Position numbers and translations under genes: made by a program. The notes under the pieces are model-generated. The model was given only the letters and a program-made list of their open reading frames with translations. It was not told the origin of the DNA and made no database searches. A DNA stretch of 64,000 nt. It comes from Nocardia goodfellowii. GTDB lineage: Bacteria > Actinomycetota > Actinomycetes > Mycobacteriales > Mycobacteriaceae. How positions within the stretch are numbered: the first letter of the stretch is position 1; every line of letters starts with the position of its first letter. This document shows positions 1-64,000 of the stretch, piece by piece. The stretch spans positions 1,922,001-1,986,000 of the forward strand of contig NZ_JAGGMR010000001.1 in NCBI RefSeq assembly GCF_017875645.1, read 5' to 3'.

Positions 1-21
1 GAGCAGGCCGGGTCTGGGTCG

Positions 22-927
22 GTGGGTGAGCACGGCCCACCCGGGCGGGGCATTCAGGTGGGGCTGTCCACGGCCTCGGTGTATCCGCAGAACACCGAGG
101 CGGCATTCCGCTACGCGGCCGAAATCGGTTACGACGGTGTGGAGTTGATGGTGTGGGCGGAGCCCGCCAGTCAGAGCCTGGCCATCGTGCAGTCCTACAT
201 GCGCAAATACGACGTGCCGGTGCTGGCCGTGCACGCGCCCTGTTTGCTTATCTCACAACGGGTTTGGGGTTCGGATCCGGTCGCGAAGCTGGAGCGCAGT
301 GTGCGCGCCGCCGAGGCGCTGGGCGCGAGCAGCGTCGTGGTGCATCCGCCGTTCCGCTGGCAGCGCCGGTACGCCGAAGGTTTCGCCGAGCAGGTGGCCG
401 AACTCGAGGAGCACAGCCCCGTCATCGTCGCGGTGGAGAACATGTTCCCGATGCGCGCCGACACGCTGTTCGGCCGCGGGTCGAGTGCCGCCAAGCGGCT
501 GGAGCGGCGCGGCGGACCGGGTTGGGGCCTCACGGCTTTCAGTCCGTCCTACGACCCGACCGACACCGGATTCCGGCACTACACCCTGGATCTGTCGCAT
601 ACCGCGACCGCGGGCACCGACCCGCTGGCACTGGCCTCCCGCATGGGTTCCGGACTGGCACACCTGCATCTGGCCGACGGCCGCGGCGCCGCGCACGACG
701 AGCACCTGGTCCCCGGCGACGGCACCCAGCCGTGTGCCGAGGTCTGCGCCATGCTGGTGCGGTCCGGCTTCTCCGGCCACGCGGTCGCCGAGATCAACAC
801 CCAGAACGCGCGCACCACCGCCGAACGCGCCGCGATGCTGCGCCGCACCCTGGCCTTCGCCCGGGTCCATCTCAACGGTCTGGCGCCCGCGGCCGCGTCG
901 GCCCATCCGCGCGCCGACCTGATCTGA
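22..927 (+). CDS. TIM-barrel sugar phosphate isomerase/epimerase-like protein (5' end uncertain)
   Basis: The protein of about 301 residues looks like an AP-endonuclease-2/xylose-isomerase-fold protein. It has conserved VELMVW near residue 40, an AVHAPCLL segment, a VVHPPFRW strand and a C-terminal AVAEINTQ strand, as in cytosolic sugar-phosphate isomerase/epimerase homologues. It corresponds in order and sequence to M. tuberculosis Rv0498, upstream of proC. The reading frame is open to the left edge of the window, so the GTG at 22 is only the first visible start; GTG at 58 would begin at the conserved VGLSTASVYP core. The substrate is unknown. Confidence 0.75.
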   Translation: MGEHGPPGRGIQVGLSTASVYPQNTEAAFRYAAEIGYDGVELMVWAEPASQSLAIVQSYMRKYDVPVLAVHAPCLLISQRVWGSDPVAKLERSVRAAEALGASSVVVHPPFRWQRRYAEGFAEQVAELEEHSPVIVAVENMFPMRADTLFGRGSSAAKRLERRGGPGWGLTAFSPSYDPTDTGFRHYTLDLSHTATAGTDPLALASRMGSGLAHLHLADGRGAAHDEHLVPGDGTQPCAEVCAMLVRSGFSGHAVAEINTQNARTTAERAAMLRRTLAFARVHLNGLAPAAASAHPRADLI

Positions 928-1029
928 GGCGGCAGTCCGTTCCGATCCGGAATAGCACCGGCGATTCCGCTCGTTCTACGCTGTACGAATGCCGCGCGGT
1001 GACGCGGCCTACGGACGACAGGAGTGACG

Positions 1030-1929
1030 ATGCCGGAGCTGACCGCCGAATTGGCCGGGGACAGGCGGGAGGCGGAGCCGATGGAGCAAACGGGCGCCGC
1101 GCCCTTCAGCCGGGTGTGCGCCCTGACCGAGCTCGGCGCGCCCGGCCGCTACGCGGGTGTCATCGACAAGATCTGGACCATCGGCAAGAAGGTGCACGGC
1201 GGCACCATGGTGGCCGGCAGCGCCGCCGCGGCCACCACCTTCCTGCGCGGTACCGATCCGGCGCTGGCCGAGATGTCCCCGATCTCGGCCAGTTCCGACT
1301 TCCTGGGCGCCCCGGAACCGGGCGAGGTCGAATACCAGGTGTCGATCCGCAAGGTCGGCCGCCAGATTTGCCTGGCCGACGCCGAATTGGTCCAGCACGG
1401 CCGCACCTGTGTGCGCACCGCCTTCACCTTCGGCCACATCGATGACATCGCGCCGCTCTACGCCTACGAACACAGCGATATGCCGGCCGAGCCGCCCGCC
1501 GACGCGCTCGGCTACGGCCCCGATTCGCCGATGGGCAGCATCGTGCACGTCGGCCAGGGCGCCCAGGTCTTCATCGATCGCGAGTGGGCCCGCTTCCTCG
1601 ACGGCAAGCAGGGTGAACCGCGGCTGCGGCTGTGGATGCGCCCGTTCGACGGCGACCAGGCCGATCCCGACGTGGCGATGTACTTCGCCATGATGGCGGC
1701 CGATATGAGCCCGCCGGTCCCGATGAATCTGGGCCACTTCGGCTGGGCGCCGACCGTTCAGATGACCACCTACCTGCGGCGCAGGCCCGCGCCGGGCTGG
1801 CTGCGCGTCATCGCCACCAGTCAGGAGGTCGGCGGCCGCATGTTCGACGAGGATCAGCTGATCCTCGACTCCACCGGAGCCGTTGTCGCGCAGAGCCGTC
1901 AGCTGGCGTTGATGCCCCTTCCCCGCTGA
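1030..1929 (+). CDS. Double hot-dog acyl-CoA thioesterase family protein
   Basis: This 299-residue protein resembles TesB-like double hot-dog thioesterases. The first half carries the GGTMVAGSAAAA segment and the second half a GHFGWAPTVQMTTYLRR strand followed by a short C-terminal sheet. It would hydrolyse acyl-CoA thioesters in the cytosol; the substrate is not evident. ATG at 1030 is preferred over in-frame GTG at 1024 because AGGAG at 1020-1024 overlaps the GTG. It lies between the isomerase and proC, as Rv0499 does. The N-terminus (about residues 10-19) is encoded by a GC-rich repeat at 1057-1084 that resembles repeats inside the prenyl synthase gene at 57.4-58.4 kb. Confidence 0.75.
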   Translation: MPELTAELAGDRREAEPMEQTGAAPFSRVCALTELGAPGRYAGVIDKIWTIGKKVHGGTMVAGSAAAATTFLRGTDPALAEMSPISASSDFLGAPEPGEVEYQVSIRKVGRQICLADAELVQHGRTCVRTAFTFGHIDDIAPLYAYEHSDMPAEPPADALGYGPDSPMGSIVHVGQGAQVFIDREWARFLDGKQGEPRLRLWMRPFDGDQADPDVAMYFAMMAADMSPPVPMNLGHFGWAPTVQMTTYLRRRPAPGWLRVIATSQEVGGRMFDEDQLILDSTGAVVAQSRQLALMPLPR

Positions 1930-1952
1930 TTCGTCCCACGACAGCCCGCGAT

Positions 1953-1958
1953 TAGGGT
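1953..1958 (+). promoter_or_regulatory. -10 element of a probable leaderless proC transcript
   Basis: TAGGGT lies 8 bases before the proC ATG at 1967 and there is no Shine-Dalgarno sequence. This spacing places the transcription start at or next to the start codon, as in mycobacterial leaderless mRNAs. Confidence 0.45.
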
Positions 1959-1966
1959 CTAGGCCC

Positions 1967-2800
1967 ATGACGAGAATTGCGGTGATCGGTGGAGGCCGGA
2001 TCGGGGAGGCGTTGATCGCTGGTTTGCTCGAGTCCGGGCGGGCGGGCAAGGACCTGGTCGTGGTGGAGACCCACATGGATCGGGCCGAACTGATCGCGAG
2101 CCGGTTCGGCGTGCGGGTCACGCACTCGGTGGCGGACGCGGCGGTCGGGGCGGATCTGCTGGTGATCGCCGTCAAGCCCGGTGACGTCGACGGCGTGCTG
2201 ACCCAGCTGGGTAAGGCCGATCTCAACGGCGGCGACAAGGACCAGGTGCTGGTGTCCCTGGCCGCCGGCGTACCGACCGCGCGGCTGGAGGCCAAGCTGC
2301 CCGCGGGCTTCCCCGTGGTGCGCGTAATGCCCAATACCCCGATGCTGGTGGGCCAGGGCATGAGCGTGCTCGCTCCGGGCCGTTACGCGCGGGCCGAGCA
2401 ACTCGAGCTGGTGACCGATGTGCTGGCTTCGGTCGGCAAGGTCGCGACCGTAACCGAATCGCAGATGGACGCCGTCACCGCGGTCTCCGGTTCCGGGCCC
2501 GCCTACTTCTTCCTGGTCGTCGAGGCCATGGTGGACGCGGGCGTCGGCCTCGGCCTGACTCGCGCGGTGGCCACCCAGCTGGTGGTGCAGACCATGGTCG
2601 GCGCGGCCGCCCTGCTCGACGAGTCCGGCCAGAGCCCCGAGGAGCTGCGCGCCGCGGTCACCTCTCCGGCGGGCACCACCGCCGCCGCCCTGCGTGAACT
2701 GGAGCGCGGGGGCGTCCGCTCGGCGTTTCTGGAGGCCTTGCACGCGGCCAAGGAGCGCTCGGCCGAGCAGGGCAGCGGCGACGGCAACTCCGCGAATTAA
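1967..2800 (+). CDS. proC: Pyrroline-5-carboxylate reductase
   Basis: The 277-residue protein reduces pyrroline-5-carboxylate to proline with NAD(P)H, the last step of proline synthesis, in the cytosol. Residues 4-12 form the Rossmann glycine motif (IAVIGGGRIG). VVRVMPNTP near residue 125 and the SGSGPAYFF helix near 170 are family signatures. The C-terminal TSPAGTT segment is the dimerisation and substrate-binding region. Length is normal for ProC. It stands alone behind its own -10 box, followed by a small HTH gene as in Mycobacterium. Confidence 0.95.
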   Translation: MTRIAVIGGGRIGEALIAGLLESGRAGKDLVVVETHMDRAELIASRFGVRVTHSVADAAVGADLLVIAVKPGDVDGVLTQLGKADLNGGDKDQVLVSLAAGVPTARLEAKLPAGFPVVRVMPNTPMLVGQGMSVLAPGRYARAEQLELVTDVLASVGKVATVTESQMDAVTAVSGSGPAYFFLVVEAMVDAGVGLGLTRAVATQLVVQTMVGAAALLDESGQSPEELRAAVTSPAGTTAAALRELERGGVRSAFLEALHAAKERSAEQGSGDGNSAN

Positions 2801-2966
2801 CGCCACGCGTCTTCCGGGTGTCCGGTGGACTCCCAGCGTATGACGCTGATTTCTCACACCCGTCGCAGTAATCCCACTGGCACCGCTAAGCTTCAAGGAG
2901 CACGTGCGTGTCTGTTCCGCCGGTGGGGAAGCCGGTGGCGCGGACGTGCCGGAGGTCAATGGTGCA

Positions 2967-3245
2967 ATGATGTCTAACAAGATATCTACGAATAGCTCGG
3001 GCTCGTCACCAGGTTCGTCAGGTCCTTCGGGCAGCAGATCGAGTGCGGGGCAACCCCTGCTCGGTGGCGGCACGCAGTTCCTGACGGTTGCCGAGGTAGC
3101 GAACTTGATGCGGGTGTCGAAAATGACGGTCTACCGCTTGGTGCACTCGGGTGAACTACCCGCGGTGCGGGTGGGCCGGTCGTTCCGAGTGCATGCCAAA
3201 GCGGTGCACGACTATTTGGAGACGTCCTACTTCGACGCCGGTTGA
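2967..3245 (+). CDS. Small MerR/excisionase-type helix-turn-helix DNA-binding protein
   Basis: From ATG 2967 the product is 92 residues: a flexible Ser/Gly-rich N-terminus (about 30 residues) followed by one winged-helix domain, FLTVAEVANLMRVSKMTVYR then a wing and an RVGRSFRV strand. This fold is shared by excisionases and BldC/MerR-like regulators. GGAGGT at 2951-2956 sits 10 bases before ATG 2967. An in-frame GTG at 2904 with AAGGAG at 2895 would give 113 residues and cannot be excluded. It is the positional counterpart of Rv0500A. DNA target unknown. Confidence 0.8.
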   Translation: MMSNKISTNSSGSSPGSSGPSGSRSSAGQPLLGGGTQFLTVAEVANLMRVSKMTVYRLVHSGELPAVRVGRSFRVHAKAVHDYLETSYFDAG

Positions 3246-3452
3246 CAGTGGTTTTCTCGCACTGATGGTGTCCAGGTAGAAGGCGGTTTCATAGCTGGCC
3301 GGGTGCCCCGGTAGGATGAACCCTCGGTTCGTGTTCGCCTGCCGGCGGCACCGCTTCGTGGTGTCCGGTGTCTGCTGGCGGCGCGAGCGCTGAAGTAAGG
3401 CGTACGTGACTGGCGTGCGCGCCGAGTACTAAAGAGAACGCGAGGAAACCCT

Positions 3453-3554
3453 ATGGGTTCTGTGATCAAGAAGCGCCGCAAGCGCATGTCGAAGAAGAAG
3501 CACCGCAAGCTGCTTCGTCGCACGCGTGTCCAGCGGCGCAAACTCGGCAAGTGA
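3453..3554 (+). CDS. Ribosomal mini-protein bS22 (AURKAIP1/COX24-like, 33 residues)
   Basis: The ORF is 33 codons, beginning [12 protein letters not shown] and ending RRKLGK. It is almost entirely Lys/Arg, with a conserved KKKHRKLL core. This is the actinobacterial small-subunit protein seen in the M. smegmatis ribosome as bS22, related to mitochondrial mS38 (AURKAIP1), which binds near the decoding centre. It is the counterpart of Rv0500B. GAGG lies about 7 bases before the ATG. A strong hairpin terminator follows 55 bases after the stop, so it is expressed as its own short transcript. Confidence 0.9.
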
Positions 3555-3609
3555 GCGACTGCCGGGCCTGACCGGTCCGGCTGGGCGCCCCTGCCAGCGC
3601 AAGTAGTCG

Positions 3610-3642
3610 ACGAGCCCGTCACCCTAGTGGTGGCGGGCTCGT
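3610..3642 (+). terminator. Rho-independent-type terminator after bS22
   Basis: A 14-bp stem (one G-T pair) with a CTAGT loop spans these bases and is followed by the T-rich TGTTTGG. It separates the mini-protein gene from the SDR gene. Confidence 0.8.
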
Positions 3643-3773
3643 TGTTTGGTCGAATGCCGAAATCTTGTAGGCGGTGACAGAAATCATCGTTATAAGCAGG
3701 TAAACACCCTCGGTGTCTCGGACGGTAGCGGCTACCCTGGAACCGCACGCAATTCAACTGGGGGGCCTGGTAG

Positions 3774-4862
3774 GTGGGAACCGGCGCAGTGGGATCTGAA
3801 GTACGAGACGGTAATTCGCCCAAGGTGGTGCTCGTGACGGGTGCCAGCCGCTTCTTCGGCGGCAATGTGGTGGCCGAACTCGCACAGGATCCCTCGGTCG
3901 AGCGCATCCTCGCCGTCGACACCATGACGCCCAGCCGAGAATTGCAGCGCCGCATGGGCCGCGCCGAACTCGTGCGCGCCGATATCCGAAATCCCTTGAT
4001 CCGCAAGGTGATCGATCGCAACGAGGTCGACACGGTGGTGCATGCCGCGATGCTGACCCGGCCACCGGCGGGCAGTACTCGCGCGGTGATGAAGGACCAC
4101 AACGTGCTCGGCGCCATGCAGCTGCTCGCGGTCTGCCAGAAAGTGCCCTCGGTGCGCCGGGTGGTGGTGCGCTCCAGTTCGGCGGTGTACGGCTGCAGTC
4201 CGAAGGACCCGGCGAAATTCACCGAGGAAATGAGCGCACGCACGCCGCCGAAAGGCGGATTCGCGCGCGACTTGATCGAAATCGAAGGATTTGTGCGGGG
4301 TCTCGCGCGTCGTCGCCCCGATATTTCCACGTCCATTTTGCGGTTCGCGCCGATCGTCGGTCCGCGGTTGGCCGGGCGGGCGGTGCAATATGTGCGTTCG
4401 CCGGTGGCGCCGACGGTTTTCGGGCGGGACGCGCGCATGCAGCTGCTGCACGAGCAAGACGCCGTAGCCGCGCTGGCGCAGGCGGCCCGGATGGCACCCG
4501 GCGGCACGTTCAACATCGCTGGTGACGGTGCGCTGGCGCTGTCCCAGGCGGTACGGCGGGCCGGCCGGCTCGAGCTGCCGCTGCCGTTCCTGGTGTTCCG
4601 CACCGCGGGACGAGCGCTGATGGCCCCGGTGATGCGGGAATTCAGCGGTGAACAACTCGACTATTTTCATTTCGGTTGTGGCCTGGACACCACGCGCATG
4701 CGCACAGAGCTCGAATTCGTGCCGCGCTGGACTACTGTGCAGGCCTTCGACGACTTTATTGGGGGCGCAGCGTCGCGACCCGTCTTCGATCCAGCGTGGA
4801 TCGATGCCGCAGAAAAGAAACTGCTCGGCCTGCTCGGGGCCGGTACGGGAGCACAGTCATGA
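3774..4862 (+). CDS. Extended SDR / NAD-dependent epimerase-like protein with degenerate active site
   Basis: The 362-residue protein has an extended-SDR Rossmann fold: VVLVTGASRFFGG at about 18-30, DIRNP near 70, and the SSSAVYG strand near 134-140. Proteins here are often labelled GalE2 (Rv0501 position). However, where a GalE-type enzyme has Tyr-x3-Lys, this one reads FARDL (about residues 163-167), so normal epimerase chemistry is doubtful. The start is GTG 3774; TACCCT at 3733-3738 is a possible -10. Its stop overlaps the next start as ATGA, so the two genes are translationally coupled. Confidence 0.8.
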   Translation: MGTGAVGSEVRDGNSPKVVLVTGASRFFGGNVVAELAQDPSVERILAVDTMTPSRELQRRMGRAELVRADIRNPLIRKVIDRNEVDTVVHAAMLTRPPAGSTRAVMKDHNVLGAMQLLAVCQKVPSVRRVVVRSSSAVYGCSPKDPAKFTEEMSARTPPKGGFARDLIEIEGFVRGLARRRPDISTSILRFAPIVGPRLAGRAVQYVRSPVAPTVFGRDARMQLLHEQDAVAALAQAARMAPGGTFNIAGDGALALSQAVRRAGRLELPLPFLVFRTAGRALMAPVMREFSGEQLDYFHFGCGLDTTRMRTELEFVPRWTTVQAFDDFIGGAASRPVFDPAWIDAAEKKLLGLLGAGTGAQS

Positions 4863-5881
4863 ACCACGTAGCGAAAGTCATCCCACTCCACGATTCCAAC
4901 ATCGAGGCGCGCCCGCGGGCGACGGCCCGTCGCTGGCCGGAACCGGGCCGATCGGCGCCGAACCAGGTGACTTCGCTGACCGAACGTCTCGCTGCGGCCG
5001 AACCGCCGCAGTCGCAGTCGCTGACCGATCTGGTGCGGAGCACGCTGGGTACCGGGATCAGCCGCACCGCGGACTTCGCGCGCCGCCGGCTCACCGGCGA
5101 TTACCAGGTCGACGAGTTCGGTTTCGACGAGCACCTGCTGGAATCGGTGATCCTGCCCGCCCTGCGGCCGATGTCGGATTTGTGGTTCCGGGTCCAGGTC
5201 AACGGGATCGAGAACATCCCCGAGGTGGGCGGCGCGCTGCTGGTCGCCAACCACGCCGGCACCGTGCCGCTGGACGGGCTGATGCTGCAACTGGCGATCC
5301 ACGATCACCACGTCAAGCAGCGCGCGCTGCGCCTGCTCGCCGCCGACCTCATCTTCGAACTGCCAATGCTCGGCGTCCTGGCCCGCAAGGCCGGCCACAC
5401 CCTGGCCTGCCGGGAAGACGCCGAAAGGCTGTTGCGCACCGGCGAATTGACCGGTGTCTTCCCCGAGGGCTTCAAGGGCATCGGCAAGCACTACTCCGAC
5501 CGCTACAAGCTGCAGCGTTTCGGCCGCGGCGGTTTCGTCGCCGCGGCCGTGCGCACCGGCGCCCCGATCATTCCGGTCTCGATCGTCGGTTCGGAGGAGA
5601 TCTACCCGAAGATCGCCGACCTCAAGCCTCTGGCCCGCCTGCTCGGCCTCCCGTACTTCCCGGTCACCCCGCTGTTCCCGCACCTCGGTGTGCTCGGCGC
5701 GGTACCCCTGCCCTCCAAGTGGTACATCGAATTCGGCGAACCCATCCCCACCACCGGCTACGACGCCGAGGCCGCCGACGACCCGATGACCATGTTCGAG
5801 GTCACCGACCAGGTCCGCGAAACAATCCAAAGCACCCTCTACAAACTCCTCACCAAACGCCGCAACCCCTTCACGGGCTGA
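4859..5881 (+). CDS. 1-acyl-glycerol-phosphate/lysophospholipid acyltransferase family protein
   Basis: The 340-residue PlsC-like protein has motif I as NHAGTVPLDG near residue 127 (His-x6-Asp, the spacing I associate with this actinobacterial subgroup, rather than His-x4-Asp), and motif III as FPEGFKGIG near residue 202. A disordered N-terminus of about 60 residues precedes it. It would acylate a lysophospholipid or related acceptor at the membrane; the substrate is unknown. It is coupled by a 4-base ATGA overlap to the SDR gene, and the pair mirrors Rv0501-Rv0502. No terminator is visible before the convergent gene. Confidence 0.85.
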   Translation: MNHVAKVIPLHDSNIEARPRATARRWPEPGRSAPNQVTSLTERLAAAEPPQSQSLTDLVRSTLGTGISRTADFARRRLTGDYQVDEFGFDEHLLESVILPALRPMSDLWFRVQVNGIENIPEVGGALLVANHAGTVPLDGLMLQLAIHDHHVKQRALRLLAADLIFELPMLGVLARKAGHTLACREDAERLLRTGELTGVFPEGFKGIGKHYSDRYKLQRFGRGGFVAAAVRTGAPIIPVSIVGSEEIYPKIADLKPLARLLGLPYFPVTPLFPHLGVLGAVPLPSKWYIEFGEPIPTTGYDAEAADDPMTMFEVTDQVRETIQSTLYKLLTKRRNPFTG

Positions 5882-5886
5882 CCCGA

Positions 5887-6423
5887 TCAGCCGCGCGGTC
5901 GCCCACCACGCAACCGAATCCCGCTGTAGCCGAGCGAACTCGACGTCACGGCATCCCAGAAGTCCCACAGCGTCGGTAGCACCCGCAGTTGAATTCCGGC
6001 TCGCTCATGCAGGTCGAGGAGATCACCGACCCGCTGAGCGGGCCCCAGCGGCTCCACGGGCACGGTCGCGACGTGGGCGTGGGGTACCGGATCGCCGAAC
6101 GGCTCGAACGCAGCCGCGGGCAGGCGGTAGGCGAACAGTTCGACGGTGCGCAACGCCGTCAGCCAGCGATATTCGATGGCGTGCACCCGATCTCCGCTGC
6201 CCGCGCCGATGATCCGGTCGCGATCAGCGGCGGTCGAGTCGGGAACGACCCACGCCATGGCACGCGGGCAATTGCGCGGAAACCAGTAGTCGGGCGCTCG
6301 TGCGCGGTCCACGGCCCACACGTATGCCTCGGGCTGCCGGGCGGTCGGTGCGACGTGGGGGACGAACCGGGTAATCGTGGGATCTTCGGAGAAGTGCAGA
6401 ACTTCACCCGGCTCGGGATACAT
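5887..6423 (-). CDS. Conserved DUF6886-like protein
   Basis: This 178-residue soluble protein starts MYPEPGEVLHFSEDP and contains conserved VWAVD and YWFPRNCPR segments. That pattern matches a family I know as DUF6886, with no known activity. The C-terminal half holds a TVELFAYRLP strand and an aromatic-rich WDFWDAV segment. ATG 6423 is the only good start. It is convergent with the acyltransferase gene, with stop codons 5 bases apart. The family name is from memory and moderately certain; the ORF itself is well supported by its length and codon bias. Confidence 0.65.
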   Translation of the reverse strand: MYPEPGEVLHFSEDPTITRFVPHVAPTARQPEAYVWAVDRARAPDYWFPRNCPRAMAWVVPDSTAADRDRIIGAGSGDRVHAIEYRWLTALRTVELFAYRLPAAAFEPFGDPVPHAHVATVPVEPLGPAQRVGDLLDLHERAGIQLRVLPTLWDFWDAVTSSSLGYSGIRLRGGRPRG

Positions 6424-6542
6424 ACCGACATCGCTATCACAGCAGCCGACGCATTTCCGTCCGTAGAGTGCCGACGGGTCAGCTTGCTACCGAAAAGCAT
6501 TGCTCCACAAGCAATTTGGAAAATGTCCGCAAGCTACGGATA

Positions 6543-7562
6543 TCAGCTCTCGCGGCGGCGGGTGATGGCGGCGGCGACGGCTCCGCCGGCCGCACCGAGA
6601 GCCAGTGCTGTCGGCACGCCGATCTTGGCCGCTTTGCGGCCGGTGCGGAAGTCGCGGATTTCCCAGCCGCGGTTCTTGGCGACCTCGCGCAGGTCGGAGT
6701 CGGGGTTGATGGCGACGGCGGTGCCGACCAGGGACAGCATGGGGACGTCGTTGTGGCTGTCGGAGTAGGCGGTGCAGCGTTTGAGGTTCAGGCCTTCGCG
6801 GATTGCCAAGGTGCGGACCGCGTGTGCTTTGCCGAGGCCGTGCAGGATGTCGCCGACCAGGCGGCCGGTGAATTTGCCGTCGACGCTTTCCGCGACGGTG
6901 CCGAGCGCGCCGGTGAGCCCGAGGCGTTTGGCGATGACCTGCGCCAGCTCCACCGGCGTCGCCGTGACCAGCCACACCTGCTGGCCCGCGTCCAGGTGCA
7001 TCTGGGCCAGCGCGCGCGTGCCCGGCCAGATCTTGTCGGCGATGATCTCGTCGTAGATTTCCTCACCGAGCGCGGCGAGTTCGGCGGTGGGCCGACCGGC
7101 GATGAACGCGAGCGCTTTCTCCCGGCCGGAGAGCATATCGGCGCTGTTCTCCTTGCCGGTGACCCGGAATTTCACCTGCTTCCAGGCGACATCGACCAGG
7201 TCGGAGGTCTTGAAGTATTTCCGGGCGGCCAGCCCGCGGGCGAAATGCACGATGGACGCGCCCTGCACCATGGTGTTGTCCACGTCGAAGAACGCGGCGG
7301 CGGTGAGATCCCGCGGCACCTCGGGCTCTTCGGTCTCGGCGGCGAGCTCCGCGTCGTGCAGCGTGAGGGCGGCGTCGGCGCTGGCTTCACCGGCCAGATT
7401 GGCGCGCACTTCTTCCTCGCTCGGCCCGAACGGGCTGCGCGGCAGGCGGGTGAGCTGATCGTGCAGGCTCTGCCCGAGACGACCCTGATTCCATCTGACC
7501 GGGAATTCGCCGAAGCGCCCCGCGATGAATCCGGTCCTTTCGGCCTTCTCTCGTTCCGGCAC
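6543..7562 (-). CDS. HAD-superfamily IB phosphatase (SerB1-like)
   Basis: From GTG 7562 the product is 339 residues. A variable N-terminus of about 85 residues precedes the HAD domain: DVDNT nucleophile motif at 93-97, a cap region, the VTATP motif II, and GKAHAVR plus [10 protein letters not shown] as motifs III/IV. A C-terminal [10 protein letters not shown] stretch looks like a membrane anchor. Members hydrolyse small phosphomonoesters and are named SerB1 in mycobacteria (Rv0505c position); phosphoserine specificity is unproven. GGAGG at 7568-7572 sits 5 bases before GTG 7562. The longer 384-codon ORF would run into the divergent gene. Confidence 0.85.
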
Positions 7563-7718
7563 CAGTACCTCCGCCCGTAGCGCGAACCAGGTCCACCCTA
7601 ACCGGCGGCGGGGATCGGGACCGGAAGGTACGCAGGCGCGGTGTGAGCTCAGCGCCCGCAGAAGGGCCTGGGTAACCAGGTGGGGCGTCGCGAGCACCGC
7701 GAATTGGACGAAGCTTTA

Positions 7719-7988
7719 ATGAACGCCATGACCAATCCCACACATTCGGTGACTTTGCTGACGCGGGCGGGCTGTGGCCTGTGTGGCGTGGCTCTCGAGC
7801 AACTGCGTCGGATTTGCGGCGAATTCGGTATCGAACCGCAGACGCTGGATGTCGACGAAGCCGCCGCCACCGACCCTGGCCTGCGCGCGGAGTACGGGGA
7901 CCGGCTGCCGGTGGTGCTGCTCGACGGCCGGGAACACAGCTATTTCGACGTCGATGAAACCCGGCTGAGGGCCGATTTGACTCGCTGA
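7719..7988 (+). CDS. Glutaredoxin-family thiol-redox protein
   Basis: This 89-residue thioredoxin-fold mini-protein has a Cys-x2-Cys active site (AGCGLCGVAL near residue 20), the cis-Pro segment RLPVVLLDG and a C-terminal helix. It would carry out dithiol exchange in the cytosol. It matches Rv0508, just upstream of the hem genes. No clear Shine-Dalgarno precedes ATG 7719. An alternative ATG at 7728 lies 7 bases after TTTAAT, a leaderless arrangement. It is divergent from the HAD phosphatase gene. Confidence 0.8.
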   Translation: MNAMTNPTHSVTLLTRAGCGLCGVALEQLRRICGEFGIEPQTLDVDEAAATDPGLRAEYGDRLPVVLLDGREHSYFDVDETRLRADLTR

Positions 7989-8059
7989 GCCGAAGCTGTT
8001 CGGCCCGATTTTGGACGCTTGCCTGGTCGCAGCGGAAAATGAGGCCAATTTCACCGACT

Positions 8060-8088
8060 TTGTGAAGGGCTGCACAAGCAGTTACGGT
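8060..8088 (+). promoter_or_regulatory. Rex operator overlapping the rex-hemACD promoter
   Basis: TTGTGAAGGGCTGCACAA at 8060-8077 matches the Rex consensus TTGTGAA-N4-TTCACAA with one mismatch. TTGTGA (8060-8065) also serves as a -35, with a 17-base spacer to TACGGT (8083-8088) as -10. Bound Rex would therefore block RNA polymerase. In Streptomyces, Rex represses rex-hemACD from such a site at low NADH. Confidence 0.8.
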
Positions 8089-8225
8089 GGTGGCACGCGA
8101 CCCGCTTGCCGAGGCTGCGGAAGCGCCCCCTGAAATCCGACACTTCGACCATGGCACCGGACCGCCCCGGGCCAGAGGACGAGCGAAACCGGACCTCGAG
8201 CAGTCCGGAACCGAGGAGCCGACAC

Positions 8226-9137
8226 GTGACAGAGCAGCATGAGGCGCCGGGCGGCGTCTCCGGCAGGGCTCTGCAGAAGGTGTCCACGAAGGACATCCCA
8301 CAAGCCACCGTAGCGCGGTTGGCTACCTACCTCCGGGTCCTCGCCATGTTGGCCGACGACGGAGTACTCATCGTATCGAGTGAGGAACTCGCTGTCGCGG
8401 CGGGTGTCAATTCCGCCAAGTTGCGCAAGGATCTCTCGTTCCTCGGGCCCAACGGCGTACGGGGTGTCGGCTATGACGTGGCCAAGTTGCGCACCAGGAT
8501 CGAAGATGTGCTCGGACTCTCCGGAGGACATCGCGTGGTGCTCGTCGGCGCCGGAAACCTGGGCCGGGCCCTGGTCGGCTACGGCGGGTTCAAGCGGCGT
8601 GGCTTCACCGTGGTCGGCGTCTTCGATCACGACCCGCAGGTGATCGGGCTGACGGTCGCCGGACTGAAGGTCCGCGATGTCGCCGAATTGCCCACCGCCG
8701 TCGCGCAACTGGAGCCGACCATCGCGGTCATCACCGTGCCCGACGCGGCCGCCCAGGACGTGTGCGACCTGCTGGTCGCGGCCGGGCTGCAATCCATTCT
8801 CAGCTTCTCCCCGTCGGTGCTGTCGGCCCCGGAATCGGTGGAGGTTCGCCGGGTCGATCTCGCGGTGGAGATGCAGATGCTCTCCTTCGAACGCACCCGC
8901 AACCTCGAGTCCGACACCGCGGCGGAGGCAGCGGCCCTGCCCGTGGCGCACGCCGGATCGGGCCGGATCGCCCGTCGCGTGCCGCCCGCCGCGCACCGGG
9001 CCATCGAACACACGAAGTCCTCGCATCAGGCAACGGAGCCGCCCCGACCGGAGGTCCAAGGCGGACCGCGCCGCAGCCTGGGGGGTGTGGGGGTAGCCCC
9101 CACTGGAGACAGCAAGGGATCGGTGGTTACCCCGTGA
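8226..9137 (+). CDS. rex: Redox-sensing transcriptional repressor Rex
   Basis: Rex binds DNA when NADH/NAD+ is low and releases it when NADH rises. From GTG 8226 (GAGGAG 7 bases upstream) the protein has 303 residues: an N-terminal winged helix (IPQATVARLATYLRVL, then AGVNSAKLRKDLS at about 59-71) and a Rossmann domain with VLVGAGNLGRALVGYGGF at about 105-121. The C-terminal tail of about 90 residues beyond the core is longer than usual, low in complexity, and ends in sequence encoded by a perfect 7-bp hairpin repeat. It heads the hem operon and has its own operator 150 bases upstream. Its stop overlaps the start of a mini-ORF. Confidence 0.93.
   Translation: MTEQHEAPGGVSGRALQKVSTKDIPQATVARLATYLRVLAMLADDGVLIVSSEELAVAAGVNSAKLRKDLSFLGPNGVRGVGYDVAKLRTRIEDVLGLSGGHRVVLVGAGNLGRALVGYGGFKRRGFTVVGVFDHDPQVIGLTVAGLKVRDVAELPTAVAQLEPTIAVITVPDAAAQDVCDLLVAAGLQSILSFSPSVLSAPESVEVRRVDLAVEMQMLSFERTRNLESDTAAEAAALPVAHAGSGRIARRVPPAAHRAIEHTKSSHQATEPPRPEVQGGPRRSLGGVGVAPTGDSKGSVVTP
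9087..9103 (+). repeat. Hairpin repeat inside the rex C-terminal tail
   Basis: GTGGGGG, TAG, CCCCCAC forms a perfect 7-bp stem with a 3-base loop. It lies within a G/C-run-rich segment encoding the low-complexity end of Rex, just before the coupled mini-ORF element. Confidence 0.5.
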
Positions 9138-9214
9138 GTGAGCGCAGCGAACGAACCATGTGCCAGCGTGCGACGCGCACGCCGGAGCCGAGCGTTAGCG
9201 AGGCGCAGGCGTGA
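9134..9214 (+). repeat. MIRU-like 77-bp element with a coupled 26-residue mini-ORF (rex/hemA)
   Basis: GTG at 9134 overlaps the rex stop (GTGA), and the mini-ORF stop TGA at 9212-9214 overlaps the hemA GTG at 9211 (GTGA). The 27 codons between encode MSERSERTM...SVSEAQA. Length is exactly 81 bases, that is a 77-base unit plus a duplicated GTGA. Its first 27 bases match the element at 38661-38635 (minus strand) at 24 positions. Organisation is that described for MIRUs of mycobacteria: small ORFs inserted at DTGA coupling sites in operons. The peptide may matter only for ribosome transit. Confidence 0.75.
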
Positions 9215-10611
9215 GCGTTCTTCTTGTCGGCATTTCGCACCGGAGTGCACCGGTCTCCGTCTTGGAGAAGGTGGCGATCACCGACGCCGACCGGCCCAAG
9301 CTGATCGACCGCATGCTGGAATCCAGCCATGTCTCCGAGGCGATGATCGTCTCCACCTGCAACCGGGTGGAGATCTACGCGGTGGTCGACGCCTTCCACG
9401 GTGGTCTCGCCGAGGTCGGCGAACTGCTCACCAAGCATTCGGGCATGCCGCTGCCGGATCTGACCAAGCACGCCTATGTCCGCTACAGCGAGGCCGCCGC
9501 CGAGCATCTGTTCGCGGTGGCCAGCGGGCTGGATTCGATGGTGATCGGCGAGCAGCAGGTGCTCAGCCAGATCCGCAGCGCCTACGCCACCGCCGACGCG
9601 CAGCAGGCCGTCGGCCGCACGCTGCACGAACTCGCGCAGCACGCGCTGCGGGTCGGCAAGCGGGTGCATTCGGAGACCGGGATCGACCGGGCCGGCGCGT
9701 CCGTGGTGTCGGTGGCCTTGGACCGGGCGCAGCAGGTGCTGGGCTCGATCGCGGGCCGCACCGCCGTCGTGGTCGGTGCGGGCGCGATGGGAAGCCTTGC
9801 GGTAGCGCATCTTTCGCGGGCCGGCATCGGCCGGATCATTGTGGTGAACCGCACCGTGGACCGCGCGCAGCGGCTCGCCGACACCGCGGGTACCTACGGC
9901 GTCGAGTCCAGTGCGCTGGAACTTTCCCGGTTGACCGAGGCGATGGCCGCGGCCGATGTCGTGATCACCTGTACCGGCGCGGTCGGCGCCGTGGTGACGC
10001 TCGCGGATACGCACCGGGCGCTGGCCGACCGCGATCGGGCCGCCGCTTCGGCTCGTCCGCTGGTGTTCTGCGATCTCGGACTGCCTCGCGATGTGGAGCA
10101 CGCGGTGGCGGGGCTGCCGGATGTGACGGTCATCGATATCGAGACGCTGCAGCGTGATCCGGCCGCCGGTGCGGCCGCCGACGACACCGCCGCCGCGCGT
10201 TCGATCGTCGCCGACGAACTCGCCAAGTACCTCGCGGGCCAGCGTATGGCCGAGGTCACCCCGACGGTCGCGGCGCTGCGTCAGCGCGCGGCCGAGGTGG
10301 TGGAAGCCGAACTGCTGCGGCTGGATTCGCGCCTGCCTTCGCTGGCCGATCCGGAACGCGACGAGGTGGCGCGCACGGTGCGCCGGGTGGTCGACAAGTT
10401 GCTACACGCGCCGACGGTGCGGGTCAAGCAGTTGGCGTCCACGCCCGGCGGAGACAGCTACGCCGAAGCGCTGCGCGAACTGTTCGAACTCAAACCCGGT
10501 GCGGCACAGGCCGTCGCGGCGCCGATGGAGATCTCCGCGCTGGCCGGTGAACCGAGTCTGGCCGACGACTTCACGGCCGGGCATCTCGGTGACGAGGAGG
10601 CCCAGGCATGA
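9211..10611 (+). CDS. hemA: Glutamyl-tRNA reductase
   Basis: The 466-residue enzyme converts Glu-tRNA to glutamate-1-semialdehyde with NADPH, the first committed step of C5-pathway tetrapyrrole synthesis. The thioester-forming Cys50 lies in [19 protein letters not shown] near 112 and the NADPH-binding [12 protein letters not shown] near 188 follow, with a C-terminal dimerisation helix domain from about 330. It starts at GTG 9211 inside the end of the coupled mini-ORF, and its stop overlaps the hemC start (ATGA at 10608). Expression should follow Rex. The last 40 residues are a variable tail. Confidence 0.97.
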
Positions 10612-11720
10612 CCGCGTCCACCAATTCCAGGCCGACCGATGCCAGGCCCACCAATTCCAGCGGCTCCGCCGCCATGGCTCAGGAAATCGAGGGCAACGTG
10701 ACAACCCGCGGCACTTGGCGTATCGGCACCCGGGGCAGCCTGCTGGCGCTGACCCAGTCCGGCACTGTGCGCGACGCGCTCATCGCCGCCGGACACGACG
10801 CCGAACTAGTGGTGGTGAAGACGCCCGGCGATCTGTCGTCGGATCCGGTCGCCAAGATCGGCGTCGGCGTCTTCACCTCGGCCCTGCGCGACGAGCTGGC
10901 CGCCGGGACCATCGACATCGCGGTGCACTCCTACAAAGACCTGCCCACCGCGCCGGACCCGCGTTTCACCATCGCCGCCATCCCGCTCCGCGAGGATCCG
11001 CGCGACGCGCTGGTGGCCCGGGACGGACTGGTGCTCGGTGAACTGCCCGCCGGTTCGCGCGTCGGCACCTCCGCGCCGCGGCGTGCCGCGCAGCTGCGGG
11101 CGCTGGGCCTCGGCCTGAACATCGTGCCGTTGCGCGGCAACCTCGACACCCGTCTGCGCAAGGTCGCCGAGGGCGAACTCGACGCGGTGGTCGTCGCCCG
11201 GGCCGGCCTGGCCCGGATCGAACGCACCGACGCGGTGACCGAGGCGCTGGAACCCGTGCAGATGCTGCCCGCGCCCGCCCAGGGTGCGCTCGCGGTCGAG
11301 TGCCGCAGCTCGGACACCGCCCTGATCGAGGTGCTGACCAGGCTCGACGATGCCGCCACCCGCGCGGCGATCACCGCCGAGCGCGCACTGCTTGCCGAAC
11401 TGGAGGCCGGTTGCACGGCCCCGATCGGCGCGCTCGCCGAGGTCGTCGAATCACTCGACGACGACGGCCGGATCGTCGACGAACTTTCGCTACGCGCGTG
11501 CGCGGCCGCCATCGACGGGTCCGATGTCATCCGGGCCTCGAGCGTCGGTTCGCCGGAGAACGCCGCTGAGATCGGCCGCGCGCTGGCCCGTGAATTGCTG
11601 GAGCTCGGTGCCCGCGAGCTGCTCAGCACCCCCGAACCGGCGCCCGGTTCATCCTCAGATGCGGTGAGTTCGCCCGCAACAGACTTCGCCAACCCGAGCC
11701 CAATGGAGAACAGCCAATGA
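10608..11720 (+). CDS. hemC: Porphobilinogen deaminase (hydroxymethylbilane synthase)
   Basis: HemC polymerises four porphobilinogens into hydroxymethylbilane. The catalytic core begins at [11 protein letters not shown] (about residue 38); [10 protein letters not shown] near 105 carries the catalytic Asp, LRGNLDTRL near 175 the arginine motif, and Cys269 in [11 protein letters not shown] binds the dipyrromethane cofactor. The 370-residue product has an N-terminal extension of about 36 residues containing an internal short repeat ([11 protein letters not shown]), and a 40-residue low-complexity tail. GTG at 10698 could be an alternative start near the core. ATGA overlaps couple it to hemA upstream and to a mini-ORF downstream. 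Confidence 0.95.
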
Positions 11721-11797
11721 GCGAGCCCCGCGAGCGGATCAATGGCACAGCGCCTTCGGGCCTGCTGGAACTGAGCGTCAGCGAGGTGCAAGCATGA
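11717..11797 (+). repeat. MIRU-like 77-bp element with a coupled 26-residue mini-ORF (hemC/hemD)
   Basis: ATG at 11717 overlaps the hemC stop (ATGA), and the mini-ORF stop at 11795-11797 overlaps the hemD ATG (ATGA). The peptide reads [11 protein letters not shown]...LSVSEVQA, 26 residues. Both the length and the two ends (MSE.., SVSE.QA) match the element between rex and hemA. Two copies in one operon, both exactly at stop-start overlaps, support a site-specific insertion history. Confidence 0.75.
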
Positions 11798-13362
11798 GCC
11801 GCGCTACCAAGAAGCAACCCGGCCGGATTCTCTTCGTGGGGTCGGGGCCCGGCGACCCGGCGTTGCTCACCGTGCGTGCGCGTGAGGTGCTGGGCCGCGC
11901 GACGCTGGCCTTCACCGACCCCGATGTCGACAAGGGCGTGCTCGCCCTCATCGGCAGCGCGGTCGAGGAGAACGAGGACGGCACCCGCCCGGTGGATGTG
12001 CGGCCCGCGCTCGGCGAGCCCGCCGAGGTCGCCAAGACGCTGATCGCCGAGGCCCGCAACGGCCACGACGTGGTCCGTGTCGTCGCGGGCGATCCGCTGA
12101 CCACCGATTCGGTGATCACCGAGGTCAACACCGTCACCCGTTCGCACATGGTGTTCGAGGTGCTGCCCGGCCTGCCGAACGCCTCCGCGGTGCCCAGCTA
12201 CGCCGGCATCGCGCTCGGCTCCGGCCACACCGAAGCCGACGTGCGCGGCGAGGTCGACTGGGCCGCGCTGGCCGCGGCGCCCGGCCCGCTGGTGCTGCAC
12301 GCCACCTCCGGCCACCTCGCCGAAACCGCCAGTGCCCTGGTGGAACACGGTATGGCCTCGCAGACTCCGGTCGCGGTGACGGTGCGTGGCACCACTCGTC
12401 AGCAGCGCACCATCGAAGCGACTTTGGCCACCCTGAACAGCGCCGCCTCCGAACTCGTCGGCCCGCTGATCGTGACCATCGGCAAGGTCGTCGCCGCGCG
12501 TTCGAAGATGTCGTGGTGGGAATCGCGTGCCCTGTACGGCTGGACCGTGCTGGTGCCGCGCACCAAGGATCAGGCCGCCGAGATGAGCGAACGTCTCGTC
12601 ACGCACGGCGCCATCCCGATGGAGGTGCCGACCATCGCGGTCGAGCCGCCGCGTAGCCCCGCCCAGATGGAACGCGCGGTCAAGGGTTTGGTCGACGGCC
12701 GCTACCAGTGGGTGGTGTTCACCTCCACCAACGCGGTGCGCGCGGTGTGGGAGAAGTTCGCCGAATTCGGTTTGGACGCACGCGCTTTCAGTGGTGTGAA
12801 GATCGCCTGTGTGGGTGAGGCCACCGCGGAGAAGGTGCGCTCGTTCGGCATCAATCCCGAACTGGTGCCGTCGGGGGAGCAGTCCTCCGAGGGTCTGCTC
12901 GCCGACTTCCCGCCCTACGACGACGTTTTCGATCCGGTCAACCGGGTGCTGCTGCCGCGCGCGGACATCGCGACGGAGACCCTGGCCGAGGGTCTGCGTG
13001 ATCGCGGCTGGGAGATCGACGACGTCACCGCCTATCGCACGGTGCGTGCTTCGCCGCCGCCCGCCGAGACCCGCGAGATGATCAAGACCGGCGGGTTCGA
13101 CGCGGTGCTGTTCACCTCCTCCTCGACGGTGCGCAACCTGGTCGGCATCGCGGGTAAGCCGCACGCCCGCACCATCGTGGCCTGCATCGGACCGAAGACC
13201 GCCGAGACGGCCATCGAATTCGGCTTGCGTGTGGATGTGCAGCCGGAGACGGCGCAGGTCGGCCCGCTGGTCGAGGCGCTGGCCGAGCACGCGGCGCGGC
13301 TGCGTGCGGAAGGACTGCTGCCGCCGCCGCGCAAGAAGAGCCGGCGTAGCAGCAGCCGATAG
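11794..13362 (+). CDS. hemD: Uroporphyrinogen-III C-methyltransferase / uroporphyrinogen-III synthase fusion
   Basis: The 522-residue protein has an N-terminal CobA/SUMT-like domain (about 10-245; GSGPGDPALLTVRA at the SAM-binding start, VVAGDPLTTD near 95) and a C-terminal HemD domain (about 255-510; YGWTVLVPRTKDQA, VVFTSTNAVRAVWE, LFTSSSTVRNL). It would close hydroxymethylbilane to uroporphyrinogen III and, through the N-domain, may feed sirohaem/cobalamin synthesis. The first domain has diverged from active CobA in places, so methyltransferase activity is less certain. It is the last gene of the rex-hemACD operon, followed by a strong terminator. Confidence 0.92.
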   Translation: MSRATKKQPGRILFVGSGPGDPALLTVRAREVLGRATLAFTDPDVDKGVLALIGSAVEENEDGTRPVDVRPALGEPAEVAKTLIAEARNGHDVVRVVAGDPLTTDSVITEVNTVTRSHMVFEVLPGLPNASAVPSYAGIALGSGHTEADVRGEVDWAALAAAPGPLVLHATSGHLAETASALVEHGMASQTPVAVTVRGTTRQQRTIEATLATLNSAASELVGPLIVTIGKVVAARSKMSWWESRALYGWTVLVPRTKDQAAEMSERLVTHGAIPMEVPTIAVEPPRSPAQMERAVKGLVDGRYQWVVFTSTNAVRAVWEKFAEFGLDARAFSGVKIACVGEATAEKVRSFGINPELVPSGEQSSEGLLADFPPYDDVFDPVNRVLLPRADIATETLAEGLRDRGWEIDDVTAYRTVRASPPPAETREMIKTGGFDAVLFTSSSTVRNLVGIAGKPHARTIVACIGPKTAETAIEFGLRVDVQPETAQVGPLVEALAEHAARLRAEGLLPPPRKKSRRSSSR

Positions 13363-13386
13363 CCCGGATGGTGTGACGACCAGGAA

Positions 13387-13416
13387 CGAAACGCTCACTA
13401 CGCTGTGAGCGTTTCG
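13387..13416. terminator. Bidirectional terminator after hemD
   Basis: A perfect 12-bp stem (CGAAACGCTCAC with its complement) and a 6-base loop lie between the convergent hemD and the small minus-strand gene at 13457. Confidence 0.85.
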
Positions 13417-13456
13417 CCCTCGGGCCGGGCGTCGCACCGGTCCGAGCTTTTTCGGG

Positions 13457-13726
13457 TCAGCGGCTGTATCGCATCAGGGTACGCACCAACCGGCAAGTAG
13501 TGTCGGACGGCGGCCGAATTCCGATGACTTCGGCTGTGCGGCGGATCTTTTCGTTCGTCGCCTGATCCGGCAGGTAGGTGCCCGAATCCAGCAGGGCGAT
13601 CGTCAACCGCATCGCCTTGAGCCTGCGGTTGTGCCGGATGTACCACTTGCGCGGCCGCCCCGCCGGCAACGGCCGCTTCTCCAGCGGCACGTACGGAGCA
13701 TCGATAAGGACTGTCTTCGCGGGCAA
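13457..13726 (-). CDS. Conserved small basic protein (TTG start)
   Basis: The 89-residue protein contains [20 protein letters not shown] and [10 protein letters not shown], followed by a helix-rich half ([19 protein letters not shown]). I do not recognise a characterised family; a basic first half and this position between hemD and hemB suggest a conserved actinobacterial hypothetical. The start is TTG 13726, because a strong GGGGAG at 13735-13740 lies 7-8 bases upstream and no ATG or GTG is suitably placed. Longer in-frame ORF extensions run into the hemB region and are not supported. Confidence 0.65.
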
Positions 13727-13907
13727 CTGCGTTCTCCCCTCGCGATCGGGAATCCTGGTGGATTCCCTCGAACACAATGTCGATTTTACTCCTACCCACC
13801 GACAAAAACCCCTGGCCGCAATGGTTTTCGCGCTCCGCCCGGCCGGTGCCGGCCGAGCGGCCCGGGCGGCGTCCGACCCGGCCGACCGAGGGCGGCCGGA
13901 AGGGGCA

Positions 13908-13913
13908 TATATT
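13908..13913 (+). promoter_or_regulatory. -10 element before hemB
   Basis: TATATT is 6 bases upstream of ATG 13920, fitting a leaderless transcript; no good -35 is visible. Confidence 0.45.
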
Positions 13914-13919
13914 GAGGTC

Positions 13920-14897
13920 ATGACCGGAATGGACCGCCCGCGGCGGTTGCGCCGCACCCCCGCTATGCGTCGGCTCGTCGCCGAAACCACCCTGGAGCCA
14001 AGGCAATTGGTGTTGCCGATGTTCGTGGCGGATGGGCTGGAAGAGCCGCGCGAGATCAGCTCGATGCCGGGGGTGGTGCAGCATTCCATGGATTCGCTGC
14101 GTAAGGCGGCGGTCGACGCGGTCACCGCCGGGGTTGGCGGCCTCATGCTGTTCGGGGTGCCGCGCTCGGAGGACAAGGACGCCACCGGCAGCCGGGCCAG
14201 CGACCCGGACGGCATCCTGAATCGCGGGCTGCGGGCGCTGGCGGAGGAGGTCGGCGATTCGACGGTGCTGATGGCCGACACCTGTCTGGACGAGTTCACC
14301 GATCACGGTCACTGCGGTGTACTCGGTTCGGACGGCTCGGTCGACAACGACGCCACCCTGCACCGCTATGTCGACATGGCGTTGTCGCAGGCCGACGCGG
14401 GCGCCGATCTGCTCGGCACCAGCGGCATGATGGACGGCCAGGTCGGCGCGATCCGGCGCGGGCTGGACGCCGTCGGGCGCACCGATACGGGCATCCTCGC
14501 GTATTCCGCGAAGTACGCCTCGGCGTTCTACGGCCCGTTCCGCGAGGCGGTCGGCTCCTCGCTGGAGGGCGATCGCCGCACCTACCAGCAGGATCCGGCG
14601 AACCGCCGGGAAGCCATCCGGGAGCTGGAACTGGATCTGGCCGAGGGCGCCGACATCGTCATGGTGAAGCCGGCCATGTCGTATCTGGACATCCTGCGTG
14701 ATGTCGCCGACCGTTCCACCGTGCCGGTCGCCGCGTACCAGATCTCCGGTGAGTACGCGATGATCACCGCCGCTGCCGAGCGCGGCTGGATCGACCGCCG
14801 CGGGGCAATTTTGGAATCGCTCACCGGTATCCGTCGCGCGGGCGCCGACATCGTGCTCACCTACTGGGCCACCGAAGCCGCACACTGGTTGTCGTGA
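13920..14897 (+). CDS. hemB: Delta-aminolevulinic acid dehydratase (porphobilinogen synthase)
   Basis: HemB condenses two 5-aminolevulinates to porphobilinogen, the step before HemC. The 325-residue protein has LPMFVADG near 37, the metal-site segment [15 protein letters not shown] near 118-132, the first active-site Lys in [16 protein letters not shown] near 197, and the Schiff-base Lys in [11 protein letters not shown] near 250. ATG 13920 is supported by the -10 box and by the family's N-terminus; ATG 13929 is possible. The stop overlaps the next gene (GTGA at 14894). It has its own promoter rather than belonging to the rex operon. Confidence 0.95.
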
Positions 14898-15436
14898 CAC
14901 ACCACCTACCCCCGATGCCGGGCCCGCCGCCCGCGCCGGCGCAGCAACCGCCCATGCCCGAGGACGTCCGCACCGCGCGTCAGCTGTGGTGGGGTGTGTC
15001 CGGCGTCGGTCTGGTGCAGCTGACCGCGTCGATCTTCGCGGGCATGAACCAGCGGAAAGATTTCGCCGAACAGGTCTTCGACCAGATGCGCGAGACCGAT
15101 CCGGCCTACACCATGGAGCAGGCCGACAAGCTGGCGCTGGTGGCCCTGGTCTTCGGTGGCGCCGTGCTGGGGTTGGCGCTGGTCGGCTTGACGCTGTTGT
15201 TCGCGCATCTGATGGCGCGGGGCAGGTTCTGGGCGCGCGCGGTGCTGACCGTGATGGGCACCTGGCTGGTGCTGATCGCGCTGCTCAACTTGTTCGCGAT
15301 CGGCTCGGTCACCGGGGTGGCGGTGCTGGTGGCGGGTGGCGCGGCCATCGTGCAGGGCGTGCTCGCGGGCGGCGCGATCTATCTGATGCATCGCAAGGAG
15401 TCGACCGCCTATTTCCTCGCGCATCGGCGGCGCTGA
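14894..15436 (+). CDS. Four-helix membrane protein downstream of hemB
   Basis: The 180-residue protein has a Pro-rich cytosolic N-terminus (about 28 residues), then predicted membrane segments at roughly 34-52, 80-105, 112-133 and 140-162. No catalytic motif is seen and the function is unknown. It corresponds to Rv0513, also next to hemB. GTG 14894 overlaps the hemB stop, so it is translationally coupled to hemB. Confidence 0.75.
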
Positions 15437-15578
15437 GTCGTACTCGCCGCCAACCGATTACAGACCGGGTGGTTTAGCTACCGGCCAGTATGGGCATGTA
15501 TGGTGAGGGTTGTCACAGTGGATTTGGGAACCGGAAGCCGACGGTCGAACGTTGGGCGCCGGAGGATCGGAGGCATCG

Positions 15579-15698
15579 ATGCGAGTGGTGATTCAACAGC
15601 CGCAGAGCATTCGACGAGACCTGCTCGTGCTGAGTCTGTTGATCCTGCTCGGATTGGTCACCGTCGCACTGTTGCTGCTGCCGGGGATGGCCGGCTGA
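15579..15698 (+). CDS. 39-residue single-pass membrane peptide
   Basis: ATG 15579 follows GGAGG at 15569-15573 by 5 bases. The product is a short polar N-terminus (MRVVIQQPQSIRRDL) followed by one Leu/Val-rich helix of about 22 residues ending near the C-terminus. Such mini-proteins often associate with larger membrane complexes, but nothing here shows its partner. It lies between two small membrane genes in the same direction. TATGGT at about 15499 could be its -10. Confidence 0.55.
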   Translation: MRVVIQQPQSIRRDLLVLSLLILLGLVTVALLLLPGMAG

Positions 15699-15722
15699 CT
15701 CTGCGCGTAAAGGGCCCCCGGC

Positions 15723-16211
15723 ATGACTGTTGAGCCCGTCGACACCGTGTTGTTCGCCGAACCCGGCGCGCGCTGGCGCGCCGTCGCCTACGGGCCCGCG
15801 CTGTGCTTGGTCATCCTGCTCGCCGAACTCGCCACCGGCAGCCCCGTGCACTGGTTCGCCTTGATCTTCTGCGCCGCGCTGATCGCGGGTTTCGTTGCGC
15901 TGCAGGTGGTCGCGGGCCGGCGCCATGTGAGCGTCGAGTTGACCGACGGCGCGCTCCGATCCGGCGCCGAGGTCCTGCCGCTGTCCGGGATCGCCGAAAT
16001 CCTGCCGCCGCGAGCCGACGCGAAATACGAGGACGAGTGGGAATCCGCCCGCGCGCTCGGCGAATTGAGCGGGGTGCCGCGGCGACGCACCGGCATCGGG
16101 TTACGGCTGCGCGACGGTAGCGTGGTGCAGGCTTGGGCCAAAGACCACCGCGGGTTACGGGCCGCGCTCACCGCGGCGCTGCACACCGAGGAGAACGGAG
16201 CGGACCGTTGA
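15723..16211 (+). CDS. Membrane protein with two N-terminal helices and a PH-like C-domain
   Basis: The 162-residue protein has two hydrophobic segments (about 20-41 and 44-65) and a soluble C-domain of beta-strands (VELTDGALRSG, LRLRDGSVVQAW, HRGLRAAL). This layout resembles actinobacterial DUF3093-like or PH-domain membrane proteins. Function is unknown. Its stop overlaps a TTG start of the next gene (TTGA at 16208). Confidence 0.6.
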   Translation: MTVEPVDTVLFAEPGARWRAVAYGPALCLVILLAELATGSPVHWFALIFCAALIAGFVALQVVAGRRHVSVELTDGALRSGAEVLPLSGIAEILPPRADAKYEDEWESARALGELSGVPRRRTGIGLRLRDGSVVQAWAKDHRGLRAALTAALHTEENGADR

Positions 16212-16444
16212 GGCGAGGGATCGCGTTCGGCGAACTGGTGCTGGCGGCGCTGTGCGTGCTCGGCGCGGTAGCGAGCTGGAACCGCGGGCTGGTCACCACC
16301 TCGTTCGCGGCCGCCGGTGAGATGCCCGGGTTCGACGCCACCCGCTATGTCGCACCGTGGCTGTTGCTCGCCACGCTGTTGTTCATGATCGCCGGGCTGC
16401 TCGGTATCGACGCTTTTTCCCGAGCTCGGCCCGTCCGCGGCTGA
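16208..16444 (+). CDS. Small two-helix membrane protein (TTG start)
   Basis: The 78-residue product starts at TTG 16208, which overlaps the preceding stop (TTGA) and has GGAG about 7 bases upstream. It has two predicted membrane helices (about 5-24 and 47-67) separated by a loop with FDATRY. It is not a family I recognise. It probably forms a unit with the preceding membrane protein because of the overlap. Confidence 0.6.
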   Translation: MRRGIAFGELVLAALCVLGAVASWNRGLVTTSFAAAGEMPGFDATRYVAPWLLLATLLFMIAGLLGIDAFSRARPVRG

Positions 16445-16528
16445 CGCGCTGTACTGCATCGACATCGTCGGGGAGCTTCGACTCGAGGTTCGTAGGTGAT
16501 CGCCTCGATGCCGTGCGGGTACCGCCGG

Positions 16529-16921
16529 CTATTCGGTCCAGTGCTGATAGACGTCCATCACTCGGCCGCCGCGGCTACCCGGTGCGTTGAACATGAAGGT
16601 GATGGTGCCGTCGGGATGCGTCGCGGGCTCGGCGATGACCTGCCGCAATGAGGCGTACACCCCGCCGTACTGGTCGCGATAGATGTCGGTTTCCGGGTGC
16701 AGCCCGGCCCCGATCTTGGCCAGCGGGACCACCATGGTGATCAACGCGGGCGCGGGGCCCGAAGCCACCGCCACGGTCTCGCTGTGATTCAGTCGTACCC
16801 CCGCCCGGCCCTGATCGAGCTGCACCACCGGATCCAGAGCGGCAGCCGTTCCGCTACTTATGCCCACGGCCGCGGCGCCGAGCGCGACGAGCGTGAATGT
16901 CCTGGTGACGGCAGCCCGCAT
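16529..16921 (-). CDS. Secreted protein with Sec signal peptide
   Basis: From ATG 16921 the product is 130 residues: a signal peptide (MRAAVTRTFTLVALGAAAVG..., cleavage probably after TAAALD near residue 28), then a short beta-rich domain with GTITFMFNAPGS and a C-terminal VYQHWTE. GGAGG at 16926-16930 supports this start; the longer ORF lacks a ribosome site. Resembles secreted actinobacterial hypotheticals; function unknown. It is convergent with the small membrane gene and divergent from hemL. Confidence 0.65.
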   Translation of the reverse strand: MRAAVTRTFTLVALGAAAVGISSGTAAALDPVVQLDQGRAGVRLNHSETVAVASGPAPALITMVVPLAKIGAGLHPETDIYRDQYGGVYASLRQVIAEPATHPDGTITFMFNAPGSRGGRVMDVYQHWTE

Positions 16922-17099
16922 ATATCCTCCGACCCGATAGCGGATGAAATGATGGCTCGAGGTTACGCACCAGCAACCTCGCGATGACCGATATCCGCCG
17001 AAACCCGGATCGGCGTGTTGCCGCACGCCGGGTGGGGTGCATCACCTCGACTACACCCTGTCGTCGACCGGTTCCGGCACAGCTGCGAGACTGGAGGTC

Positions 17100-18425
17100 G
17101 TGAGTTCTTCTCCGCGTGTGGTTCCGGTTTCCGCTCAGCTCTTCGAACGAGCTGGCTCGGTGATTCCCGGCGGCGTCAACTCGCCGGTGCGGGCCTTCAA
17201 TTCCGTGGGCGGAACCCCCAGATTCATCGCCTCGGCCAAGGGTTACACCCTCACCGACGTCGACGGTAACGACTATGTCGACCTGGTGTGTTCCTGGGGG
17301 CCGATGATCCTCGGCCACGCGCATCCGGCGGTCGTGGAAGCGGTGCAGCGGGCGGCCGTGGGCGGTCTGTCCTTCGGCGCGCCGACCGAGGGCGAGATCG
17401 AGCTGGCCGAGCTGATCGCCGAACGCGTCGATCCGGTCGAGCGGGTCCGTCTGGTGAACTCCGGCACCGAAGCGACCATGAGCGCGGTGCGGCTGGCGCG
17501 CGGCTACACCGGCCGCTCCAAGATCATCAAGTTCTCCGGCTGCTACCACGGCCACGTGGACGCGCTGCTGGCCGACGCCGGTTCCGGTGTCGCGACGCTC
17601 GGGCTGCCCACCTCGCCCGGCGTGACCGGCGCGCAGGCCGCCGACACCCTGGTCCTGCCCTACAACGATCTCGACGCCGTCGCTGCCGCGTTCGCCGCGT
17701 ATCCGGGCGAGGTCGCGTGTGTGATCACCGAGGCCGCCGCGGGCAATATGGGTGCGGTCGCGCCGGTGCCCGGCTTCAACGAGGGCCTGCGCCGGCTCAC
17801 CACCGAGCACGGCGCGCTGCTGATCATGGACGAGGTGATGACCGGTTTCCGGGTCAGCCGCGCGGGCTGGTTCGGCATCGACGGCGTCGCCGGCGACCTC
17901 TACACCTTCGGCAAGGTGATGAGCGGCGGCCTGCCCGCCGCCGCGTTCGGCGGCCGCGCCGACATCATGAATCGGCTGGCTCCGCTCGGCCCGGTCTACC
18001 AGGCGGGCACCCTGTCCGGTAACCCCGTGGCCGTCGCCGCCGGTCTGGCTTCGCTGCGCGCGGCCGACGACGCGGTGTACGCCGCGCTCGATCGCAACTC
18101 CAAGCGGCTCGGCAGTCTGCTCGGGGAGGCGCTGAGCATGGCGGGCGTCGAGCATCAGGTGCAGTTCGCGGGCAATATGGTGAGCGTGTTCTTCGCCGAC
18201 CGTCCGGTCACTGACTACGCCGCCGCCAAAGCCAGTCAGACCTGGCGTTTCCCCGCCTTCTTCCACGCCCTGCTGAACGGCGGCGTGTACGCGCCGCCGA
18301 GCGCGTTCGAGGCCTGGTTCGTCTCCGCGGCACTCGACGACGACGCATTCGACCGTATCGCCGCCGCCCTGCCCGCCGCCGCCACCGCGGCCGCGGCCGC
18401 CACCCCCGAAGGATCCCGCGCGTGA
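17100..18425 (+). CDS. hemL: Glutamate-1-semialdehyde 2,1-aminomutase
   Basis: HemL is a PLP enzyme that converts glutamate-1-semialdehyde to 5-aminolevulinate, the step after HemA. The 441-residue product shows [14 protein letters not shown] near 20, [15 protein letters not shown] near 62, [15 protein letters not shown] near 120, [10 protein letters not shown] near 242 and the PLP-binding Lys in [17 protein letters not shown] near 272. GTG 17100 is used; GGAGG is only 2 bases upstream, so the start signal is weak. The stop overlaps the next start (GTGA). It heads the operon running to ccsB. Confidence 0.96.
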
Positions 18426-19633
18426 GTTCCGATCTCGAACAGCCCGGTGCCGACAAGCGCGAGCTAACCAGCTTCGCCCCCGAAACCGCGGCGACCGGCC
18501 CCGAGTTCAGCGCCGACCCGGCCGCCGTGCAGGCCGCCGCGGCCGCGCTGGACGCCGGTCTGGCCGCCGCCGATGTCGAAGCGGAAGCCGTTGCCGCCGC
18601 CGTCGTGCACGCCGTTGCCGCGGACCTCGCCGCGGAGGGCGACGCCCGGGCCGCGGCCGAATTCGCGGCCGCCGGTTACGCGGACGCGCCCAGTCAGGAT
18701 GCTCCGTTCAGTGAAGCCGAGGCCGCGGCCGGCGCGGAGGAAGTTTCCGCGTTGATCGAGCAGGCCGGCGCGCCGGACGATTCGGTCGACCCGATGCGCG
18801 ATGCCGTTGTGGCGGAGCAGGTTTCGACCGACGCCGCGGCGAGCGTGGCGTTGCTCGAGGGCGCCGATGTCGCGGATGCGGTGGTGCGGGCGGCCGATGC
18901 GGAAGACGCCGCTCCGGCCGAAGCGGCGCCCCGGGTCTCCGGTACCGCCACCCGCGCTCGCGCGGTGGCCCCGGAAGCGGGCGATCTGGATCCGGTCGAC
19001 GAGGGCGTGGAAACCATCGTGCACGTGGTGCGCCACGGTGAGGTGCACAATCCGCGCGGCATCCTCTATGGCCGCCTGCCCGGATTCGCGCTGTCGGTCG
19101 CGGGCCGCGCCCAGGCCGGCGCGGTCGCGCGTTCGCTGTCCGACCACGACATCGCCCTGGTCATCGCCTCCCCGCTGCAGCGCGCGCAGGAAACCGCCGC
19201 GCCCATCGCGGGCGCGCACAACCTGATCGTGCGCACCGACGAGAACCTCCTCGAAGCCGGTAATACCTTCGAGGGCCTGCGGGTTTCGGTCGGCGACGGC
19301 GCGCTGCGCAAGCCCCGGCACTGGTGGAAGCTGCGGGACCCGTTCACTCCGTCTTGGGGTGAGCCTTACTTGCAGATCGCGCATCGGATGCTGGCCGCGG
19401 TCAATAAGGCCCGAGTCGAGGCGGCCGGGCACGAGGCGGTTCTGGTTTCGCATCAGCTGCCTGTCTGGACGCTGCGTCGTTTCCTGCAGGGCCAGCGCCT
19501 GTGGCACGACCCGCGTCAGCGTCAATGCTCGCTGGCCTCGCTGACCTCGCTGGTCTACCAGGGCGACACCCTCGTCGACATCGTCTATTCCGAGCCCGCC
19601 GGTGGTTCGGACCCCACGGTGCACGGCGCATGA
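18422..19633 (+). CDS. Histidine phosphatase family protein with a long Ala/acidic N-terminal extension
   Basis: Residues 1-195 are an Ala/Glu/Asp-rich, probably disordered extension. Residues 198-400 are a phosphoglycerate-mutase-like phosphatase with the phospho-histidine motif [10 protein letters not shown] (His205), [11 protein letters not shown] near 254, [10 protein letters not shown] and the second catalytic His in [10 protein letters not shown] near 344. The mycobacterial counterpart Rv0525 is about half this length and lacks the extension. Substrate unknown. It is coupled to hemL (GTGA overlap) and lies before the cytochrome c maturation genes. Confidence 0.85.
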
Positions 19634-19677
19634 CACTCCCGCGCACCGGCTCGATCTGCGGCGAGGCGCGGGAATGA
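19630..19677 (+). repeat. Short coupled mini-ORF element (phosphatase/tlpA junction)
   Basis: ATG 19630 overlaps the phosphatase stop (ATGA) and the TGA at 19675-19677 overlaps the tlpA ATG (ATGA). The 15-residue peptide ends GSICGEARE, like GSMAGEAES at the end of the element before menE. It is probably a truncated member of the family, a 44-base unit instead of 77. Confidence 0.5.
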
Positions 19678-20315
19678 ACCGCCGCGCCGCGCCGCATCCG
19701 CGCGCCCGCCCGGCCTCGGTCCGGCGGGCCGGATCGGCGTTGCTGGCGTGCCTGGCCGCGCTCGCCGTGCTTACCGGTTGTTCGACGGGCACCGATGCGG
19801 TGGCTTCCGGCGGCACCTTCGAATTCGTCTCGCCCGGCGGCAAAACCGACATCTACTACGATCCGCCCAGTGCCCGCGGCACCATCGGAAATCTTTCCGG
19901 TCCCGACCTGATGACCGGAAAACCCTTGTCCGCCAGCGATTTCGCGGGCAAGGTCGTGGTGATCAACCTCTGGGGCCAATGGTGTGGCCCGTGCCGGGCC
20001 GAAGTTCCCGCGCTCGAAAAGGTCTACGAGGCGAACAAAGACAAGGGCGTCGCGTTCCTCGGCATCAATGTCCGCGATCCGCAGCAGGACAAAGCCCAGG
20101 ACTTCATGACGGCCAACCGGGTCGCTTACCCCTCGATCTACGACCCGTCCATGCGCACCCTGCTCGCCCTCGGCGGTAATTTCCCGACCAGCGTCATTCC
20201 CACCACGCTGATTCTGGACAAGCAGCATCGGGTCGCCGCGGTTTTCTTGCGCGCCCTGCTGGCCGAAGACCTGCAGCCGGTCGTCGACAAACTCGCCGCG
20301 GAGGCGAACGCGTGA
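19674..20315 (+). CDS. TlpA/ResA-type thioredoxin lipoprotein
   Basis: The 213-residue lipoprotein has a signal sequence with lipobox LTGC (Cys about 37) and a thioredoxin domain with WCGPC at about 104-108, preceded by VVVINLWGQ and followed by a cis-Pro near TSVIPTTLIL. Outside the membrane it would reduce apocytochrome c haem-binding cysteines, taking electrons from CcdA. It matches Rv0526. It lies directly before ccdA, with mini-ORF elements on both sides. Confidence 0.9.
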   Translation: MNRRAAPHPRARPASVRRAGSALLACLAALAVLTGCSTGTDAVASGGTFEFVSPGGKTDIYYDPPSARGTIGNLSGPDLMTGKPLSASDFAGKVVVINLWGQWCGPCRAEVPALEKVYEANKDKGVAFLGINVRDPQQDKAQDFMTANRVAYPSIYDPSMRTLLALGGNFPTSVIPTTLILDKQHRVAAVFLRALLAEDLQPVVDKLAAEANA

Positions 20316-20362
20316 GCGCGGGCTTTTCGACGGGTTCGGCTGATCGCGAGGTGATCCGATGA
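20312..20362 (+). repeat. Short coupled mini-ORF element (tlpA/ccdA junction)
   Basis: GTG 20312 overlaps the tlpA stop (GTGA) and TGA 20360-20362 overlaps the ccdA ATG (ATGA). The 16-residue peptide is MSAGFSTGSADREVIR. The end (GCGAGGTGATCCGATGA) resembles the other elements' ends only partly, so membership of the family is tentative. Confidence 0.4.
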
Positions 20363-21210
20363 CAGTGCTTGCCGACGTGGGCAGTTCCTTCCAGGAGACC
20401 GCGGCCGGCGGGCCGCTGCTGCTGGCGCTCGGAGCGTGCGTGCTGGCGGGGCTGGTGTCGTTCGCGTCGCCGTGTGTGGTGCCGTTGGTGCCCGGATACC
20501 TGTCGTATCTGGCCGGGCTGGTGGGGGCGGAAGTGCCGCCGGTCACCGTCGCGCAGGCCAAAAGCGCTGGGACGCAAGGTGGTTCGGTCGCGGTCGATAC
20601 CTCGAAGCAGGCGATGCGGGCGGGGCGGATGCGCGTCGCCGGTGCCGCTGGACTTTTCGTGGCCGGGTTCACCGTGGTGTTCGTGCTCGCCACCGCCACC
20701 GTCTTCGGTGTCATTCAGACACTGAACGTGAATCGTGAACTGCTGCAGCGCATCGGCGGCGTGGTCACGATCGTGATGGGCCTGGCGTTCATCGGGATGA
20801 TTCCGGCTCTGCAGCGCGATACCCGGATGGAACCGCGCCGGCTGACCAGCATTGCGGGCGCGCCGCTGCTCGGCGCGGTGTTCGCGCTCGGCTGGACGCC
20901 GTGTCTCGGCCCGACGCTGTCCGGCGTGATGGCGGTCTCCGCCGGAACCGACGGCACGACCGCCGCCAGGGGAGTGGCACTGATCGTCGCCTACTGTCTC
21001 GGGCTCGGCTTGCCGTTCGTGATCCTGGCTTTCGGGTCGGCGAGCGCGTTGCGCGGGGTGGGCTGGCTGCGCCGGAATTCGCGCACCATTCAGATCATCG
21101 GGGGTCTGCTGCTCGTCGCCGTGGGCGTCGCGCTGGTCACGGGGGCGTGGGATCAGTTCGTCGCTTGGGTGCGTGATGCGTTCGTCTCCGAGGTGACTCT
21201 GCCGATATGA
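20359..21210 (+). CDS. ccdA: Cytochrome c biogenesis thiol-disulfide transmembrane protein CcdA
   Basis: The 283-residue protein has six predicted membrane helices and the two redox cysteines in SFASPCVVPLVPGYLSYL (about 37) and LGWTPCLGPTLSGVM (about 180). It carries electrons from cytosolic thioredoxin to TlpA. A basic loop of about 30 residues lies between helices 1 and 2. It is followed by resB with an ATGA overlap (21207). It corresponds to Rv0527. Confidence 0.93.
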   Translation: MTVLADVGSSFQETAAGGPLLLALGACVLAGLVSFASPCVVPLVPGYLSYLAGLVGAEVPPVTVAQAKSAGTQGGSVAVDTSKQAMRAGRMRVAGAAGLFVAGFTVVFVLATATVFGVIQTLNVNRELLQRIGGVVTIVMGLAFIGMIPALQRDTRMEPRRLTSIAGAPLLGAVFALGWTPCLGPTLSGVMAVSAGTDGTTAARGVALIVAYCLGLGLPFVILAFGSASALRGVGWLRRNSRTIQIIGGLLLVAVGVALVTGAWDQFVAWVRDAFVSEVTLPI

Positions 21211-22850
21211 CTCTGACCGAGACTCCCGCGGCCGCCGCTCCGAAGCCGCCGCGTCAGGCGCTGCCGGGCCGGGCGTGGGCGCTGGTGCGCAACGCCTGGC
21301 GCGGGCTCACCAGCATGCGCACCGCGCTGGTGCTGCTGTTCCTGCTGGCACTGGCCGCGATTCCGGGCGCACTGCTGCCGCAGCGGAACCTGAACGAGCA
21401 GAAGGTCGACGAGTACATCGCCGACCGGCCGAAGCTGGGTCCGTGGATGGACCGGTTCGAGTTGTTCGACGTGTTCTCCAGCTTCTGGTTCACCGCCGTC
21501 TACGTATTGCTGTTCGTCTCGCTGGTGGGATGCATCCTGCCGCGCTGTTATGACCACTTCACAGCTCTGCGCACACCGCCCGTCAAGGCGCCGCGCAACC
21601 TGTCCCGGCTGCCGCACCACCATTCGGAGACGGTGGCGCGCACCCCGGAGCAGGTCGTCGAGCAGGCGCGCACCCAGCTGCGCGGCTGGCGCTGCGAAGT
21701 TCGGCCCGGCGTGCGCGACGGTGAGATCACGCTGTCCGCGGAGAAGGGTTACACCCGCGAACTCGGCAACCTCGTCTTCCACCTGTCCCTGGTCGGTCTG
21801 CTCGTGGCCATCGCGGTCGGCAAGCTGTTCGGCTACGAAGGCAGCGTCATCGTCATCGCTGACAACGGCCCCGGTTTCTGCACGACCTCGCCCGCGGTGT
21901 TCGACTCGTTCAAAGCCGGCAATGTGAACGACGGCACCGGCATGACCCCGATCTGCGTGCGGGTCAAGGACTTCAAGGCCGAATACCTGCCGAACGGCCA
22001 GGCCGAGATGTTCACCTCGAACATCCAGTACCAGGCCGGGACGGACCTCGACGCCAACACCTGGCGCGACACCACCATCCAGGTGAACCATCCGCTGCGT
22101 GTCGCGGGTGACCGGCTCTACCTGCAAGGCCACGGTTTCGCGCCGACCTTCACCGTCACCTTCCCGAACGGCCAGACCCGCACCGAGACCATCCAGTGGA
22201 AACCGGACGACGCGCAGACCTTCCTGTCCAGCGGTGTCCTGCGCATCGATCCGCCCGGCGGCCTGTACGCCACCGAGGAGGAGCGTCGCAAGAACCAGAT
22301 CGCCATCGACGGCCTGTTCGCCCCGACCGCGCTGTTCCACGGCAGCCTGCTCACCTCCGCGTTCCCCAAAATGGAGGACCCGGCCGTCGCGATCGACATC
22401 TACCGCGGTGACACCGGATTGGATACCGGACGCCCGCAGTCGCTGTTCTCGCTGGATCGGGAGATGATCGCGCAGGGGCGGCTGAACAAGGAGGCGCGCA
22501 CCAACCTGCGTCCCGGTGAGTCCGCGACCCTGCCCAGCGGCACCAAGGTGACGTTCGACGGCGCCAAGGAATTCGTGAACCTGCAGGTCTCGCACGATCC
22601 GGCGCAGCAGTGGGTGCTGGTCAGCGCGCTGGCCATGATGGCGGGCCTGCTGGTGTCGCTGCTGGTGAAGCGCAGGCGCATCTGGGTGCGGGTCTACCCG
22701 TCGCCCGACGATGCCGGTACCGTTGACCAACGACGCGCCGTAGTAGAGCTGGGCGGCCTCGCCAGAACCGATCAAGCAGGCTGGGGTGGCGAATTCGACC
22801 GGCTGCGCGCGCGTCTGCTGGACCACACCAAGACCACCTCGGGAGAGTGA
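21207..22850 (+). CDS. resB: Cytochrome c biogenesis protein ResB (Ccs1)
   Basis: The 547-residue protein has three N-terminal membrane helices (about 38-60, 92-112, 186-205), a large extracytoplasmic domain of beta-strands (about 215-465) and a fourth helix (about 470-490). The RALRNLSRLPHH-like loop and PGALLPQRNL are typical of Ccs1/ResB. With CcsB it forms the system II haem lyase. It overlaps ccdA (ATGA), and GTGA at its end nearly overlaps ccsB. It corresponds to Rv0528. Confidence 0.93.
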   Translation: MTLTETPAAAAPKPPRQALPGRAWALVRNAWRGLTSMRTALVLLFLLALAAIPGALLPQRNLNEQKVDEYIADRPKLGPWMDRFELFDVFSSFWFTAVYVLLFVSLVGCILPRCYDHFTALRTPPVKAPRNLSRLPHHHSETVARTPEQVVEQARTQLRGWRCEVRPGVRDGEITLSAEKGYTRELGNLVFHLSLVGLLVAIAVGKLFGYEGSVIVIADNGPGFCTTSPAVFDSFKAGNVNDGTGMTPICVRVKDFKAEYLPNGQAEMFTSNIQYQAGTDLDANTWRDTTIQVNHPLRVAGDRLYLQGHGFAPTFTVTFPNGQTRTETIQWKPDDAQTFLSSGVLRIDPPGGLYATEEERRKNQIAIDGLFAPTALFHGSLLTSAFPKMEDPAVAIDIYRGDTGLDTGRPQSLFSLDREMIAQGRLNKEARTNLRPGESATLPSGTKVTFDGAKEFVNLQVSHDPAQQWVLVSALAMMAGLLVSLLVKRRRIWVRVYPSPDDAGTVDQRRAVVELGGLARTDQAGWGGEFDRLRARLLDHTKTTSGE

Positions 22851-22852
22851 CC

Positions 22853-23818
22853 ATGCCGATCGACGAGACGCTCGCCGGGTACAGCAACCTCGCCTTCAAA
22901 TCGGCGTGGGTCGTCTATGTGCTCGTGCTCGCGCTACTGATCGTGCAGTACTCGGCGGCGCAGAAGAACCTGTCCGAACGTGAACTGGTCGCCGCCGGCG
23001 GCGGTCCGATCGCCCCCGACACCCCGGGTCGTATCGAAGCGGCCCCGAAACGTCCTTGGCCGGAACGCTTCGGCAACATGGCGTTCTCGGTGCTCATGGT
23101 CGGCATCGTCCTGCACATCGCGGCAATCTTCCTGCGCGGCTTCGCCACTCACCGTTTCCCGCTCGGCAACATGTACGAGTTCGTCGTCATGGCCACCGCT
23201 GCCGCCATGGTGGTCGGCGTCGCTTTCCTGAACGAGCGCAAGTTCCGTTCGATGTGGGTTTTCCTACTGGCCCCGGTGCTGGTCCTGATGTTCGTCGCGG
23301 GCCAGGTCCTCTACGCCGAAGCCGCTCCCGTCGTCCCCGCGCTGCAATCGTTCTGGCTCCCCATCCACGTCACCGTGGTCAGTATCGGCAGCGGCATCTT
23401 CTTGCTGTCCGGCGTAGCCAGCCTGCTGTTCCTCTACCGGCTGCGCCAGCCCGCAGGCGAGGAATCCAACACCCTCGCCGGCCTCATCGCCCGCCGCCTC
23501 CCCGACGCCCGCACCCTGGACCGCCTCGCCTACAAAACCACCATCATCGGCTTCCCCCTCTTCGGCGCCGGCGTCATCCTCGGCGCCATCTGGGCCGAAG
23601 CCGCCTGGGGCCGCTTCTGGGGCTGGGACCCCAAAGAAACCTGCTCCTTCATAGCCTGGGTCCTCTACGCCGCCTACCTCCACGCCCGCGCCACCTCCGG
23701 CTGGCGCGACACCAAAGCGGCGTGGATCAACGTCGCGGGGTTTGTGGCGATGCTGTTCAACTTGTTCATCATCAACATGGTGATCAGCGGGTTGCACAGC
23801 TACGCGGGGCTTAACTAG
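22853..23818 (+). CDS. ccsB: Cytochrome c biogenesis haem-handling protein CcsB/CcsA
   Basis: The 321-residue polytopic protein carries the tryptophan-rich haem motif WGRFWGWDPKETCSF near residue 257 and conserved membrane histidines. It exports haem and attaches it to apocytochrome c with ResB. ATG 22853 has GGGAG 7 bases upstream; in-frame GTG 22847 overlaps the resB stop and would add two residues. It ends the operon that starts at hemL. No strong terminator is visible; only a 6-bp hairpin (GCTGAC/GTCAGC) occurs in the short gap before the convergent Nudix gene. Confidence 0.95.
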   Translation: MPIDETLAGYSNLAFKSAWVVYVLVLALLIVQYSAAQKNLSERELVAAGGGPIAPDTPGRIEAAPKRPWPERFGNMAFSVLMVGIVLHIAAIFLRGFATHRFPLGNMYEFVVMATAAAMVVGVAFLNERKFRSMWVFLLAPVLVLMFVAGQVLYAEAAPVVPALQSFWLPIHVTVVSIGSGIFLLSGVASLLFLYRLRQPAGEESNTLAGLIARRLPDARTLDRLAYKTTIIGFPLFGAGVILGAIWAEAAWGRFWGWDPKETCSFIAWVLYAAYLHARATSGWRDTKAAWINVAGFVAMLFNLFIINMVISGLHSYAGLN

Positions 23819-23879
23819 CTCGGGTTACCTGCGGATTCTTGCCCCTCAGGCACGTTGGAACCGTGCTGACTGCATCCTG

Positions 23880-24353
23880 TCAGCCCAGGTAGGGCTGGGC
23901 GCGTGCTTCGGCGTGGTGGCTGAGCCGAAGACGCACAGTGTCGTGCACCGGTAGTTCTTCTAGTTCTGCCGGTTGGATAAAGCGAACCTCTGTGGATTCC
24001 GAGCTGACCTCGATGCGACCACCGCACACGCGTCCGTAGAACGTGATGTTGAATTGCTGGCGGATTTCTCCGTCTGCGTATTCGATGATGTGCTCGGGGT
24101 CGGTGTAGATGCCGAGCAGGCCGGTTATCTCGATGTCGAGGCCAGTCTCTTCTTTGGTCTCTCGGATAACACATTGTTCGAGGGTTTCGCCGATGTCCAT
24201 AACTCCGCCAGGAAACGACCAGTTGCCCGAGTCGCTGCGGCGCTGCATGAGGATAGCGCCCCGATTGTCGGTGACGAGGGCTGAGCCACCAGGCACGAGG
24301 CTGTTCGCCCTGGGCGCGTTTGGATCTCGGTAATAGTCACGCCGTTTGGCCAT
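23880..24353 (-). CDS. NUDIX hydrolase
   Basis: The 157-residue protein has a complete Nudix box: GGVMDIGE then REx2EExG in GETLEQCVIRETKEETG (about 48-70). It would hydrolyse a nucleoside diphosphate linked to another moiety; the substrate is unknown. Its start overlaps the end of the XRE regulator gene (24337) on the same strand, so the two form an operon. Base composition looks visibly less GC-rich than the hem operon, which hints at transfer. Confidence 0.88.
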   Translation of the reverse strand: MAKRRDYYRDPNAPRANSLVPGGSALVTDNRGAILMQRRSDSGNWSFPGGVMDIGETLEQCVIRETKEETGLDIEITGLLGIYTDPEHIIEYADGEIRQQFNITFYGRVCGGRIEVSSESTEVRFIQPAELEELPVHDTVRLRLSHHAEARAQPYLG

Positions 24354-25098
24354 GGACTGTCCCTAGCTCGTATGGGGCAACGCTGCCCCAAATCTGTTCT
24401 ACCTGATCGGTGAAAGAGGAAAAGATGCCATGTGGTGAAAGCTGCCGCAGGTGCAACGCCGTATGTTGATAGCCGCGAGCGCGGATCAGGTAGGGAGTGA
24501 CGATCATCTGATCGTCGAATCGGAACACGGAGTTGTAGAGGTGCACTGTGTGCAGTCCGATTCGGCATCCCGAAGTATTGCCGAGTTGGCCTAGCATGCT
24601 CAGCGCGTTACGGATTCGGCCGGGAAGTGTGCCGTTCATCTGTTCCAACGTGTCTCGCTCGATGACGTGGGGGCACTCTGGGTCCGCGAAAGCTAGCCGA
24701 ACCTGGGCACCGTTCCGGCATTTCTGAGCAAGGATCTCTGCTGCGTCCGGCAGCAACTCGAAGACGAACGGGTACGCGTATCCGATGATGTCTATCTGTT
24801 CGTTTGCGCCGAGCATGAGCGATACCCACAGGTCGTTAGGGATATCGGCGCGGTGAGCGTAAGCGTTCACAACCTCTGCCGTCGCTGGAGACCCAGCTCC
24901 CAGGTCAGGACGGACCTGCGGCCATAGCGTCGCTTCGGATTCGTTCAGGATGCGTGCTACGTCGAGTCTCGTCCGCCGGTGGGGTACCCGCCCGGCCAGC
25001 CATCGGTTGACGGTCTTCACGTCTACGCCGACAGCTGCGGCAAGCATTCCTGAGTCCAGTTGTGCTCTCAGCATTGCCGATTCGAGGCGCTGGCTCAT
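24337..25098 (-). CDS. XRE-type HTH regulator with a DUF5919-like C-terminal domain
   Basis: From ATG 25098 the product is 253 residues. Residues 1-60 hold an XRE HTH (LDSGMLAAAVGVDVKTVNRW, then LAGRVPHRRTR). The C-domain has WVSLMLGANEQIDIIGYAY near 98, RLAFADPECPHV, and YNSVFRFDDQMIVTPYL near 200. I associate that pattern with DUF5919, a phospholipase-D-like fold lacking the catalytic HKD motif. It probably senses a ligand and regulates itself and the Nudix gene that it overlaps by 17 bases. TATGGT 6 bases upstream indicates a leaderless mRNA. Confidence 0.8.
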   Translation of the reverse strand: MSQRLESAMLRAQLDSGMLAAAVGVDVKTVNRWLAGRVPHRRTRLDVARILNESEATLWPQVRPDLGAGSPATAEVVNAYAHRADIPNDLWVSLMLGANEQIDIIGYAYPFVFELLPDAAEILAQKCRNGAQVRLAFADPECPHVIERDTLEQMNGTLPGRIRNALSMLGQLGNTSGCRIGLHTVHLYNSVFRFDDQMIVTPYLIRARGYQHTALHLRQLSPHGIFSSFTDQVEQIWGSVAPYELGTVHGQTA

Positions 25099-25104
25099 AC
25101 CGGA

Positions 25105-25110
25105 ACCATA
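25105..25110 (-). promoter_or_regulatory. -10 element of the XRE/Nudix operon
   Basis: Read on the minus strand, TATGGT is followed by 6 bases and then ATG 25098; no ribosome-binding site lies between. Confidence 0.5.
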
Positions 25111-25272
25111 GTGGACGAAAATGGGACGCTTCGGCCGTTTGAAAGTGTCCGCCCGAACGTCCTCAGCGCAGTTCAGGCGTCCAGAACGTGAACGTAGCGT
25201 CAGTTTCAAGCGCGGGGTACCAGCCAGTAGTCGACTTGCTGCCGCTAAGCAATTGGACGGGATGGTGGAGAG

Positions 25273-25626
25273 GTGAAAGGACGACCGACCGCGATCGGGT
25301 ACCTACGGCGGGATGTTTCCGGAGTCTCCCAGACCTGGGACGAAATCCAAATCCGCAGTCGTGCAAGGCGACTCGGCTACAATCTGGCGAAAATCGTGGT
25401 GTTCGGTTCCGGGACTGATTCCGCGTTGAGCCGTTTGATCGGCGTCGTCCGGCAGTCCACCGCCGAAGCTGTCTTCGTTCCAAGCGCGGCACATTTCGAG
25501 GGCACCGAGATTTCTGCCGAGCTAGTTCGCGTGTGCGACGTGATCACGGTGTCGCCGGAAGCGACCTACGCGCGGACATTGGCCGCCGGAATCTTCCCTG
25601 ACCCTGCACGACGGCGCGACACCTGA
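25273..25626 (+). CDS. Small resolvase-fold (recombinase-like) protein, no DNA-binding domain
   Basis: The 117-residue protein resembles the N-terminal domain of serine recombinases: AIGYLRRD at the first strand, a QIRSRARRLGY helix, the VVFGSGTDSALSRLIGVVRQ region and an EAVFVPSAAHFEG strand. The catalytic Ser position (Y-x-R-V-S in active enzymes) is shifted or lost (YLRRDVSGVSQ), key arginines are not clear, and there is no C-terminal HTH. It may be a remnant or a non-catalytic relative. GTG 25273 has only a close GGTGGAG. It is divergent from the XRE gene. Confidence 0.55.
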   Translation: MKGRPTAIGYLRRDVSGVSQTWDEIQIRSRARRLGYNLAKIVVFGSGTDSALSRLIGVVRQSTAEAVFVPSAAHFEGTEISAELVRVCDVITVSPEATYARTLAAGIFPDPARRRDT

Positions 25627-25745
25627 CCACTTTTCAGCAACGCTGTAATCAGCGGCTCGCACGCAAGGGTAGATCTTGTTGTCGAGCAGCCTGAGCTTCG
25701 TGGTGCCAGCGTGCACGGACGGCAAGGGCCGGTCGGTCGTTTCGA

Positions 25746-26411
25746 TCAGCGCTCCTGGCGGGCGAACAAGGGCAAGGCCATGACCGCCGACGCCCACAGC
25801 CAGATGAGGGAGCCGCCGGTCAGCATCCAGCGGAAGTCGGTGGCTGCGAAGGTGATTGCGGACAGGGTGAGGTGGAGGGTGGGGATGGTGATGCTGGTGG
25901 CGAACCAGCCGGTGCGACCCTGCTGGTGGAAGCGGCGGGCGAATACGACGCAGGCGGCTAGGAGGGCTATGCCTGCTACCACCGGGGCGATGGAGTGCAG
26001 GATTCCGTGCCAGGTGATTGATTCGGGGGCGGCGTCGGGGGTGCCGACGGGGTAGCCGAAGCCTGGGTCTGTGACGAAGACGCCGCCGGCGATCAGGGCT
26101 ACGCCGTAGGTGCCGAGGAGGCGGGGGCCCCAGGTGCTGCCTATTCCGGTGGGCATGGTCCGGGCGAGGCCGATTGCGCCAGCCAGGGCCAGTAGGCCGC
26201 TGAGGACGAAGTTGGTGATCTGGATCCAGCCGAGTTCGCTGAGGCTGAGCATGCTGAGCGGGTGTTTTACTGGATCGAAGCCGACTCGGGTGGCTTCCTG
26301 GATCAGTACGGTGCCGACGAACAGAGGGCCGGCGATCGCGCCGCAGGTCAGCAGGGCTCGGGTGTTGACGGTGTGCTGCCGCGATGCGGCGGCGGCGTAG
26401 GAGGAGGTCAT
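25746..26411 (-). CDS. DUF998 family membrane protein
   Basis: The 221-residue protein has six hydrophobic segments, with LSMLSLSELGWIQITNF near 55 and a DPGFGYPVGTP loop, both typical of DUF998 proteins of unknown function. ATG 26411 has AGGAGA 4 bases upstream, so the longer ORF to 26633 is not used. Neighbouring genes are unrelated, and no operon partner is apparent. Confidence 0.8.
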   Translation of the reverse strand: MTSSYAAAASRQHTVNTRALLTCGAIAGPLFVGTVLIQEATRVGFDPVKHPLSMLSLSELGWIQITNFVLSGLLALAGAIGLARTMPTGIGSTWGPRLLGTYGVALIAGGVFVTDPGFGYPVGTPDAAPESITWHGILHSIAPVVAGIALLAACVVFARRFHQQGRTGWFATSITIPTLHLTLSAITFAATDFRWMLTGGSLIWLWASAVMALPLFARQER

Positions 26412-26615
26412 GGGGTCTCCTGGCGGAATGTTCTCGGGAGCGGCGGTCCGAGGGTTTGCTCGGTATCTGCGTAGACGGCGCAGCACGCTGGAATTCACCG
26501 CTTCACAAAAGGATTGAAGCAAGATCAGCTGATCAGTGCTCTTGACAAACGCGCCCCACGCAAAGGCTCCCGCATCCTGACCAGGAGCGGGGCGAATTAT
26601 GGCACGATCGCGGGC

Positions 26616-27320
26616 GTGAGCGGGGTGGATCATCGCGTGGAGTCGTTGCTGTGGCCGTCCGAATGGAGGCGGGACGAGAAGCGCGAGCGGGACTATCGAG
26701 CCAGGAGCAGCGACGGTGTTCAGGTCGTGTGGGTCGACTACGACGGCGTGGGTGAGCAGGGCTTATTGGTGTCGGCAAAGCAACCAGGCAAAGGGGAGGC
26801 CATCCTCTTCACGGTCCTCGGCGGTCTGCTCACCGCGGCGGTAATCGCCGGCGTCGCACTCATCGTCGTGTACCGCGAGTGGACGACGATCGGCGGCGTG
26901 CTGTGCCTCGGTCTGTTCGCGATCCCGATGCTGCTCCTCGGCATCCACAACTGGCGCAACGCCGACAGTAAGCATCGTCCCGGCCTGCGGCTCACGCCGA
27001 CCCGCGTGGTCTACGGCGCTGCCGACGGCAATCACATCACGATGGGTTGGGAGGATATCGCGCGAATCCGGCCGTTCGTGAATGTGGTCGGCAAGCGCCG
27101 ATGGTGGAATGCGTTCAGCCTGGAGGTGCACGACCCGGAGGCGGTGCTGAGTCGTTTCGCTCCGCGAAATCGACGTCTGCACCGCAGGATTCACGGCACG
27201 GCTGTAGTCACGCTCAACGACAACCAGGTGGCGGTGCATCCGTTGCTGGCGTACCACCTGGTGCGCTACTACTACGAAAACCCGGCTGACCGCCCGGACA
27301 TCACACAGGCTCGCGTGTGA
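26616..27320 (+). CDS. Membrane protein with a central helix pair and a PH-like C-domain
   Basis: The likely product is 234 residues from GTG 26616; a TTG at 26514 would add 34 residues but has no useful ribosome site. A soluble N-part is followed by two membrane helices (about 70-93 and 98-118) and a C-domain with LRLTPTRVVYG, MGWEDIARIRPF and a basic NRRLHRRIHG segment, which suggests a PH-like fold. The ending LLAYHLVRYYYENP is typical of such actinobacterial proteins. Function unknown. Confidence 0.6.
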   Translation: MSGVDHRVESLLWPSEWRRDEKRERDYRARSSDGVQVVWVDYDGVGEQGLLVSAKQPGKGEAILFTVLGGLLTAAVIAGVALIVVYREWTTIGGVLCLGLFAIPMLLLGIHNWRNADSKHRPGLRLTPTRVVYGAADGNHITMGWEDIARIRPFVNVVGKRRWWNAFSLEVHDPEAVLSRFAPRNRRLHRRIHGTAVVTLNDNQVAVHPLLAYHLVRYYYENPADRPDITQARV

Positions 27321-27332
27321 CGCCGGACGATC

Positions 27333-27533
27333 TCAGCGTTCCGAGGACGATCCGTCTCCGTCGCGCCGCTCCTTGGACAGCCGCCACAGGAAATCGGGAT
27401 CGTCGTCCGGCCCCAGAACCCGCTTCGGCTGGGCCGCTCGCGGGGCTGGTTCGCCTATCCGTTCCGGACCGAAAGCTTTCCAGCACAGCACCGCGATTGC
27501 TACGACTGCGATGAGTGCCAACAGGTACGTCAC
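27333..27533 (-). CDS. Small single-pass membrane protein (Rv0530A-like)
   Basis: The 66-residue product begins MTYLLALIAVVAIAVLCWKAFG, one N-terminal helix, then a polar tail with LGPDDDPDFLWRLSKE. GTG 27533 is chosen because GGAGG at 27542-27546 lies 8 bases upstream; the earlier GTG at 27542 overlaps that site. It has the size and layout of mycobacterial Rv0530A. Function unknown. Confidence 0.7.
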   Translation of the reverse strand: MTYLLALIAVVAIAVLCWKAFGPERIGEPAPRAAQPKRVLGPDDDPDFLWRLSKERRDGDGSSSER

Positions 27534-27613
27534 GTGGCTCACCTCCTGGTTAGAAGGTTAGCCGCGCGCGTGCCGGATGCCCACCGCAGACACGAAATTG
27601 TTGGGTAAGACCG

Positions 27614-27639
27614 GGCGCGGGCATTGACAGGCCCGCGCC
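27614..27639. terminator. Terminator-like hairpin after bldC
   Basis: A perfect 9-bp stem (GGCGCGGGC and its complement) with an 8-base loop lies 10 bases past the bldC stop. It has no T-run, as is common in actinobacterial terminators. Confidence 0.5.
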
Positions 27640-27648
27640 TCCAGCGCG

Positions 27649-27858
27649 TCAGCGGACGGACGCCTCGGTGGTGAGCGAACGCAGTAGCTGCAGTACTTCG
27701 GACTCACGGAACCGGCGATGTCCGCCGGGGGTGCGCAGGGACCCGAGGCGCCCGGCGTGGGCCCAGCGGGTGACGGTCTTGGGATCGACGTGGAACATGG
27801 CAGCAACTTGTCCCGGTGTCAGCAGGGTGTCCTGGCCGCCGACGGTGATCGCACTCAT
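27649..27858 (-). CDS. bldC: BldC-type developmental transcription regulator
   Basis: The 69-residue protein is one MerR-like winged helix: LLTPGQVAAMFHVDPKTVTR, WAHAGRLGSLRTPGGHRRFRE, then a C-terminal helix. The VDPKTVTRWA and GGHRR(F/Y)RE signatures are those of BldC, which binds DNA as asymmetric head-to-tail oligomers in Streptomyces. GAGAGG lies 6 bases before ATG 27858; longer ORF extensions have no support. It probably autoregulates from the 180-base gap shared with the divergent DUF4229 gene. Confidence 0.88.
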   Translation of the reverse strand: MSAITVGGQDTLLTPGQVAAMFHVDPKTVTRWAHAGRLGSLRTPGGHRRFRESEVLQLLRSLTTEASVR

Positions 27859-28028
27859 AGCAAACCTCTCCGTTCTCGACAGTTCCCTCATCAGATGGCG
27901 CCATCGTTGCACCCCAACCCCTAGGTACGCGAACCACCTACGTTTGGTAAAGGCGAAGTAATGGACAAATGGGATAGGCGCCCGACCTCGGCGATGGGTA
28001 GGGACCGAGGGCGGGCAACAGCTTCGCA

Positions 28029-28034
28029 TACGCT
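28029..28034 (+). promoter_or_regulatory. -10 element of the DUF4229/cysteine synthase operon
   Basis: TACGCT is followed by 7 bases and GTG 28042, a leaderless arrangement. Confidence 0.45.
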
Positions 28035-28041
28035 GGCAGAC

Positions 28042-28377
28042 GTGAGCGACGCAACTCAGCCAGATCGGGCATCCGCCCAGCAAACCCCGAACAAGCGGCT
28101 GGTCCGCAATCTCGCGCTGTACACCCTGGCCAGGCTGGTACTGGTCGCGGTCATCACGGCCGTGATCGTGCTGGTGGCGAAGCTGGTGAAGGTCGAGATC
28201 CCGATTGTGGTGGCGGCGCTGTTCGCGCTGATCATCGCGATGCCGCTGTCGCTGACCTTGTTCAAGAAACTGCGCACCCGGGTCAACGAGGACATCGCGC
28301 AGGTGGACGCCAAGCGGCGTGCGGACAAGGCGCAGCTGCGTGCCCGCCTGCGGGGTGAGACGGAGGACGGCAAGTGA
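28042..28377 (+). CDS. DUF4229 membrane protein
   Basis: From GTG 28042 the product is 111 residues: a polar N-terminus, two adjacent membrane helices ([20 protein letters not shown] and [20 protein letters not shown]), and a charged Lys/Arg-rich helical tail. This matches DUF4229 proteins found next to menaquinone/haem genes in actinobacteria; the role is unknown. Its stop overlaps the next start (GTGA). Confidence 0.8.
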
Positions 28378-29459
28378 AGTTCTGCGATCAGAGCGCGCCC
28401 CGCGACTGGGTCGACAACGCGGTCCGCCTGATCGACGCCGATACCCAGCGCAGCGCGGACACGCATCTGCTGCGCTATCCGCTGCCCGCCGAGTGGGGCA
28501 TCCAGCTGTACTTGAAGGACGAATCCACCCACATCACAGGCAGTTTGAAGCATCGCCTGGCGCGTTCGCTGTTCCTCTACGCGATCTGCAACGGCTGGGT
28601 TACCGAGGGCACCACCGTGGTCGAGGCGTCCTCGGGTTCGACCGCCGTCAGCGAGGCGTATTTCGCGAAACTGCTCGGCCTGGATTTCGTCGCGGTGATG
28701 CCCGCGAGTACTTCGCCGCAGAAGATCGCGCTGATCGAAGCACAAGGGGGCCGTTGCCATTTCGTGCAGCGCCCGCCGGACATGTACACCGAGGCGGCGC
28801 GGCTGGCACGCGAATCCGGCGGCCACTACATGGATCAGTTCACCCACGCGGAACGCGCCACCGACTGGCGCGGCAACAACAACATCGCCGAATCCATCTT
28901 TCAGCAAATGGAATTGGAACCCTGCCCGGTGCCGGAGTGGATCGTGGTCGGCGCGGGCACCGGCGGCACCAGCGCCACCATCGGCCGCTACATCCGCTAT
29001 CGCCGCCACGCCACCAAACTGGCCGTGGTGGATCCGGAGAACTCCGCCTTCTACGGCGGCTACGAAACCGCCGACGCGGGCTATCAGACCGGAATGCCCT
29101 CGCGCATCGAGGGAATCGGCCGCCCGCGGGTCGAGCCGTCGTTCATCGGACAGGTCATCGATCGGATGATCCACGTGCCGGACGCCGCCTCCATCGCGGC
29201 CGCACGACATGCCAGTGTCGCGCTCGGGCGGCGCGTCGGCGGGTCCACCGGTACCAACCTGTGGGGCGTGTGGGCGCTGATCGGCGAGATGCTGGCGGCG
29301 GGACGCTCGGGCAGCGTCGTCACGCTGCTCTGTGATGGCGGAGATCGCTACTCGGGCACGTATTTCGACGATTCCTGGGTCGCCGCGCAGGGCATGAGCC
29401 TGGCCGAGCCCACCGCGATCCTGGAGAAGTTCCACGCCTCCGGCGTCTGGACCGGCTAG
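28374..29459 (+). CDS. PLP-dependent cysteine synthase / cysteine desulfhydrase-like protein
   Basis: The 361-residue fold-type II PLP enzyme has the PLP-lysine in [15 protein letters not shown] near 48, the substrate loop [13 protein letters not shown] near 88, the phosphate-binding glycine loop [12 protein letters not shown] near 200, and a C-terminal [14 protein letters not shown]. This form resembles mycobacterial Cds1-type cysteine desulfhydrases rather than canonical CysK. It may release sulfide from cysteine; the direction of the reaction is not decided by sequence. It is coupled to DUF4229 and followed by a strong terminator. Confidence 0.85.
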
Positions 29460-29472
29460 GCCCGATCACTGC

Positions 29473-29507
29473 CGAACGCCCCCGTGCCGCTCGCACGGGG
29501 GCGTTCG
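29473..29507 (+). terminator. Strong intrinsic terminator
   Basis: A perfect 15-bp stem (CGAACGCCCCCGTGC with its complement) and a 5-base loop are followed by TGTTTT. Confidence 0.93.
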
Positions 29508-29529
29508 TGTTTTCCGTGGGCGAACATGC

Positions 29530-29573
29530 GTCAATTTTTGTTGACACGAGGCGAAGCGTCAACCAAAATTGAC
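29530..29573. promoter_or_regulatory. Paired GTCAA-N6-TTGAC operators over the HTH/Clp-N promoter
   Basis: Two 16-bp dyads, GTCAATTTTTGTTGAC (29530-29545) and GTCAACCAAAATTGAC (29558-29573), have centres 28 bases apart and are also near-perfect inverted copies of each other. TTGACA at 29541 and CAAAAT at 29564 (17-base spacing) make a promoter ending at ATG 29577, so both sites cover promoter boxes. Autorepression by the downstream HTH protein is the simplest reading. Confidence 0.75.
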
Positions 29574-29576
29574 GGC

Positions 29577-29798
29577 ATGACAGAAGCAACCAACCTGGCG
29601 GCCGCCGCCGGCAGTCCCGACCCCAGGGTCGGTCTGCGCGCGGTGCTCGCACTGCGTCGGCTGCTCGAACGTCTGGAAGCGATTCAGGTCGCCAATGCCC
29701 GGGAACAGGGCTGGTCCTGGCAATCCATCGCCGAAGCGCTCGAGGTCAGCAAGCAGGCGGTCCATCAGAAGTACAACCGGAGAGGCAGGAACCGCTGA
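29577..29798 (+). CDS. Small helix-turn-helix regulator paired with a Clp-N protein
   Basis: The 73-residue protein has an N-terminal helical part (LRAVLALRRLLERLEAIQVA) and an HTH (QGWSWQSIAEALEVSKQAVH, then QKYNRR). Actinobacteria often place such a protein before a Clp-N-domain protein. It starts at ATG 29577 on an apparently leaderless mRNA and overlaps the next gene as TGATG. It probably binds the twin palindromes directly upstream of its own start. Confidence 0.85.
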   Translation: MTEATNLAAAAGSPDPRVGLRAVLALRRLLERLEAIQVANAREQGWSWQSIAEALEVSKQAVHQKYNRRGRNR

Positions 29799-30400
29799 TG
29801 TTCGAACGGTTCAGCAAGGCGGCGCGGACGGCCGTGGTCGTCGCGCAGGAGGACGCGCGAGAATTGCGCTCCGACAACATCGACGTCGAGCATGTGCTGC
29901 TGGGCTTGCTCGCGCAGGGCGAGCCCGAACTGAAAGCGCTGCTGGCGGAGGCTGGTCTCACCCACGAGGGTGTGCTGGACACCCTCGCGCCAGGTGCCGA
30001 CGCGCCCACCGGGGCGCAGGGGGAACCGCTGGGCGCGGAAGACGCGGAGGCGCTGCGCTCGATCGGTATCGACCTCGACGCGGTGCGGGAAAGTCTGGAA
30101 GCCACCTTCGGCGCGGACGCGCTGGACCGCGCCGTGCCGGTGGAGGAGAAGCGCGGCCGGTTCGGCTTCGGGGGTCCGAAGGTGTTCGGGCACATCCCTT
30201 TCACCCGGGATGCGAAGAAGATCCTGGAGCTGTCGCTGCGGGAAACGACGGCGCGCAAGGATGACAGCATCCAGTCCGGGCACATCCTGCTCGCGATCCT
30301 GCGCGCCCCGAACGCGACCACCGCCCGGCTGCTCGGCGGCAAGGACACCATCGAGGGTTTGCGCCCGAAGGTGCATGCCCTGCTCGATCGCGCGGCCTGA
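29798..30400 (+). CDS. Clp protease N-terminal domain protein without an ATPase
   Basis: The 200-residue product has two Clp-N (double helical repeat) units: residues 1-50 (MFERFSKAARTAVVVAQEDA, IDVEHVLLGLL) and residues 130-200 (HIPFTRDAKKILELSLRETT, IQSGHILLAILR), with a variable middle. It lacks AAA+ motifs, so it may act as an adaptor or substrate-binding module, like ClpC accessory proteins. It is coupled to the HTH gene by a 1-base TGATG overlap. Confidence 0.88.
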   Translation: MFERFSKAARTAVVVAQEDARELRSDNIDVEHVLLGLLAQGEPELKALLAEAGLTHEGVLDTLAPGADAPTGAQGEPLGAEDAEALRSIGIDLDAVRESLEATFGADALDRAVPVEEKRGRFGFGGPKVFGHIPFTRDAKKILELSLRETTARKDDSIQSGHILLAILRAPNATTARLLGGKDTIEGLRPKVHALLDRAA

Positions 30401-30460
30401 GGCGGGCCGAAACGGGACTGGTCACCGTGTTTTGCGCGCGCCCCGTGCGCGCATCCGGCC

Positions 30461-30466
30461 TAGCAT
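30461..30466 (+). promoter_or_regulatory. -10 element of the holin-fold gene
   Basis: TAGCAT is followed by 6 bases and ATG 30473, a leaderless arrangement. Confidence 0.5.
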
Positions 30467-30472
30467 GGCCCC

Positions 30473-30859
30473 ATGCAGCTTCTGATTCGGTTGATCATCA
30501 ACGCAGTGGCCATCTGGCTGGCCGCCGCCTGGGTCGACAAGATCGACATCGTCTATCCGGCGGACCAGGGCAATGGCGGGAAGATCATCACGGTGCTTGT
30601 CATCGCGGCGGTGTTCACTCTGGTGAACGCCCTGGTCAAACCCCTGGTCAAAATGCTTTCGCTGCCGCTGGTGGTGCTGACGCTCGGTCTGTTCCTGCTG
30701 ATCGTCAACGCCCTGATGCTGTTCCTGACCTCCTGGATCACCGACGCGTTCTCCGACTACGGCCTGCACATCGGCAGTTTCTGGGCGGCGATCCTCGGTG
30801 GCGTCATCATCTGGCTGGTCAACTGGGTGCTGGGAATCCTGGTCCCCGACAACGACTGA
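30473..30859 (+). CDS. Four-helix phage-holin-superfamily-IV membrane protein
   Basis: The 128-residue protein has four membrane helices (about 4-20, 39-58, 62-84, 104-124) and the VNALVKPLVKMLSLPL segment typical of the PF04020 family. The family name is historical; these are common bacterial membrane proteins, not evidence of a prophage, and no phage genes are nearby. A hairpin terminator follows before the convergent menA. Confidence 0.85.
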   Translation: MQLLIRLIINAVAIWLAAAWVDKIDIVYPADQGNGGKIITVLVIAAVFTLVNALVKPLVKMLSLPLVVLTLGLFLLIVNALMLFLTSWITDAFSDYGLHIGSFWAAILGGVIIWLVNWVLGILVPDND

Positions 30860-30879
30860 GAGCCTGTCCCCAGACTCGG

Positions 30880-30911
30880 CACACCCCCTGTAGTCCGCCA
30901 CGGGGGGTGTG
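30880..30911. terminator. Terminator between the holin-fold gene and menA
   Basis: A 9-bp stem (CACACCCCC/GGGGGTGTG) with a 14-base loop lies between convergent genes. Confidence 0.6.
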
Positions 30912-30927
30912 TTGCGTGTCGATGGTT

Positions 30928-31797
30928 TTACGCGAAGGCGAGCGCCAGTGCGGTGAGCGCGGACCAGGCGAGCAGGGCCAAGCCGGAATCACGCAGCGCG
31001 GGAATGAGTTCCAAGCCTTTTCCGCCGCCTCGAACCGGCGCGTTTGCACGGATCGCGAGCGGAATCGCGAGCAGTCCGACCAGCGCGAACGGAGTCGCCG
31101 CGACCAGCGCCAGGGTCGCGGCGAACGGGATCACCAGCAGCACCGAATGCAGTGTGCGGGTGCGGGGATCACCGAGTTTCACCGCCAGGGTGGTCTTCCC
31201 CGACTCGGTATCGGTCGGAATATCGCGCAGATTGTTCGCGACGAGCACCGCGCTGGAGAACGAACCCACCGCCACCGCGAGCACAACGCCTACCCAATCG
31301 ATTTTCTCGGCCTGCACGAACTCGGTGCCGAGCACCGCGATCAGCCCGAAGAACACGAACACCGCGATCTCACCGAATCCGCTGTAGCCGTAGGGCTTGC
31401 TGCCGCCGGTGTAGAACCAGGCTCCGGCCAGGCAGGCCACGCCGACCAGCAGCAGCCACCACGCGGTCGTCGCCGCCAGCACCAGGCCGAGCACCGCGCC
31501 GACCGTGAGACTGAGGATCGCCGCGTTCTTCACCGCGGCGGGCGTGGCCAGTTTCGAGCCGACCAGCCGCAGCGGCCCGACACGCTCGTCATCGGTGCCG
31601 CGGATACCGTCGGAATAGTCATTGGCGAAATTCACACCGACGATCAACGCCAGCGAAACCAGCAGCGCGAGAACGGCTTTCCACCACACGAAACCGCCTA
31701 CCGCGGCGGCCGCGCCGGTGCCGGCCAGCACCGGTGCGATCGCGTTCGGCAGAGTGCGGGGACGCGCGCCCTCGATCCATTGCGCTGCAGTAGCCAT
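30928..31797 (-). CDS. menA: 1,4-dihydroxy-2-naphthoate prenyltransferase
   Basis: MenA attaches the polyprenyl tail to dihydroxynaphthoate in the membrane, giving demethylmenaquinone. The 289-residue UbiA-family protein has about eight helices, the first Asp motif [14 protein letters not shown] near 57 and the second [10 protein letters not shown] near 193. TAGGCT at 31804-31809 with 6 bases to ATG 31797 indicates a leaderless mRNA. It belongs to the same pathway as menB, menD, menE and menG here, but is transcribed alone. Confidence 0.95.
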
Positions 31798-31803
31798 GCG
31801 CCG

Positions 31804-31809
31804 AGCCTA
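31804..31809 (-). promoter_or_regulatory. -10 element of menA
   Basis: TAGGCT on the minus strand is 6 bases before the menA ATG. Confidence 0.5.
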
Positions 31810-31917
31810 ATGGGCGCGACCGCCGCGGGCCTCCCGGGCGTGCGGCACACCACAGGCGCCGCACGCCGGAAAATCAGGAAGACCCAGCGCCTGCCGCTCG
31901 CCTAGGATTGCCGAGGA

Positions 31918-34900
31918 ATGTTGCCGGAACACAGCGGCCCGAATGGGCACAGTCGAGTGACGAAGCCCGCAGGCGAATCGGTCGTGGTGGCCCTGCTGGG
32001 CGAGATCGCGCTACGCCGCGACGGCACGCTCACCGCGGTGCCGGGCGCGCGATCCCGGCTGCTGCTGGCCGCCCTCGCCCTGCGCCCCGGCCGGGCCCGC
32101 AGCGCCGCGGCCCTGATCGACGACGTCTGGGGCGAACAGCCACCGCGCGCCCCGATGAACGCGCTGCACACCCAGGTTTCGCGGCTGCGCGCGGCGCTGC
32201 CCGAAGGAGCGCTGGAAATCGGTCCGGCCGGCTACCGGCTGATTCTGCGGCCCGATCAGGTCGACCTGACGCTGGCGGCCGAATTGCTGCGGGACGCACG
32301 CCGCCGCCAGGACAGCGGTGATGCCGCCGGCTGTGTTCAGGCGGTCGCGCAGGCCCGCCGCCTGTGGCGGGGCGAACCGAGCGCCGATCTGCCACCCGGT
32401 CAGGTAGCCGACGAACTGTCCACCGCAGCCGCGGCCCGGCTCCGCGAGCTGGACGCACTCGAACTGTCCGCCCGCCGGTCCGGTGGCGATCTCGACGGCG
32501 CGCTGCGCATCGCCCGTCGTCTGGCGGCCGAGCAACCGCTGGACGAACCCGCCCAGCTGACGCTCATGCGCCTGCTGGCCTCGACCGGCCGGGGGAACGA
32601 AGCACTGGAATCCTTCGCCGCCTTCCGCACCCGACTCGGTGATCACCTGGGTGCGGACCCCGGCCGGGAGCTGATCGAGTTGAACACCGCGATCCTGCGC
32701 GGGGAACCGCTGAACCTCACCGGCAGCGGCGATCCGGTCGGTGCCGAGAACCGCACGGCCGCGGATACCGGGGCGTCATCGGCCAATGGTCCGGCAGGCC
32801 GGCCCGCTCACCCCGACGACCGCACCGTTCAGGCAGAGCCTCAAACCGGCACTGCGACCGGAACCCTCATGGCGACCGGTCTGCGAGCCGCGCCCAACGC
32901 CCTGCTCGGTCGCGACGACGATCTGTCCGCACTCGGACGGCTGTTGCCGGAGTCCAGGGTGGTCACCGTGCTGGGTCCGGGCGGCACCGGCAAGACCCGA
33001 TTCGCCAACGAGGTGGGAGTGCGTGCGGCACAGCATCTTCCGGTCGTGCTGGTGGAGCTGGCCTCTGTGCGTGCCGACGGCACCGAGGCGGGGACCCGCG
33101 CGGAGCTGGAGGGCGCGATCGCCGCCGCGCTCGGGCTCAGCGAATTGCCGCTGGACGCCACGGGATTGCGCAAGCAGTATGTCGCCGACGCGCATCAGCG
33201 GCTGCGTGAGGCCGCGGCTGCCCGGCAGCTGTCGAGCGGTGAACTGGACGAGTTGGCGGCCCTGCGCGGCCACTTCGTGCCCGAGGCGCGACAGCGGCTG
33301 CGCGAGGCACTGGCGGCCCGCCCGATGCTGCTCATCCTCGACAACTGTGAGCATCTCATCGAGACGGTGGCGGTGATCGTCGCGGATCTGATCGGCGCCT
33401 GCCCGCGGCTCACGGTGCTCACGACCAGCCGTTCCCCGTTGATGATCACCGCCGAAACGGTGTATCCGCTGCCGCCGCTGGCGATCGACGCGGCGGGCTC
33501 GCCGGCCACCGATCTGTTCATGGCGCGGGCGCGGGCTGTCCGCCCCTCGGTGCGGCTGGATCCGGAGGTGGTCGCGCAGCTGTGCCGTACCCTCGACGGG
33601 CTGCCGCTGGCCATCGAACTGGCCGCCGCGCGGGTGCGCACGATGAGCGTCGAGGAGATCAGCGCACGGCTGACGGATCGGTTCGCGTTGCTGCGCAGCG
33701 GTGATCGCAGTTCGCCCGAACGGCACCGCACCTTGCACGCGGTGATCGATTGGAGCTGGAACCTCCTGGAGGCCGAACAGCAACTGGCGCTGCGCCGATT
33801 ATGCCGTTTCCCAGCGGGTTTCACACTCTCCGCCGCGGCGGGCGTGGCCGGGGACATCGACGACGTGGCCACCGCGGTGGACGGTTTGGTCAATCAGTCC
33901 CTGCTGACCGTGCTCGAGGACGAACGGCTCGGCACCCGCTACCGCATGCTGGAGACGGTGCGCGAATACGGTGAGGAACAGCTCGCGCGTGCGGGCGAAT
34001 CCGATCAGGTCATGGCTCGAATGGTGCTGTGGGCGCGGCACTTCGCCATTACGGCGGTCGGTACCCGGGACGACACGGATCAAGTGTGGCTGGCGCTGGC
34101 GGTGGCCGCCGAAGTCGACAATCTGCTGGCGGTGCTGCGGTATTCGCTCGAGCGCCGCGACGCGGTGACCGTGTACACGGTGTTCCCCGTACTGGGTTCG
34201 CTCTGGGTGATTCGCGGTTCACACGTCGAGGTGACGGGCTGGGCGCCGCGTTTGCTCGCGCTCGATCCCGCCGGTGCACCGGATGAGCCGTCCCCCGAAC
34301 TGCAGATAGCCTGCTACCTGCTGATGTTCCTGCATCTCGCCTATCTCGGCGATGACCTGCGCGGTTTGGCCCGGCTCCGAATCCGGGTGCGACGCTTGCT
34401 GCTTCGCGACGATCTCAGCGCACACGTGCGGTTCCTGGGCCGGGTCATGGTGGCCCGGGCGGACGGTAAGGGCGGCGGCAGACTGCTCGCGGCCGGGGTC
34501 CGCTCGCCGGATCGGGCGACCCGCGCCAGTGCGCTGATGCTGCGCGCCAATATCCGGGAGAACATGGGCGACGTGCGCGGCTCGACCGTGGACGCGATCC
34601 GCGCGCTGCGGGTGATTCCGCCCACCGAGGTATGGACGGTGGCCATGGTGTGCCGTCACCTCGGCGGCGTCTGTGGCCAGATCGCCCGCTACGACGAGGC
34701 AGTCACCTATTACGAGCGCTGCCTAGCCTTGCTCCGGCAACTGGGCACGTCGGAGGAGAGCATCGAAACCCGCGCCCACCTCGCGGCGGCCTTGGTTGGG
34801 ACCGGTCAATTGGATCGGGCCAGGCACCAGATCGATCTCGCGCTCGGTCCGGACACCGCGGCGATCGACGGAATGACCAGCACGCCGAACCATCTGGCGG

Positions 34901-35430
34901 GCACGGTCGCCGGGGCCGCCGCCGAACTCGCGCTGGCCGAGGGCGACATCGCGGGCGGACTGCGCAGGCACTGGCGCGTGCTCGAGCTCTACGGCTGGCC
35001 GGACCCCAGCCTCGGCCCGGGGCCGGGCAGCATCATGGTCGGCGCCATGGCCCTGGACGCGCACGTCCTCTACGGCGCGGTCGCGGACACCGGCCGGCTG
35101 CCGGACCAGTTGGCCGACAACGCCCTGGCCATTCTCAGCCAACTCCACGACCTGCCCCAACTCGGCTGCGCGGCCTGCGCGATCGGCTCCTACCTGGTGG
35201 TCGGCGGCAAAGCCCCGGCTCGCGGGCTGGAGTTGCTGGCCCTGGCATCGAGAGTCCGTGCGCGCCAGGATTATCCGACTATGCGGATCGACCGTCATCT
35301 GGATGCCGCTCGCGCGCAGGTGGGCGCGGACCGAGTGGGTGCGGCCCTGAACCGGGCCACACATCTTTCCCGTAAACACGCCGCGGCCCGAATTATGGAA
35401 CTACTGCGGAAGATTCAGGACGGACGCTGA
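31918..35430 (+). CDS. AfsR/SARP-like regulator: OmpR-type HTH, BTAD, ATPase and helical repeats
   Basis: The 1170-residue protein has an OmpR-type winged helix (about 25-105), a bacterial transcriptional activator domain (about 108-255), a linker, then a STAND/NB-ARC-type ATPase with Walker A GPGGTGKTR near 354-362 and Walker B LLILDNCEHL near 470, TTSRSPL, a winged helix, and a C-terminal TPR-like region (about 760-1165). Such regulators activate secondary-metabolism or stress genes. Between Walker A and B there is an extra segment with an internal duplication (HQRLREAAAAR then RQRLREALAAR). TAGGAT lies 9 bases before ATG 31918. A 21-bp terminator follows. Confidence 0.88.
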   Translation: MLPEHSGPNGHSRVTKPAGESVVVALLGEIALRRDGTLTAVPGARSRLLLAALALRPGRARSAAALIDDVWGEQPPRAPMNALHTQVSRLRAALPEGALEIGPAGYRLILRPDQVDLTLAAELLRDARRRQDSGDAAGCVQAVAQARRLWRGEPSADLPPGQVADELSTAAAARLRELDALELSARRSGGDLDGALRIARRLAAEQPLDEPAQLTLMRLLASTGRGNEALESFAAFRTRLGDHLGADPGRELIELNTAILRGEPLNLTGSGDPVGAENRTAADTGASSANGPAGRPAHPDDRTVQAEPQTGTATGTLMATGLRAAPNALLGRDDDLSALGRLLPESRVVTVLGPGGTGKTRFANEVGVRAAQHLPVVLVELASVRADGTEAGTRAELEGAIAAALGLSELPLDATGLRKQYVADAHQRLREAAAARQLSSGELDELAALRGHFVPEARQRLREALAARPMLLILDNCEHLIETVAVIVADLIGACPRLTVLTTSRSPLMITAETVYPLPPLAIDAAGSPATDLFMARARAVRPSVRLDPEVVAQLCRTLDGLPLAIELAAARVRTMSVEEISARLTDRFALLRSGDRSSPERHRTLHAVIDWSWNLLEAEQQLALRRLCRFPAGFTLSAAAGVAGDIDDVATAVDGLVNQSLLTVLEDERLGTRYRMLETVREYGEEQLARAGESDQVMARMVLWARHFAITAVGTRDDTDQVWLALAVAAEVDNLLAVLRYSLERRDAVTVYTVFPVLGSLWVIRGSHVEVTGWAPRLLALDPAGAPDEPSPELQIACYLLMFLHLAYLGDDLRGLARLRIRVRRLLLRDDLSAHVRFLGRVMVARADGKGGGRLLAAGVRSPDRATRASALMLRANIRENMGDVRGSTVDAIRALRVIPPTEVWTVAMVCRHLGGVCGQIARYDEAVTYYERCLALLRQLGTSEESIETRAHLAAALVGTGQLDRARHQIDLALGPDTAAIDGMTSTPNHLAGTVAGAAAELALAEGDIAGGLRRHWRVLELYGWPDPSLGPGPGSIMVGAMALDAHVLYGAVADTGRLPDQLADNALAILSQLHDLPQLGCAACAIGSYLVVGGKAPARGLELLALASRVRARQDYPTMRIDRHLDAARAQVGADRVGAALNRATHLSRKHAAARIMELLRKIQDGR

Positions 35431-35435
35431 CTGTG

Positions 35436-35489
35436 CCGTGAAAACTCGTGCACCCCAGCCATAGCCGGGGTGCACGAGAATTTTCACGG
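35436..35489. terminator. Large bidirectional terminator
   Basis: A 12-bp perfect stem (35445-35456/35467-35478) is extended by 9 bp (CCGTGAAAA/TTTTCACGG) across a 2-base bulge. The A and T tracts serve either direction, between the convergent regulator and ABC genes. Confidence 0.9.
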
Positions 35490-35500
35490 TGTTCGGCGGG

Positions 35501-36337
35501 CTATGCCCGGCGCATGTACGCCCGCACGGTAATCGGCGCGACGATCACGATCACCGCCAGCGAGCCGAGCAGCGACCAGGCCAGATTGGGCCCGTAGTGA
35601 TTGGCGTTCATCAGTTCCTGTGCGGCCTTGACCATGTAGTAGACCGGGTTGACCTTGTTGATGCCCTGCAACCAGCCGGGCATCGACTCGACCGGGGCGA
35701 AGGCGCCGGAGACGAAGGTCAACGGGAACATGATGATCATCGAAATGCCTTGCACGGCTGAGGCGCTCTTGCCGGTGACACCGACCAGCGCCCAGATCCA
35801 GCTGATCGCGAACGAGCACACGATCACCATCAGGCACGCGGCCAGGACGCCGACGAAGCCGCCCCCGGGGCGGTAGCCCAGGATCAGGCCCATGATCACG
35901 GTGAGCGTGGTCGCGATCAGATAGCGGACCATGTCCGCGATCAACGCGCCGGCCAGTGCCGAGATGCGGGCGATCGGCAGCGATTTGAAGCGATCGAAGA
36001 CACCCTTGTCCATGTCCTCCCGCAGCTGGGTGCCGGTGACGATGGAGGTCAGCACCACGGTCTGCACGAGGATGCCGGGAATGAACAGGGGCAGGTAGTT
36101 GTCCACCGAACCGAACATCGCGCCGCCGAAGATGAAGGCGAACAGGGCCGTGAACAGGATCGGTTGAACTGTCACGTCGAACAGTTGCTCGGGATTGTGC
36201 TTGATCTTCAGCAGACCGCGGTAGGCCATGGTCAACGAGTGCCGCGCCGTCTGGCGCAGGCTGACACGGTTGCTGACGTCCGGGATCTCGGCGCGGGTGC
36301 GGCCGGAATCGGCTGGGGCGGTGAGAATTGCGGTCAT
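35501..36337 (-). CDS. ABC-2 type exporter permease (DrrB-like)
   Basis: The 278-residue product has six predicted helices and the ABC-2 features QPILFTALFAFIFGGAMF near 58 and PLTFVSGAFAPVESMP near 203. It would be the membrane half of a drug or lipid exporter. ATG 36337 overlaps the stop of the ATPase gene (ATGA at 36334). The pair resembles daunorubicin-type DrrAB exporters; cargo unknown. Confidence 0.9.
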   Translation of the reverse strand: MTAILTAPADSGRTRAEIPDVSNRVSLRQTARHSLTMAYRGLLKIKHNPEQLFDVTVQPILFTALFAFIFGGAMFGSVDNYLPLFIPGILVQTVVLTSIVTGTQLREDMDKGVFDRFKSLPIARISALAGALIADMVRYLIATTLTVIMGLILGYRPGGGFVGVLAACLMVIVCSFAISWIWALVGVTGKSASAVQGISMIIMFPLTFVSGAFAPVESMPGWLQGINKVNPVYYMVKAAQELMNANHYGPNLAWSLLGSLAVIVIVAPITVRAYMRRA

Positions 36338-37329
36338 GCCGCGCTCCGTTCGGTCTCGGTGGAAGGGTTTTCCTCGGCGGGGTGGCCGGTGATGGTGAGG
36401 AAGACCTCGTCCAGGCTGGGCTTGGAGACGTTGATCTCGTCGACTCCGATCTCCCACTCGCGCAAGCGAATCAGGAGATCGGTGGTCATGTCGGCGGTGC
36501 GCAGCGGCGCGGTGAGCCGACCGGCCTCCGGGGTGATCTGCGCTTCGGCGCCGAGGAAGTCGCTGACGATGCGGCGCGCTTCCTCGAGCTGATCCCGGTT
36601 CACCAGGGTCAGGTGCAGCGAGGAACCGCCGACCGAGGCCTTGAGCTCGTCGGCGGTGCCGTCGGCGATCACCTTGCCGCGGTCGATGACGGCGATCCGG
36701 TCCGCCAGCTGGTCCGCCTCGTCCAGATACTGCGTGGTGAGCAACACCGTCGCGCCCTCGCGAACCAGTCGGCGGATGGTCTCCCACATCTGGGCGCGGG
36801 TGCGCGGATCGAGTCCGGTGGTCGGCTCGTCCAGGAACAGCAGCGGCGGCGTCGAGATCAGGCTGGCGGCCAGATCGAGCCGGCGCCGCATGCCACCGGA
36901 GAAGTGTTCCAGCGGTTTGTCCGCGGCTTCGGCCAGGTCGAACTCCGCGAGCAACTCGGTGGTCTTGCGCCGGGCATCGGTTCGGCTGAGGCCGAGCAGC
37001 CGGGAGAAGATCATCAGGTTCTCGGTGGCGGTCAGCTTCTCGTCCACCGAGGCGTACTGCCCGGTGACGCCGATGAGCGAGCGCACGGCGGTCGGCTGCT
37101 CGACGACGTCGCGGCCGAAGATGCGGGCGTTACCGCCGTCCGGCCGCAACAGTGTGGCCAGCATCCGGATGGTGGTGGTCTTGCCGGCCCCGTTCGGTCC
37201 CAGCACGCCGTATACCGAACCCTGCGGTACGGCCAGGCTCACGCCGTCCACGGCGCGCTGGTCCCCGAACACCTTGACCAGCTCGTTCGCCTCTACGGCG
37301 AGCGCTGAAGTGGGTGCGAATGAAGTCAT
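36334..37329 (-). CDS. ABC exporter ATPase (DrrA-like)
   Basis: The 331-residue product has Walker A GPNGAGKTT near 44, the ABC signature HFSGGMRRRLDLA near 143, Walker B LLFLDEPTTGLD near 163, and a DrrA-type C-terminal domain ending in SLDEVFLTITGH. It powers the adjacent permease. From ATG 37329, CAATGT lies 7 bases upstream and may be the -10. The longer ORF to 37359 has no ribosome site. Confidence 0.92.
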   Translation of the reverse strand: MTSFAPTSALAVEANELVKVFGDQRAVDGVSLAVPQGSVYGVLGPNGAGKTTTIRMLATLLRPDGGNARIFGRDVVEQPTAVRSLIGVTGQYASVDEKLTATENLMIFSRLLGLSRTDARRKTTELLAEFDLAEAADKPLEHFSGGMRRRLDLAASLISTPPLLFLDEPTTGLDPRTRAQMWETIRRLVREGATVLLTTQYLDEADQLADRIAVIDRGKVIADGTADELKASVGGSSLHLTLVNRDQLEEARRIVSDFLGAEAQITPEAGRLTAPLRTADMTTDLLIRLREWEIGVDEINVSKPSLDEVFLTITGHPAEENPSTETERSAA

Positions 37330-37420
37330 GCGGACTACATTGAGCGCCCGTTCTTGCACGGCCCTTGCGTGCCGCTCACGTCAGCTCTTGCAGATGACTA
37401 CGGTGGGACGCGCCGAGTGA

Positions 37421-38584
37421 CTAGCTCGGCGTGTGCTGGCTGAGCAGCAGTTCGCGGACCGCCGCGCGGTTGGGCTTGCCGGGGCCGTGTAGCGGGAGTT
37501 CGTCCAGGATCGCGAGTTCGCGAGGCGCGGCGATGGTGTCGAGCTCCCGGACGACGTGGTCGCGGAGTTCGTCGAGGGTGGGATTCGCGCCCTTGGCGGG
37601 GACGACGGCCACCGCGACGCGCTGACCGAGTCGTTCGTCGGGCAGGCCCAGCACCACGCATTCGCTGATCGACGGGTGGGTGCCGAGCACGGCCTCGACT
37701 ACCTGCGGAATCACCAGAAGCCCGCCGGTCATGATGGCTTCGTCGAGCCGGCCGCTGATGGAGAGGACGCCGTTCTCGTAGGTGCCCGCGTCCTCGGTGC
37801 GGAACCAGCCGGGTTCGGCGAAGGCGGGATGGTCGGGCTGGTTGCGGTATCCGACGGCGATCAGGGTGCCGCCGAGGACGACCCGCCCGTCCTCGATGCG
37901 AACCTTGGTGCCGTCCAGCGGAACGCCGTCGTAGACGCACCCGCCACAGGTTTCGCTCATGCCGTAGGTGCGGACCACGTTGATGCCCTCGGCTTTAGCG
38001 CGTTCGTATACATGCGGGGGAGTGGCCGCGCCGCCGACCAGGACGCCGTCGAGTTCGGCGAGGGCCGCGGCGGCGACGGGGGCATCGAGGGCCTTGATGA
38101 GCTGGGTCGGGACCAGCGCGGTGTAGCGGCGCGGTCCGCGCATTCCGGAGATGGCTCCCGCCAGCGCTTCCGGGAGGAAGCCGCCCGAGACGTCGAGCAC
38201 CGTCGGCTCGGTACCGGCCTGAATGCTGCGCAGCAGCACCTGGATTCCGGCGATGTGATGGGTCGGCAACGCCAGCAGCCAGCTGCCCGGCCCGCCCAGT
38301 CGTTCGTGGGTGGCGGCGCCGCTGGCGCGCAGGGCGGCCGCGCTGAGCATGGCGCCCTTCGGTACACCGGTGGTGCCGGAGGTGGTCACCACCAGCGCGA
38401 CTTCCTCGTCGATCGGCTCGCCCGGTCCGAGCGCGTCGGACAGCCGCCGCGCTTCCCGGCGGTCGCTGGTGGGGATCGGCAGCCACGCGGGGCCGTTGCC
38501 CTCCAACGCTTCCCGCAGATGCGGCAGAACATCGCCGACGCCGGACCCGGTGGGCATGGGCAGCGTGCGCAGGGTCCTACTCAC
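37421..38584 (-). CDS. menE: O-succinylbenzoic acid-CoA ligase
   Basis: MenE activates o-succinylbenzoate to its CoA thioester for MenB. The 387-residue adenylate-forming enzyme has the AMP motif TTSGTTGVPKGA near 69, NVVRTYGMSETCGG near 200 and the C-terminal GKPNRAAVREL Lys-containing segment near 367. It is shorter than plant or Bacillus MenE but typical for actinobacteria. The start GTG 38584 overlaps the stop of an upstream coupled mini-ORF (GTGA). A 7-bp hairpin (CGCCGAG/CTCGGCG) spans its stop codon. Confidence 0.93.
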   Translation of the reverse strand: MSRTLRTLPMPTGSGVGDVLPHLREALEGNGPAWLPIPTSDRREARRLSDALGPGEPIDEEVALVVTTSGTTGVPKGAMLSAAALRASGAATHERLGGPGSWLLALPTHHIAGIQVLLRSIQAGTEPTVLDVSGGFLPEALAGAISGMRGPRRYTALVPTQLIKALDAPVAAAALAELDGVLVGGAATPPHVYERAKAEGINVVRTYGMSETCGGCVYDGVPLDGTKVRIEDGRVVLGGTLIAVGYRNQPDHPAFAEPGWFRTEDAGTYENGVLSISGRLDEAIMTGGLLVIPQVVEAVLGTHPSISECVVLGLPDERLGQRVAVAVVPAKGANPTLDELRDHVVRELDTIAAPRELAILDELPLHGPGKPNRAAVRELLLSQHTPS

Positions 38585-38661
38585 GACTCCGCCTCGCCTG
38601 CCATTGATCCAGCCGTGCCCAGAGGCAAGGAGCCCATGGTTCGATCGCTGCGCCCTCTCAC
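38581..38661 (-). repeat. MIRU-like 77-bp element with a coupled 26-residue mini-ORF (before menE)
   Basis: On the minus strand GTG 38661 opens 27 codons ending in TGA at 38583-38581, which overlaps the menE GTG. The peptide is MRGRSDRTMGS...GSMAGEAES. Length (81 bases) equals the two hem-operon elements, and the first 27 bases match the rex/hemA copy at 24 positions. Unlike those, no recognisable gene ends at its upstream GTGA. Confidence 0.7.
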
Positions 38662-38930
38662 AGTAGGGATCGTGTCATGCCCGCGCCGCCGCACGCGGAA
38701 CGGGTCGGTTTGCAAAGGGGTCCAGCTACGCCAGGCATGGGTGTCTGCGATTCACTCGTCGGACGGGGTACGCATCGGGGTACCCGGACATCGGCGGTCG
38801 GATACCTCGGTATTCGATTCGCGGCAGCCGCGAGCCACGCTGTTGGACTCGGGAAGGACGCCGCGTATGAGCGTTATCGTCCTCGCCGGGACCTGGGTTG
38901 GCAACTCGTCGCCTGCCGCGAGCTTGTTGA
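38662..38930 (-). other. Non-coding gap, possible gene fossil
   Basis: Between the VOC gene and the menE-side element are 269 bases with no convincing ORF. A frame from inside the VOC gene runs to 38752 (PQLRRLINKLAAGDELPTQ is faintly GntR-like) and another short frame ends exactly at the element's GTGA, but neither has a start signal. It may be the remnant of a gene that once preceded menE. Confidence 0.35.
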
Positions 38931-39323
38931 TCAGCCTTCTGAGCTGCGGGTATCCCGGCGGATCGGATGGTCCGGCGGAATTTCGACCAGCACGACGGGT
39001 ACACCGTCGGGATCGCGCACCCACATCTCGATCAGGCCCCACGGCTCCCGCACCGGCGCCCGATCGATGGGGATTCCCCGCAGCGACAGTTCCGCCGCCG
39101 CGTCCGAAGCCGAGCGCACCTGCAACCAGATGGCCCCCTCGAAAGCGGTGGAGGAACCCGATCCGCCGTGCGCCGCCACCTCGACCAGCGACTGCCCAGC
39201 GAAGAAGACGGTGCCGCCGGGATACTCCCGCGCGATCGCGAGGCCGAGCCCGTCGCGATAGAACGCGAGCGTGGCCGGATAGTCGGCCGGGCGCAAGATG
39301 ATTCGGCTGCTCAGGATCTCCAT
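38931..39323 (-). CDS. VOC/glyoxalase-superfamily protein
   Basis: The 130-residue protein has the paired beta-alpha-beta3 VOC layout: ILRPADYPATLAFYRDGLGL near 10, TVFFAGQSLVEV, then WGLIEMWVRDPDGVPVVLVE near 95-114. Metal-ligand positions cannot be assigned with certainty. It is the counterpart of Rv0546c. It starts 14 bases downstream of the menB stop on the same strand, so it is in the menB operon. Confidence 0.85.
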   Translation of the reverse strand: MEILSSRIILRPADYPATLAFYRDGLGLAIAREYPGGTVFFAGQSLVEVAAHGGSGSSTAFEGAIWLQVRSASDAAAELSLRGIPIDRAPVREPWGLIEMWVRDPDGVPVVLVEIPPDHPIRRDTRSSEG

Positions 39324-39336
39324 TGCGGCTCCCGGA

Positions 39337-40230
<894 letters not shown>

Positions 40231-40290
40231 GCCAGAGATTATCGTCGTGCCCGATGGACTGGCCAGTGGCCGGTCAGCCGGGCTCAGGAC

Positions 40291-40318
40291 TTGACGGTGT
40301 AAAAAGAGGCGTTACCGT
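40291..40318 (+). promoter_or_regulatory. Promoter of the PaaI-like thioesterase gene
   Basis: TTGACG (40291-40296), a 16-base spacer and TACCGT (40313-40318) form a good actinobacterial promoter. ATG 40326 follows 7 bases after the -10, so the transcript is probably leaderless. Confidence 0.65.
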
Positions 40319-40325
40319 GCAAGTT

Positions 40326-41006
40326 ATGAACGAGCGAGTGGAACCTGTTTCAGAGAACGGTGCGCGGCCGCGAATCGACCGCAGCATGGTCGACGAGAGC
40401 AGGTACGAGAAGCACGGCGGCTTCCCCAAGGTGTCCCGCGCGCGGATCGGTGACAATTTCGGGCCCTTCGTCGAGGCCATGCGGACGCTGCAGGATCTCG
40501 CCGTGTGCGTCGACGCCTCCGACGAGGTGTTCGGCGCCGCCCTCGCCAAGGCGAACGAACTCGTCGACCTGCTCGAACCGCACCGCGCGCCCGAACTCCA
40601 GGGGCCGGCGGGGCGTGCCGTGGAACTTCCCGGCCGGGGCAACCTGTTGCTCTTGCCTTGGCGCACAGTCGAAGCGGGACCCGGTGGGATCACCATGGCC
40701 GGGGAGTTCCGCCGATATCACCTGGGCGGCAACGGCGCCGCGCACGGCGGTGTCCTGCCCCTGCTGTTCGACGACCTGCTCGGCATGATCGTGCACTACG
40801 CCGGGCGGCCGATCAGCCGTACCGCATATCTACATGTGAACTACCGCAAGATCACTCCGTTGGAGACGCCGCTGACGGTGCGCGGCCGGGTCGATCGGAT
40901 CGAGGGGCGCAAGACTTTCATCACCGCCGAATTGGTCGATGAGCAGGGCGAAACCCTCGCGGATTGTGAAGGACTCATGGTTCAACTACTGCCCTGGCAG
41001 CCCTGA
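40326..41006 (+). CDS. PaaI-type hot-dog thioesterase
   Basis: The 226-residue protein has an N-terminal helical region (about 1-95) and a hot-dog domain with RRYHLGGNGAAHGGVLPLLF near 130-150 and RTAYLHVNYRKITPLETPL near 165. The GAAHGG(V/A) segment is the PaaI/4-HBT active-site turn. Lying divergent to menB, it could be the dihydroxynaphthoyl-CoA thioesterase step of menaquinone synthesis; that is inference from position and fold. Confidence 0.8.
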   Translation: MNERVEPVSENGARPRIDRSMVDESRYEKHGGFPKVSRARIGDNFGPFVEAMRTLQDLAVCVDASDEVFGAALAKANELVDLLEPHRAPELQGPAGRAVELPGRGNLLLLPWRTVEAGPGGITMAGEFRRYHLGGNGAAHGGVLPLLFDDLLGMIVHYAGRPISRTAYLHVNYRKITPLETPLTVRGRVDRIEGRKTFITAELVDEQGETLADCEGLMVQLLPWQP

Positions 41007-41149
41007 ATCCGGGTCAGTTTGTTTGCGCCACAGCGAACTCGGGTAAAGCCGACTCGCCCACTTGCCGGGTCAGCACCACATGCCCGACGCCGGTGGTGCG
41101 TATAGTGGCCAGCGCTCGTACATCGACATCGATCCGGAGGAACCTGAAA

Positions 41150-41596
41150 GTGGTTGCAGCACTGTCTGAATCCCTGCTCAACGACGCCAATCGTACGGCT
41201 TTCCTTGCCGATGCCAAGGAGGTTCTGGACGCCGAGGTGTCGGACAAGGGTGGTGCCTCGGGCCTCGCCGTGAAGGGTGGCTACGCGGCGGTCAAGAAGG
41301 TCAGCCCGACCATTGTGCCGGATGCGCTGGAGTCGTTGGCCCCCAAGCTGATTGCGCAGCTGGAGCCGTTCTGGCAGGAATACGCCGCCAGCGGCTCGGG
41401 CAAGTTCGCCGACGTGCTCGTGGCGAAGTCCGACGAGGTCGCCGAAGCGCTGCTGGCCGTCACCGACGCCCGCGCCGAAGCCTCGACCCGTCCGGCCCTG
41501 CAGAAGGTCTACTCCTCGCTGCGCTCTTCGGCCAAGAAGAACGTCATCGAGGCTCTGCCCCGGCTCGGCGATCTGGTCCAGCGCCACGCCGCGTAA
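41150..41596 (+). CDS. Conserved helical protein (DUF6918-like)
   Basis: The 148-residue all-helical protein starts at GTG 41150 with GGAGG 9 bases upstream. It contains LLNDANRTAFLADAKEVLDA, a central VKKVSPTIVPDALESLAPKL and LPRLGDLVQRHAA at the end. It is comparable to Rv0543c, another gene of the men region; I associate it with DUF6918. TATAGT at 41101 is a candidate -10. Function unknown. Confidence 0.7.
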   Translation: MVAALSESLLNDANRTAFLADAKEVLDAEVSDKGGASGLAVKGGYAAVKKVSPTIVPDALESLAPKLIAQLEPFWQEYAASGSGKFADVLVAKSDEVAEALLAVTDARAEASTRPALQKVYSSLRSSAKKNVIEALPRLGDLVQRHAA

Positions 41597-41599
41597 TTT

Positions 41600-41619
41600 C
41601 CCGGCGCTCCGGCGCCGGG
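41600..41619 (+). terminator. GC-rich terminator-like hairpin
   Basis: A perfect 8-bp stem (CCCGGCGC/GCGCCGGG) with a TCCG tetraloop begins 4 bases after the stop of the DUF6918-like gene; no T-run follows. Confidence 0.6.
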
Positions 41620-41640
41620 GGATCGCGGCCCAACGATGTC

Positions 41641-41704
41641 TCGCATCCGAGCAGCCGAGCCGTGCGCTACGGCGCCTGCGCTTTCGGCTACTCGGATGTG
41701 CGAC
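41641..41704. repeat. Long inverted repeat upstream of menD
   Basis: CATCCGAGCAGCCGA and TCGGCTACTCGGATG are inverted copies matching at 14 of 15 positions, around a loop of about 25 bases. It lies about 95 bases before menD. It could be a structured leader, a bidirectional terminator or a dispersed repeat. Confidence 0.5.
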
Positions 41705-41798
41705 GGGGCCGCGGACGCTGCTCGTAAGACCCTGCCGCAGGTGGAATTGTGAGCAGGGTGACGACGACTATCGGCTTACTGTCTGAGAGGCTGGAGGC

Positions 41799-43454
41799 GT
41801 GAACCCGTCTACAGCACAGGCGCAGGTAGTCGTCGACGAACTTGTGCGCGGAGGCGTGCGGGATGTCGTGTTGTGTCCCGGCTCCCGGAACGCTCCGCTG
41901 GCTTTCGCGCTGCAGGCCGCCGACGCGGCCGGGCGGCTGCGGCTGCACATGCGCATCGACGAACGCACCGCGGGCTTCCTCGCCATCGGACTGGCGGTGG
42001 CCAGCGGCTGCCCGGTGCCGGTGGTGATGACCTCGGGGACCGCGGTCGCCAATCTCGGCCCGGCCGTGCTGGAGGCGAACTACGCACGCGTGCCACTGAT
42101 CGTGCTCAGTGCCAACCGGCCCTACGAAATGCTCGGCACCGGCGCGAATCAGACCGTGGAACAGCTGGGTCTGTTCGGCAGCCAGGTGCGCGCGACGATC
42201 AGCCTCGGTCTGGCCGAACACGGCATCGACAACGGCAACGGCGCCTACAGCCAGCAGAACAGTGTGTGGCGCTCGGCGGTGTGCCGGGTGCTGGCCGCGG
42301 CGCGGGGCACCCGCTCGGGCAACGCGGGCCCGGTGCATTTCGACATTCCGCTGCGCGAACCGCTGGTGCCCGATTCGGATGCGGTGGGCGGACTTCCGGT
42401 GCCCGGTGAAGTCGCCCCGCTCGGCCGGGAGTCGGGACGGCCGTGGACCGCGACCCAGTACGCCACCCTCGACGTGCCGCTGGATATCGACCTGACGCCC
42501 GACACCGTCGTGATCTCCGGCCACGGCGCGGGCCTGCGCCCGGAACTGGCCGGCCTGCCCACCGTCGCCGAACCCACCGCACCGCTGCACGGGCCCGCGT
42601 TGCATCCGCTGGCGTTGTCGCTGCTCCAGCCCCGGCAGGCGATCATCACCGGCCGGCCCACCCTGCATCGCCAGGTGTCACGCGTCCTGGCGGATCCGGA
42701 GGTCACCGTCTTCGCGCTGACCACCGGCCCGCGCTGGCCCGATGTCTCCGGCAATGTCGTGGGCACCGGAACGCGTGCGGTGATAACGGGGTCGCCGCGG
42801 GCCGAATGGCTCGCACGCTGCCGCGAGTTCGACGCCAAGGCCAGTCAGGTGGTGCGCGACGAACTCGCCCGGCATCCGAAGCCGACGGGCCTGCACGTGG
42901 CGGCCGTGGTGATGGACGCACTGCGCGAAGGCGATCAGCTCCTGCTGGGCGCGTCCAACCCGGTGCGCGACGCGGCGCTCGTCTCGTATCCGCGGCCGGG
43001 CATCAAGGTGCTGTCCAACCGGGGTGTGGCGGGCATCGACGGCACCGTGTCCTCAGCGGTCGGCGCGGCGCTGGCGCACCGGGGGCGCACTATCGCGCTG
43101 ATCGGCGACCTCACCTTCCTGCACGACGCGTCCGGCCTGCTGATCGGCCGGGGCGAGCCGCGCCCGGCAGATCTCACCATCGTCGTCGCCAACGATGACG
43201 GCGGCGGCATCTTCGAACTCCTCGAACAAGGTGATCCGCAATACGCGGGCGTGTTCGAGCGCGTCTTCGGCACACCGCACGGCATGGATCTGGCGGCCCT
43301 GTGCGCCGCCTACCGAATCCCGCACCGTCAGGTCGACCCGGACCGGCTGGCCGCGGAACTCACCGAGCACGCGCACGGACTGCGCGTGCTGGAAGTCGCC
43401 ACGGAACGATCCAGCCTGCGGGAACTGCACGCGACGGTGCGGGCGAAGATCTAG
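41799..43454 (+). CDS. menD: 2-succinyl-5-enolpyruvyl-6-hydroxy-3-cyclohexene-1-carboxylate synthase
   Basis: MenD is the ThDP enzyme that joins isochorismate and 2-oxoglutarate at the start of menaquinone synthesis. The 551-residue protein begins [20 protein letters not shown] and has [14 protein letters not shown] near 28, the ThDP-site [13 protein letters not shown] near 78, and the pyrophosphate motif [13 protein letters not shown] followed by [11 protein letters not shown] near 460. GTG 41799 is fixed by the conserved N-terminus, though GGAGG is only 1 base upstream. TACTGT at 41777 may be its -10. Its stop shares CTAG with a convergent gene. Confidence 0.96.
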
Positions 43455-43717
43455 ATCTCTTCGGTGTACGCCGGGCCGCCGTCATCTACCCCGGCGTCCG
43501 GATCGTCGCGGTCCTCGTCGTCGAGCGGTACCGAGATCGACTGCTCGACCACGTCGGCCTCGTTCGCCGTGAACGCGTCGCGGTCGACCCGGTCGGCCAC
43601 CTCGCGATCGAAACTCTCCGATTCGGTGCCCGGGTCGGGATAGGCCGGTACCGACTGCTCCGCGAGGTCGGCCTCGGGTACCTCGTCGAAGGTGCGGGTC
43701 GTGCTGCGATCGATCAT
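43451..43717 (-). CDS. Small acidic hypothetical protein
   Basis: The 88-residue product is strongly acidic and probably disordered ([28 protein letters not shown]). ATG 43717 is preceded by GAGGAG 6 bases upstream, which supports translation. It ends at 43451 within the CTAG that also holds the menD stop, so the two convergent genes overlap by four bases. No family recognised. Confidence 0.6.
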
Positions 43718-43833
43718 CGTGCGCTCCTCTCCGCGACTGTGTGCTGACCGGATACCCAGTTACGGGAAGGTCAACAGCCCTCACTCGACAAGTTCGAGAA
43801 TGCTCCGGACGAGCACATCCGGCAACCGGGCCG

Positions 43834-44070
43834 CTATTCCCCGTCGAGCGCGCCCGTGCCGTCGGCGGGGTATTCGACGAGCGCCAACGTGCGGTTGGCC
43901 ATGAACCTGGCAGTGCGCACGGCGGTGCCGGTGCGCGTTACCTCGCTGACTTCGACGACTCCGCGCGCGATGCGCACCTCTACTCGCCGCCCCGCTCGGG
44001 TGGCGGCCACTTCGTAACTGCGAGACCCGGCGCCGAAGTCGACGACGATCTCCACACGATCACCCTTCAT
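43834..44070 (-). CDS. Small beta-rich hypothetical protein
   Basis: The 78-residue product begins MKGDRVEIVVDFGAG and alternates short strands (SYEVAATRAGRRVEVRIARG, VSEVTRTGTAVRTARFMANR). ATG 44070 has GAGGAG 9 bases upstream; the extra 13 codons to 44109 lack a ribosome site. Neighbouring homologues in Nocardia and Rhodococcus are hypothetical. No function assigned. Confidence 0.6.
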   Translation of the reverse strand: MKGDRVEIVVDFGAGSRSYEVAATRAGRRVEVRIARGVVEVSEVTRTGTAVRTARFMANRTLALVEYPADGTGALDGE

Positions 44071-44198
44071 CTTCCAATTCTCCTCTTTTCCAGCGCTTTT
44101 CGCCGTCACGACTTGGTGTCGGCGGAGACGGACCGATGAATTCCGCGGCCTGGCATCGTCATATCGGCAAAGGACGTCTCATGCCTCGAGGAGCTTCG

Positions 44199-44768
44199 AT
44201 GAACCCCGTATTCGACTTCGAATCCGCCGCTTCCGCCCTGGCGGCGGTCGTCGCCGGTATCTCCGACGACCAGCTGCCCGCACCCACCCCGATGGCCGGC
44301 ACCACGGTGCGCGAACTGCTGGTCCACGTGGTCGGTTTGACCGAAGCCTTCCGGCAGGCCGCCACCAAGGAAGCCGTCGGCAACTCCCAGGCGCCGGAAA
44401 TCGGGCCGGAGGCCGAGCTGGTCTCCGACTGGCGCGAACGCATCCCCGCGCAGCTGAAGGCGCTGGTCGAGGCGTGGCGCGAGCCTGCGGCCTGGGACGG
44501 TGAGACCGAAGCGGGCGGCGTCACGATGCCCGCCGAGATCATGGCCACCGTCGCTCTGGACGAACTGGTCGTCCACGGCTGGGATCTCGCCGAAGGCACC
44601 GGCCAGCAGTTGAACGTCCGCGAGTCCGACCTGGTCACGCTGCACGAATTCCTCCGTGAAAACCCGGCCGAAGGTACCCCCGGCCTGTTCGGTCCCGTCG
44701 TCCCGATCGCCGCCGACGCGCCGCTGTTCCACCGCGTCCTGGCGCTGACGGGCCGCAACCCCGCATAG
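44199..44768 (+). CDS. TIGR03086-type metal-binding (DinB/mycothiol-dependent-like) protein
   Basis: The 189-residue four-helix-bundle protein has the metal-site pattern VRELLVHVVGLTEAFRQA (His near 41) and ALDELVVHGWDLAEGTGQ (His near 132). This matches the maleylpyruvate-isomerase N-terminal/TIGR03086 family, which includes mycothiol-dependent enzymes. ATG 44199 has GAGGAG 5 bases upstream; ATG 44181 is possible. It lies before menG but is separate from it. Confidence 0.8.
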   Translation: MNPVFDFESAASALAAVVAGISDDQLPAPTPMAGTTVRELLVHVVGLTEAFRQAATKEAVGNSQAPEIGPEAELVSDWRERIPAQLKALVEAWREPAAWDGETEAGGVTMPAEIMATVALDELVVHGWDLAEGTGQQLNVRESDLVTLHEFLRENPAEGTPGLFGPVVPIAADAPLFHRVLALTGRNPA

Positions 44769-44837
44769 TCGCACCGGCCGCCGACGCGCGCCGCGAAGCT
44801 GTGCGGCCCGCCATAGCAGGCTGATCATCCTTCGCAT

Positions 44838-44843
44838 TAGGGT
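44838..44843 (+). promoter_or_regulatory. -10 element of menG
   Basis: TAGGGT is followed by 6 bases and GTG 44850, a leaderless arrangement. Confidence 0.5.
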
Positions 44844-44849
44844 CGGGGC

Positions 44850-45560
44850 GTGGCGAAAACAGAGCGGCGGGAATCATTTCGGGCCTCGCTGGACAAGCGG
44901 CCGCACGAGGTCGCGTCGATGTTCGACGGGGTCGCGAAGCGGTACGACATCACCAATACCGTCATTTCCGGTGGCCAGGACCGGTATTGGCGCTGGTCGG
45001 TGCGCAAGGCGGTAGCTCCGCGTCCGGGCGAACGGGTGCTCGACCTCGCGGCGGGCACCGGTGTGTCCACCCTCGATCTGGCGAAATCCGGCGCCTGGTG
45101 CCTGGCCGCCGATTTCTCCCAGGGGATGCTGAAGGCCGGACAGCACCGCAACGTGCCGATGGTCGCCGCCGACGCGACCGCGCTGCCCTTCGCCGACAAC
45201 TCCTTCGACGCGGTGACCATCTCCTACGGTCTGCGCAATATCTCCGAGAGCGAGCAGGCGCTGCGCGAGATGCTGCGCGTCACCAAGCCCGGCGGGCGCT
45301 TGGTGGTGTGCGAGTTCTCGACGCCGGTCATTCCGGGCTTCAAGACCCTGTACATGGAGTACGTGATGAAGGCCCTGCCCCGGGTGGCGCGCGCGGTCAG
45401 CAGCAATCCCGACGCTTATGTCTATCTAGCCGAATCCATCCGGGCCTGGCCGAATCAGCGGCAGCTCGCGCTGCGGATCGCCGATGCGGGCTGGTCCGCG
45501 GTGAAGTGGCGGAATCTGACCGGCGGGATCGTCGCGCTGCACCGCGCATACAAGCTCTGA
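44850..45560 (+). CDS. menG: Demethylmenaquinone methyltransferase
   Basis: MenG/UbiE uses S-adenosylmethionine to methylate demethylmenaquinone, the last ring step. The 236-residue class I methyltransferase has [13 protein letters not shown] near 24, the SAM motif [16 protein letters not shown] near 62, [14 protein letters not shown] near 116 and the C-terminal [14 protein letters not shown]. The start GTG 44850 is supported by the leaderless -10. It stands alone, between the TIGR03086 gene and the nitrate reductase. Confidence 0.95.
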
Positions 45561-45715
45561 GTTTGGTGAGATCACTCACGTATGAGGTTTCCGGGCGGCA
45601 AAACGCCAGGTCAGGCCCGGATCTCACCGCTGGATAATCCGGTGGTGAGGAAAATTGTCATCTGTCGATAACGCGGGGTAAATGGCCCGCAACGGCCGAT
45701 GGCCATGATCGTGGC

Positions 45716-48700
45716 ATGACCGACGCAGCGACGAACTCCGCCCGCACGGCGTGCTCGTACTGCGGTGTCGGGTGCGGTATCACCGTCGAGACCACAGCGG
45801 GTCCCGACGGGTCGCCGGTGATCGCGAAGGTCAGCGGGGACAAGCTGCATCCGTCGAACGCGGGCCGGTTGTGCACCAAGGGCGCCACCCACTTGGAGTT
45901 GATGCGGGCCCCGGGCCGGATGGAAACCGCCTACCGGCGGCCGGAGCGCGGGCAGGCGCCCGTGCCGGTGCCGGTCGACGAGGCCGTGCGCGAAGCGGCC
46001 GAGCGCCTGCGCGGCATCCTCGACGAGCACGGACCGGACGCGATCGCGCTCTACGTTTCCGGGCAGATGTCGCTGGAGGCGCAGTACCTCGCCACCAAAC
46101 TGGCGAAGGGATATCTGCGGACCAGGCACCTCGAAGCCAACTCGCGGCTGTGCATGGCCAGCGCGGGCACCGGCTACAAGCAGTCGCTGGGCGCGGACGG
46201 CCCGCCCGGCTCCTACGACGATTTCGAGCACGCCGACCTGTTCTTCGCGATCGGCGCGAATATGGCCGACTGTCACCCGATCCTGTTCCTGCGCATGGCC
46301 GATCGGCTCAAGGCGGGCGCGAAACTCATCGTCGCCGACCCGCGCCGCACCGACACCGCCGCCCGCGCCGACCTGTTCCTGCAACTACGGCCGGGCACCG
46401 ATCTGGCGCTGCTGAACGGGTTGCTGCACCTGCTCGTCGCGAACGACGACATCGACCACGATTTCATCGCCGAGCACACCGAGGGCTGGGACGCGATGCC
46501 CGAGTTCCTCGCCGAATACTCGCCTGCTCGCGTCGCCGAGATCACGGGTTTGGCCGAAGCCGATATCCGGACCGCCGCCCGTTGGATCGGCGAAGCGGGC
46601 GAGTGGATGACGCTGTGGACGATGGGGCTGAACCAGTCCACCCACGGCACCTGGAACACCAACGCCATCTGCAACCTGCATCTGGCCACCGGCGCCATCT
46701 GCCGGCCGGGCAGCGGGCCGTTCTCGCTGACCGGTCAGCCGAACGCCATGGGCGGACGCGAAATGGGCTATATGGGACCGGGTCTGCCCGGTCAGCGCAG
46801 CCTGCTCGCGGCCGCCGACCGCGCCTTCGTGGAAACCGCGTGGGGCTTGCCGCCCGGCACCATCCGCACCGAAACCGGCCCCGGCACCGTCGAGATGTTC
46901 CGGGACATGGCCGAGGAGAAGATCAAGGCCGCCTGGATCATCTGCACCAATCCCGTTGCCTCCATGGCTAATCGGAAGACGGCAATCGCCGGGCTGGAAG
47001 CCGCTGAACTGGTCGTCGTGCAGGACGCCTACACCGACACCGCCAGCAACGCCTATGCCGATCTGCTGCTGCCCGCCACGCTGTGGGCCGAAGCCGATGC
47101 GGTGATGGTGAATTCGGAGCGCAACCTCACCCTGCTGCAACGCAGTGTCGACCCGATCGGCGAGGCCCGCCCGGATTGGCTGCTGATCGCGCAGGTGGCC
47201 ACCGCCATGGGGTTCCCCGGCTTCGATTTCGCCTCCAGCGCCGAGGTTTTCGCCGAGATCAAGCAGTTCTCGAACCCCGCTACCGGTTACGACCTGCGCG
47301 GCATCGACTACGAGGAGCTGCGCGCGGGATCGATGCAGTGGCCGTGCCCGGAACCCGGCCGCCGCCGCAACCCGATCCGCTATCGCAACGACGGTGTCAG
47401 CCAGCACCTTTTCGTCGACGAGGCCGGGCGGCAGCCCCGGCTCGCCTTCGCCACTCCCACCCGGCGAGCGGTGTTCTGGCCGCGGCCGCACATGGCACCG
47501 GCGGAGCTGCCCGACGACGACTACCCGTTCGTGCTGAACACCGGCCGATTGCAGCATCAGTGGCACACCATGACCAAGACCGGACGGGTCGACAAGCTGA
47601 CCAAGCTGACCGGTGCGCCCTTCGTCGAAGTGCATCCCGACGACGCCCGGCAGCTCGGGGTAGCGGCCGGCGATCAGCTCGAGATCGCGTCCCGGCGTGG
47701 CCGAGCGGTGCTGCCCGTGCGGATCAGCGACCGAGTGCGGCCCGGCGACTGCTTCGCCCCCTTCCACTGGAACGACGAGCAGGGGGAGTACTTGACCATC
47801 AACGCCGTCACCAACGACGCGGTCGACGCCGACTCGCTCCAGCCGGAATTCAAGGCGTGCGCGGTGTCGCTCCGCCGCGTCGCGGTGCTGCCGACCGCAC
47901 AAGCGCCCGTGGCGCCCGCGGTTCCGGCCGAGGCCGGACCGCATCCGCTGGCCGAAATGCTGGGACTGGACCAGGGGATCGCGCCGACGTTGAGCGATAT
48001 CGAGCAGATCTACCTGAGCGGATATCTGGCCGCGCTGCAAACACTTCCGGTGACGGGTCAGCCGGTGCTGCCCGAATCCGCGCCGCTGTCGACCCGCAGT
48101 CGCCTGTGGATCGATGGTCTGCTGGCCGGAATGTACTCCCGGGGCACCGGCTCCCCGGCCGTGCCCACCGAAGAAGACGCGGCCGCGCCGGTCACGGTGC
48201 TCTGGGCGTCGCAAACCGGCAGCGCGGAGGAATTCGCGGCGGTGGTCGCCGAGCGGCTCGCCGACGCGGGTTTCGCGCCGCGCCTGCTCGATATGGACTC
48301 CTGTGAGCTGAGCGCGTTGACGGGTGACGTGCTGTTGATCAGCAGCACGTTCGGCGATGGCGGCCCGCCCGACAACGGGGCGGATTTCTGGGCACGCCTG
48401 GACGACAGCGTGATTCGATTCACCAGCCTGCGCTATGCGGTGTTCGCGCTCGGTGATTCCTCCTACGACGATTTCTGCGGCCACGGCCGAAAACTCGATC
48501 AGAAGCTGGCCGAACGTGGTGCGACGCGGTTGCTTCCGCGTGTCGACAGCGAGCCCGACTACGAGGAACCCGCCGCGCGATGGCTGGACGAGGTGTTGAA
48601 CGCCCTGGATCCGCACCGGCCCGGGGGGACCGAAGGTATTGCGCCGCAACAGCATCCAGCCGAACGCGAGTTCGTCGCGGCCGGCCGGACTCAATCGCGG

Positions 48701-49894
48701 GGCGGTGGAACCACGCTGCTCCTACCGGGCGCACCCGCACCGAGCCGTGCCCGCCGGACCGAACCGGCACTCTTCACCCGCAACGCCCCGCTGTCGGCAC
48801 CCCTGCTCCGCAACGAGGTGCTGTCCCGTTCCGGTGCACCGAAAGAGGTGCGCCAGTTCGGTTTCGACCTGCGCGGCCTCGACGCCGGCTACGAGGTGGG
48901 CGACTCGCTCGGCATCTGGCCGTCCAACTGTGACTCGCTGGTGGCGGAATGGCTGACCGCCACCGGTCTCGACGGCGACCGCGTCATCGACATCGACGGC
49001 CGCGAACTGTCTTTGCTCGAAGCGCTGCGTACCCGCTACGACATCACCAAGATCAGCCACGACCTGCTCACTTTCATCGCCGACCGCAATCCCAGTGTGC
49101 GACTGTCGAAATTGCTGCGGCGCGACAATCGCAACGAACTGGACAGTTACCTGTGGGACCGCCAAGCCGTCGACGTGCTGCGCGACTTCCCGGTGCGCGC
49201 CGATCTGGTGGAATGGCTCGGCACACTGAAAAAGCTCCAGCCGCGCCAATATTCGATCTCCTCTTCGCCCTTGGTCAGCCCGGACGAGGTGCAGTTGACG
49301 GTCGGTGTGGTTCGCTACGGCGACCCGGTCGCCTCGGCCGCCCGGCGCGGCGGCGTCTGTTCCACCTTCCTCGCCGACCGCGTCACGGATACCCATGTCC
49401 CGATCTTCCTGCAGCGTGCTCCCCATTTCCGTCCGCCGCTGGATCCGACCGCTCCGATGATCATGGTCGGTCCCGGCACCGGCATCGCGCCCTTTCGCGG
49501 CTTTCTCCAGGAACGCCGGGCACTCGGCGCCACCGGCCGTAACTGGCTGTTCTTCGGCGAACAGCACGCCGCCCAGAATTTCTACTACCGCGCCGAACTG
49601 GAAGACATGTTCCGCTCCGGCTTCCTCACCCGCCTGGACCTGGCGTTCTCCCGGGACCAGCGGGAACGGATCTACGTGCAGCACCGGATGATCGAGCACG
49701 GTGCCGAGCTGTGGTCCTGGCTGCGCGAGGGCGCCTACTTCTACGTCTGCGGTGACGCCGCCCGCATGGCCAAAGACGTCGACGACACCTTGCTCGCCAT
49801 CGCCCGCATCCACGGCAAACTCGACGAGGACGCGGCGCTCGCGTTCAAAAAGCAACTGATCGCCGAAAAGCGCTACGTCCGCGACGTGTACTGA
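45716..49894 (+). CDS. Assimilatory nitrate reductase fused to a flavodoxin/FAD/NAD(P)H reductase
   Basis: The 1392-residue polypeptide combines a NasA/NarB molybdopterin oxidoreductase (about 10-720; [4Fe-4S] cysteines 13, 16, 20 and 53 in CSYCGVGCG...LCTKG, probable Mo-ligand Cys near 145 in SRLCMASA) with a CysJ/CYPOR-like module: flavodoxin from about 826 ([12 protein letters not shown]), FAD domain from about 1024 ([19 protein letters not shown]), and NAD(P)H domain from about 1247 ([10 protein letters not shown] to KRYVRDVY). It can in principle take electrons from NAD(P)H to nitrate in one chain. It is often annotated as a bifunctional nitrate reductase/sulfite reductase flavoprotein. 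No nitrite reductase or transporter is adjacent. Confidence 0.93.
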
Positions 49895-49897
49895 GCA

Positions 49898-50932
49898 CTA
49901 CACAGCGGGCGGATTGAGCCGCGCGAAGTCGGGCAGCCGGTAGTACGGGTAGTAGGGGTAGGGCGGAGTGGTGGCACTCGCCTTGTCGAGGCGGGCGACC
50001 TGCTCGGCGTCGAGTTCCCAGCCGACCGCGCCCAGGTTCTGGCGCAGTTGTTCCTCGTTGCGCGCGCCGACGATGACAGTCGCGACGGTGGGCCGTCGGA
50101 GCAGCCAGTTCAGCGCGATCTGCGGCACTGTTTTGCCGGTCTCCGCGGCGAGCTCATCGAGCACGTCGACGACGTTGTAGAGCACCTCGTCGTCGACCGG
50201 CGGGCCCGCCTCGGCGGTCTGATGCAGGCGGCTGCCGGCTGGAAGTGGTTGTCCGCGGCGGATTTTGCCGGTGAGGCGGCCCCAGCCGAGGGGACTCCAG
50301 ATCACCGCGCCGACACCCTGATCCCGGCTGAGCGGCATGAGTTCCCACTCGTAGTCCCGGCCGACGAGTGAGTAGTAGACCTGGTGCGCCACATACCGTG
50401 TCAGGCCGTGGCGATCCGCGGCGGCGAGGGATTTCATCAGCTGCCAGCCCGCGAAGTTGGACGCGCCGAGGTACCGGATCTTGCCCGCGCGCACCAGATC
50501 ATGCAGTGCCGCAAGGGTTTCCTCGACCGGGGTGTGCGCGTCGAAGGCATGCAGCTGGAACAGGTCGAGGTGGTCCACGCCGAGCCGGCGCAGCGAGCCC
50601 TCGACCGCGCCGATCAGCCGAGCCCGGCCCGACCCCGCGTCGTACGGCCCGGGCCCGGTCGGCAAGCTCGCCTTGGTGGACAGCAGTAACTGGTCCCGCC
50701 GGCCCTTGATCGCCGCCCCGAGTACTTCTTCCGAAGCGCCGTCGGAGTAGACGTCGGCCGTGTCGAACATGGTCACACCGGCCTCCAGGCTGATGTCGAC
50801 CAACCGCCGTGCCTGCCGCGCGTCGGTATCGCCCCACGCGCTGAACAGTGCGCCGCGTCCACCGAAGGTGCCCGCGCCGAAGCTCAAAGCCGGGACGACC
50901 AAACCTGATGCGCCGAGCCGCCGGTACTCCAT
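49898..50932 (-). CDS. Aldo/keto reductase
   Basis: The 344-residue TIM-barrel oxidoreductase has MFDTADVYSDG near 50 (Asp and catalytic Tyr), LSTKAS with the catalytic Lys near 85, LQLHAFD near 122 and the NADPH-binding VIVGARNEEQL near 300. It would reduce an aldehyde or ketone, substrate unknown. ATG 50932 has AGGAG 5 bases upstream. It is divergent from a TetR gene that is the likely regulator. Confidence 0.9.
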   Translation of the reverse strand: MEYRRLGASGLVVPALSFGAGTFGGRGALFSAWGDTDARQARRLVDISLEAGVTMFDTADVYSDGASEEVLGAAIKGRRDQLLLSTKASLPTGPGPYDAGSGRARLIGAVEGSLRRLGVDHLDLFQLHAFDAHTPVEETLAALHDLVRAGKIRYLGASNFAGWQLMKSLAAADRHGLTRYVAHQVYYSLVGRDYEWELMPLSRDQGVGAVIWSPLGWGRLTGKIRRGQPLPAGSRLHQTAEAGPPVDDEVLYNVVDVLDELAAETGKTVPQIALNWLLRRPTVATVIVGARNEEQLRQNLGAVGWELDAEQVARLDKASATTPPYPYYPYYRLPDFARLNPPAV

Positions 50933-51015
50933 GATGACTCCTAAAGGGTCTATAGTTCCGTTAACACCTCGAACATTACACCCGATTCGGAACAAATGGA
51001 ACTGGAGACCCATTA

Positions 51016-51630
51016 ATGCCCGCAGCAGAGCTCCCACCAGGCTCGATCCGACCAGGCGGTCGCACCGCCCGAGTCCGCGAAGCGGTCCTCCGCGCCGCCG
51101 GCGACCTGCTCGCCGAACGCGGCTTCGCCCACCTGGACCTTGCCGAAGTCGCCGCCGCGGCCGAAGTCGGCAAAACCACCGTCTACCGCCGCTGGGGCAC
51201 CGTTCCCGCACTGGTGGCCGACCTCCTCGCCGACATGGCCGAGCAGTCCGTCTCCCGCGCCGACACCGGCACCCTCCTCGGCGATCTCACCGCCAACGCC
51301 CGCCTCGTCGCCGAAACCCTCGCCGACCCCCGCCAAGGCCGCCTCTTCCGCGCCGTCATAGCCGCCGCCACCTGCGACGAAACCGCGGCCACCGCCCTGC
51401 ACCGCTTCTACGACATCCGCCTGACCGAATGGGCGCCCTGTGTCGAAGCCGCGATAGCCCGCAGCGAAGCCCCACCCGGCACCAACCCCCGCGCCGTCCT
51501 CTCCGCCGTCTCGGCCCCCCTCTACTACCGCCTCCTGGCCAGCGGCGACCCCATCGACGAAGCCATCGCCGACAAATCCGCCCGGGCCGCCGTAAGCGCG
51601 GTCAGCGCAGGGGTATTCATCGACCGATGA
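51016..51630 (+). CDS. TetR-family transcription regulator
   Basis: The 204-residue protein has an N-terminal HTH (VREAVLRAAGDLLAERGF, LDLAEVAAAAEVGKTTVYRR) and a ligand-binding C-domain of helices with RQGRLFRAVIAAATCDE. GGAG 7 bases before ATG 51016 supports the start. The 83-base gap shared with the aldo/keto reductase holds GTTCCG/CGGAAC arms 27 bases apart as a weak operator candidate. Confidence 0.88.
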   Translation: MPAAELPPGSIRPGGRTARVREAVLRAAGDLLAERGFAHLDLAEVAAAAEVGKTTVYRRWGTVPALVADLLADMAEQSVSRADTGTLLGDLTANARLVAETLADPRQGRLFRAVIAAATCDETAATALHRFYDIRLTEWAPCVEAAIARSEAPPGTNPRAVLSAVSAPLYYRLLASGDPIDEAIADKSARAAVSAVSAGVFIDR

Positions 51631-51699
51631 CCGAGGCGACGGCTCTGGACTCGTGCGCGGTGGGCACAGTGTCGTCACCACCGGGGAAGTGCGGACGTG

Positions 51700-52842
51700 T
51701 CAAGCACTGTGCGGCAACTGGATTCGGGTTCCGGTGACGTCGGCGTAGTGGCCCATGAGTTCGGTGCAGAGGACGGGCCAGGTGCGGTGCAGGACGGATT
51801 TGCGGGCGGCTCGGGCGAATCGGGCGCGCAGGGCCGGGTCGCGGAGTGCGCCGACGGCGCTCGGCAGGAGCTCGCTGAAGCGATCGACCGGGAGCAGGTA
51901 GCCGTTGCGGCAGTGCGCGATCAGGTCGCGGGGACCGCCCGCATCGGGGCCGATGACCGGAGTGCCGGAGGAGAGGGCCTCCTGGACGCCCTGGCAGAAG
52001 GTCTCGTGTTCGCCCGCGTGCACCATGATGTCGAGGCCGGCGTAGGCCTGGGCGAGTTCCGCGCCGCCCAGTTCGCCGGTGAAGATCGCGGTCGGCATCA
52101 GGGCGGACAGTGCGGCCCGGTCCGGCCCGTCGCCGACGATGACCAACTGGATCGTCGGGTCGGCGGCGAGGACCGCCAATCGTTCGACATGCTTTTCCGG
52201 CGCGAGCCGCCCGACGAAGCCGACGAGCAGTTTCTCCTGTCCGGCCAACCATCGCGCACGGAGTTCGGCCGATCGGGCACTCGGAGTGAACCGGGCGATA
52301 TCGACCCCGCGCCCCCAGCGGTGGATTCGTGGAATGCCGTGCGCGGCAAGGGATTCCGCAGCCGCGGTAGAGGGTGCCAGGGTCCGGGTCGCGCCCTCGT
52401 GCAGCCGCCGGGTCCAGCCCCAGGCGGCGCGGGCGGCCAAGCCGAGGCCGTAACTCTTGGCGAAACCGGCGACATCGGTTTGGTACACGGCGACCGTCGG
52501 CAGGTCCAAGCGCAGGGCGGCGCCGAGACCGCCCGCGCCGAGCAGGAACGGGGAGGCGAGATGCACCACATCGGCGTCGAAATCCCGGATAGCGGGGGTG
52601 ATTCCGGGCTGGGGCAGACCGACGGGCAGCGAGCTGATCTTCGGGACCATCATCGCCGGTACGCGGTGGACCGGGAAACGGCCGTGCTCGCGGGGTGCGG
52701 GCGGCAGTCCCCGGATGGTGTCGGGCGCGATGATGAGCGCGTCGTGGCCGTGCTGGTCCAAATGGTCCAGCACCCGCAGGACTGAGTTCACGACGCCGTT
52801 CATGTTCGGCAGGAACGACTCCGCGACGATCGCTACACGCAC
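51700..52842 (-). CDS. GT4 glycosyltransferase (GDP-mannose-dependent mannosyltransferase-like)
   Basis: The 380-residue GT-B enzyme has [20 protein letters not shown] at the start, [15 protein letters not shown] near 119, [16 protein letters not shown] near 207 and the [20 protein letters not shown] nucleotide-sugar motif near 287. It closely resembles mycobacterial MgtA/PimB-like mannosyltransferases (Rv0557 lies in the men region too), so it may build mannosyl glycolipids or lipomannan precursors. GTG 52842 is the start. The acceptor is not shown by sequence. Confidence 0.88.
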
Positions 52843-52933
52843 CCGTTCAGCGTGACCGGCCCAGCACGCCTGGCCCCGACCGTGACGTGAAGCGCGTGGG
52901 AAGTTCCGGCGAACGCTCGGCGCGACAGGCCGC

Positions 52934-53401
52934 TCACACGTGCGGCGCGCGCCACCGCGGATCCGTCAGATTCTCCGGAGTAGCGATCGTCTCCAGCAGC
53001 GCGCGCAGTGTGCGCACCGCCTCCGCCCCATGCTTTTCGACCAGTTCGCGTTCCGTGTCGCGATGGAAGCGCCGGGCCGCCGCGAGGGCGCTGTTGCCCT
53101 TCTGGCTCAGGTAGAGCAGTTTTGCCCGGCCGTCGCCGGGGTCCGGACGCCGTTCCACGTAGCCGCGTTTCTCCATCTCGTCGACCAATTGGGCCGCTCC
53201 CTGCTTGGTGATCGTCAATCGGTCGGCGAGCTCGCTGATGTTCATCGCACGCCGGTCGAGGCTGCGGAAGACGTAACCGTAGGAGGGGCCGGCGTCACCG
53301 AAACCTTGTCCGGCCAGTGCTTCTCGCATCTCGTGCACGAAATGCTGGTAGCCGAGGCCGAGCAGGATGCCCAAATCCAGGTCTTGCGCGGGACGAGTCA
53401 T
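52934..53401 (-). CDS. MarR-family transcription regulator
   Basis: The 155-residue winged-helix protein has [50 protein letters not shown] near 62-90 as recognition helix and wing. ATG 53401. It is divergent from a cupin gene across a 56-base gap that contains two CAAGT(C/T)AACTTG palindromes, its probable operators. Confidence 0.9.
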
Positions 53402-53415
53402 GCCGCCATGATAGT

Positions 53416-53441
53416 CAAGTCAACTTGTTCAAGTTAACTTG
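53416..53441. promoter_or_regulatory. Twin palindromes CAAGTYAACTTG between marR and cupin genes
   Basis: CAAGTCAACTTG (53416-53427, 10 of 12 symmetric positions) and CAAGTTAACTTG (53430-53441, perfect) have centres 14 bases apart. They lie 14 bases from the MarR start and 16 from the cupin start, and are positioned to control both genes. Confidence 0.75.
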
Positions 53442-53457
53442 TCTATCTAGGAGATTC

Positions 53458-53823
53458 ATGCACCTCATCACCGCGGCCGACGCTCCCCAGTTCGAGCTGC
53501 CGCACGCCCAGTTCAGCGGCATGGCCTCGCCGAGCCGCGGTTCGTCACAGCTGTGCACCTGGCGGCTCACGGTGCCGCCGAATCTGGCCACCGGGGCGGC
53601 CCATGTCCTCGACCGGGACGAGGTCTTCATGGTGATCTCGGGCCGGTTGGAGATCAGCGGTCAGCTGCTCGGGCCGGGCGACGCGCTGGTCATACCCGCG
53701 GGTGGTCCGATCGCGGTCGGCAATCCGGGCGACGAACCCGCGGTCGCGCACGTCGCGATCGCCGCCGGATTCCAGGCCACGATGCCCGACGGCAGCAAGC
53801 TCAGCCCGCCGTGGGCGCGGTAG
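53458..53823 (+). CDS. Cupin-domain protein
   Basis: The 121-residue single cupin has the pattern GAAHVLDRDEVFMVISGRLE (His and Glu metal ligands of motif 1) and GPGDALVIPAGGPI (motif 2, lacking an obvious His). AGGAG lies 5 bases before ATG 53458. Divergent from the MarR gene and probably its target. Substrate unknown. Confidence 0.85.
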   Translation: MHLITAADAPQFELPHAQFSGMASPSRGSSQLCTWRLTVPPNLATGAAHVLDRDEVFMVISGRLEISGQLLGPGDALVIPAGGPIAVGNPGDEPAVAHVAIAAGFQATMPDGSKLSPPWAR

Positions 53824-53858
53824 CCGGTGCCCGGTAGGCGCGCGTAACGCCTGCCGCC

Positions 53859-54344
53859 TCAGGGTGCCGGGTTCACACCGCGGCGCCGCATCCGCCGGAT
53901 AGCCCAGAGGGCGGGTAGCGCCACGCCCCAGGCCACCACGATGACCGACGCCGCGGGCAGCAGCGCGACCCGCGCGTCCCGGCCCGCGACCCGGACCAGA
54001 TCGGGATCCTTACGGCTGTACTCGACCTTGATCCGCTCGCCCGCGGTCAAATTGGTCGGGTACAGCACCCCGACCTTCGGATTGTGATTCTTGCCGTCCG
54101 GCGTCACATAGCTGACCGCCGAACGCAGCCGCCCCGCCGAGAGCACCTCGGCGGTGGTGGTGCCCTTGTCGGAGCTGATCAGATAGTCGTCGCGCCAGGC
54201 GGCGAGCACCAGCAGGACCATCAGCACACTGATCACCGTGGCCGCGGCGAGCACGGCGGTGTGCGTGCGTCGTAAACGGACGTCCCGCTCGGCACCCGGC
54301 ACGGAATCGCTGCGCGATGCTTCAGACCGCTTGGTTTCCGACAC
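53859..54344 (-). CDS. DUF3592-like membrane protein
   Basis: The 161-residue protein has two membrane helices (about 28-50 and 127-152) around an extracytoplasmic domain with TTTAEVLSAGRLRSAVSYVT and VLYPTNLTAGERIKVEYSR, as in DUF3592 proteins. Start GTG 54344 lies 6 bases from TAGGCT (leaderless-type); GTG 54347 is adjacent. Function unknown. It is divergent from the DUF2505 gene. Confidence 0.75.
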   Translation of the reverse strand: MSETKRSEASRSDSVPGAERDVRLRRTHTAVLAAATVISVLMVLLVLAAWRDDYLISSDKGTTTAEVLSAGRLRSAVSYVTPDGKNHNPKVGVLYPTNLTAGERIKVEYSRKDPDLVRVAGRDARVALLPAASVIVVAWGVALPALWAIRRMRRRGVNPAP

Positions 54345-54384
54345 CACTCAAGCCTACTGAGCTCCTGCACTAGCCTGTGCGCCC

Positions 54385-54891
54385 ATGTCCCGAAAATTCA
54401 GCTTCACCGTGCCCTACAGCATCCCGGTCGAAGATCTCCACCGGGCACTCATCGATGACAAGGTCTGGCACGCCAGGTTCGCCGAAGCGACAACTGCCAC
54501 CATCGAACTCACCCATCCCGACGGCGCGGACACCATCCGCATCCATATGACCGAAAAAGCGAGTGAGGACAAGATTCCGAGCCTCGTCACCAAGGTGCTC
54601 AAGAGCGAACTCCAGTTCTCGCGCACCGACAACTGGGGCCCGCTGGACGGCGAGTCCGCCCGCGGCACCCTCGAAGCCGCCACCGGCGGCATCAACTCGG
54701 TGATGTCGGGCGCCTACGAAATGCGCCCGACCGCCGAGGGCTCGGAGATCGAGGTCGTCGGCACCGTCGACGTGCAGGTCCCGCTGGTCGGCGGCGCTAT
54801 CGAGCCGCTGGCCGAGCAATTGCTGCATCGGGTGCTGAACAGCGAGCGTGAGTTCATCCAGGAGTGGGTGGCCAGCCAGGCCAACGCGTAA
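54385..54891 (+). CDS. DUF2505 (SRPBCC-fold) protein
   Basis: The 168-residue protein matches actinobacterial DUF2505: SFTVPYSIPVEDLHRALIDD at the start and VDVQVPLVGGAIEPLAEQLL near 130. It probably has a lipid or hydrophobic-ligand cavity. TAGCCT 8 bases before ATG 54385 suggests a leaderless transcript. Confidence 0.85.
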   Translation: MSRKFSFTVPYSIPVEDLHRALIDDKVWHARFAEATTATIELTHPDGADTIRIHMTEKASEDKIPSLVTKVLKSELQFSRTDNWGPLDGESARGTLEAATGGINSVMSGAYEMRPTAEGSEIEVVGTVDVQVPLVGGAIEPLAEQLLHRVLNSEREFIQEWVASQANA

Positions 54892-54955
54892 CCGGCCGCC
54901 GCGCACCGCATACCGACGCGCCGGGTGCTCAACGACGAGCCCCGGCGCCATCCGC

Positions 54956-55414
54956 CTATTCGGTGCAGGCCTCGAAATCGGTCATCGAATTCGGATCGAA
55001 TTCCTTGGGCTCCACCAGCACCAGCCAATTGCCGGAATTGTCCCGGATGACCGCCTCGGTGCCGTACGGCCGCTCCGCCGGCGGCTGCACGAACTCCACG
55101 CCCTTGGCCGTCAGCTCCTCGAATGCCTTCTGACAGTTCTCGGTCCGCAAGCCCAGCGCCCCGTGCGTGCCATTGGCGAGCGCCCGCCGGATCGCCTCGG
55201 CCATAGTGTCGTCCAGCGGCGGGCCGGGCACCATCAGCGTCACCTGCAATTCGAGATGGTCCGGCTGCGCCACCGTCACCCAGCGGAACCCGTTCTCGCC
55301 CATGGTGACGTCACTGGTCTCCACGAACCCCAGCTTGTCCACATACCACTGCTTGGCCTCGGTCTGATCGTTCACATAGACCGTGACCAGGGAAACGTTG
55401 CTAATCGTCGTCAT
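54956..55414 (-). CDS. VOC-family protein
   Basis: The 152-residue protein has two VOC modules: VTVYVNDQTEAKQWYVDKLGF near 12 and ELTAKGVEFVQPPAERPYGTE followed by DNSGNWLVLVEPKEF near 125. Related proteins are called glyoxalases or extradiol dioxygenase-like; the activity is not assigned. It sits 69 bases downstream of the AraC gene on the same strand, a common AraC-VOC pairing. Confidence 0.85.
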   Translation of the reverse strand: MTTISNVSLVTVYVNDQTEAKQWYVDKLGFVETSDVTMGENGFRWVTVAQPDHLELQVTLMVPGPPLDDTMAEAIRRALANGTHGALGLRTENCQKAFEELTAKGVEFVQPPAERPYGTEAVIRDNSGNWLVLVEPKEFDPNSMTDFEACTE

Positions 55415-55483
55415 GTGTACAGGCTATTTGCCCGCACCCGCCGACAGCTTCTCCGAAATTGCGCAGCCGGGTATCCGGGGTAG

Positions 55484-55942
55484 TCAATCCCCGAGCTGAT
55501 CGCGCGGAGTCCGATCGGACAGCCCGTGCATGAAAATGAAGCACCCGGGGATGTGCGGCGCGCTGCCGGCGAATTTGGCCTGATATTCCGAGGGGCTGAC
55601 TCCGACCAACTGGCGGAACTTGCTGCTGAACGACCCGAGGCTGCTGTAGCCGACCAGCATGCAGATTTCGGTCACCGTCAGATTGGTGGAGCGCAAAAGA
55701 TCTTGCGCCCGTTCGATACGGCGCTCGGCCAGATAGACGGCGGGTGTCTTCCCGTACACCGCGGCGAAGGCGCGCAGGAAGTGGAACTTGGATATCCCTG
55801 CCGCCGAGGCCAATTCGTCCAGGTCCAGGGGATCGGCGTAATTCCGGTCGGCCAAGTCCCGCGCCCGTCGCAGATGCGGGAGCAGATAGAGCGCGGGCAG
55901 GCCGTAGCGATTGCTCGCAGGTCGCTCGGAAGGGGCGGCCAT
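55484..55942 (-). CDS. AraC-type HTH regulator
   Basis: The 152-residue product is mainly a double HTH AraC domain: DLDELASAAGISKFHFLRAF near 40 and VTEICMLVGYSSLGSFSSKF near 90. A separate ligand domain is absent. Its ATG overlaps the last base of the menJ stop (TGATG), so it is co-translated with menJ; the VOC gene follows. Probably regulates the VOC gene. Confidence 0.88.
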   Translation of the reverse strand: MAAPSERPASNRYGLPALYLLPHLRRARDLADRNYADPLDLDELASAAGISKFHFLRAFAAVYGKTPAVYLAERRIERAQDLLRSTNLTVTEICMLVGYSSLGSFSSKFRQLVGVSPSEYQAKFAGSAPHIPGCFIFMHGLSDRTPRDQLGD

Positions 55943-57201
55943 CAGGTGAAGGGTTGCAACTCGTCATAGCGCATGGACGCGCGACCGGCCAGATGCCAGG
56001 CGCGGGCGGTGATGTCGAGGTCCTCGTCGGTGACGAGGTTGCCCATCACCCGAACCGCCGTGCGCTGCAGGTACTTCGAACGCATCACGGGCGGACCGCC
56101 GAGCGGCACCATGCGCGGATGGGTCGCCAGACCCGCGATCCGCCGGGCCACCGAGAAGGTCCGCCCGTAGCGGGCGCGCAGCAGTTCCGGCCAGATCCGC
56201 GTGAAATCGGGTTCGTCCAGCAGTTCGGACAGCATGTGCCCGCCTTCGAGCCCGTAATCGATGCCCTCACCGTTAAGCGGGTTCACACAGCCCGCCGCGT
56301 CACCGATGAGCACCCAGTTCCGTCCGGCGACATTCGACACCGCCCCGCCCATCGGCAGCAGCGCCGAAGCGATCGCCCGCAGTTCCCCTTCGAACCCCCA
56401 CTCCTCGAAGCGCTGCGAAGTGTAGTGCTGCAGAAGGGGTTTCAACGCGATGTGGGACGGTCGCGCCTCGGTGGCCAGGGACCCGACGCCGATGTTCACC
56501 TCGCCGTTGCCGAGCGGGAACACCCACCCGTAACCGGGCACGAGATTGTTCTCGGCGTCACGCAACTCCAAATGCGAAGTGATCCACTGGTCGTCGCTGC
56601 GCGCGGACTTGATGTAGGCGCGCGCCGCCGTGCCGTACGCGTACCGGCGATGCCAGGTACGGCCGAGCTTCTTGCCGATGGGGGAGCGCACGCCATCGGC
56701 GACCACCAGCGTGCGGCACTCGATGGCGTGCGTGCCCGCCCCGGTCTGCACCGTCACCCCGCTGACCCGATCACCCGCACGGGTGACATCGATCACCTTG
56801 GTGCCGTCCAGCATCCCGGCCCCCGACTTCACCGCCGTCTCACGCAACTTGTCGTCGAGTTCGGTTCGGGGCACGGCACTTCCATAGGTCGGAAAGGAAC
56901 CGGCGGGCCAGGGCAGCAGCGCCTCGCGACCGAACCCCGTCATCCGCAGACCGTGGTTGACGGTGTGCGCCCGCAGCCAGTCGCCGAGCCCCAGGTGCTC
57001 CAGTTCCTTGGTCGCGCGCGGTGTCAATCCGTCACCGCAGGTCTTGTCCCTGGGGAACACCGCGGAATCGATCAGCAGCACCTCGCGACCCGCCCGCGCC
57101 GCCCACGCCGCCGCGGCGGAACCCGCCGGGCCCGCACCGACGACCAGAACCTCGGTCCGGGTGGGCAGCGCGTTCGCGGGTGTGACATCCGGTGAACCCA
57201 T
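55942..57201 (-). CDS. menJ: Geranylgeranyl-reductase-family enzyme (menaquinone side-chain reductase MenJ)
   Basis: In mycobacteria MenJ saturates one double bond of the menaquinone isoprenoid tail. The 419-residue FAD protein has VLVVGAGPAGSAAAAWAARAG near 19-39, CGDGLTPRA near 55, LVVADGVRSPIGKKLG near 165 and VLIGDAAGCVNPLNGEGI near 300. It is the counterpart of Rv0561c. ATG 57201 is used; the ORF is open to 57258. It is divergent from the polyprenyl synthase gene. Confidence 0.9.
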   Translation of the reverse strand: MGSPDVTPANALPTRTEVLVVGAGPAGSAAAAWAARAGREVLLIDSAVFPRDKTCGDGLTPRATKELEHLGLGDWLRAHTVNHGLRMTGFGREALLPWPAGSFPTYGSAVPRTELDDKLRETAVKSGAGMLDGTKVIDVTRAGDRVSGVTVQTGAGTHAIECRTLVVADGVRSPIGKKLGRTWHRRYAYGTAARAYIKSARSDDQWITSHLELRDAENNLVPGYGWVFPLGNGEVNIGVGSLATEARPSHIALKPLLQHYTSQRFEEWGFEGELRAIASALLPMGGAVSNVAGRNWVLIGDAAGCVNPLNGEGIDYGLEGGHMLSELLDEPDFTRIWPELLRARYGRTFSVARRIAGLATHPRMVPLGGPPVMRSKYLQRTAVRVMGNLVTDEDLDITARAWHLAGRASMRYDELQPFT

Positions 57202-57405
57202 GCGCTCAATACTTGCAGGACGGTCATGTTCGTGTCGACGCGGTGTGCCCGCCAACACGGCGAATCCGGCGCGGCCCAGCCGTCTCGCGTACGCCCCATA
57301 TGGAAGGCTGGATGGTGCACCACATAGTGACGGTGTTCATGGGGCCGCGTGGCTGGGACACGCTAGGTTCTTACCGTGGGGTCGGACGCATCGCTGGGAG
57401 AAGAA

Positions 57406-58554
57406 ATGAGCACATCGGCTGTGGATGAGCACTCGGGGATGGCAGGAGGCGGAGCCGAGGGGGCGGGCGAACTCAGCACCGTGGTGGCCGGGGTCGATCT
57501 CGGCGACTCCGAGCTCGCGAGCACTGTGCGCAACGGCCTCGAGCAGGTCGAAAAACTCCTCATCGACGAGCTGTCCGACGGCGAAGACTTCCTGCAGGAA
57601 GCGGCGCTGCATCTGGCCAAGGCCGGCGGCAAGCGATTCCGTCCGCTGTTCACCATTCTCACCGGCCAGCTCGGCCCGAACCCCACCGATCCCGCGCTGA
57701 TCACCGCCGGCACCGTCGTCGAACTCGTGCACCTGGCCACGCTGTACCACGACGACGTGATGGACGAGGCCCCGATGCGCCGCGGGGCCGTGAGCGTCAA
57801 TTCCCGCTGGGGCAACAGCATCGCGATCCTGGCCGGCGACTACCTGTTCGCGCACGCCTCCCGCCTGACCTCCACCCTGGGCCCGGACGCGGTGCGCATC
57901 ATCGCCGAAACCTTCGCCGAACTGGTCACCGGCCAGATGCGGGAAACCATGGGTGCTCGCGAAGCCCAGGATCCGATCGAGCACTACCTGCGCGTGGTCT
58001 GGGAGAAGACAGGCTCGCTGATCGCCGCGTCGGGCCGTTTCGGTGGCACGTTCTCCGGCGCCGACACCGACCATGTCGAGCGTCTGGCCCGCCTCGGTGA
58101 CGCCGTGGGCACCGCCTTCCAGATCTCCGACGACATCATCGATATCTCCTCGGCGGCCGAGCAGTCCGGCAAGACGCCGGGCACCGATCTGCGCGAGGGT
58201 GTGCACACCCTGCCGGTGCTGTACGCGCTGCGCGAGGAAGGCGCCGAGGGCGACCGCCTGCGCGCGATGCTGACCCACCCCGTCGGCTCCGCCTCCGACC
58301 ATCCCCCTGTGCTCACCCACCCCGTCGGCTCCGCCTCCGACCATCCCCCTGTGCTGGCCCGCCCGCTGGAGACCGACGCCGAGGTCGAGGAGGCCCTGGC
58401 GCTGCTGGGACGTTCTCGCGGCATGGTGCTGGCCAAGGAGAAGCTGCAGGGTTACGCCGACATCGCGTACGCCGAATTGTCCGCATTGCCCGCCGGCCCG
58501 GCCAATGACGCCCTGGAGCGACTCGTCCGCTACACCATCGAGCGGGTCGGCTGA
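57406..58554 (+). CDS. grcC: Polyprenyl diphosphate synthase (GrcC-like) with in-frame repeat insertions
   Basis: The enzyme makes the polyprenyl diphosphate used for the menaquinone tail (position of Rv0562). The 382-residue protein has KAGGKRFRPLF near 67, the first Asp-rich motif LYHDDVMDEAPMRRG near 115 and the second ISDDIIDISS near 243. Compared with the family it has about 15 extra N-terminal residues (HSGMAGGGAEGAGELS) and a duplicated 14-residue insert (HPVGSASDHPPVLT twice) near 290-317, each encoded by a copy of one GC-rich repeat. GGGAG 5 bases upstream supports ATG 57406; GTG 57376 behind TAGGTT is an alternative leaderless start. Confidence 0.9.
   Translation: MSTSAVDEHSGMAGGGAEGAGELSTVVAGVDLGDSELASTVRNGLEQVEKLLIDELSDGEDFLQEAALHLAKAGGKRFRPLFTILTGQLGPNPTDPALITAGTVVELVHLATLYHDDVMDEAPMRRGAVSVNSRWGNSIAILAGDYLFAHASRLTSTLGPDAVRIIAETFAELVTGQMRETMGAREAQDPIEHYLRVVWEKTGSLIAASGRFGGTFSGADTDHVERLARLGDAVGTAFQISDDIIDISSAAEQSGKTPGTDLREGVHTLPVLYALREEGAEGDRLRAMLTHPVGSASDHPPVLTHPVGSASDHPPVLARPLETDAEVEEALALLGRSRGMVLAKEKLQGYADIAYAELSALPAGPANDALERLVRYTIERVG
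57432..57467 (+). repeat. GC-rich 36-bp repeat, direct copy within grcC
   Basis: This 36-base segment with core GGAGGCGGAGCCGA matches the reverse complement of the two later copies at 31 of 36 positions. It encodes the extra N-terminal residues of GrcC. Confidence 0.65.
58273..58356 (-). repeat. Tandem 42-bp repeat, inverted copies within grcC
   Basis: Two 42-base units (58273-58314, 58315-58356) differ only at their last base. Read on the minus strand they carry the same core as the copy at 57432. They encode two 14-residue in-frame inserts. Confidence 0.8.
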
Positions 58555-58634
58555 GCCACAGCTCGAGCGGGAACCTTGCCCGCCCGCCTGTCGTTGACCT
58601 CGTGTAATGCCAGCGAAGTGCCGGTGGCTCGGAG

Positions 58635-58745
58635 ATGCCCGACGTGAGTGCCGATTTCGCTGACTCGGCTACTGCGTCGCCGCCGGCCGCCGGCGCCACT
58701 GCTGTGGCGCCCGGGTCCGGGCGCAAGACGCGGAGAGGCGGATGA
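58635..58745 (+). CDS. Possible 36-residue leader ORF upstream of htpX
   Basis: ATG 58635 opens 36 codons ([20 protein letters not shown]...) that end 7 bases before the htpX ATG. CGGAG touches the ATG, so initiation is uncertain. It may be an upstream ORF, or only an open stretch in GC-rich DNA. Confidence 0.25.
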
Positions 58746-58752
58746 GCGACCT

Positions 58753-59634
58753 ATGCACGGCGGTTATGCGAACGGCCTGAAGACCTTCGGGCTCATGGTC
58801 GGGCTGTCGGCGCTGATCGTCTTCGCCGGGGCCATGTTCCGCAGCCCGACGATTCTGGTCATCGCCATCCTGATCGCGGTCGGCACGAACGCCTACGCCT
58901 ATTTCAACAGCGACAAGCTCGCGTTGAAGGCGATGCACGCCCAGCCGGTCAGTGAGCTGGAAGCGCCCGTCATCTACCGCATCGTGCGCGAACTCGCGAC
59001 CACGGCACGTCAGCCGATGCCGCGGCTCTACATCTCGCCCACCAACGCACCCAATGCCTTCGCCACCGGCCGGAGTCCGCGACATGCCGCGGTCTGCTGT
59101 ACCAGCGGCATTCTGCAGATCTTGGACGAGCGGGAGTTGCGCGCCGTGCTCGGCCACGAGCTGTCGCATGTCTACAACCGCGACATCCTGATCTCCTCGA
59201 TCGCGGGCGCGCTCGCCGCCGTCATCTCCGGCTTGGCCAACCTGGCCTTCTTCGCCTCGATGTTCGGTGGCAACCGCGACAGCGGCGGGGGCCCCAATGT
59301 CCTCGGTGTGCTTTTGATCTCACTTCTCGGCCCGATCGCCGCGACCCTGGTGCGGCTGGCCGTCTCGCGCTCCCGGGAGTTCCAGGCGGATCAGTCCGGC
59401 GCCGAATTGACGGGTGACCCACTGGCTCTCGCGTCGGCGCTGCGGAAGCTGGAGCGTGGCGTCCAGGCCGCTCCGCTGCCCCCCGAGCCACAGCTCACGA
59501 CGCAGTCGCACCTGATGATCGCCAACCCGTTCCGCAATGGTGAGCGGGCGGCGCGCTGGTTCTCCACCCATCCGCCGATGGCCGAGCGCATCGCGCGCCT
59601 CGAAGAACTGGCGGGCGGCCCGCGCGATCACTGA
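58753..59634 (+). CDS. htpX: Membrane zinc metalloprotease HtpX
   Basis: HtpX degrades misfolded membrane proteins. From ATG 58753 the protein has 293 residues: two N-terminal helices (about 11-28 and 34-50), the zinc motif HELSH in [15 protein letters not shown] near 135, two more helices, and the third ligand Glu in [11 protein letters not shown] near 215. [18 protein letters not shown] near 90 is a family signature. The longer ORF to 58648 lacks the family N-terminus. It corresponds to Rv0563, after the prenyl synthase. Confidence 0.94.
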
Positions 59635-59679
59635 AACCGCAAGCCGCCCAACCTTTTCCGCGTCTATCGGTATCGACGT

Positions 59680-60171
59680 CTATCGGTAATTGACGAACTG
59701 CAGCGCGATACCGAAATCCTCGCCCTTCAGCAGCGAGATGACGGCCTGCAGGTCATCGCGCTTCTTGCTGCTGACTCGTAATTCATCGCCCTGAATCTGC
59801 GCCTTGACGCCCTTGGGGCCCTCGTCGCGGATCTTCTTGGAGATCTTCTTGGCGTGCTCGGTGTCGATGCCCTGCACCAGCTCACCGGTGATCTTGTAGG
59901 TCTTGCCGGAGGCCTGTGGTTCGCCGGCGTCGAACGCCTTGAGCGAGATGTCGCGGCGGATCAGCTTCTCCTTGAACACCTCGAGCGCGGCCTTGACCCG
60001 CTCCTCCGCCTCGGCGGTCAGCACGATCTTGTCCTCGCCGGACCACTCGATGGTGGCGCCGGTGCCACGGAAGTCGTAGCGGGTGTTCAGCTCCTTCTCC
60101 GCCTGATGCAGGGCGTTGTCGACCTCCTGCCGGTCGACCTTGCTGACGACATCGAAAGACGAATCGGCCAC
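59680..60171 (-). CDS. yajQ: YajQ-family nucleotide-binding protein
   Basis: The 163-residue protein has [20 protein letters not shown] at the start, [11 protein letters not shown] near 27, and two RRM-like halves ending [10 protein letters not shown]. YajQ proteins bind nucleotides (cyclic di-GMP in some species) and may act as regulators. GTG 60171 has AGGAG 8 bases upstream. It is convergent with htpX (46 bases). Confidence 0.93.
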
Positions 60172-60407
60172 ACTGCGCTCCTGTTCCTGGCTGAAGTTCT
60201 CGAACGATCGGCGAGCAATCGCCGACGGTCACTTCCGGACATCGTTAGTTCTACCCGGAAGGGCGACGGTAGTCCCGCCGCAGCACGGCACGGGTAGCCG
60301 GGCAGGACGGTGATGCCACGCGGAGCCGCCCTCAAACCGGTGTTGTGCAGCCGGTTTGCATTGGGGGTGCGGGTTGGTTGTATTCTCGTCACCGCGCCTA
60401 GCGTGAT

Positions 60408-60490
60408 GGCAGATTGCCCGAGCGGCCAATGGGAGCAGACTGTAAATCTGTCGGCGAAAGCCTACGTAGGTTCGAATCCTACATCTGCCA
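60408..60490 (+). tRNA. tRNA-Tyr (GTA)
   Basis: The 83-base class II tRNA pairs GGCAGAT with ATCTGCC. Its anticodon loop CTGTAAA gives anticodon GTA, and it has a long variable arm and TTCGAAT in the T loop. CCA is not encoded. Confidence 0.95.
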
Positions 60491-60685
60491 CCGGAAACCC
60501 CCGTCGATCGAGTTGATCGGCGGGGGTTCTTGGTTTTTCCGGCGCGCCCGCCGCCCGGCGGCCGGACATCCTTCGGAAACCGCTTCTGACCTCACGATTT
60601 GGCGGTGCGACCGAGGAGTGTGTAATCTCGTTCAAGACTTCGCCGCGCCGAGTCAGTCAGTAAGACCCGGAGCGGATGCTGTCAT

Positions 60686-60758
60686 GCCCCCTTAGCTCAG
60701 TCGGCAGAGCGTTTCCATGGTAAGGAAAAGGTCAACGGTTCGATTCCGTTAGGGGGCT
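60686..60758 (+). tRNA. tRNA-Thr (GGT)
   Basis: The 73-base tRNA has acceptor GCCCCCT/AGGGGGC. Anticodon stem TTTCC/GGAAA surrounds loop ATGGTAA, anticodon GGT. CCA is not encoded. Confidence 0.95.
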
Positions 60759-60847
60759 CGCCGGATTGCCGGTGGTGACCGACTCGGCATCGCTATAGTG
60801 CCCCACAGTGTGGGGCTGGGTGCGGCACCAATGGCAATGCGCCCCGT

Positions 60848-60923
60848 GGCGGTGTAGCTCAGTCGGTAGAGCAAACGACTCATAATCGTTGTGTCGCCGG
60901 TTCAAGTCCGGCCATCGCTACCA
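60848..60923 (+). tRNA. tRNA-Met (CAT, elongator)
   Basis: The tRNA has acceptor GGCGGTG/CATCGCT with two wobble pairs, anticodon stem AACGA/TCGTT and loop CTCATAA, anticodon CAT, and encoded CCA at 60921-60923. The acceptor and D-stem fit elongator rather than initiator tRNA. Confidence 0.93.
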
Positions 60924-60962
60924 ATAACCAGACCGCTAGGTTGACGCGAAAGAAGGAATGTC

Positions 60963-61133
60963 GTGGCCGCGAAGTCCACCGATGTCCGGCCAAAGATCAC
61001 CTTGGCCTGCGAAGAGTGCAAGCATCGCAACTACATCACCAAGAAGAACCGGCGCAACGACCCGGATCGCTTGGAGATCAAGAAGTACTGCCCGAACTGC
61101 AACACCCACCGGGCGCACAAGGAATCCCGCTAA
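60963..61133 (+). CDS. rpmG: Large-subunit ribosomal protein bL33 (zinc-binding form)
   Basis: The 56-residue product from GTG 60963 has two Cys-x2-Cys pairs (CEEC and CPNC), making it the zinc-binding C+ paralogue. Mycobacteria also place rpmG2 directly after tRNA genes and before hadA. GAAGGA lies about 7 bases upstream, and TAGGTT at 60937 is a possible -10. Confidence 0.95.
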
Positions 61134-61163
61134 ACCGGGACCATATAAAGCTAGAGCTGCCAG

Positions 61164-61185
61164 GGCCGGACGAGAGTCCGGCCTT
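61164..61185 (+). terminator. Terminator after rpmG
   Basis: An 8-bp perfect stem (GGCCGGAC/GTCCGGCC) with a GAGA tetraloop is followed by TT. Confidence 0.8.
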
Positions 61186-61338
61186 AGCGCTATCCAGGGC
61201 AAGAGCGATATACGGACGACCGCCTGCGACTGCTTGCCGGTCGTTCGAAATGGTCAGCCGCCACTCGCGGTCACGCCGGGATCCCTCAGCAAGTCGGCGT
61301 GATTGCTCCGCCGACTCCGGGCTGCGGGGTCAGATAGG

Positions 61339-61344
61339 TACAGT
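61339..61344 (+). promoter_or_regulatory. -10 element of hadAB
   Basis: TACAGT is 6 bases before GTG 61351; leaderless arrangement. Confidence 0.5.
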
Positions 61345-61350
61345 CCTCCC

Positions 61351-62421
61351 GTGACAATCAACACCACCGGTACAGACGAAGTCCAAGCGAGCGTCGAGTT
61401 CGACGCCGCTGCCCATGCGGCGGCCATGGTCGGTCACCACTACCGCGTCGACGACTACTACGAGGTCGGCCGCGAGAAGGTCCGCGAATACGCCCGCGCC
61501 GTGCAGGACTACCACCCGGTGCACTGGGAAGAGGACGTGGCGCTCGAATACGGCTATGAGAGCCTGGTCGCACCGCTCACCTTCATTTCGCTGGTCGGAA
61601 TCCTGGCCCAGCGCAAGCTGTTCGAGCAGATCGTCACCGGCTACGACCTGAGCCAGATCATGCAGACCGATCAGATCCTGGAGTTCCACCGGCCCATCAA
61701 GGTCGGCGACCAGCTCACCTGTGACGTCTACCTGCACTCGTTCCGGCAGGCGTTCGGCGGCGACATCATCGTCACCAAGAACATCGTCACCGACCAGCAC
61801 GACGAGCTGGTCCTCACCACCTACACCACGCTGATCGGCCGCAGCGGCGGCGATATCGACCCGAACCTGCAGGGCGCCGTGCGCGGCGTGCTGATGCACG
61901 GCGTCGGCGACGGCGAGGCGCCGGACCACCGTCCCCGCAGCAGTGCCCTCGAGGGCGCTGCCGTCCCGGCGAAGACCCCGAAGATCGCGCCGTCCAAGCA
62001 GGCGCTGCGTTTCGAGGACATCGCGGCCGGCGACGAACTGCCCGCCCGCACCGTCCGGCTCACTCGCGGCGATCTGGTCAACTACGCCGGCGTCTCCGGC
62101 GACGCCAACCCGATCCACTGGAGCGACGAGGTGGTCAAGCTCGTCGGCCTGGACAACGTGGTCGCGCACGGCATGCTCACCATGGGCCTCGGCGGCGGTT
62201 TCATCACCTCCTGGCTGGGTGACCCGGGCGCGGTCAAGGAATACAACGTCCGTTTCACCAGCCCCGTCTACGTCGGTTCCGACGAGGCGGCCGAGGTCGA
62301 GTTCACCGGCAAGGTGAAGTCGGTCGATCCGCAAACCCGCACCGCGGTGATCGCGATGGTCGCGAAGTCGGCCGGGCGCAAGATCTTCGGGCGCGCGACG
62401 GCCACGGTTCAGCTGTCCTGA
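61351..62421 (+). CDS. hadAB: Fused (3R)-hydroxyacyl-ACP dehydratase subunits HadA-HadB
   Basis: In the FAS-II cycle HadAB dehydrates 3-hydroxyacyl-ACP during mycolic acid elongation. The 356-residue polypeptide joins a HadA hot-dog domain (about 20-170; HYRVDDYYEVGREKVREYAR, ITKNIVT-type strand) and a HadB domain (about 210-356) with the hydratase-2 motif YAGVSGDANPIHWSDE, whose Asp and His are catalytic, and AHGMLTMGLGGGF. In M. tuberculosis these are separate genes followed by hadC; here they are one gene and hadC is absent. The linker is about 35 residues. GTG 61351 follows a leaderless-type -10. Confidence 0.92.
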   Translation: MTINTTGTDEVQASVEFDAAAHAAAMVGHHYRVDDYYEVGREKVREYARAVQDYHPVHWEEDVALEYGYESLVAPLTFISLVGILAQRKLFEQIVTGYDLSQIMQTDQILEFHRPIKVGDQLTCDVYLHSFRQAFGGDIIVTKNIVTDQHDELVLTTYTTLIGRSGGDIDPNLQGAVRGVLMHGVGDGEAPDHRPRSSALEGAAVPAKTPKIAPSKQALRFEDIAAGDELPARTVRLTRGDLVNYAGVSGDANPIHWSDEVVKLVGLDNVVAHGMLTMGLGGGFITSWLGDPGAVKEYNVRFTSPVYVGSDEAAEVEFTGKVKSVDPQTRTAVIAMVAKSAGRKIFGRATATVQLS

Positions 62422-62496
62422 GCGAGCCCGGTGGCCCCGGATTGGTAATTGGCGCGGGAGGTAACGTAGACTCGTGCTCCGGGGTCACCAGCCGCT

Positions 62497-62520
62497 GCGC
62501 GCTGCTCTCGAGCAGCGCGC
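62497..62520 (+). terminator. Terminator after hadAB
   Basis: A 10-bp stem (GCGCGCTGCT/AGCAGCGCGC) with a CTCG loop lies 75 bases after the hadAB stop. Confidence 0.75.
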
Positions 62521-62592
62521 GTGTCATGTGACAACCCGAAATAAGGTACAACTGAATAACGAAAGTGGTTGGACGCACTTCGGTCCGATCAA

Positions 62593-62665
<73 letters not shown>

Positions 62666-62732
62666 CCCTTAGCCGTAGCGACTGTTCGCGGGTCGCTCGA
62701 AAGAACCCAGCCAGCGACGAGAGAGGATCGAC

Positions 62733-63934
<1,202 letters not shown>

Positions 63935-63937
63935 TCC

Positions 63938-63964
63938 GATGGGGCTCCCGCGTGGGGCCCCATC
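63938..63964 (+). terminator. Hairpin after nusG
   Basis: An 8-bp stem (GATGGGGC/GCCCCATC) with an 11-base loop is followed by TTCGTAC. It may terminate or attenuate transcription before the ribosomal protein genes. Confidence 0.6.
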
Positions 63965-64000
63965 TTCGTACGACGGGACCCGCTCGATTACCGAGCCGGC

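Follow-up and report, generated by a model that had tools for sequence, protein, structure and literature searches.

What is a reading frame of 26 codons doing between rex and hemA in Nocardia goodfellowii, overlapping the gene on either side by four bases? The window in which it lies, the whole 64,000-nucleotide stretch of this genome analysed here, had been read once before, and the earlier note took the 81-bp frame for an element like the mycobacterial interspersed repetitive units (MIRUs), coupled to both genes and placed where it could tune HemA synthesis. From sequence comparison we suggest, with a probability of roughly 0.8, that it is one copy of a non-autonomous element dispersed in Nocardia, which inserts at the NTGA of a start codon, carries a mini-ORF coupled to the gene that follows and folds a hairpin over a GAGG and the start of that gene.

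The rex-hemA copy and its surroundings

The rex ORF as listed (ORF list, family scans) occupies 8106-9137 on the forward strand, its real start probably lying later than the listed one. By direct reading of the sequence its TGA (9135-9137) falls within a GTGA at 9134-9137, which also holds the start codon of the mini-ORF. The mini-ORF runs from GTG 9134 to TGA 9212-9214 (26 codons plus stop), and its stop forms part of a second GTGA (9211-9214, +), in which the GTG at 9211 starts hemA (9211-10611, +), glutamyl-tRNA reductase according to NCBIfam; the ORF upstream is Rex. Coupling to both genes through GTGA overlaps and a length of 77 + 4 bases, as described earlier, are thus confirmed in the sequence: on sequence reading, BLAST and a model search, 9134-9214 (+) is an element copy consisting of a 77-base unit (9134-9210) and the terminal GTGA. 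Directly behind the first GTGA lies a 5' mini-hairpin of the GA-GC-GNA-GC-GA type (9138-9152, +), with some covariation across the family. A larger 3' hairpin (9178-9213, +) has an outer stem CACGCC/GGCGTG, an inner stem GCC/GGC, tandem GA mismatches and a GNNA tip, and encloses both the hemA start codon and an SD-like GAGG (9200-9203, +) that ends 7 bases before the hemA GTG.

Two further copies with units of 77 bases are found in the window. One, missed by the earlier note, is complete and belongs to the same operon (11717-11797, +), with ATGA at both ends, at the junction of hemC (10608-11720, +; named only by its position between hemA and hemD) and a hemD/cobA fusion (11794-13362, +; uroporphyrinogen-III synthase and C-methyltransferase by family scans). 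The other lies on the reverse strand (38581-38661, −), with GTGA at both ends, before menE (37421-38584, −), a gene of 387 codons for o-succinylbenzoate-CoA ligase (NCBIfam). The likeness already reported between the 5' ends of the menE and rex-hemA copies was found again when counted by eye (24 of 27 bases identical), and a 23-base 5' pattern, three mismatches being allowed, occurs twice in the window against 0.00 expected from 100 window shuffles. An Rfam scan of 8900-12000 returned two matches at E ≤ 1, both under the gathering score and neither on an element. At its C-terminal end (9048-9109) the host rex contains about 60 extra bases, missing by eye from the element-empty relatives compared; they include the palindrome TGGGGGTAGCCCCCAC at 9088-9103, which occurs once in the host genome and in none of four other genomes.

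Dispersal and site occupancy

With the single 81-mer as query, BLAST found 18 places in the host genome at E ≤ 0.001, one of them the query itself. A sequence model built from 17 host copies, which match by construction, raised the number to 39 at this threshold and to 61 at E ≤ 1. A search of 301 family genomes under strict filters gave matches in 24 of the 29 from the host genus and in 7 of 272 others, six of these seven having a single weak match. Via named loci a further view was gained of 37 genomes, in which 27 of 28 Nocardia had matches at E ≤ 0.001 (106 in N. pseudovaccinii, 83 in N. pneumoniae, 64 in N. anaemiae, 62 in N. amikacinitolerans); N. higoensis had none at this threshold, nor had any of nine related genomes (Rhodococcus, Prescottella, Rhodococcoides, Aldersonia, Speluncibacter). 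The unit is therefore far from unique, with its 39 host places and 27 Nocardia genomes, and the earlier proposal that a MIRU-like unit with its small ORF is also dispersed outside mycobacteria is supported by these host and Nocardia matches. One genome of another genus of the family (G042) carries three copies of the same build (L186, L187, L234; units of 77, 77 and 65 bases). In genus g29, taken as Mycobacterium from its MIRU pattern, the Nocardia-type unit as such was not found among the 301 genomes, the model giving a single weak match in each of three. A truncated copy (L013 and L227, G000:C1:2456852-2456938) has a perfect 5' end that recurs 33 bases on; a 3' NTGA was looked for there and not found. 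The literature searched, mostly outside subscription journals, held no description of such elements in Nocardia; a survey of stem-loop families includes MIRU, and the accessible part of its text does not name Nocardia (PMC2267715).

The earlier note had proposed tabulating occupied and empty sites. When the best 80 of 301 candidate named loci around hemA were scored (the states of L030, L049, L051, L053 and L064 being entered by hand), the rex-hemA junction was occupied in 14 of 52 Nocardia-type loci, window included, and the hemC-hemD junction in 16 of 51, once by a double unit; empty sites were clean. Both junctions were occupied in 8 loci, rex-hemA alone in 6, hemC-hemD alone in 7 and neither in 29, and in the non-Nocardia loci occupancy was 0/28 and 0/27 respectively. 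The sequence is thus no constant feature of the junction, 38 of 52 rex-hemA junctions being empty. N. pseudovaccinii (occupied) and N. anaemiae (empty) are exactly one 77-base unit apart, the sequence on either side being 94.0 and 94.4% identical. Of the rows in the HemA tree, the one closest to the host is N. amikacinitolerans, which is empty at both junctions. On the HemA tree (55 rows, 14 occupied and 41 empty) parsimony counts seven occupancy changes, at least four of them forced by well supported branches. The first bases of the 5' and 3' NTGA agree in 83 of 99 A/G pairs and differ in 16 (host copies alone, 19/24; p = 0.0045, a value that ignores relatedness), and this agreement suggests that the target NTGA may be duplicated. 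From the occupied and empty sites we infer that the element moves; at any single site, recombination may account for its spread.

Start codon, reading frame and hairpins

Twenty-nine host copies were read, leaving out L125, a partial copy adjoining L109, and 24 have an NTGA at each end with a mini-ORF between; L109, L111, L112, L114 and L118 do not fit. All 24 precede an open frame of at least 129 codons, and Pfam domains were found in 18 of the 20 downstream proteins scanned. The genes behind copies include those for PrmC, FtsY, GatB, a sigma factor, MurA, a carbamoyltransferase and MenE. Upstream, only 12 of the 24 have a frame of 100 or more open codons that runs into the first NTGA, so on these sequences the target is the start codon of a gene, with an overlapping stop optional. 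The earlier idea of insertion at DTGA stop-start sites consequently holds for the DTGA position and not for the stop, which is unneeded. Three copies (L016, L116, L181) start NTGAC in place of NTGAG, as do the genes behind them, and have G at unit position 19, which keeps the pair 5-19.

For the frame, 106 units were parsed, namely 25 from the host, 68 from 60 stretches and 13 from named rex-hemA loci. The 60 stretches were the best-scoring among the matches listed in the 301-genome search, so that intact copies are favoured, and the unit counts are neither unbiased nor independent, being mostly of top-scoring matches, many of them related. Units of 77 bases (55) and 80 bases (25) predominate. 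Counted without regard to frame, the NTGA distances of single units are 38, 65, 68, 71, 74, 77, 80, 83 and 86, and those of fused arrays or longer forms 104, 152, 155, 161 and 242, all of which are 2 mod 3, a length that brings the mini-ORF stop onto the start of the gene; in L239 the distance is 226, splitting into frames of 146 and 80. In 99 of the 106 units the last TGA is precisely where the mini-ORF stops. The seven misses are five mis-parsed array pieces (L154, L161) together with L109 (79) and L162 (78), which are off 2 mod 3 and have just 11 and 23 codons open behind them. In L226 the first tandem unit is 73 bases by subtraction and its frame overruns the start of the second. Among 20 further, mostly weaker, stretches kept out of the parse and read separately, 10 have an NTGA pair, nine of these being in frame to the gene, and 10 have none.

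Tandem arrays were found as 2 × 77 (L144), 3 × 77 (L154) and 2 × 80 bases (L148, L164), and as fused arrays of two to three units. At one start-codon site, shared by ten loci (L159, L160, L161, L168, L172, L178, L183, L184, L238, L239), the number of units ranges from one to three, and several of the loci have lost the inner NTGA and now read as one fused frame of 54 or 81 codons. The protein behind this site begins MSTLHKFKAY, and its N-terminal 168 residues gave no family match; we take it to be SepF-like.

Within units, stop triplets number 2 in the mini-ORF frame against 56 and 75 in the other two. Across 54 units of 77 bases, entropy at the three codon positions is 0.96, 0.89 and 1.00 overall. 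In the 5' arm it is 0.65, 0.72 and 1.11, the third position being more variable, and in the 3' arm 0.66, 0.71 and 0.56, the third being less variable. With this stop-triplet bias and flat overall entropy, the sequences indicate that the open frame and the 2 mod 3 length are kept and that the peptide as a whole is hardly conserved; protein-coding conservation, which the earlier note had asked about, leaves no overall third-position signal across the 77-base units. The 5' arm could be under weak coding constraint, or its third positions could be the loop and a loose pair of the 5' hairpin. A function of the peptide was considered and rejected, there being no overall codon-position signal.

The end of the unit carries an initiation signal. 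Among 96 distinct units, 66 have exactly 7 bases between the end of their last GAGG, AGGA or GGAG and the gene start, and 87 have such a tetramer 4-11 bases upstream of it, against 22% in shuffled sequence. The 3' hairpin comprises the 36 bases preceding the final A, in the order CAYGMC/GKCRTG, internal loop, GCC/GGC and a tip with tandem GA mismatches, GC/GC and a GNNA loop. RNAalifold, unprompted, predicts it on 77 distinct 3' ends (-15.5 kcal/mol), with changes on both sides in 6 of 10 pairs. In alignment A3, which excludes L109, L161, L162, L154 and short and identical units and includes the window copy as its sole named rex-hemA locus, the structure pairs 95.3% of 847 cells, against 87.0% when shuffled (0 of 500 shuffles reach it) and 17.8-45.3% when slid; double-change cells number 89 against 38.6 (0/500). 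On weaker measures the margin is smaller: pairs with a double change number 6 against 4.0 (14/500 shuffles reach this, and a slide of -3 gives 7), and further pair types 19 against 16.7 (8/500; slide -3 gives 20). The last 39 bases have a mean folding z of -2.64 over 95 units.

The host start codon takes part in this stem. Its first base matches unit position 47 as A-T in 56 and G-C in 25 of 94 distinct ends (Fisher 3e-14), or in 19 of 24 in the host alone (p = 0.0013), both p-values being inflated by relatedness. In the 15 units with unlike NTGA at their two ends, position 47 suits the 3' start 14 times and the 5' start never. Within the hairpin, G-T pairs outnumber A-C pairs by 88 to 16, which points to a structure acting on the sense strand. 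In context, predicted pairing over the 24 host copies averages 0.74 at the gene start, 0.58 at the mini-ORF start and 0.51 at the SD-like run, and the gene start falls below 0.3 in four of them. A repeat scan of the second window copy (11717-11797) returned no inverted repeat. The 5' mini-hairpin is smaller with the same type of tip, and its pair 9-15 is G-C in 50, A-T in 10 and broken in 12 of 73. The first structural idea, a variable hairpin at mid-unit, was dropped on a weak signal (mean z -0.52). The predicted covarying 3' hairpin, holding the SD-like GAGG and the RTG start of the gene, is newly found here.

Mechanism, alternatives and relation to MIRUs

A mechanism can be put forward that fits the dispersal, the empty and occupied sites, the start-codon position, the frame rule, the SD spacing and the covarying hairpin seen in the sequences. 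The element would insert at the NTGA of a start codon, in sense orientation, leaving an NTGA on either side. The old ribosome-binding site of the gene would then serve the mini-ORF, which would itself be translated and whose TGA overlaps the gene start, while the element would supply the GAGG 7 bases before that start, both being predicted to fold into the hairpin. A ribosome coming from the mini-ORF would open the hairpin, stop at the overlapping TGA and reinitiate, and the gene would be translated best by ribosomes just off the mini-ORF, perhaps obligately so. Through this termination-reinitiation coupling, insertion would be tolerable even in generally essential genes, at the cost of the coupling itself. 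This is the most likely way in which translation of the gene continues once the element has inserted.

Three other accounts have to be weighed against this one. The element might be a leader dedicated to hemA that senses redox or haem state through its peptide or the codons for it and adjusts HemA accordingly. Its place behind a redox repressor and ahead of the first haem enzyme, coupled at both ends and with a second copy in the same operon, is what would be expected. The patchy occupancy of the junction (empty in N. amikacinitolerans, among others), the lack of an overall coding signal in the mini-ORFs and the presence of the same unit before ftsY, gatB, murA, menE and further unrelated genes make it very improbable, and the tuning role first suggested is left unsupported. 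An account without transposition, in which ancient insertions were inherited vertically, lost in many lineages and spread by recombination, fits the grouping of occupied rows on the HemA tree beyond shuffled labels and the single site occupied in ten loci. We hold it to be improbable, since the number of matches ranges from 0 to 106 across 28 species genomes, close relatives differ by a clean 77-base unit and the two haem-operon sites are discordant where only one of them is occupied.

The hairpins might also serve DNA mobility, presenting single-stranded ends to a recombinase while the outer stem reads the target RTG, and the frame rule would then reflect merely the loss of disruptive copies. 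Tips of the GNA or GNNA type are unusually stable in single-stranded DNA; here they occur with tandem GA at both ends of the unit, and the outer stem covaries with the start base. The excess of G-T over A-C pairs fits a sense-strand structure, though sense single-stranded DNA would match it equally, and the Y1 transposase family had no match in 15 of 16 genomes and one marginal partial match in the other, on which grounds a Y1 transposase was rejected as helper. Such a role seems rather unlikely to us, less so than either of the preceding accounts. REP/BIME sequences, which are associated with RAYT (Y1) transposases in the part of the source available (PMC2817692), are likewise short, dispersed and hairpin-bearing; the Nocardia element differs in its place at start codons, its open frame and the scarcity of Y1 matches just given. 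Miniature elements of the MITE type and the enterobacterial RU elements with ORFs, as described in the accessible parts of PMC2759123 and PMC2229807, are also small, non-autonomous and mobile, whereas the Nocardia element targets the start codon. Terminal inverted repeats, a MITE trait, were not found joining both unit ends in the four regions scanned, where hairpin arms lie inside the unit or extend into a flank.

The closest parallel to the coupled start-codon element proposed here is the MIRU, on which a paper by Supply reportedly appeared in 1997. In the parts of the literature available, MIRUs are short dispersed units of 77 or 53 bases that form tandem arrays (PMC12548453, PMC4213456, PMC2734929); they appear mobile, with insertion at start codons and an ORF in -4 coupling (PMC12548453), and are given as confined to M. 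leprae and the M. tuberculosis complex (PMC4213456). A MIRU core pattern matched 20 of 401 family genomes, all of genus g29, and its reversed control none. As these 20 genomes are one per species, they suggest a range wider than the available part of that source states. Some of the MIRU loci (L188-L219, g29) form tandem arrays with a spacing of 51 to 55 bases. In 16 of 30 such loci an NTGA closes a mini-ORF of 50-77 bases; six lack the NTGA at the expected 5' place and eight do not fit (five read on, three stop elsewhere). Family scans place L204 and L212 before a response regulator, presumably RegX3. The MIRU basal stem pairs 5.0 of 6 positions over 33 distinct units against at most 2.9 when slid; in register 84.9% of cells are paired, and one column off 26.1%, no better than shuffled. 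It shows little covariation, one of six pairs beating every shuffle.

MIRUs and the Nocardia element are alike in being dispersed short units inserted at start codons, with NTGA ends, a -4 coupled mini-ORF, tandem arrays, an SD-like run, a basal stem and a GA-GC-GNA-GC-GA tip. They differ in sequence outside the tip, and a Nocardia unit carries such a hairpin twice, with a basal stem that includes the start codon, whereas the MIRU stem stops before it. Descent from a common ancestor would explain the shared NTGA ends, mini-ORF, arrays, SD-like run and tip, and the models cross-match weakly: the Nocardia model has a MIRU as its top match in 51 kb of MIRU loci (E 0.024), the second match not being one, and the MIRU model has its top four matches at elements in 53 kb of Nocardia loci (best E 0.018). 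Against this, pairwise alignment beats shuffles for just one of six MIRUs tried, the MIRU model finds eight places at E ≤ 1 in the host genome and none at elements, and the tip motif by itself is common in these genomes. Common ancestry is a respectable but doubtful reading. The element works like a MIRU but looks like a separate family, its sequence kinship falling below significance, and on the shared build and weak cross-matches we class it by its working, as MIRU-like; shared descent may or may not lie behind the likeness. Tentatively, the two may be branches of one start-codon-targeting class of mobile element whose hairpins share the GA-GC-GNA-GC-GA tip, in which the Nocardia hairpin is closed by the host start codon and insertion makes the gene dependent on coupling.

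Start-codon insertion with a mini-ORF that hands over to the gene is not limited to mycobacteria. With up to 106 matches per genome, clean empty sites and tandem arrays, the questions that MIRUs raise (whether they move, whether the ORF is read, what they do to expression) become testable in Nocardia. A host start codon that covaries with a base of the element offers an argument from sequence only that the structure acts where translation begins, and the tandem arrays might be of use as VNTR markers in typing Nocardia.
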